IMG/VR virus record: IMGVR_UViG_3300009480_000001
Span: 1 to 25,716 of that record
DNA length: 25,716 bases
From: a virus
Direction: 5' to 3' (one strand)
Shown here: positions 1-25,716 of the stretch, one piece after another
Layout: every line of letters starts with the position of its first letter
How positions within the stretch are numbered: position 1 is the stretch's first letter
Notes under the pieces: generated by a model
Seen by the model: only the letters and a program-made list of their open reading frames with translations
Database searches by the model: none
What the model was told of the DNA's origin: nothing
Position numbers and translations under genes: made by a program

Positions 1-11
1 AATAACTATTT

Positions 12-356
12 ATGAAAAAAACAATTATATCTTTTTTAATTCTATTAATACCTTTAAGTGCAAGTGCAGAAATTGGTATCGCATCTTATTATGGAAAACA
101 ATTTCATGGAAGAAAAACAGCAAATGGTGAAAAATTTAATATGCATGCTTTAACTGCTGCACATAAATCTTTACCATTTAATACAATAGTAACTGTTACA
201 AATCTTTCAAATAATTCGTCAATTAAAGTTAGAATTAATGATAGAGGTCCATTTGTAAAAGGTAGAATTATAGATTTATCTAAAAAAGCAGCTAAATTAA
301 TTGGTATTGATGGTATTGCTAAAGTTAAAATTGATATAATAAATACTGAATCTTAA
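12..356 (+). CDS. RlpA-like double-psi beta-barrel protein, secreted, putative lytic transglycosylase
   Basis: A 114-residue protein with a signal peptide: KK at residues 2-3, a hydrophobic stretch, then SASA before E20. The mature part is almost entirely one RlpA-type double-psi beta-barrel: SYYG (25-28), TANGE (36-40), AAH with LPF (49-56), INDRGPF (75-81) and the IDLS helix start (87-90). E40, H51 and D77 fall where RlpA family members keep their conserved acidic and histidine residues. RlpA proteins cleave glycan strands of peptidoglycan lacking stem peptides. There is no SPOR domain, so septal targeting is not expected. In a phage genome it could be a lysis or entry cell-wall enzyme; that is inference. 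The ATG start is required to include the signal peptide. Confidence 0.85.
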
Positions 357-382
357 TTTTAACAATTTGGAAATTAAACCAA

Positions 383-1594
383 ATGAAAAAAATAATATAT
401 GATATTGAAATATTTACTAACTTTTTCTACCTATTATGTAAAGATATTACTGAAAAAGAAAGTAAAATATTTGCTTTTGAAATAAGCCCAGTTAAAGATG
501 AAAGAAAAGAATTGTTAACTTTTCTAAGTGATAGAAAAAAGATAATGATTGGTTTTAATACTCTTAAATTTGACTGGCCTTTGTTAAATCATTTTGAAGA
601 TTTAATGAAAAAATATCCATTAATGTATACAGATATTCTTACTAATAATCTTAAAAACAAAGCTAATAATTTAATTAATTCATCATTTGTTCATGCAAAT
701 AATAAAATCATACAGTTAGATTTATTAAAAATAAATCATTATGATAATAAAGCTAAAATGATTTCGTTAAAAGGTCTTGAGTTTTCTATGAGAATGAATA
801 ATGTTCAAGAATTACCTTATGCACATGATAAAGTATTAGAATTAAATGAAATAGATGTAGTTAAAGGATATTGTGTTAATGATATCAATGCTACATATGA
901 ATTGTTTTTAAGAACTAAAACATTAATTGATGATAGGTTTAAATCTAGTTATTTATATAAAACAAATCTTTTAAACTATAATAATCCTAAATTAGGTGAA
1001 TATATTTTAATTAAAAGAATTAAAGAACATTTAAATAAAGAAGATTTAGGTCAAACATATAGAAAAGAAATCATATTAAAAGATATCATTTTTCCTTATA
1101 TAACATTTGAACATGAACCATTTAAAAACATACTTAATTGGTTTAATAAAAAAATTATAAAAGAAACAAAAAGTGTTTTTACTGAAATACCATTAGAAGA
1201 AATAGAAGAATTAAAACCTAATATTAATATTAAGATATTTAAAAAGACAAATCTTAAGAAATTAAATGTGGTACATAAAGGTTTTGAATTTACATTTGGG
1301 ACTGGTGGGATACATGGGGCTGAAAAAGGTATTTATTATAGTGATGAAAATTACAAAATAATGAGTTTTGATGTTAAATCTTTGTATCCAAATATTAGTA
1401 TTAGAAACAATTTGTTTCCTTTACATTTGGGTAATACTTTTTGTGAAATTTATGAAGATATATATAATGAAAGATTAAAATATCCTAAAAGTGATAGTAG
1501 AAATGAATTGTATAAATTAGCATTAAATGGTGCATATGGTAAATCTAATTCTATACATTCTTCATTATATGATCCTCAGTTTACAATGTCCATT
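383..1594 (+). CDS. Family B DNA polymerase, exon 1 (3'-5' exonuclease, palm motifs A and B)
   Basis: This exon encodes residues 1-404 of a split replicative DNA polymerase; exon 2 is at 2730-3401, giving 627 residues after splicing. The N-terminal DnaQ-like proofreading domain keeps Exo I (D7 and E9 in YDIEIF), Exo II (N59, D64) and Exo III (Y163, D167 in YCVND). The polymerase domain has a GTGGIHG element (306-312), motif A DVKSLYP (330-336) and motif B KLALNGAYGK (378-387). The reading frame continues to a stop at 1622-1624, but the last codons after I404 resemble no polymerase. A 7-bp P1 helix and the family sequence both place the exon end after ATT at 1594. Joined, the product reads TMSI-NGQLLL, as expected between motifs B and C. 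Confidence 0.93.
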
Positions 1595-2729
1595 AACAAA
1601 ATGGTGGACAATAAATGTGGTTAATTGCTGGAATATCCTAAAGATTTAAACACTACAACATGAATTTGAGATAATTGAGTGTGAAAGTAAAAAAGTTTAA
1701 ATATATGTTATTTTATTTGACCATTTATAGTATATTAATAATTAAATATATTATAATCTTAAATAAACACATAATGGACAATCAGCAGCCGAATCCTGAA
1801 GAGGGAAGGGTTCAGAGACTATCTCGTAAGAGAGTACTTAGTAATAATATTACTTGGGAAACACCACAGATAAAAAATAAAATTTATATTTATAAATTAG
1901 TTTCTTCAGAAAATATAAATATCCCCAGATATATAGGTATATCAGATAATCCCATAAGAAGACTAAGTCATCATACAAGTATATCTAAATTATACAAGAA
2001 TAATTATAAAAATAATTGGATAAATTTGGAACAAAAAAATGGTAATGAAATAATAATGATTGTTTTTGATACAGCTAATACTGTAGAAGAAGCATTGATA
2101 AAAGAGGAATATTATATTACTAAATATAATAATCTTACTAATTATATTTTAAAACCAACTCTTCCAAATTATAAAAAATGTTATTTGTATAATATATATG
2201 AAGAAAAGACATACTTTTTTACTTCTTTACAACAAGCATCTAAATATTTAAATATTACAATATCAGGATTATATCGTAATTTAATTAATTCTAAATGGTT
2301 ATTTTCATATGAGAATAACTTTAAAGAAATTATTAAAAGAAGAGCTAGTATTAAAACAAAACATTTAATTTCTAATGATATAAAATATTTTATAAATCAT
2401 CGACATGCAGCATATTATGTTAATTGTTCTATTGGAATGATAAATCTATGTTTAACGAAACATAGAAAATCAGCTAATAATTGGTTGATATGTAAGATAA
2501 ATGATGATTTTATACAATATGAAAATAATCATTTTAAAAAAATAAAATGTATAAATGATGGTTTAGTATTTAATACAATAAAAGAAGCATCGAAATACTA
2601 TAATATTGATTCTTCATGTATTGTAAAAGTATGTAAAAAAACAAGAAATAGTATAAAAAAATATAAATTTGAATATTTATCATGATATAGTCCATTTATA
2701 ATAGAAATATTATATGTAAAAGCACTTTG
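1595..2729 (+). ncRNA. Group I intron 1, in the DNA polymerase gene (1135 nt)
   Basis: Exon 1 ends GTCCATT, which pairs over 7 bp with the internal guide GGTGGAC at 1603-1609, with U-G at the splice site. The core follows: a Q-like ACAATCAGCAGCC (1778-1790), R GTTCAGAGACTAT (1810-1822) and S GATATAGTCC (2684-2693). P7 forms between GACTAT (1817-1822) and ATAGTC (2687-2692). The terminal G is 2729, after which the polymerase frame resumes with AAT GGT CAA. The insertion lies between polymerase motifs B and C, a highly conserved site. A GIY-YIG endonuclease reading frame fills the space between R and S and starts before R. The Q and R sequences are nearly the same as those of the intron at 6651-6976, so the two are relatives. 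Confidence 0.92.
1774..2685 (+). CDS. GIY-YIG homing endonuclease with NUMOD-like repeats, intron-encoded
   Basis: A 303-residue protein from the ATG at 1774; the frame is open further upstream only through TTG/GTG codons inside the intron. The GIY-YIG nuclease fold is seen as IYIYKL (37-42) and RYIG (52-55), then arginines at 62-63 and an acidic helix EEALIKEEYY. The C-terminal half holds about three repeats of roughly 45-50 residues with the pattern F...A(S)KY...I....(L/V), as in NUMOD1/IENR1 DNA-binding modules. Such enzymes cut intronless alleles and spread their intron. The first 20 residues are read from the intron catalytic core and the TGA stop lies inside the S element, so the coding region spans essential RNA structure at both ends. 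Confidence 0.88.
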   Translation: MDNQQPNPEEGRVQRLSRKRVLSNNITWETPQIKNKIYIYKLVSSENINIPRYIGISDNPIRRLSHHTSISKLYKNNYKNNWINLEQKNGNEIIMIVFDTANTVEEALIKEEYYITKYNNLTNYILKPTLPNYKKCYLYNIYEEKTYFFTSLQQASKYLNITISGLYRNLINSKWLFSYENNFKEIIKRRASIKTKHLISNDIKYFINHRHAAYYVNCSIGMINLCLTKHRKSANNWLICKINDDFIQYENNHFKKIKCINDGLVFNTIKEASKYYNIDSSCIVKVCKKTRNSIKKYKFEYLS

Positions 2730-3401
2730 AATGGTCAATTACTTCTTAGTATGTTATGTGAACAATTAATGGATATACCAAATAGTAAATTATTAATGAT
2801 AAATACTGATGGTGGAGAAATCATTATACCATCAAATGAAATTAATAAATTTTATGATATTTGTAAATCATGGGAAAAATTAACAAAACTTCAATTAGAA
2901 TATAATATATATAGTAAAATATTAATCTCTAATTGTAATTCATATATAGCAATATATGAAGATGGTAAAGTTAAACAAAAAGGTCCTTATACAATAGAAA
3001 GAGAATTATATAAAGATCATTCTAAATTAATAGTTCCAAAAGCTGTAGAAGCATATTATCTTCATAATATTCCAATTGAAGATTTTATTAAAAATCACAA
3101 TGATATATTTGATTTCTTTTTAAGAACAAAACTTAATAAAGATTCAAATTTAATTGGTATTAATGGTGATGATATTATTCAATTACCAAAATTAACAAGA
3201 TATTTAGTTACCAATACTGGATATACTTTGTTAAAAATAATGAATGAACGTCAATTCAATATACAGAAGGATTATTTATGTACTCCTTGTAATTATTTAA
3301 ATGATGAAATTAAAAGTGAATTATTTAAAAACATAAATTATGATTTTTACATAGATAAAGCTAATAAACTGTTAATTGGAGAAAACAATGAAGAAAACTA
3401 A
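2730..3401 (+). CDS. Family B DNA polymerase, exon 2 (motif C and thumb)
   Basis: This exon provides residues 405-627 of the polymerase begun at 383. It starts NGQLLLSML directly after the intron's terminal G and carries motif C as MINTDGG (427-433), the metal-binding aspartate being D431; NTD instead of DTD is common in phage polymerases. The remaining ~190 residues would form palm and thumb. A TTG at 2727 keeps the same frame open for one more codon, but that codon lies in the intron and there is no reason to expect independent initiation. The 3' end overlaps the start of the helicase gene (ATG at 3388) by 14 nt, so the two are probably translated from one transcript. Confidence 0.92.
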   Translation, partial: NGQLLLSMLCEQLMDIPNSKLLMINTDGGEIIIPSNEINKFYDICKSWEKLTKLQLEYNIYSKILISNCNSYIAIYEDGKVKQKGPYTIERELYKDHSKLIVPKAVEAYYLHNIPIEDFIKNHNDIFDFFLRTKLNKDSNLIGINGDDIIQLPKLTRYLVTNTGYTLLKIMNERQFNIQKDYLCTPCNYLNDEIKSELFKNINYDFYIDKANKLLIGENNEEN

Positions 3402-4539
3402 AAAAGAAATACAAAGTGAAATTGTTAATAATTTAATAATGTCACCTAGTATAAATAATCTTGTAATAGCAGCTACAGGTGTAGGTAAATCTAAAATTGC
3501 TATTGATTATTTAAAAACTTTTTTTGTTAAAAAAAAAGCTAATATTTTAATTGTAGTTCCAACTATTGAATTACGAGATATTGATTGGCCTAATGAATTA
3601 AAAAAATGGAACATAACAAATACTATGTTAAAAAACATTAAAATTGAATGTTATGCTTCATTGACAAAAATTAAAGACATGACTTTTGATCTTGTAATAT
3701 TTGATGAAATTCATCGAACTACAGAATTCAATTCGATTGTCTTTGAAAACAACATAATCAAACATGCATTGGGGTTGACAGCAACTTTTCCTAAAGATCC
3801 TATGAAACAATATTTATTAAAAGTTTATAACTTTAATAATATTGCTAATATTCCATTGGATGAAGCTGTCAAATTAGGTCTTATTTCTCCTTATGAAATT
3901 AAGATTATACCTGTTTGGTTGAATAACACAATAAAAGATATACCCGCTGGTAATAGTAGTAAAAGATTTTATGTAACTGAAAGAGGTCAATATGATTATA
4001 TTACTAATACAATTGATGTTCTCAAAGAAAAAATAGATAATTCTGTGTATTGTAATCATTATGATGTACAAAAATTAAAATTTCTTAGATTAATGAGAGC
4101 AAGATTTTTATCTAATTTAAATAGTAAAATAATTGTAGGAAAAGAAACTTTGTTTAAAATAGATCAAAAAAATGAACGTACATTGATTTTTGCAAATAGC
4201 ATAGCTACAGCTGAAGCAATGCATTTTCATACTTATCACTCTGGTAAAAAAAACAAAGAAAAAGGACTTCATTTACAAAAATTCAGAAATGGTGAAATTA
4301 ATACACTTGCTTGTGTTAATGGTTTAAATGAAGGTGTTAATATATCTGATGTAGATAATGCAATTATAATGCAAGTAAATGCATCTGATTTAATACTTAC
4401 ACAAAGGATAGGTAGAACCTTAAGATTGAAGGAAGGTAAAGACTGTTTAAGTAAAATATTTATCTTATGTGCTCAAAACACAATAGATGAAGATTGGGTA
4501 AATAGTGTAACCAAAAATCTAAACGTTATTTGTGACTAA
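3388..4539 (+). CDS. Superfamily 2 DNA helicase
   Basis: A 383-residue SF2 helicase with both RecA lobes: Walker A ATGVGKS (29-35), motif Ia VVPT (56-59), motif II DEIH (106-109), motif III TAT (131-133) and, in the C-terminal lobe, the family's motif VI as QRIGRTLR. It would be an ATP-driven DNA translocase in phage replication or recombination; its exact role cannot be read from sequence. The frame is open from a TTG at 3376, but the ATG at 3388 follows an A-rich stretch and gives a shorter overlap with the polymerase, so I prefer it. The 3' end overlaps the next gene by 8 nt, consistent with one replication operon. Confidence 0.88.
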   Translation: MKKTKKEIQSEIVNNLIMSPSINNLVIAATGVGKSKIAIDYLKTFFVKKKANILIVVPTIELRDIDWPNELKKWNITNTMLKNIKIECYASLTKIKDMTFDLVIFDEIHRTTEFNSIVFENNIIKHALGLTATFPKDPMKQYLLKVYNFNNIANIPLDEAVKLGLISPYEIKIIPVWLNNTIKDIPAGNSSKRFYVTERGQYDYITNTIDVLKEKIDNSVYCNHYDVQKLKFLRLMRARFLSNLNSKIIVGKETLFKIDQKNERTLIFANSIATAEAMHFHTYHSGKKNKEKGLHLQKFRNGEINTLACVNGLNEGVNISDVDNAIIMQVNASDLILTQRIGRTLRLKEGKDCLSKIFILCAQNTIDEDWVNSVTKNLNVICD

Positions 4540-5074
4540 TATTAACGAAAAAATTATTCAAATATTAGAAGAACAAAATATAGGTCTAAATACAGGTCTA
4601 TTATGTCTTCTGGGTATATACCACAATGTTGATTTTGAATATTTATATGATGCTTGTAATATAATTACAGTAGCAGTTAAGCAATTAAATGCAAGTGGTA
4701 TTTATGAGTATGATATGAAAACAAACTCAATAAAGTGGCATATACCATTATTTGACAATGATGATATTAAAGATGATGGTTGGGAATGGGTATATGAGTA
4801 TCAGAATCTATTTAGATTAATGAGAAAAGATGCTGCAAGTACTTTTGATAATGTAAAAAAGAAAATGATAAAGTTCTTTCAAGAAAATCCTTCAGTAAGA
4901 GCTGATGATGTCATGAAAGCAACTAAAGCATATCTTGATACAGTAAATGATGTAAGATATTTACAAAGAGCAGATTATTTTATTAAGAAAAATGGTCCTG
5001 ATCCTCAATCCAGACTCAAAGAATATCTTGAATTAAGTAAAGCCAAATCTTCGAAAACTTATGATATGATGTAA
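4532..5074 (+). CDS. Unknown protein between two helicase genes
   Basis: I do not recognise this 180-residue protein. It starts at a GTG overlapping the helicase stop and ends in TAATG shared with the DnaB-like gene, so it is co-translated with two helicases. It is mostly predicted helical, with a hydrophobic N-terminal part (NTGLLCLLG), an aromatic stretch WEWVYEYQNLF near the middle, and a charged lysine-rich C-terminus. The position would suit a helicase loader or adaptor, but no sequence motif supports that. No membrane segment or signal peptide is evident. Confidence 0.7.
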   Translation: MTNINEKIIQILEEQNIGLNTGLLCLLGIYHNVDFEYLYDACNIITVAVKQLNASGIYEYDMKTNSIKWHIPLFDNDDIKDDGWEWVYEYQNLFRLMRKDAASTFDNVKKKMIKFFQENPSVRADDVMKATKAYLDTVNDVRYLQRADYFIKKNGPDPQSRLKEYLELSKAKSSKTYDMM

Positions 5075-6183
5075 TGAATTTTAAAAGAAAATTTCTTGAA
5101 GGGCAAGCAGGAAAAAACATTGGTCTTACTACTGGTTTAACAGGACTCGATAAAGCAATTGATGGTATACAAAGAAGAAGTAATTATTGTATTGCTAGTG
5201 AAGCTAAAACTGGAAAAACTACATTTGTAGATTTTTGTTTTTTATTAAAACCATATGAAGAAATGATGCTTAAAGAAGCTTCAAATGTTCATTGGATTTA
5301 TTACTCATTAGAAATACCAAGAGTTGAAAAAGAATTTAAATTTGCAGCTTATTATATGTATGAATTGTATAAAATATTCAATTTTAGATATAATGATAAA
5401 ATATACCAAATGTCTCCCAGATATTTAGCTGGTAGATTAATGGATGATAATAACAATTTAATTCCTATTTCTGCTGATCATAAAGAAAAACTGTTCAAAA
5501 TATATCATGAAAAGTTAATTCCTTTATTTGGTGAATATAATGAGAAAGGTATAAAGATAAAAGAAGGTGTTGTAGATTTTATTGAAGAAAATAATAATCC
5601 TACTGGTATAAGAAGTTATCTTTATACTTATGCTCAAAAAAATGGTCAACTTATATATGAAGATTATACAATAAGAGAAGGAAATTTAGATATTCCGAAA
5701 AAAAGAATATCAGGTTATACACCAAATGATCCTAATAAGTATACAATCATAATAACAGATCATGTTAGAAGAATAAATAAAGAACGTGGATATAGTATGA
5801 AAGAAAATGTTGACAAAATGTCTTCTTATCAAGTTGAAATGAGAAACTTGTTTGGATTTACATTTGTTAATGTTATTCATATTAATAGAAATATTGCTGC
5901 TATAGATAGAATAAAATATAATAAAGAAATGTTGTATCCTACAGCAGAAGATATTAAGGATACTTCAAATATAGGTGAAGATACAAATTATTTAATTACT
6001 TTGTTTAATCCTAGAGATGAAAAATATAATTTGGATAATCATTTTGGTATTGATTTATCACAATATCCAAATTATAGAAGTATTCATTTAGTATTTAGTA
6101 GAGATACAGAATGTCCAAAACATATGTGTACTGAAATGGCAGGTAATATTAATTACTTTAAGACAATAAATAAAAAAGAATGA
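5074..6183 (+). CDS. DnaB-like replicative helicase (RecA-fold ATPase)
   Basis: A 369-residue protein with the DnaB/RecA-fold ATPase signature: GLTGLDKAIDGI (21-32), Walker A SEAKTGKTT (42-50), the catalytic glutamate in YYSLEIP (E80), as in the SLEM motif of DnaB, and Walker B IIITDHVRR with D229. It lacks the usual DnaB N-terminal helical domain, like phage gp41-type or crAss-like helicases. A long insertion (about 100-220) separates the SLE motif from Walker B. It would unwind DNA at the fork with the primase encoded at 8217-9185. ATG start overlaps the previous stop (TAATG) and the next gene starts in an ATGA overlap. Confidence 0.8.
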   Translation: MNFKRKFLEGQAGKNIGLTTGLTGLDKAIDGIQRRSNYCIASEAKTGKTTFVDFCFLLKPYEEMMLKEASNVHWIYYSLEIPRVEKEFKFAAYYMYELYKIFNFRYNDKIYQMSPRYLAGRLMDDNNNLIPISADHKEKLFKIYHEKLIPLFGEYNEKGIKIKEGVVDFIEENNNPTGIRSYLYTYAQKNGQLIYEDYTIREGNLDIPKKRISGYTPNDPNKYTIIITDHVRRINKERGYSMKENVDKMSSYQVEMRNLFGFTFVNVIHINRNIAAIDRIKYNKEMLYPTAEDIKDTSNIGEDTNYLITLFNPRDEKYNLDNHFGIDLSQYPNYRSIHLVFSRDTECPKHMCTEMAGNINYFKTINKKE

Positions 6184-6650
6184 TAAAAATTCTTGTATTA
6201 GGTGAGAGTGGTTTTGGTAAAACTGCTTCTTTACTTAAAAATGAAAAATTGGGTATTAAAGGTATTGATCCAAAAGAAACTTTTTTAATTAGTTGTGTTG
6301 CCAAATGGACACCTAATTATAAAGTTACAACACCTGATAATTTAAAAGATGGTAATAGAATTATTACAAGTAATGCAAAAGTTATTGTACAAGTATTAAA
6401 AAGCTTATTGAACTCACCATTTAATATTATAGTTATAGATGATTTTAACTATATTATGCAAGATTTTTACATGGCTAATGCTATGAAAAATGGTTGGGAT
6501 ACACCAAAACAAATTGGTTATGATATGGGTTTGATATTTACCGCATTAGATGAATTAGCTAAAACAAAAATTATTATTTGTTTAGCTCATTCAGAAGATT
6601 ATAAAGTAAATAATACTGGTGATATTAGTTATCGTATGAAGACTACGGGT
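6180..6650 (+). CDS. Sak4/RecA-like P-loop ATPase, exon 1
   Basis: The first 157 of 228 residues of a small P-loop ATPase. Walker A is GESGFGKT (8-15) and Walker B is FNIIVIDDFN (D87, D88), followed by a glycine/threonine-rich end typical of Sak4-like phage recombinases and related AAA_24 ATPases. Sak4-type proteins anneal or pair single strands during phage recombination-dependent replication. The frame runs on to a TAA ending at 6674, but the codons after TTG-157 do not fit the family; the intron boundary at 6650 joins ...MKTTG to KMVQEYLTPEGK. The ATG overlaps the DnaB-like stop (ATGA). Confidence 0.85.
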
Positions 6651-6976
6651 AAACATTTTGCCCATACCTATTAAATTGACTGGAACACCCTAAAGACTTA
6701 TACACTCAATATAGCAGTAATGACTATATTATAGTAAAAGAGATAAGTATGTAACAATGGGCAATCAGCAGCTAAGATTCCTTGTAGGAATAAAGTTCAG
6801 AGACTATCTGCTTTGTAGCAGAGTACAAAAATAAATAACTAATATTTTTGGAAACAGTAGGAGTTTTTGTTTGGAAACACAAAAACTAAGATATAGTCCA
6901 ATCTTAATAGAAATATTAAGTTTAATTGTGATTAGAATATAGTGTTCTAATTAGTAGAAGCAATTAATAATAAATG
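6651..6976 (+). ncRNA. Group I intron 2, in the Sak4-like gene (326 nt, no endonuclease)
   Basis: Exon 1 ends GGGT, pairing with guide GCCC at 6660-6663 (U-G at the splice site). The core has GGCAATCAGCAGC (6760-6772), R GTTCAGAGACTAT (6795-6807) and S AAGATATAGTCC (6888-6899). P7 forms between GACTAT (6802-6807) and ATAGTC (6893-6898). The terminal G is 6976 and the exon resumes AAA ATG GTT. This explains the gene-free stretch 6675-6973, where I see no reading frame of note. It is an endonuclease-free relative of intron 1, with matching Q and R elements and a similar 5' stretch CTGGAA..CCTAAAGA. Confidence 0.93.
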
Positions 6977-7192
6977 AAAATGGTTCAAGAATATTTAACG
7001 CCTGAAGGAAAATTTGATGTAATGTTATTTGGTAAATCACAATATAATGAATCTGTTAAAAAAGTAGAGAAATTTTTTGTAACTGAGAATGATGGTCAAT
7101 ATCCAGCTAAATCTCAGGGTTTATTTGATGATCTTTATATCAAAAATGATATGGGATTAGTAGTAGATGCAGTAAGAAATTATGGTAAATAA
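6977..7192 (+). CDS. Sak4/RecA-like P-loop ATPase, exon 2
   Basis: The last 71 residues of the ATPase started at 6180, beginning KMVQEYLTPEGKF directly after the intron. This C-terminal part (FDVMLFGK, FFVTENDGQYPAKS, FDDLYIKNDMG) is the beta-rich tail found in the phage family, and has no nucleotide-binding motif of its own. An in-frame ATG at 6974 would let this segment be read as a 72-residue ORF, but that ATG spans the splice junction (its G is the intron's last base), so it does not exist in spliced mRNA. The next gene starts 12 nt downstream. Confidence 0.87.
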   Translation, partial: KMVQEYLTPEGKFDVMLFGKSQYNESVKKVEKFFVTENDGQYPAKSQGLFDDLYIKNDMGLVVDAVRNYGK

Positions 7193-7204
7193 ATATAAAA
7201 GAAT

Positions 7205-7510
7205 ATGGCAAAACAAGTAAAATTGAGTGATATTTTTGATGCTGTTGTTAAAGGCGCAAAAAGATCCGATATTAAAAGAGATTTTGAGTTAACTGGTGCA
7301 CAGATGAAAGCAATCTTTTCTCATCAAAAATTAAAAGGAATTAGAGCACCCAAATCACCAATTGACATTGTTGATGATTTAGAAAATACACAAATAAACA
7401 CATTTGATGAAGAAATTCCTACTATAGAAATTTCTGAAAATCAAATTAGTATATTTGAAAAAGATCCAGATGTCAATCAACAAATTTTATTAACAGAAGA
7501 ATCATATTAA
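7205..7510 (+). CDS. Small helix-turn-helix-like protein
   Basis: A 101-residue protein. The N-terminal half is basic and helical (SDIFDAVVKGAKRSDIKRDF, then LTGAQMKAIF), with spacing like a helix-turn-helix that begins at about residue 18. The C-terminal half is acidic and probably disordered. It could bind DNA as a regulator or replication accessory. It sits between the Sak4-like ATPase and the putative ssDNA-binding protein, one base before the latter. No closer family recognised. Confidence 0.65.
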   Translation: MAKQVKLSDIFDAVVKGAKRSDIKRDFELTGAQMKAIFSHQKLKGIRAPKSPIDIVDDLENTQINTFDEEIPTIEISENQISIFEKDPDVNQQILLTEESY

Positions 7511-7511
7511 T

Positions 7512-8198
7512 ATGGGATACGGATTTAGCGAAGATACAGTAAGATCAACAAAACAGTTTGGTCTTAATACTGGTAAAATTATAAAAATTGAATGGGTTAA
7601 TGATCCTGTTGAAGCATTAAACGTAGAAATTCTTATTGATGGTGATACTAATCCAATGAGATATAAGAAATTTCCAGTCAACAAAGTATTTTCAGGAAAT
7701 GTAGAAATTGTTGCAGGAGATGAATCTTTTTCTTTGGAATTAGCAAAACAAGAGAGAGAACTCAGTGGTGTTTTAACACATATTATGAAACCTTTTGTAA
7801 CAATTGATGCTATTAAAGCTGCTGTTGGTACAAACAAAGTTAGTTTTGGTGAATATGTTAAAATTCTTATTTCACTTCTACCTAAAGATTATATGAAAGT
7901 TCCTCTTGATATTTTTCTTCAATATCAATGGAATATTCCTGATGGTAAAGAAAATAGTTTTCTTGAGATTCCTAAAAATCTGAAGCATGGTAATTTTATT
8001 CATACTCATGTAACACCTGTTGGTTCATGGAAGAAAGATGTTACTAGTGGTCTCAAGTATATTGATGATAATAATAATATTCATCCATTTACTAGAACTA
8101 GTTGGTTTCTTAGTAGTAATTTTGCTAAATTGCAGAAAAGTGGTTTTCAAGGTTCAGAAAGTACTGATGGTGTAGCTTCTGAAGTTTTGTGGAACTAA
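7512..8198 (+). CDS. Putative single-stranded-DNA-binding protein
   Basis: A 228-residue protein, mostly beta-rich in its first half (GKIIKIEW, ALNVEILIDGD, NVEIVAG), compatible with an OB-like fold, then an aromatic segment FLQYQWNIPDG and a glycine/serine-rich end. I do not see a definitive motif. The SSB call comes from position between the Sak4-like ATPase and the primase, from general resemblance to the SSB of crAss-like phages, and from codon use that favours CTT/CTC for leucine more than its neighbours, as expected for an abundant protein. It could instead be another replication accessory. Starts with ATG one base after the preceding stop. Confidence 0.5.
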   Translation: MGYGFSEDTVRSTKQFGLNTGKIIKIEWVNDPVEALNVEILIDGDTNPMRYKKFPVNKVFSGNVEIVAGDESFSLELAKQERELSGVLTHIMKPFVTIDAIKAAVGTNKVSFGEYVKILISLLPKDYMKVPLDIFLQYQWNIPDGKENSFLEIPKNLKHGNFIHTHVTPVGSWKKDVTSGLKYIDDNNNIHPFTRTSWFLSSNFAKLQKSGFQGSESTDGVASEVLWN

Positions 8199-8216
8199 AT
8201 AAGTAAATAAAATCCT

Positions 8217-9185
8217 ATGTACTATCAGCCCGATGTTTATATACCAAATACTATAGATGGTATATATTCTTATTATTCAGAAGAAGATATATTTAAACTT
8301 GTATTTGGAGAATATCCAAATTATGATAAAAAATATGTTAGTCCTTTTAGAAACGATAATTATCCAAATTGTTATTTTATAAAAAAAGATAACCATATTT
8401 ATTTTGTAGATTGGGCAGATAGTACAATAGGTGCTGTTGGTTCTATAGTAAAAATGTATAATTTAAGTTTAAAAGATGCCATCTCTTATATTAAAAATAA
8501 TATAGTTATAGGAGATATTAATTTAAAACCAAAGATTATACAAAATTTTAATAAACCTATAAAAACACCAACTCTTATAATACCAAAAAAAAGAGATTGG
8601 GAAAAAAGAGACAGTATTTATTGGACAGATAGATATGGTATTACTATAGCCAATTTAGAAGAAGATAAAACTATTCCAATTTCTTTTTATTCATGGAGAA
8701 AAAATAATATATGGAAACATACATCTTTGAAAGAAATTGGTTATGCTATATCTACTAATGATAATAAATATAAAATTTACAGACCATTAGATTCTAAAAA
8801 TTCAAAATGGTTATCAAATATACCTAAAAATTATATTTTAGGTAAATATACAAATAATGGAAATTTGATAATTACAAAGAGTTATAAAGATTATAGAGTA
8901 ATTTATAATTTTATAGAAGATAATGTTATATGGTTACAAAGTGAGGGTTCAATACCAGATAATATAAATGATTTTGTTGAAAATTATGATAACATAACAA
9001 TATTTTATGATAACGATAATGCTGGTATAAATGCTAGTAATAAGTTAGCTAAAATAATTACCAAACCAACAAATTTAATTTATACTCCTGAAAAACACCT
9101 AAAAGATATTTCGGAAATGTACTGTTTTAAGGGTAAACAGTTTACAGAAAAATGGTTAAAAAATACCCTTAATTTAAAAAAATAA
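8217..9185 (+). CDS. DnaG-type primase, TOPRIM domain
   Basis: A 322-residue primase. The N-terminal region has the phage primase pattern SPFRNDNYPNC (42-52) followed by FVDWAD, the place of the zinc-binding domain, though the usual cysteine ligands are missing. The TOPRIM domain shows ITKSYKDY (219-226), where many phage primases have KS.KD in place of the EG..D motif, and the metal-binding pair FYDNDNAG (D265, D267). It makes RNA primers for the polymerase encoded at 383-3401. The end of the gene contains a 9-bp inverted repeat described separately. Confidence 0.82.
   Translation: MYYQPDVYIPNTIDGIYSYYSEEDIFKLVFGEYPNYDKKYVSPFRNDNYPNCYFIKKDNHIYFVDWADSTIGAVGSIVKMYNLSLKDAISYIKNNIVIGDINLKPKIIQNFNKPIKTPTLIIPKKRDWEKRDSIYWTDRYGITIANLEEDKTIPISFYSWRKNNIWKHTSLKEIGYAISTNDNKYKIYRPLDSKNSKWLSNIPKNYILGKYTNNGNLIITKSYKDYRVIYNFIEDNVIWLQSEGSIPDNINDFVENYDNITIFYDNDNAGINASNKLAKIITKPTNLIYTPEKHLKDISEMYCFKGKQFTEKWLKNTLNLKK
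9127..9172 (+). repeat. Inverted repeat at the 3' end of the primase gene
   Basis: TTAAGGGTA (9127-9135) and TACCCTTAA (9164-9172) are perfect 9-base inverted copies, enclosing a smaller GTAAAC-A-GTTTAC hairpin. They lie in the last codons of the primase, 43 nt before the ubiquitin-like gene. There is no downstream T-run, so this is not a typical intrinsic terminator; it may be an RNA structure protecting or separating the downstream message. Confidence 0.45.
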
Positions 9186-9214
9186 TTATTTTAATAAATT
9201 TTGATATAAAAAAA

Positions 9215-9808
9215 ATGAAAGTTACAATTTATAGTACAGCTGGTATCAACGGTAATGTTGTTGACCTTCTTTCTACTGTTACAACTTATGGTCAGCTAAA
9301 GACTGCTGTTGGTAATAGTTATCCTTGGTCAACTTCTAATGTTGCTGATGAATCTGAGAAAGAATATATTTCAGATTCTGATACTATTCCTTCAGAAGAT
9401 TTCTGTCTTTTTGTTTATCCTAGACAGACAAAATCTGGTGCAACAATGAGTCAGCTTCCTTATAATGCAGTTAAGCGTACTATCAACAACATTATTGAAA
9501 ATAGTGATGAGGCAGAAGATTTTTTCGGTGACTTTGAAATGCTCAGTACCCTTGAACTCAATGAGATGCTTACCAAGTGGTATGATTATGAAGAAAAGAT
9601 GAAATCAGAAGAAGATTTTCTTGATAACACAATCACTCTTGAAGATATTTGTAAGTTTATTGATTATAAATATATAGTATATACTTCTGATACAAGGGAT
9701 AGACCAACTCTTGAGACTATTGTTAGTTCAATTGTCAATCATTTTGCAATGCCTGATCTTTGTCAAATCAAGTATAAGGAAATTGCAAAAAAGAAGGGTT
9801 GGGTTTAA
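9215..9808 (+). CDS. Ubiquitin-like beta-grasp protein with C-terminal extension (predicted modifier precursor)
   Basis: A 197-residue protein. Residues 1-75 have the order and length of a ubiquitin-like domain: strand MKVTIYST, turn, strand VVDLLSTV, helix YGQLKTAV, then a last strand FCLFVYPRQTKSG ending at G75, compared with ubiquitin's LHLVLRLRGG at 67-76. After G75 comes a 122-residue, mostly helical, acidic extension ending KKKGWV. The assignment rests on this pattern and on the E2-like, JAB and E1 genes that follow. Its leucine codons are unusual here: ten CTT, two CTC, one CTA and no TTA/TTG in 13, which suggests high expression. A strong terminator follows immediately. It could be a beta-grasp protein without conjugation function. 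Confidence 0.6.
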   Translation: MKVTIYSTAGINGNVVDLLSTVTTYGQLKTAVGNSYPWSTSNVADESEKEYISDSDTIPSEDFCLFVYPRQTKSGATMSQLPYNAVKRTINNIIENSDEAEDFFGDFEMLSTLELNEMLTKWYDYEEKMKSEEDFLDNTITLEDICKFIDYKYIVYTSDTRDRPTLETIVSSIVNHFAMPDLCQIKYKEIAKKKGWV

Positions 9809-9830
9809 TTACTTAACTTTTAATTAATTT

Positions 9831-9869
9831 AAAGGGAATAGACAATATATTTGTTTATTCCCTTTTTTT
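9831..9869 (+). terminator. Strong intrinsic terminator after the ubiquitin-like gene
   Basis: A 15-bp stem (9831-9845 with 9851-9865, including AAAGGGAATA and TATTCCCTTT), a 5-nt loop TATAT and a run of T. It lies 22 nt after the ubiquitin-like stop and 13 nt before the E2-like start. It should end most transcripts from the replication side after the modifier gene, so that the conjugation enzymes are made at lower levels by readthrough or from their own promoter. Confidence 0.87.
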
Positions 9870-9881
9870 ATTTATTGTAAC

Positions 9882-11102
9882 ATGGAAAGAATAATATATA
9901 ACAATGATTTTGATTTTAAAGAATTAAATCTTAAACATAATTTTAAACTTTCTGATACATCAATTGATATAATGAATATCATATTGACTGCATTAAGAAA
10001 AACATATCCAGATGAATTTGAAATTATACCTGACATGTCTTTTAAAACAGGTAGATTTTTTATTATAATTCATTTTCCAACAATTAATATTACAAATATG
10101 AAACATGAAGAACATGTTATTCATGACATATTTGTAAAATTAACAATTTATATAGATAAATCTGTTAATAGATTGCAATTATGTAATATGAGTGGGATGA
10201 GAACTTCATATACTAAAAAAGAAATTATTGCAAGTTATTCTCATAGTCATTTAAGTGGTGCAGTTCGTAGTTCATTTGGTCCTTGGAGAGAATTTGTAGA
10301 AACAGGTAGATATTATAGTTTATCAGAAATAAATAATGCATTAAAATTTCAACAATATGAAACTTTATTTTCAGATTTTTGTCTTGGTGGCGGTGGTATT
10401 AATAAAATAATAAATGTCATAAATAGCCAAAATGAATTTCAAAAAAACATCAATAATTGGATACTTTTCTTTAGATCTATAAAAGCATATTTAGAATACG
10501 AAAGTCTTGAAGGTGGACCTTATAGAAGAATAGAAGATATTGGTAGAAATAATGGTAGAACAGGTGATATATCAAGTAATGCTAATATTTATTCCAATAT
10601 TAATATAGAAAGGACAATATACTCTTATTCACAAGATATTCTAAATATTCTAAATGATTTAGTTAGAGATAAACAAATAGAATTATTTTTAAATGAAAAT
10701 AATAAAATAGAAGTCAATTATAATTCTAATTTAGAACCACTTTTTTATGACAAATTTAAATCTTGTTACAACATATGCATTTCTGATGGTTTTTATATGT
10801 TAAGACAAGGAACAGAACCTAATTTTTATTATGTATATGCTAAAGATATTTTAAAATATTCTTTTTCTGAAGAAAAAATTAAACATTTAGAAGAATATTA
10901 TTTTCCATTTAGAGATAAAACTTTTCAAGCCAATTTAATTGATAAAAATGCAATATTTGATGAAAGAAAAACAGTTGAAGAAGTATTTCATCCTTCAACA
11001 ATAAAATTAATTTTAAAATATTATACAAATGTCTGTAATATCAAAAAAAATAGTATTACCAATAGTAAACAGTTTTGCTCGCCCATTGCTTCTGATTTCT
11101 GA
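9882..11102 (+). CDS. Predicted E2-like (ubiquitin-conjugating fold) protein
   Basis: A 406-residue protein. The N-terminal ~180 residues fit a divergent prokaryotic E2: strands FFIIIHFP (59-66) and DIFVKLTIYI (82-91), a histidine motif YSHSHLSG (119-126) where E2s have HPN, and FCLGGGG (166-172), with C167 as candidate thioester cysteine in a CLG context like the CL of classical E2s. The spacing between histidine motif and cysteine is longer than in eukaryotic E2s. The C-terminal ~200 residues are unrecognised. It precedes JAB and E1 genes, and its last 74 nt overlap the JAB gene in another frame. Sequence alone does not prove catalysis; it could be an inactive RWD-like scaffold. Confidence 0.58.
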   Translation: MERIIYNNDFDFKELNLKHNFKLSDTSIDIMNIILTALRKTYPDEFEIIPDMSFKTGRFFIIIHFPTINITNMKHEEHVIHDIFVKLTIYIDKSVNRLQLCNMSGMRTSYTKKEIIASYSHSHLSGAVRSSFGPWREFVETGRYYSLSEINNALKFQQYETLFSDFCLGGGGINKIINVINSQNEFQKNINNWILFFRSIKAYLEYESLEGGPYRRIEDIGRNNGRTGDISSNANIYSNINIERTIYSYSQDILNILNDLVRDKQIELFLNENNKIEVNYNSNLEPLFYDKFKSCYNICISDGFYMLRQGTEPNFYYVYAKDILKYSFSEEKIKHLEEYYFPFRDKTFQANLIDKNAIFDERKTVEEVFHPSTIKLILKYYTNVCNIKKNSITNSKQFCSPIASDF

Positions 11103-12336
11103 TGAATTTTATAAACAAGCAGATATACTTTGTAAAAATATTTCCACTGTAGAATGGAGTGGTATTGTTATCTATAAAATAACTGGTTCTATACTTTCAT
11201 TATTTAATGCAAGTGAAGCTAAAGTACCCAAAGAAAGTATATTCATTGAAGCACTGGACATTATTCCTATGGACAAAGGAACAGCAGGTTATACTGATTA
11301 TAAATTTGGTCCTAAAGTTCAAAAGTATATGAAAAACCTTGCTGAAGAAAGAGGTATTGATCCTAAAACATTATATAGTTCAAGACTTGGTCATGTACAT
11401 TCACATGTAAATATGGCTACTGGATTTAGTGGTACAGATATGGATGAACTAGATGATAATGTTCGTAATCATAATGGATATCTCTCTATTATTACTAATA
11501 ATAGAAAAGAATATAATGCAAAATTTGTTGTAGCAGCATCTTTAAAATCAAAAAACGAAGGTGTATTTACTGATATTGATGGTCAAACAGCTACTTATAC
11601 AAAAGAATATCCAGAAAAAATGTCAATGGTAGTATTTGAACCAGAAATTATTTTTGAAGACAAAGAAATTTTCTTTAATAAAACCTTTTTGGAATCTATG
11701 GAAAGTATTAAAGCACCTAAAGTTCCAAAAATCCCAGTTTCACCACATAATTATCATCAATATTATAATAATAGATATTCTGAGATTGATGATTTATTTG
11801 CAGAAATAGGTAGTAAAGATTATAGTTCACCAAAATTAGATGAAATTATTAAAGAATTTGATCATAATAATGGTAGAAGTCAAGTTTTAGTATCAGGGAA
11901 TGTCAATACAAATAATACAAATAATACTAAAAATGTTAAAGAAATTGAAAATGTATTTATGAATTTTATTACTATTGCTTTAGTAGAAGCACATTATTCT
12001 GAAGAAATAAAATATAAAGCTGAATTATATTCTTTAACAAGAATCTTACATGATTTGACAAAATCTTATGTTACAGAAGATGATAAAATAATCTTCAAAA
12101 CAAATTTAGAAGATACAATTCCAGAAGCATATACTAGTATTCTTGGTACTTTTGATACTATGAAAGATCTTGAATCATATGTAAATACATTACGTGAAAC
12201 AATGTCATTCTTTAGTACAAGTATGTATGTAAAAAATTATACTGAAATATGTAAACTTATCCAGTCTACTTGTAACCATATCATTAATGATATGAAAAAG
12301 AAAATGAAATCAACTAAAAAATTAATAACAACATGA
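11029..12336 (+). CDS. JAB/JAMM-domain metalloprotease (predicted deubiquitinase-like) with C-terminal helical domain
   Basis: A 435-residue protein with a complete JAMM zinc site: E42 (EWSGIVIY), then H124-S-H126, seven residues, S134 and D137 (HSHVNMATGFSGTD). This is the E...HSH-x7-S-x2-D signature of active isopeptidases such as Rpn11 and AMSH. The JAB fold occupies about 1-220. A proline/asparagine-rich linker (about 230-300) with a NTNNTNNT tract leads to a helical C-terminal domain (about 305-435) that I do not recognise. The start at 11029 is needed to include E42, since the next in-frame ATG is at residue 81. It overlaps the E2-like gene by 74 nt and the E1 gene by 4 nt (ATGA). Likely role: maturation or removal of the ubiquitin-like modifier. 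Confidence 0.9.
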   Translation: MSVISKKIVLPIVNSFARPLLLISDEFYKQADILCKNISTVEWSGIVIYKITGSILSLFNASEAKVPKESIFIEALDIIPMDKGTAGYTDYKFGPKVQKYMKNLAEERGIDPKTLYSSRLGHVHSHVNMATGFSGTDMDELDDNVRNHNGYLSIITNNRKEYNAKFVVAASLKSKNEGVFTDIDGQTATYTKEYPEKMSMVVFEPEIIFEDKEIFFNKTFLESMESIKAPKVPKIPVSPHNYHQYYNNRYSEIDDLFAEIGSKDYSSPKLDEIIKEFDHNNGRSQVLVSGNVNTNNTNNTKNVKEIENVFMNFITIALVEAHYSEEIKYKAELYSLTRILHDLTKSYVTEDDKIIFKTNLEDTIPEAYTSILGTFDTMKDLESYVNTLRETMSFFSTSMYVKNYTEICKLIQSTCNHIINDMKKKMKSTKKLITT

Positions 12337-13124
12337 GTGATCTATCTGATTCTATAGATATAAAAATTGTTCCAAATAAATATACAAGATTTAAAGATGC
12401 ATCTTGGTTTGAAACAATTCAAAATCAAGAATTATTTATTGGTGGAGCTGGTGGGATTTCTTCATGGTTGGCACTAGCGATTGCTAGTGCTGGTTGTGAA
12501 AATATAACAATTATAGATTTTGATACAGTAGAAGAAGTAAATCTTGCTGGTCAATTTTTTAAAAAATCTCAAATCAATACCAGTAAAGTGAGAGCTGTAT
12601 ATGATAATATTATAGATTTTTGTGATTTGTCTATTAATATGTCAAATTCAAAAATAGAAAAAGATACAGTATTACCATTTACTCATATTCTTACTGGTTT
12701 TGATAAAATGTTACCAAGAGAATTAACATTTAAACAATGGTGTAAAACTGTAGATAATTGTCTTACAGAAAAAGAAAAAAGAAATTGTATTTATATGGAT
12801 GGAAGATTGACAGCCGAGCAAATTCAAATATTTACCATTATTGGAACAGATGAACTTGCAAAAGAAGAATATCTTACTAATCATATATTTTCGGATAATA
12901 CAATAGAAGATGCGCCATGTACATTTAAACAGACAAGATTTTTAGCAATGAAAATTGCTGGTATAATGACTGAAATATATACCAATTATCTTGCAAATAT
13001 TTCAACAGAGGTTTATGGACCTAAACAAGTTCCATTTTTCTTTCAAACATATACACCTCTAATGAATACTGTTAAAATTAATAAACTAATTAAAAATGAC
13101 GACAGTAGTACAAGAACAACCTAA
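12333..13124 (+). CDS. E1-like/ThiF-family adenylyltransferase
   Basis: A 263-residue ThiF/E1 protein. The Rossmann adenylation site shows LFIGGAGGISSW (34-45), IIDFDTVEEVNLAGQ (60-74) with D62, D64 and N70, K85, and the second-motif aspartate TGFD (D124). A candidate transthiolation cysteine lies in APCTFKQT (C196), close to the CTxRxT context of eukaryotic SUMO E1. The arginine normally found in NxxRQ is glycine here (NLAGQ). E1 enzymes adenylate the modifier C-terminus and form a thioester before passing it to E2. Starts in a 4-nt overlap with the JAB stop and overlaps the next gene by 29 nt, so it belongs to one translation-coupled unit. Confidence 0.92.
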   Translation: MSDLSDSIDIKIVPNKYTRFKDASWFETIQNQELFIGGAGGISSWLALAIASAGCENITIIDFDTVEEVNLAGQFFKKSQINTSKVRAVYDNIIDFCDLSINMSNSKIEKDTVLPFTHILTGFDKMLPRELTFKQWCKTVDNCLTEKEKRNCIYMDGRLTAEQIQIFTIIGTDELAKEEYLTNHIFSDNTIEDAPCTFKQTRFLAMKIAGIMTEIYTNYLANISTEVYGPKQVPFFFQTYTPLMNTVKINKLIKNDDSSTRTT

Positions 13125-13899
13125 TTCTAGAGTTGCTATTAATGAAATACCAAATTTTGTAAATCCAGATACATATTCATCTGATCGTACTATTCAATTT
13201 TCATCTATTTATGATGATGATCAAAAATGTGTTCTAAATATTAAAGATGCAGATGAAAAAACATTAGGTATAGCAATAAATAATATATTACCCTCTAAAT
13301 ACATAATTTCATTAAAAAATAGTAAATTGATTCCTTATTTTGCATGGCAATGTTTTAATCATATAAATTTTTCAAATATATCTATAGATGGAAATATGAT
13401 ATCATTACCTACAAATTATATTAATTCACGTCATATGCCGTTGTCTTCACTTAAATATGTATTATCTGGACAAAGTGGTAGATATAGAACTATTAATCTA
13501 ATAACTCCAACATTTTATATAAATATTAATGGTACAAGACATCGTATTCGTGCAAGAGAACATTTTATGTATAGTTCTGAATATCCTAATATATTAGAAA
13601 ATAATGCAGTTGATGATATAGAACCAATTATAATGATTGCTTTATGTTCAAGTAGAGATCAAAATAAAATGGAACCTTTTAATATAAATAAAAGCATACT
13701 TGTTGTAAATACAAATCAAGAATATGCACCATTAATGAAACCTGTTAATAAATATATAAAGCTTTATAAAGAAAATGGTATTAAAAATATATTATATACA
13801 GATAATCCTAATTATTATATTTTTGATCAAAATGTAGAAAAAATAGATCTTATGAGAAAAAGTGATAAAGAAGAATATTTACTACAATTTTTACCATGA
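13096..13899 (+). CDS. Unknown protein coupled to the E1-like gene
   Basis: A 267-residue protein I do not recognise. It appears alpha/beta, with a central part containing paired basic residues (HRIRAREHF) and a repeated NI-rich hydrophobic pattern; no membrane segment or zinc motif is visible. It overlaps the E1 gene by 29 nt and its stop overlaps the nuclease start (ATGA). Position makes it a candidate specificity factor, substrate or regulator of the conjugation set, but that is inference only. Leucine codons are typical of the region (13 of 20 TTA/TTG), unlike those of the ubiquitin-like gene. Confidence 0.75.
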   Translation: MTTVVQEQPNSRVAINEIPNFVNPDTYSSDRTIQFSSIYDDDQKCVLNIKDADEKTLGIAINNILPSKYIISLKNSKLIPYFAWQCFNHINFSNISIDGNMISLPTNYINSRHMPLSSLKYVLSGQSGRYRTINLITPTFYININGTRHRIRAREHFMYSSEYPNILENNAVDDIEPIIMIALCSSRDQNKMEPFNINKSILVVNTNQEYAPLMKPVNKYIKLYKENGIKNILYTDNPNYYIFDQNVEKIDLMRKSDKEEYLLQFLP

Positions 13900-14291
13900 A
13901 TACTAGAAAAGTTTCAAATAATAGGGTTAGGGGACATAATTTTGAAAGAGCTATAGCAAAATTATTCAGAACTTTAGGTTTTGACAAAACTAAAACATCA
14001 AGACAAGCTTCTAGATTACTTGATAATAGCAAAGTTGATTTGTGGGGATTACCATTTAATATTCAATGTAAAGATGGTATTCAAAAAGGTTTATCTTATA
14101 GCAAAGTTCTCTCAGAAATGAGAGAACTTCTTGCTATTAATTATCCAGACACTGATCCTCAAATAACATATCCAAAAATTATAATACATAAGAAACTTCC
14201 ATTTGGTAAAAAGAGAGTTGAAGAAGATACTCTCGTTGTTACTACTTTAGAAGATTTTATTAAAATTATAACTAGTCAATATGGAAATTAA
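13896..14291 (+). CDS. Holliday-junction-resolvase-like nuclease (PD-(D/E)XK fold)
   Basis: A 131-residue protein matching the Hjc-like pattern: basic N-terminus, RGHNFERAIAKLFRTLGF (12-29) with E17, SRQASR (35-40), VDLWG (D48) and IQCK (Q57, K59; the canonical ExK glutamate is Q here). Such enzymes cut branched DNA late in replication, fitting the recombination genes upstream. The Q for E change occurs in active family members, so I expect activity. It overlaps the preceding stop by 4 nt and the next gene by 11 nt, so it shares a transcript with the E2-JAB-E1 genes. Confidence 0.75.
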   Translation: MNTRKVSNNRVRGHNFERAIAKLFRTLGFDKTKTSRQASRLLDNSKVDLWGLPFNIQCKDGIQKGLSYSKVLSEMRELLAINYPDTDPQITYPKIIIHKKLPFGKKRVEEDTLVVTTLEDFIKIITSQYGN

Positions 14292-14904
14292 AAAAGATAG
14301 TTTAATTATAAATAAAACTAGAAAATATCTTTATCCTATAATTAATTATTATGGTGATAAATTTGTTGGTATAATGAACAGTCTTAATAAGGCTGGGATA
14401 GGTATTGGAGATATGATTTTAGAAAGATCTGGAATTACACATGAAAGACATTTATTTATATTAATAAATCTTAAAAAAACATATTTGAGTGGTGTTAATT
14501 TTCCAGAAGTATTAAATTTATTAAGAGAACATCATAGTTATGAAGATGATTATAGATATGATCTAACAGGAAAATATCATATGATTGTTATAAAAATTCC
14601 TGATAAATATATTTCATCTTTTGAAAATTTTAAACAATCTCAGTTTAGTAAAATGTTTTCAGAAGAAGAGATTGATTTGCTTTTTAAAAATAAAATAAAA
14701 AATGATGACTATCAAAAACAGATCAATGATATAAAAAGTATTTTAAAAAAAGATGTTGAATATCAAAAAGAATTTCGTAAATTGATTTCCCAAAAATTTA
14801 AAATGAAATTAGAAGAAATTCATCCTGACGCTTTAACTGGTGAACTTGATTTTAATATCAAAAACAAAGAAGAAAAATTTAATTATAAAATAGTTGGTGA
14901 GTAA
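14281..14904 (+). CDS. Unknown basic, C-terminally coiled-coil protein
   Basis: A 207-residue protein, not recognised. The first ~120 residues look compact and alpha/beta (GDKFVGIMNSLNKAGIGIGD, YHMIVIKIP); the last ~80 are a lysine/glutamate-rich helix likely to form a coiled coil. It overlaps the nuclease gene by 11 nt and is the last gene before an intrinsic terminator that begins within its final codons. No enzymatic motif seen. Confidence 0.75.
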   Translation: MEIKKDSLIINKTRKYLYPIINYYGDKFVGIMNSLNKAGIGIGDMILERSGITHERHLFILINLKKTYLSGVNFPEVLNLLREHHSYEDDYRYDLTGKYHMIVIKIPDKYISSFENFKQSQFSKMFSEEEIDLLFKNKIKNDDYQKQINDIKSILKKDVEYQKEFRKLISQKFKMKLEEIHPDALTGELDFNIKNKEEKFNYKIVGE

Positions 14905-14931
14905 TTTTTATAAAAATGCTCATCTTTTTTT
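14896..14931 (+). terminator. Intrinsic terminator closing the E2-JAB-E1-nuclease operon
   Basis: GGTGAGTA (14896-14903) pairs with TGCTCATC (14917-14924), extended by TTTTT with AAAAA up to a 2-nt loop, with one bulged A. A run of seven T follows. The TAA stop of the upstream gene is inside the left arm. This marks the 3' end of the operon. Confidence 0.8.
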
Positions 14932-14949
14932 AATCAAAAATTGATTATT

Positions 14950-15231
14950 ATGTCAAAATTAAATCCAGTAATTACAGATCAACTTGTTGCAGATGCATTT
15001 TTAACAGATCTTGAAATACTACAAGCTGATGAAATGGCTTCATATGATATTGATGCTATATATGTAAATCAAAAACAAAATAAAATTATAGTTGAAATTA
15101 AATATGTAATAGGTGAAGAAGGATTGCCTTTATTTTCATTTATAGATTTTGAAAAATCTGATTATAATGAATTAAATATTGATAATTATGAAGATACAAC
15201 ATCTTTATTTTGTGGGAGAGATTCAGAATGA
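14950..15231 (+). CDS. Small acidic protein of unknown function
   Basis: A 93-residue acidic protein from the ATG at 14950; a TTG at 14941 extends the frame by only three codons and sits close to the terminator, so I prefer the ATG. It has a beta-like middle (IIVEIKYVIGEEG) and an acidic end. The TGA stop overlaps the ATG of the MazZ-like gene (ATGA). No family recognised. Confidence 0.65.
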   Translation: MSKLNPVITDQLVADAFLTDLEILQADEMASYDIDAIYVNQKQNKIIVEIKYVIGEEGLPLFSFIDFEKSDYNELNIDNYEDTTSLFCGRDSE

Positions 15232-15596
15232 TAAAAGCCCCTCCTCATGAACTTTATAATCCAATAACTAAAACTACTAGTATAGCTAGTAGTTCTATTG
15301 GTAAAAAAGATGATTCAGATAAACTTCGTTATGATCTTCTTCCTCCTTTTGCAATTGAAAAAGTAGTCAAGATCCTTACGCTTGGTGCTGAAAAATATGC
15401 TCCTGGTAATTGGAAGTATGTTGAACATTGGAAAGAACGATACACCGCAGCTTTAATGCGTCATTTAGAAGCATATCGTAAAGGTGAATCTATTGATCCT
15501 GAATCAGGTGAATCACATCTTTCTCATATGTTATGTTGTGGAATATTTTTATTAGAAAAAGAATTAGAAGAATCAAACAATCATGAAATTAATTGA
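15228..15596 (+). CDS. MazZ-like dATP/dGTP pyrophosphohydrolase (DUF5664-type)
   Basis: A 122-residue protein with the phage all-alpha NTP pyrophosphohydrolase signature: KLRYDLLPP (32-40), LGAEKYAPGNW (52-62), RYTAALMRHLEAYRKGE (71-87), DPESGESHLSH (90-100). These residues bind metal and the dNTP triphosphate in this family, which hydrolyses dATP/dGTP to monophosphates. In some cyanophages and Z-genome phages the enzyme works with PurZ; no PurZ is in this window. The frame extends to a TTG at 15210, but the ATG at 15228 overlaps the upstream stop (ATGA) and starts the natural N-terminus. Overlaps thyX by 14 nt. Confidence 0.85.
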   Translation: MIKAPPHELYNPITKTTSIASSSIGKKDDSDKLRYDLLPPFAIEKVVKILTLGAEKYAPGNWKYVEHWKERYTAALMRHLEAYRKGESIDPESGESHLSHMLCCGIFLLEKELEESNNHEIN

Positions 15597-16506
15597 ACAA
15601 AGTTACGAAATTTATAGATCTCAAGGTGTTCTTAAAGATATTGAAATTGCAGCAAGAACATGTTATAATTCACAAGATAAAATAAGTGAGAATAATGATT
15701 CCGCTATAAAATTAGTAAAAAATCTTGTTGAAAGAAAACATTATGCTATGATTGAATTTGGAGAAAATATTATTTTTAAAGTATTTAATCATGAAGATTT
15801 TATTCTTTCAATGTTAAGTTTAGGATTAATTCATGAATTGAAATTTATAAATATATCTATGGATGGTAGACTTGTTATTTCAATGAATCCAAGAACTGCT
15901 ATTGAAATATATAATAAAGTTCCAATAGATTTTTCTGGTTTTGGTAATGCTTTGTTATCAGATATTGAATATTATTATGGAGAATTAATTTTTAATGATG
16001 AAAAAATAAGTAAATTTGTTACCGGAATTACTTTATTTATTAAATTAGATGAAAAAGATCTAACTGAAATTGAAAAAAATATTCATAAAACTATTACTGT
16101 TAAAATAATTACAGACAGAGGAATATCACTTGAATTAGTGAGACATAGACTTTGTTCATTTGCTCAAAAATCAACAAGATATGTTGAAGATAAAAATGAT
16201 ATTCAATTTATTTCACCACCTTGGCTTAATAAGATGAGTAAATTTGGTAAAACGCTTTTTGAATTAACATTAAAATTTATTGAAGAGAATTATAAAAATT
16301 TTAGAAATGTTTATAGTTGGCAAAAACAAGAAGCAAGAGCTATTTTACCTAATGCATTAGCTACTGAAATTTTAATTAAAGCCACATTACAAGAATGGAA
16401 ACACATTTTTGATTTACGTTGCGCAACAGATGCACATCCTCAAATGGTAAATTTAATGTCAGATATTAGAGATGATTTTGTTGAAAGAAAATTGATTAAA
16501 ATATAG
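15583..16506 (+). CDS. thyX: Flavin-dependent thymidylate synthase
   Basis: A 307-residue ThyX. The signature RHRxxSxxxxSxR is present as RHRLCSFAQKSTR (187-199), preceded by TDRGISLELV and followed by YVE; the C-terminal part keeps QEARAILPNA and the substrate-binding helix LRCATDAHPQM. ThyX methylates dUMP to dTMP using methylene-tetrahydrofolate and FADH2 and needs no separate dihydrofolate reductase to regenerate folate. A middle segment (about 100-165) is longer than in many bacterial ThyX. ATG overlaps the upstream gene by 14 nt; the stop is TAG. It supplies dTTP together with the dUTPase at 19432-20863. Confidence 0.94.
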   Translation: MKLIEQSYEIYRSQGVLKDIEIAARTCYNSQDKISENNDSAIKLVKNLVERKHYAMIEFGENIIFKVFNHEDFILSMLSLGLIHELKFINISMDGRLVISMNPRTAIEIYNKVPIDFSGFGNALLSDIEYYYGELIFNDEKISKFVTGITLFIKLDEKDLTEIEKNIHKTITVKIITDRGISLELVRHRLCSFAQKSTRYVEDKNDIQFISPPWLNKMSKFGKTLFELTLKFIEENYKNFRNVYSWQKQEARAILPNALATEILIKATLQEWKHIFDLRCATDAHPQMVNLMSDIRDDFVERKLIKI

Positions 16507-16513
16507 AAACAAC

Positions 16514-16762
16514 ATGAAATTAAAAGAAATAACAGGTTCTTTTGTTGACACAAAATTTGATTTAAAACCATTAAAACCTTATGTATCTGAAGGTACTTTT
16601 TTTGACGAAGGTTATATAGTAAGTACTTGGAATAAAGGATTATGGATTAAATCTGAATTAAATACAACAAAAATTCATCCTTATTGTCTTAATTGTGAGT
16701 TTGGTGAAATAAAAGATATTGTTCTCAATCTTGACACAATAGATAATAACATAAAAATTTAA
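16514..16762 (+). CDS. Small unknown protein upstream of the ribonucleotide reductase
   Basis: An 82-residue protein, probably all-beta, with YIVSTWNKGLWIK in its middle and a CLNC pair near the C-terminus that might bind metal or form a disulfide. Starts 7 nt after thyX; its stop lies within a repeated AT-rich motif upstream of the reductase gene. No family recognised. Confidence 0.6.
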   Translation: MKLKEITGSFVDTKFDLKPLKPYVSEGTFFDEGYIVSTWNKGLWIKSELNTTKIHPYCLNCEFGEIKDIVLNLDTIDNNIKI

Positions 16763-16781
16763 ACAGTTTAAAATTTAAACA
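16754..16781 (+). repeat. 12-bp direct repeat and palindrome before the reductase start codon
   Basis: AAAATTTAAACA occurs at 16754-16765 and again at 16770-16781, the second ending at the first base of the reductase ATG. GTTTAAAATTTAAAC (16766-16780) is also an inverted repeat around one base. It could be an operator or translation-control element, but A/T-rich sequence makes chance matches likely. Confidence 0.35.
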
Positions 16782-19114
16782 TGAATAAAGAACTAATTGA
16801 TTATTTTAATGGTGATGAATTGGCTGCTAAAGTATGGATAGATAAGTATAAATGGGGAGATGAATGTCTCCCTGATGATTCTTATTTGAGATGTGCTAAT
16901 GAATTTTGGAGAATTGAAGAAAAATATATTAGAGAAGAAAAAGATTTTAAATTAATATATGGTAAAGATATTACTCCAATAACAAAAGAATGGATTCTTG
17001 ATTCTTTTAAAAACAAAAAGATATGTTTAGCGGGTTCTGTATTTGCAAATCTTGGTAATAAAAACTATATCGGTTCATTATCAAATTGTTTTGTAATGGG
17101 TGAACCACATGATAGTTATTCTGGTATTATGGCTAAAGATGAACAGTTAGTACAAGTAATGAAAAGAAGAGGTGGTGCTGGTTTATCTTTATCTAGTCTT
17201 AGACCTAAGAATAGTAAAGTTAATAATGCCGCTAAAACTTCTACAGGTGCTGTATCATTTGCTAATAGATATTCTAATAGTACAAATGAAGTTGCACAAT
17301 CAGGAAGAAGAGGTGCCTTAATGTTGACAATGGAAATGAGACATCCAGATAGTCTTGAATTTATTAGTAGTAAACAAGATTTGACTAAATTAACTGGTGC
17401 TAATATATCAATTGGTATAAGAAACGATTTTATGAAATCACTTGATACTACTAATGATTATGATTTATGTTATCCTGTTGATGAAGTAAGTAGTGATAGT
17501 TATTATAAAACTATTAAATCAAGTGAATATTGGGATAAACTTGTTGAATGTGCTTGGAAAACAGGTGAACCTGGTATCTTATTTTTAGATCATCATTGGA
17601 ATAATTCTCCTGATTCAATGTATCCTAAACATAGAGGTACAGCAACTAATCCATGCGGGGAGATATTTATGTCAGAATATGATAGTTGTAGATTAATTCA
17701 TCTTAATATTTTTGCATTTATAGTCAATCCATTTACATCAGAAGCATATTTTGATGATAAAGAATTCTATGAATATGCATATAAAATGCAAAGATTAGCA
17801 GATGATTTAATTGATCTTGAAATTGAAGCCATAAATAGAATTATTAAACATATTGCTGATAATTATAATACTATCAATGATAGAGAATTAATTATGTGGC
17901 AAAGAATTAAAAATAAAGCTTTAGGTGGAAGAAGAACAGGTAGTGGAAGTCTTGGATGGGCTGATGCTATAGCTGCTCTTGGTTATGAATATGGTAGCAA
18001 GGAATCTCTTAAAATAATTGATAATATTGCTAAATTAAAAGATGAAGCTGAATCAGATTCAACTATGGATATGGGATTTTCTAGAGAACCTTTTTCAGAT
18101 TATAATTCTAATGTAGATGAAATGCTACGAAGAAATATTAGTTGGAATACTGTTGCTCCAACAGGTACTACAGCTATTATAGCACAAGTATCAGCAGGAA
18201 TTGAACCAATTTTTGCATTATCTTATACTAGAAATGTTAAAGTAGAAAATGATAAAGATTATGATTTTGAAGATATTGTTGGTAATAAATTCAAAAAATA
18301 TATTGTATATCATCCTACAGTAAAAACTTGGTTAGAATTAAATCCAGATAAAACAATTGAGGATTCTCCTTGGTATAATTGTACTGCTGATAAAATTGAT
18401 TGGAAAACTAGAGTTGATATTCAAGCTATTATACAAAAATATACAACTCATAGTATAAGTTCTACTATAAATTTACCTAAAAATACAACTAAACAGACTA
18501 TATCTGATATTTACAAATATGCTTGGATAAAACAACTTAAAGGTTTAACTGTATATGTAGATGGTAGTAGAAGTGGTATTTTAGTTACAGACAATAATGC
18601 AAATAAAGAAAATGGCAATATTGGATATAACCTTAATGCACCTAAAAGACCAAAAGAACTTGTAGCACATTTCTATCCTATTACAGTAAAAGGTAATAAA
18701 TTTGGAGTTATTGTTGGTTTACTCGAAGGAAAACCTTATGAAATATTTTGTATGCCAGAACCACTTAGAGTAAAAGAATGTATTGGTACTATTACAAAAA
18801 TATCAAAAGGTTCTTATACTTTTAAATCTAATAATATTGAAATTAGAAATCTTCATATTTCTGGTGAATTAGAAAGAGCAATTACAATTTTAACTTCTCA
18901 ATTGTTGAGACATGGAGTAGCAATTAAACATATTATTGCTGCTATTGGGAAAGTTGGAATAAGTGTTGTTGATTTTAGTTCAGCAATTAAAAGGGTTTTA
19001 ACTAAATATTTACCTGAAGATATAAAAATAGAATGTCCTGAATGTGGTCAACAAATGATTTTTGAAAATGGATGTGCACATTGTAATTCATGTGGTTATT
19101 CTCGTTGTGAATAA
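16781..19114 (+). CDS. nrdJ: Ribonucleotide reductase, class II (adenosylcobalamin-dependent) type
   Basis: A 777-residue reductase subunit. The redox pair is C103 (SLSNCFVMG) and C303 (DSCRLIHLN); the thiyl-radical active site is NPCGE with N290, C292 and E294. Class II-like segments include GRRGALMLTMEMRHPD (176-190), TGTTAIIAQVSAGIEP in the C-terminal half of the barrel, and a cysteine-rich tail with CPECG and CNSCGYSRC, which acts as a zinc ribbon and reductant arm. No small radical-generating subunit (NrdB) or activase (NrdG) is visible nearby, supporting use of cobalamin. It reduces ribonucleotides to deoxyribonucleotides for phage replication. No ATP-cone is seen. It starts 18 nt after the small gene upstream. 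Confidence 0.88.
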   Translation: MNKELIDYFNGDELAAKVWIDKYKWGDECLPDDSYLRCANEFWRIEEKYIREEKDFKLIYGKDITPITKEWILDSFKNKKICLAGSVFANLGNKNYIGSLSNCFVMGEPHDSYSGIMAKDEQLVQVMKRRGGAGLSLSSLRPKNSKVNNAAKTSTGAVSFANRYSNSTNEVAQSGRRGALMLTMEMRHPDSLEFISSKQDLTKLTGANISIGIRNDFMKSLDTTNDYDLCYPVDEVSSDSYYKTIKSSEYWDKLVECAWKTGEPGILFLDHHWNNSPDSMYPKHRGTATNPCGEIFMSEYDSCRLIHLNIFAFIVNPFTSEAYFDDKEFYEYAYKMQRLADDLIDLEIEAINRIIKHIADNYNTINDRELIMWQRIKNKALGGRRTGSGSLGWADAIAALGYEYGSKESLKIIDNIAKLKDEAESDSTMDMGFSREPFSDYNSNVDEMLRRNISWNTVAPTGTTAIIAQVSAGIEPIFALSYTRNVKVENDKDYDFEDIVGNKFKKYIVYHPTVKTWLELNPDKTIEDSPWYNCTADKIDWKTRVDIQAIIQKYTTHSISSTINLPKNTTKQTISDIYKYAWIKQLKGLTVYVDGSRSGILVTDNNANKENGNIGYNLNAPKRPKELVAHFYPITVKGNKFGVIVGLLEGKPYEIFCMPEPLRVKECIGTITKISKGSYTFKSNNIEIRNLHISGELERAITILTSQLLRHGVAIKHIIAAIGKVGISVVDFSSAIKRVLTKYLPEDIKIECPECGQQMIFENGCAHCNSCGYSRCE

Positions 19115-19131
19115 ATACAAATAAATTTAAA

Positions 19132-19431
19132 ATGCCAACAGATAACAAAGAAGTAGATATTATAGTAAAACATATGTGTGAAATGATCAATATTGATTAT
19201 GATACAATTAATACAAAAGAAGAAGATTGGTATCAAAAACATTCTTGGACTATTGAACAAGAAAATAATTTTATTGATTGGTTAGCTAATTATTTATATA
19301 CAAACAAACAAGCTAGATTAGAACTTTATAATGTATCACATAAATTTACTAAAACACAGTGTAAAAAAAAAGCAGGTTTCTTTGTATTTAATTATGGTTG
19401 GAAACTTTTAGATAAACAAATATGTAAATAA
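19132..19431 (+). CDS. Unknown small protein between reductase and dUTPase
   Basis: A 99-residue helical protein. The region WTIEQENNFIDWLANYL (about 40-56) and a C-terminal lysine/cysteine cluster followed by FVFNYGWKLLD resemble a conserved hypothetical phage family whose function I do not know. It is directly followed by the dUTPase gene, with no gap. Confidence 0.65.
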   Translation: MPTDNKEVDIIVKHMCEMINIDYDTINTKEEDWYQKHSWTIEQENNFIDWLANYLYTNKQARLELYNVSHKFTKTQCKKKAGFFVFNYGWKLLDKQICK

Positions 19432-19749
19432 ATGACTATAATAATAGAAAGATTAAATACTGATGTTTTTCCACCACGATATGCTTTTAATACAGGCACA
19501 AGTGGCTTTGATTTATATCCATTTGATATATTAAAAATATACAATGGTAATCATGAATTATCTCATGAAGAAATTAAAGAAAGATATGATTCAGTAAATA
19601 ATAATGTAAAATTGTGTTCAACTGAAAGAGCATTGTTTTCTACTAAACAACATTTTAATATACCAGATGGTTATGAAATACAAATAAGACCTAAAAGTGG
19701 AATTACACTTAAAACTGGTATAATTGTACAATTGGGTACTATTGACTCT
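19432..19749 (+). CDS. dut: dUTPase, exon 1
   Basis: Residues 1-106 of a trimeric-type dUTP diphosphatase of 170 residues. Motif I is GTSGFDLYP (20-28), motif II is IQIRPKSGI (the RSSG-like phosphate-binding segment) and motif III begins GTIDS (102-106), where the intron interrupts it. The enzyme hydrolyses dUTP to dUMP and pyrophosphate, keeping uracil out of DNA and feeding ThyX. The frame continues past 19749 for only two codons (SK*), which do not fit motif III; the spliced reading GTIDS-NYQGD does. Confidence 0.9.
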
Positions 19750-20668
19750 AAATAAAATTTGTTTATTTCTAAATAATTTGGTACATTTGATTCTTATATA
19801 ACTCTAAATCAAATGTATTATGTTTATATGTAAAAATTGTGGAAAAGAATTTGAAGAATCTTCAATTAACTCTTCAAATTATTGTAGTTCTAATTGTTAT
19901 GAAAAATATCAAAAATATAATAGAACTTCAAATTGTGAATGTATTGTATGTAAAAAGAAAATGTATTTAAAACCTTATAGATTAAAAAGATTAAAAAATG
20001 GCATTTGTTGTTCAAAAGAATGCCATACTATTTTTAAAAAAACATATTGTTTTGGTAAAAAAATCATCAATATGGATTAAAAGGACCTTTAAATTCATCA
20101 TTTATTGATAAAAAAATTATTACTAATTATGGTTATTTTCAGATATATTTACCAGAACATCCTTTTTCTAATAAAAATGGTCGTTTTTGGGAACATAGAT
20201 ATATTATAGAGCAATATTCTGATTATAATGATAGTTATTTTGAAATAATAAATGGATATAAAGTTTTAAAAAAGAATTTTCACGTACATCATATTAACGA
20301 AAATAAATTAGATAATCGAATTGAAAATCTAACTGTTTTTACAAAATCACAACATCAAAAATTACATTCAAAACAAAATTTAATTATTAGAGATAAAATA
20401 AATGGAAGAATAGTTGGAGTCGTTAAAAAGGATGAATTCAGGGGAAGTCTTGAAGAAGATAATCCTGAGCCAAGCATTGAGAATGAATTTATAAGTATCA
20501 ATGAAGGTGCAGAGCATAGTAATTGAGGATATTCTACCAATAATATTACCACGAGCATCCTTCTTTATTATATAATATAATAAATGATGATATATGCCGA
20601 ACTATACATATAACTTAAAAATAAAAGTATAGATGTAAAAGATAAAAAGCTTTTACGATAACAAAATG
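19750..20668 (+). ncRNA. Group I intron 3, in the dUTPase gene (919 nt)
   Basis: Exon 1 ends GACTCT, which pairs with guide GGAGTC at 20416-20421 over 6 bp with U-G at the splice site. Core elements follow: Q-like GATAATCCTGAGCC (20459-20472), R AAGGTGCAGAGCATA (20504-20518) and S TATGCC (20593-20598), with P7 from GCATA (20514-20518) and TATGC (20593-20597). The terminal G is 20668 and the exon resumes AAC TAT CAA GGA. The 670 nt between the exon and the guide form an expanded P1 loop that carries an HNH gene. Core sequences differ from introns 1 and 2, so it is of a different subtype and likely arrived independently. Confidence 0.87.
19820..20526 (+). pseudogene. HNH homing endonuclease, frameshifted at an A7 tract
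   Basis: The first frame (from ATG 19820) encodes two treble-clef zinc fingers: CKNC...CSSNC and CIVCKKK...CCSKEC. It ends at 20080. The family sequence continues in another frame from 20065, starting HQYGLKGPLNSSF, then YGYFQIYLPEHP, WEHRYIIEQ and a full HNH site HVHHINENKLDNRIENL with QHQKLH. Adding one A to the seven-A run at 20057-20063 restores one protein of about 235 residues. The break may be a true mutation, a homopolymer sequencing error or slippage. The last ~40 residues are read from the intron's guide and core, with the stop just after R. Confidence 0.8.
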
Positions 20669-20863
20669 AACTATCAAGGAGATTGTTCTATTTCAGTACT
20701 TAATTCTAACAACGAAGATGCTTATGTTCAAATTGATAAAGCGTTAGCACAAGGTGTTGTTGTTAAAGTAGAACGAGCAATATTTAATACAACATTAGCG
20801 GAACAATTTTATGCAAACACGACTGAACGAGGTCATGGTGGGTTTGGCAGTACTAATAAGTAA
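20669..20863 (+). CDS. dut: dUTPase, exon 2
   Basis: Residues 107-170 of the dUTPase begun at 19432. It opens NYQGD, completing motif III (GTIDSNYQG), then carries QGVVVKVERA in the motif IV region and the C-terminal motif V ERGHGGFGSTNK, the flexible arm that covers the active site (RGxGGFGST in the family). An ATG at 20666-20668 overlaps the splice junction and should not be used as a start. The 3' end overlaps the next gene by 29 nt. Confidence 0.9.
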   Translation, partial: NYQGDCSISVLNSNNEDAYVQIDKALAQGVVVKVERAIFNTTLAEQFYANTTERGHGGFGSTNK

Positions 20864-21518
20864 AATTTTTACTTTTATTGGTAAAAATTTTCAAACAATA
20901 ATTACAATAATTGGTATTTATTTGACAATTAATTTTGTACAATCAGTTATAAAATCGTTTGAAAAACCTGTTTATACTCAAGAATTTGTAAATGCTTTAC
21001 AAGATACATTGACTGTTGTAAAAAATAAAAACGGTGAATTAACTACTTCAATTAATGTTTTAAGAGCTGATAATTATAAAGATGTATTGTCTATTCAAAC
21101 TAAAGATAAAGCTTTACTACGTCTTCAGAATGAATTAAAACAAATTAAAAATAGTAATACTACAATAGCAACTGTTAATACTTCTATAAATAATATTCTT
21201 AATGTAGATAGTTCTAAAACTAAATTTCAATTTGAAGATAAATGGACTTCACTTAAAGGTGAAACATATCCAAATCCTTATTTTAAACTTATAGTAATAA
21301 ATGAACCTACAATTACGCGATATATCGAAGATAGTAAAATGGTTGCGGAATATAAAGACAATAATCCTTATACTACAGTTAAAGAATTAAAATCTTATTC
21401 TCCACTTCCTAAAGTAACTATTTTTGATAAAATTAAAGTTGGTCCTAGTATTAGTTGGACACCTTTAAGTGGTGGTGGATTTCAACCTGGAATTTCTGTA
21501 ATTTATTCAATATATTAA
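20835..21518 (+). CDS. Membrane-anchored coiled-coil protein, possibly spanin-like
   Basis: A 227-residue protein from the ATG at 20835; an upstream in-frame ATG at 20811 would add eight residues and lengthen the overlap with dUTPase, so the start is uncertain. The N-terminus has one hydrophobic segment, FQTIITIIGIYLTINFVQSV (about 18-38), then a long polar, probably coiled-coil stretch (about 55-115), and a beta-type C-terminus ending KVGPSISWTPLSGGGF and ISVIYSIY. Similar architectures occur in Bacteroides phage proteins of unknown function (DUF6808-like). A role linking inner membrane to envelope, such as a spanin in lysis, is a guess. Confidence 0.62.
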   Translation: MVGLAVLISKIFTFIGKNFQTIITIIGIYLTINFVQSVIKSFEKPVYTQEFVNALQDTLTVVKNKNGELTTSINVLRADNYKDVLSIQTKDKALLRLQNELKQIKNSNTTIATVNTSINNILNVDSSKTKFQFEDKWTSLKGETYPNPYFKLIVINEPTITRYIEDSKMVAEYKDNNPYTTVKELKSYSPLPKVTIFDKIKVGPSISWTPLSGGGFQPGISVIYSIY

Positions 21519-21519
21519 T

Positions 21520-21717
21520 ATGAAAATCCCAGAAATTATTTTCAAAGGAAATGATATATTAGTATCAAGTTTTTTAAGAAGATATCTTGATAAAGCAAGA
21601 AGAGTTCCTGGTTATGAAAATCAAGTAAAATATATTGAGAGTATTTTACTTGAAATTCAAGAAGCATCTAATAATGGTATGTTACCAGAAATTCCTTTAA
21701 AAAGAGAGGAGCCTTAA
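21520..21717 (+). CDS. Small unknown protein, last plus-strand gene
   Basis: A 65-residue helical, basic protein (SSFLRRYLDKARRV, then YIESILLEIQEA), starting one base after the previous stop. Its final codons and stop lie within the hairpin of the bidirectional terminator. Not recognised. Confidence 0.6.
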   Translation: MKIPEIIFKGNDILVSSFLRRYLDKARRVPGYENQVKYIESILLEIQEASNNGMLPEIPLKREEP

Positions 21718-21740
21718 TTGGCTCCTTTCTTTTTATTTTT
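21700..21740. terminator. Bidirectional terminator between convergent gene blocks
   Basis: The core arms AGGAGCC (21707-21713) and GGCTCCT (21720-21726) enclose the loop TTAATT; pairing extends out to 21700/21733 with one G-U. On the plus strand a T-rich run follows; on the minus strand the A-run at 21699-21703 gives T's. It stops the plus-strand block after 21717 and the minus-strand giant gene after 21743. Confidence 0.87.
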
Positions 21741-21742
21741 TT

Positions 21743-24700
21743 TTACTCTTCATTTTTTAGTCTCTTTAATTCTTTATCTCCAGAAGTATTAGAAGGGAAT
21801 ATTTTATTCAACATTTTAGTTAATTCTTTTGGAGTTATATCTGGATAACGTTCTCTTATTATTCGACTGGCTATTGATCGGTTTCGCATTCTTTTTTTTC
21901 TAAGTATATTTTCTGAAGGCATTTTAAGACGTTCTATAGTTGGTGTACCAAAAGTTTGATTTGGATTATATTCTCTATTTGTTTCACCATAAATACCAAA
22001 TCCACCGTGTGTAAAATCTTTAAATGGAGTAGGTAACACAAGTTTATTAAAACTTCTAACTACTCTATGTTGACCTCTATAAGGACCATTTAAATAAATA
22101 TCATCACCATTTATAAATTTACCTATATCACCAACTAATGTACCTACATCATCTAATGTTCTTTTTACAGCACCTTCCATTACTAATTCATAAAATTCTT
22201 TGGGATTAGCATATAAAGATAAATCATTTATTACAGATACTAATCTATTTGAAAGAAGATTATAAATTCTTCTTCTAGCACTATCTTTTTCATCATCAGG
22301 ATCCCACAATAAGCCTTTAACAACCATTATTAATAATAATGCATAACTTTGAATAGCAATTTTTTGCATTATCTGAGTGAGGTTTTGAGCATCATTTTCT
22401 GTAAAACCCAAGTTTTGATATTGTTCAATAGCATCTTGTTTTACAATCATTTTACCAGAAATTAAATTTGCTGGTAAACCAATCATTTTTTGTAGATATA
22501 CTTTACCATGAACAACTAATTCTTCCAAAACTTTTAAATTTTGTATTTCACTGTTAGCATCTAAACTTTGTATACGAAATGACATTATACCACCTGCAAT
22601 AGCTCCACCTATAGCACCTGGTAAAGCAGCTATACTTCCACCAGTACTAAAACCAATCAATGCTCCTGTAATAGGTGTGGCAGAACGTAAAATACCTTTT
22701 TCATTCTTAATACCACCTTCAAGATTCATATGCTCTTCACCCCAATATTTATATATTGTTTCAGGTAACCAGCTTTTAAAAACCATAAATGATCTACCAC
22801 TACCACTTCTTCTATACAAAAGATTACCCAATTCATCATAATCACCATGTACTTTTAAAGCAGATATGATTTTACCTTTTAGTAAGTCAAATTCTTTTCC
22901 TTTAGTTTTTTCCCAATTATTAATATTTTCATTAGTTCTAAATTCTTCTTTTAACATACCATTTTCATCAAGTGCATCCCAAATATTAGAAGTAGTAATA
23001 CCATCTTTGCCAACAATTTCATTGTCAATTAAGAAAGCACCCATTAATGGGGTTTGTATTGCTTCTTCAACAACTCTTCTTAATGCATAAGGTTTTATAT
23101 ATTTACCTAATTTAGTAAGAGATAAATCTGTTGATAAACCAATTTCTTGATATTCATTAGTTGCATCTTGAAAAACATCTAATCTATTCAAAAGAATTTT
23201 AAATTTTTCATGATTTTTAGGATTTCGATATAATGCTTCTGCTCTATAATATGATTCATGTTTAAAATATTTACCTGATGCAGCTAAAATTTCATTTGCA
23301 ACTTTACCTTGTATATAGTTATTTGCTTCACTTTTAGGATTTAATCCTAATACTTTCTTTCTAATTAATTCTATAAGTGTTTTTAAAATTTGATTGGCAC
23401 TTATGTTTCTACCAATATTTTTCAATTCTTCTTTTAAAAATTCTTTATCTTCTTCAGAAACAATATTAGATTTTAAAAGAATTTCAATCTCATCAATTCT
23501 TTTTTTATCTTCTTTTGAATAAATTTTTGTTTGTGATACTTTACCTTTTTCTTTTGTATTATATAAACCAAGAACTTTATTATTAAATTGATCTTCAAAA
23601 GCTTCTACAGCTCTAATTCTTTCTTTATCATCAAGAGTTTTAACAGTTTTATGTAAATCTTTTAAATGGTTTAACATAGGTAATACTTCAGATCTACCAT
23701 TATATTCAGCTGTTAATTTAGAAAAATAACCTAATGTTTTAGGTAAATTAAAAGAACTCATTTCAACAACTTCATTAATAACATAGTTTTTTATAATTCT
23801 ACCAACTGGTATATGTGAACTTTCTGAGCTAACAAACATTACTCTTTTTATTTCATTGATATCAGGTTTTACATTAAGCATAAATGCTAATTTTTCTAAT
23901 ACAATACCTGTAATATCTCCCATAGGTAATAAACTATCTTCATTTATTGTCATTGATAGAAAATCATTTGGTATTTCAGAATTATCTTCATTATATAAAG
24001 AAAAGAATTCTTTTTTAATATCATCAGCAATTTCTATTGCTTTGATTTTAAACTTGCTCCTTATTAAATTTTTATTAGCATTAATAAAAGAATTATTTAC
24101 ACTATAATCTGTTAAACCAGTTTTTTTACTTAAAGTAGATGTTTGTTGGTCATCAATTGTATATGTACTAATACTTTCTTTTATATCAGAAACTAATTTA
24201 TTTCCCACACCCCATATACCAAGATCAACCATTGTTTCAGCATAATTTTTATGATGCATTGGTAAAGAGTTAGCAATAAAATTATCATATACATTTTTAG
24301 GTAAACTATCACTCATATATTTAAATATCTTTTCAGCAGTATTTCTGAAATTATATAATGAATCATGTTTTTCTACAATATCAAAATCTTTATCATAATA
24401 ATTAGTATTTTCACCTTTGCTATTTAATTTTTTAGGAATTAGATGATTGTAAGTAAAATTACCATAGTACCCAACATTATTTGTTTTATCAAAATTATTA
24501 ACTGCAATTAATGGTGAATTCATAAGATTCCATATTTCTAGATTAGATTTATTTATGTCAGAAATATCATCAAAAATACCTACTCCTTCTTCATCTTTAT
24601 ATCTTTCTATTCTAGTATAATATTGAATTTTATATTCTTTTAACATTTCAATTTGTTGAGCAACTAATTCATCAAAATGTTTATCTGTTATATTAAAATC

Positions 24701-25716
24701 TTTAGCAGTAAAATTTTCTTTACTATCTATAGCAATAAGTTCATTTAATTCTGTATCTGAATTAATAAAATCTCTTATCGCAGCTACTTTTGTAAAATCA
24801 AAAATATCAGTATTATTTTTATACCAACCAAATAATCCGTCTTTATAATTTTCAATTAAACCAGATTTATCAGAATTATCATTTTTATGTGCTTTTTTAA
24901 TTAATCCACTAAAATGTTTTTGAACACGATTTAATTCTTGATTATAATAATGAGAATATCGTTGTATTAATTGAGTTGTAAAACCACCTGTTTCATTTTT
25001 TTGATAAAACAATTTATAAGAAGCACCTTTAATTACTCCACCTAAATCATATGATTCTCCTAATTCAATAAGTGTTTTTTCAACAGTAGGTACTTGATCC
25101 ATTAATTCAACATTTTGTTGTTGTTGTAATACAAGATGTTCATTAATACTATTTCTTAAAAGATGTATAACTATTTCAGGAATTTTATTTTTATCAACTC
25201 TATTTGGGCTTAAAGTATAAGAACTAACTAAATCAGTATCTGCAATTGCTTCAGTCAAACTTTCTATAGTAAATCCTTCAAAATCTTTTAAATTTTTAAT
25301 AATATCTAACTCATTAATAATATTAATAACACTTTTATCAAGCTTTAATTTCGCTTTAATATTAGCTGTTTTAGCTTCACTTACCCATTCTTCTAATTGT
25401 TTTAAAGAAAGCTGTGTACCTCCAGCATTATTATTTAAAATATCATTTAGTTGTTCATGAGTAAACAAAGGATTATTCTGAACATCTAAAATTCTCATAT
25501 AAAATCTACTTATATCAAGTGATTCTAATAAATTATCGTAATTAAGATTACCAATAATTTTAGTATCAAGTAATGATTGCATTTTATCAAGATCTTTTTT
25601 AACATAATCTATTAAATCAATAGATTCTGTCACTTTTGTAAGATTATCAATCTCTTGTTCCATGCTTAATTTATCAACACCATTACCATAAATTTCTTCA
25701 GCTAATTTTTGATGAA
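21743..25716 (-). CDS. Giant virion-associated protein, C-terminal part (5' end outside the window)
   Basis: The frame encodes at least 1323 residues and stays open to the window edge: upstream of the ATG at 25663 it reads HQKLAEEIYGNGVDKLS without a stop, so that ATG is probably internal. Most of it is polar and helical with acidic/lysine-rich segments. Near nt 22560-22690 is a glycine-rich hydrophobic stretch (ITGALIGFSTGGSIAALPG, then AIGGAIAGGIM), and near nt 22305-22365 a second hydrophobic helix (SYALLLIMVVKGLLW). The C-terminus is basic. Size, opposite strand and the MVFKSWLPE region resemble the giant internal or ejected virion proteins of crAss-like phages; a membrane-penetrating role is inference. 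No enzymatic motif recognised. Confidence 0.75.
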   Translation of the reverse strand, partial: HQKLAEEIYGNGVDKLSMEQEIDNLTKVTESIDLIDYVKKDLDKMQSLLDTKIIGNLNYDNLLESLDISRFYMRILDVQNNPLFTHEQLNDILNNNAGGTQLSLKQLEEWVSEAKTANIKAKLKLDKSVINIINELDIIKNLKDFEGFTIESLTEAIADTDLVSSYTLSPNRVDKNKIPEIVIHLLRNSINEHLVLQQQQNVELMDQVPTVEKTLIELGESYDLGGVIKGASYKLFYQKNETGGFTTQLIQRYSHYYNQELNRVQKHFSGLIKKAHKNDNSDKSGLIENYKDGLFGWYKNNTDIFDFTKVAAIRDFINSDTELNELIAIDSKENFTAKDFNITDKHFDELVAQQIEMLKEYKIQYYTRIERYKDEEGVGIFDDISDINKSNLEIWNLMNSPLIAVNNFDKTNNVGYYGNFTYNHLIPKKLNSKGENTNYYDKDFDIVEKHDSLYNFRNTAEKIFKYMSDSLPKNVYDNFIANSLPMHHKNYAETMVDLGIWGVGNKLVSDIKESISTYTIDDQQTSTLSKKTGLTDYSVNNSFINANKNLIRSKFKIKAIEIADDIKKEFFSLYNEDNSEIPNDFLSMTINEDSLLPMGDITGIVLEKLAFMLNVKPDINEIKRVMFVSSESSHIPVGRIIKNYVINEVVEMSSFNLPKTLGYFSKLTAEYNGRSEVLPMLNHLKDLHKTVKTLDDKERIRAVEAFEDQFNNKVLGLYNTKEKGKVSQTKIYSKEDKKRIDEIEILLKSNIVSEEDKEFLKEELKNIGRNISANQILKTLIELIRKKVLGLNPKSEANNYIQGKVANEILAASGKYFKHESYYRAEALYRNPKNHEKFKILLNRLDVFQDATNEYQEIGLSTDLSLTKLGKYIKPYALRRVVEEAIQTPLMGAFLIDNEIVGKDGITTSNIWDALDENGMLKEEFRTNENINNWEKTKGKEFDLLKGKIISALKVHGDYDELGNLLYRRSGSGRSFMVFKSWLPETIYKYWGEEHMNLEGGIKNEKGILRSATPITGALIGFSTGGSIAALPGAIGGAIAGGIMSFRIQSLDANSEIQNLKVLEELVVHGKVYLQKMIGLPANLISGKMIVKQDAIEQYQNLGFTENDAQNLTQIMQKIAIQSYALLLIMVVKGLLWDPDDEKDSARRRIYNLLSNRLVSVINDLSLYANPKEFYELVMEGAVKRTLDDVGTLVGDIGKFINGDDIYLNGPYRGQHRVVRSFNKLVLPTPFKDFTHGGFGIYGETNREYNPNQTFGTPTIERLKMPSENILRKKRMRNRSIASRIIRERYPDITPKELTKMLNKIFPSNTSGDKELKRLKNEE

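Follow-up and report, generated by a model that had tools for sequence, protein, structure and literature searches.

A probable ubiquitin-like conjugation cassette in the replication block of a phage

Among the operons described by Iyer et al. (2006; PMC1779556), type 6d brings together genes for a ubiquitin-like protein (Ubl), an E2, a JAB peptidase and an E1, as set out in the part of that paper available to us, and from this composition we infer that it corresponds to PRTRC. The same source, as far as it was accessible, describes the TAPI and TAPK proteins of lambdoid phages and T1, in which a ubiquitin-like domain with a C-terminal Gly is followed by another domain, with JAB predicted to cut at that point. 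CBASS Cap2/Cap3, Bil and Bub are bacterial conjugation systems that serve in defence, according to the accessible sections of two reports (PMC13373217, PMC12135933).

We analysed a window of 25,716 nucleotides (the whole stretch, positions 1 to 25,716 of IMG/VR virus record IMGVR_UViG_3300009480_000001). An earlier note, made from the sequence alone, had proposed that it carries a conjugation pathway of Ubl, E2, JAMM peptidase and E1. Models, conserved residues and a fixed gene order support this proposal, although the support is computational only and no E3 was identified. The cassette is, in our judgement, probably a phage-encoded reversible ubiquitin-like conjugation system; there is no biochemistry, and all of its chemical steps are inferred. 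Positions 9215-13899 of the window are filled by five ORFs, encoding the Ubl precursor, an E2-like protein, a JAMM peptidase, an E1 and a fifth protein, X. These and their neighbours are as follows.

8217..9185, + strand: DNA primase, directly upstream (PHROG 12622 DNA primase, 6.6e-32; Toprim_2, 2.3e-05)
9215..9808, + strand: Ubl precursor, 197 aa (AlphaFold model, ubiquitin-family structural neighbours)
9215-9439, + strand: Ubl beta-grasp domain, residues 1-75 (AlphaFold model)
9437..9439, + strand: Gly75 codon, predicted mature C terminus, K-S-G before A (invariance and short Ubl ends)
9440-9805, + strand: Ubl tail, 122 residues, mostly helical (AlphaFold model)
9882..11102, + strand: E2-like protein, 406 aa (UBC-like element order; VIA neighbours)
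10242..10250, + strand: HSH motif, residues 121-123 of the E2-like protein (H123 in 71/72 rows, H121 in 66/72)
10380..10382, + strand: Cys167, predicted catalytic cysteine of the E2 (72/72 rows; invariant in the 60-row alignment)
11029..12336, + strand: JAMM/JAB metallopeptidase, 435 aa (motif by codon; CSN5 and JAMM1 by profile)
11152-11154 and 11398-11439, + strand: JAMM zinc site, E42 and H-S-H-x7-S-x2-D (conserved in all covering rows)
12333..13124, + strand: E1/ThiF-type adenylating enzyme, 263 aa (Pfam ThiF, 1.5e-14)
12918-12920, + strand: E1 Cys196, predicted catalytic (84/84 rows)
13096..13899, + strand: X, 267 aa, fast-evolving fifth protein (ORF at a fixed place after E1)
13896..14291, + strand: predicted Holliday junction resolvase/PDDEXK nuclease, directly downstream (PHROG 244 RusA-like resolvase, 3e-09)

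Reading by codon bore out the motifs on which the note had relied: all zinc-site residues of the JAMM peptidase (E42 plus HSHVNMATGFSGTD), GAGGI and CTFKQT, with C196, in E1, and HSH and FCLG, with C167, in the E2-like protein. JAB and E1 share the 4-nt overlap it had reported (ATGA); the overlap is 74 nt for E2/JAB and 29 nt for E1/X.

The Ubl precursor and Gly75

The note had called the first product a ubiquitin-sized beta-grasp protein, and absence of that fold at 9215 was to count against it. The product does model as a beta-grasp, but the size was wrong, as 197 residues are encoded, with a domain of ~75 residues and a long tail. In Foldseek the best match of the model had E 2.9e-03 and probability 1.00, and the 50 matches listed were almost all from the ubiquitin family. 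Ubiquitin, UBX, DIX and molybdopterin-synthase chains were structural neighbours, and VIA gave Z values of 6.9-7.7, under that tool's comfort level of 8. Neither a Pfam scan of 11 Ubl members nor a PDB profile search with 66 Ubl rows returned a relevant relative.

Gly75 was the sole invariant column of the 66-row Ubl alignment, which was made without a glycine-requiring cut, and pLDDT was <50 at residues 74-76. Seven of 77 Ubls stop 1-5 residues past this Gly and none stops on it, from which we infer that the JAMM peptidase probably trims the precursor. (The set of 77 was cut with a pattern requiring Gly and omits the tail ORF of the split gene described below; alignments A6 and A7 omit duplicates, L015, L016 and long or partial ORFs, and A7 also omits the Ubl ORFs of L050.) Gly75, which the earlier note had missed, looks like a maturation site, cleavage there being inferred from the sequences.

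An eighth short Ubl is found where an HNH gene splits the Ubl gene right after KSG (cr106_1; locus L050, two residues after the Gly). L050 and cr106_1 are alike in gene layout and were taken as the same phage. An intron was rejected as the cause of the split in cr106_1, as there was no Rfam match and each ORF has a start and a stop codon of its own.

The E2-like protein, JAMM peptidase and E1

The model of the E2-like protein has a UBC-like order of elements (helix, four strands, HSH, Cys, helices), with HSH at what we take to be the place of the HPN motif in classical E2s. C167, G169 and E207 each occur in 72/72 rows (72 of 81, those 250-520 aa long), and the spacing from the HPN-like motif to Cys ranges from 7 to 43 residues across the E2s. 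By title, 41 of the 50 VIA matches listed are E2, UEV or RWD chains. The best Z, 6.4, falls in the range that VIA calls common, and families that VIA did not list remain possible. On the second structural outcome that would have spoken against the note, lack of an E2/RWD fold at 9882, the model leans towards the fold, at modest Z. No sequence search found an E2: a Pfam scan of 12 members and a PDB profile search with 60 rows gave no relevant relative, and Foldseek of the model against the PDB gave no match at E 0.001 or better.

The last result, together with VIA Z values <8 and a probability of 2% in the HHalign profile comparison with the PRTRC E2 (family B), would suit a protein that is not an E2 but a chance alpha/beta arrangement with a structural Cys, leaving only Ubl activation and JAMM cleavage. 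We consider this improbable, given the UBC element order, the invariant Cys after HSH and the E2/UEV/RWD share of the VIA matches listed; moreover, the best local match to PRTRC B, though non-significant, falls on B's C-x-G motif.

In the covering rows of the JAMM peptidase (>200 aa, 79 of 82), E42 is present in 76/76, H124 and H126 in 77/77, and S134 and D137 in 79/79, while residue 125 is S or T. The single JAB sequence gave a marginal match in Pfam (0.063), and a profile of 12 relatives matched CSN5 at 0.0014. In E1 (rows >180 aa, 84 of 86), G38, G40, G41, D62, D64, N70, Q74, K85, D124 and R129 all occur in 84/84 rows, and C196 aligns near the 'SCS' of PRTRC ThiF. The E1 profile matches UBA5 (8e-13, the top solved structure), MccB, ThiF and MoeB.

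Might E1 and Ubl instead form a sulfur-carrier system, like ThiF/ThiS or MoeB/MoaD, with the E2-like protein as a sulfur-transfer or structural partner? In GenBank the E1 of crAss001 carries a thiamine biosynthesis label, the best NCBIfam matches of E1 are ThiF/MoeB families, and the structural neighbours of the Ubl include molybdopterin-synthase chains. However, the NCBIfam scores listed fall far under their cut-offs, and thiamine or molybdopterin genes are annotated in 0/11 neighbourhoods, E1 itself aside. The invariant E2-like Cys, the JAMM beside E1 (74/81 loci) and the extensions past Gly suit conjugation better, and a sulfur carrier seems to us very unlikely.

Under the conjugation reading, the JAMM peptidase would cut the precursor after Gly75, taking the tail off and exposing ...K-S-G. 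E1, with ATP, would adenylate the Ubl glycine and then bind the Ubl through a thioester at Cys196. Cys167 of the E2-like protein would take the Ubl over and attach it to a phage or host protein, at a lysine or some other nucleophile. Removal of the Ubl from its target could fall to the same JAMM peptidase. The families or probable folds, candidate catalytic residues, conservation, gene order and Gly75 boundary are established by sequence and models.

Spread, genomic setting and possible targets

The order Ubl-E2-JAB-E1 was kept in 74/81 viral loci. The remaining seven are without at least one of the four genes: in six the sequence stops within the block, and in L082 no more than 575 nt precede E1. 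As the ordered genes recur in 74/81 loci and the rest are cut short or nearly so, the cassette is not a product of chance. The four genes also occur in the same order in 11 named phages (with the Ubl of cr106_1 split), which partly overlap the 81 loci. Of 139 relatives, 80 were retained for the locus set; the loci were gathered with two DNA patterns, one of which includes the E1 cysteine motif. The 74 loci stand for fewer independent phages, since near-duplicates are among those kept (e.g. L015/L016, L024-L026, L031/L032, L060/L061, L069-L071, L091/L092). Related phages with JAB and E1 but no Ubl and E2 would have refuted the note; there were none among the loci reaching far enough upstream.

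Profile searches found neither E1 nor JAB in three other crass phages; as a control they detected crAss001 and Fpv3, two phages that had themselves contributed rows to the profiles. The only relative from a scan of genome contigs lay in a Spirochaetia MAG, on a contig of 3.7 kb, and a plasmid search with E1 gave only one distant ThiF. The window had no Rfam match at gathering thresholds, and no tRNA was found in it. In the cultured crass phages crAss001, DAC15 and frurule, the annotations of these genes read thiamine biosynthesis, metalloprotease or hypothetical. The proteins named in the available text on virion mass spectrometry of crAss001, tables aside, are other ones, a point against the conjugation reading. 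We found no description of the phage cassette in the open literature searched.

An ORF of at least 150 aa starts ≤80 nt from the E1 end in 77/78 loci with enough flank (3/81 have too little; in the exception, L023, the ORF starts further away). X of the window had no Pfam match, two divergent copies had no significant one, and comparison with the PRTRC families by HHalign gave none; three PHROGs of unknown function were matched, each in 1/12 members. A role for X in selecting targets, or as a scaffold, is possible. Also against the conjugation reading, dN/dS between near-identical strains was high for E2 (0.70 and 1.9) and, measured against contig L003, >1 in each of Ubl, E2, E1 and X, values that rest on few changes. 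The three near-identical strains are too thin a set to use, and the resolvase value of 1.6 comes from a truncated contig end.

The replication-block setting claimed by the note is a general one, the primase ending ≤2.1 kb upstream of the Ubl in 71/74 loci in which both were found. Downstream, the nuclease has a better match than the resolvase family, to PHROG 15993 of unknown function (9.4e-17). Divergence of the cassette tracks that of the primase (r 0.75-0.84). Because the cassette adjoins primase, nucleases and nucleotide enzymes, we guess that replication or repair proteins are the first candidate targets, and host or defence proteins the next.

The Ubl could also be put on host immune proteins, or the JAMM peptidase could strip Bil- or CBASS-type tags, DNA replication then not being the target. 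Arms-race proteins often evolve fast, as X does. Bacterial E1/E2/JAB systems act in anti-phage defence (PMC10097602, in the part available), and a Bacteroides strain has a Bil-like system, of a kind reported to tag phage tails and so impede assembly (PMC12135933, in the accessible sections). Against this stand the position of the cassette within the replication block and the way its divergence follows that of the primase. Genes for counter-defence usually have a patchier distribution. Counter-defence is in our view rather unlikely, and it alters the target, not the chemistry.

Conjugation directed at replication can be taken further, though only tentatively: the crAss-like and Flavobacterium phage lineage may run a complete Ubl cycle on its own replication/repair machinery, a viral parallel to PCNA modification, with a cleavable Ubl tail whose role is targeting or holding, and with X as an E3-like target selector of a new type.

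A group of bacterial viruses, relatives of the abundant gut crAss phages among them, appears to have a miniature ubiquitin system next to the genes that copy its DNA, made up of a tag, a pair of enzymes for its attachment and another for its trimming or removal. If so, phages related to common human-gut ones tag proteins much like eukaryotes do, and the role of tagging in a bacterial virus could be tested with an ordinary pair of phage and host. Through its maturation signature, Gly75 gives experiments a single residue to work on, and the record of prokaryotic ubiquitin-like pathways is widened by these divergent families of Ubl and E2.

Comparison with known systems

The likeness to eukaryotic Ub/UFM1-type pathways lies in UBA5 being the top solved-structure match of E1. 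The precursors of those pathways are cut after a Gly. They differ from the phage system in that no E3 was recognised in the latter, RING and HECT included, and its E1 is only 228-403 aa long (12 reference phages). TAPI and TAPK, like the cassette, have a phage Ub-like domain beside a JAB domain, but are encoded among tail genes, not replication genes, and the part of the source available describes no E1 or E2 for them (PMC1779556).

PRTRC cassettes, like the phage, have the order Ubl-(F)-E2-JAB-E1, although no F counterpart was recognised in the phages, and the order is therefore not distinctive, contrary to the note. They also share a JAB with the HSH...FFSxTD motif and a Ubl with Gly at or near the C terminus, and they sit on plasmids. 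In contrast, the phages have the extra protein X and a long tail on most Ubls. The HHalign probability for the phage Ubl against PRTRC C was 0.1% (0.15% once two doubtful rows, L105 and L107 of the ten-row C set, were removed), and profile comparison found no likeness of X, Ubl or E2 to PRTRC F. Simple PRTRC membership was set aside or ranked low; in these profile comparisons the Ubl and E2 are without detectable homology to C and B.

The same finding weighs against a PRTRC plasmid cassette acquired horizontally for plasmid-like genome maintenance. Plasmids do show the same order (C-F-B-A-ThiF), the JAB profile aligns with PRTRC A (93%) and the E1 profile with ThiF (99%). However, no ParB, E or F counterpart is annotated in the 11 phage neighbourhoods (a matter of annotation only for ParB and E), and E1 scores 0.011 with PRTRC_ThiF vs 1.4e-16 with a ThiF family, so that we give this origin very little credence.

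With the PADLOC E1-E2 models, E1 gave partial matches only (best 8e-09). CBASS, Bil and Bub, like the phage, have an E1, an E2 and a JAB-type peptidase, and Bil and Bub have a dedicated Ubl as well. What sets the phage cassette apart from these systems is that its E1 and E2 are separate and lie in a phage replication block.

A conserved phage cassette and its genomic setting

The phage cassette is conserved and holds all the parts of an E1–E2–Ubl–JAB cycle, the chemistry of which is inferred. In the window, a 25.7-kb virus record, it lies between a primase and a resolvase:

8217-14291, + strand: gene run of primase, ubiquitin-like (Ubl) precursor, E2-like protein, JAMM (JAB) peptidase, E1, X (a fifth protein) and resolvase

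Neighbouring genes overlap by 74 nt (E2/JAB), 4 nt (JAB/E1, as the earlier note had read it), 29 nt (E1/X) and 4 nt (X/resolvase).

Relatives of the E1 were found in 74 phage records, every one at <60% identity, including the Bacteroides phages crAss001 and DAC15, uncultured human-gut crass phages and Flavobacterium phages such as Fpv3. The gene order of the block was the same in 11/11 phage neighbourhoods examined, with the Ubl of cr106_1 being split. In GenBank the E1 is variously labelled a thiamine biosynthesis protein, a ThiF family protein, a member of the E1 enzyme family (bajarodcaudo virus 1) or hypothetical, and the JAMM product a metalloprotease-domain or hypothetical protein. Scanning IMG/VR with 12 E1s gave 139 relatives, and the best 80 of the 139 were kept, together with one from GTDB genomes. 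As shown by profile searches of the ORFs of these 81 loci, Ubl, E2, JAB and E1 occur in order in 74; six of the other seven stop within the block, and the last (L082) extends just 575 nt upstream of E1. A 3.7-kb GTDB contig binned as a Spirochaetia MAG (L095), which carries a crass-type E1 and X, is probably phage DNA.

Profile searches of crAss002 (Intestiviridae), cr55_1 (Suoliviridae) and Cellulophaga phage phi14:2 (Steigviridae) found no E1 and no JAB. crAss001 and Fpv3 were positive in the same searches; because both are rows of the profiles, distant versions could escape detection. An E2 search of the same three genomes gave one weak match only, within a 4,249-aa frame of crAss002, which is probably due to chance.

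Of the 74 loci where a primase and a Ubl were both identified, 71 have the primase ending ≤2.1 kb upstream of Ubl (≤77 nt in 30) and three have it elsewhere. Distance matrices of the cassette proteins correlate with that of the primase (Ubl 0.83, E2 0.81, JAB 0.84, E1 0.75; 75 phages or loci). Any co-inherited genes would be expected to correlate in this way, and all that the result counts against is a recent reshuffling of the cassette. Near the block of crAss001 are genes for a Holliday-junction resolvase, exonuclease, uracil-DNA glycosylase, ribonucleotide reductase and dUTPase. Elsewhere in the window, a GIY-YIG ORF (1675-2685, Pfam 1.8e-06) lies between ORFs 383-1624 and 2727-3401, which may be the halves of one interrupted gene; neither has a Pfam match, and an Rfam search of 383-3401 gave no intron.

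The E1, JAMM, E2-like and X proteins

The E1 is clearly a ThiF-family protein (Pfam 1.5e-14), and the best solved relative of its profile is UBA5 (8e-13). Its Cys196 is present in 84/84 rows, the motif having been part of one of two search patterns. The JAMM peptidase gave a marginal single-sequence Pfam match (0.063), and a profile of 12 relatives found COP9 subunit 5 (0.0014), with JAMM1 below significance. The zinc site is complete, as the earlier note had proposed, and its residues are invariant in all covering rows, save for Ser/Thr at 125. The JAB gene is interrupted in L053 by a group I intron (3588-3847, 3.3e-16) and is also split in L046 (3505-4692).

The E2-like protein had no significant Pfam match in a single-sequence scan, and matches a PHROG of unknown function (1.4e-06). 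The only invariant columns in a 60-row alignment are C167, G169 and E207; in a second alignment C167 was present in 72/72 rows and H123 in 71/72. In the model a helix and four strands precede the HSH motif, the Cys and further helices, which is the order of the UBC fold. Foldseek gave no PDB match to it at 0.001. After realignment, 41 of the 50 VIA matches listed were E2, UEV or RWD proteins by title, the top one being the TSG101 UEV (Z 6.4, 3.8 Å over 133 residues). Because VIA Z values <8 may mean merely a common arrangement, a UBC fold is, on the model, probable but not proven.

L040 (2994-5064) has a tandem pair of E2-like ORFs, the second with the Cys and, in the alignment, without S122/H123. 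In L017, L079, L081, L083, L084 and L088 the E2-like protein is extended at its N terminus, to a total of 571-695 aa; five of these extensions were scanned, with no significant Pfam match. Four unnamed viral proteins of 423-592 aa in BFVD (A0A516LHL3, A0A516M3P8, A0A516KZW4, A0A516ML27) matched the E2 model with E values from 4e-03 to 1.4e-02 and possibly represent further phages with such E2s.

X had no significant Pfam match and a PHROG match of only 0.0025. In 77/78 loci with enough DNA, an ORF of ≥150 aa begins ≤80 nt from the E1 end. A profile recognises only some of these X proteins (40 ORFs); X is therefore fast-evolving, and homology across all the ORFs at this position is not shown by their sequences.

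The Ubl precursor and Gly75

The Ubl had no significant Pfam match in a single-sequence scan, and matches a PHROG of unknown function (2e-06). In its AlphaFold model (66 rows) the first ~70 residues form a mostly confident beta-grasp, followed by a break at residues 74-76 (pLDDT <50) and then helices. Nearly all of its structural matches belong to the ubiquitin family (Foldseek, best E 2.9e-03, the rest weaker, probability near 1), with VIA Z values of 6.9-7.7 across 64-73 residues among the 50 matches listed.

Gly75 is the sole invariant column of the 66-row alignment. None of 77 Ubls ends on this Gly: five end one residue past it, two end three and five residues past it, one further Ubl, ending two past, is the product of the split gene described below, and the remainder continue for 24-252 residues. 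The Ubl gene of cr106_1 holds an insertion:

2725-3928 of L008 (cr106_1): inserted annotated HNH gene in the Ubl gene (GenBank annotation and ORF reading)

Here the HNH gene begins right behind the K-S-G codons, and the last residues of the Ubl ORF are ...KSGKF. The tail forms an ORF of its own, with a start that by eye is similar to that of the Ubl gene, and no intron was found in this split gene. We infer, without biochemical data on cleavage, that the mature protein ends at Gly75 and that trimming is required in all members; this would account for the presence of JAB wherever the locus is long enough. One of 11 precursors scanned, by eye that of cr126_1 (L009 3323-4249), has a ribosomal L7/L12 C-terminal domain in its tail (5.1e-12), and a SAP-like match in the tail of the L086 Ubl is weak (0.12).

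Comparison with known systems

Iyer et al. 2006 (PMC1779556) described type 6d bacterial operons, in which a Ubl ending in Gly is encoded together with an alpha-helical protein, E2, JAB and E1, and also Ubl-JAB pairs among lambdoid tail genes. The PRTRC plasmid cassette has the order ParB-E-C-F-B-A-ThiF on pMOL28, where C is its Ubl and B its E2. In profile-profile comparisons with PRTRC families, each represented by 7 to 10 rows, the phage E1 resembled ThiF (probability 99%) and the phage JAB resembled A (93%), whereas the phage Ubl and E2 did not detectably resemble C (0.1%) and B (2%). The weak E2/B alignment lands on the C-x-G motif, and the Ubl/C outcome was unchanged after dropping two doubtful C rows. 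Because the PRTRC sets are small, distant Ubl/C and E2/B kinship is not excluded. A PRTRC-like run occurs in the 33-kb Burkholderia phage BgVeeders33 (L107, 3713-7250) around a relative of PRTRC B (1e-29), with ORFs positioned as F, B, A and ThiF and an ORF at the C position that is unlike C.

Among the matches listed, the open literature held no description of the cassette, and the listed papers that mention both crass and ubiquitin-like do so in citing bacterial defence; subscription journals and preprints were outside this scope and may hold one. Term searches of PMC7886860, PMC6235969, PMC10172136 and PMC10354031, with different terms per paper, gave no mention of ubiquitin-type terms or of the cassette products. 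We propose, without biochemistry, that the cassette works like the PRTRC and type 6d systems; membership in PRTRC is not shown. The cassette is a variant of known E1–E2–Ubl–JAB systems, and new as far as the open-literature matches listed show.
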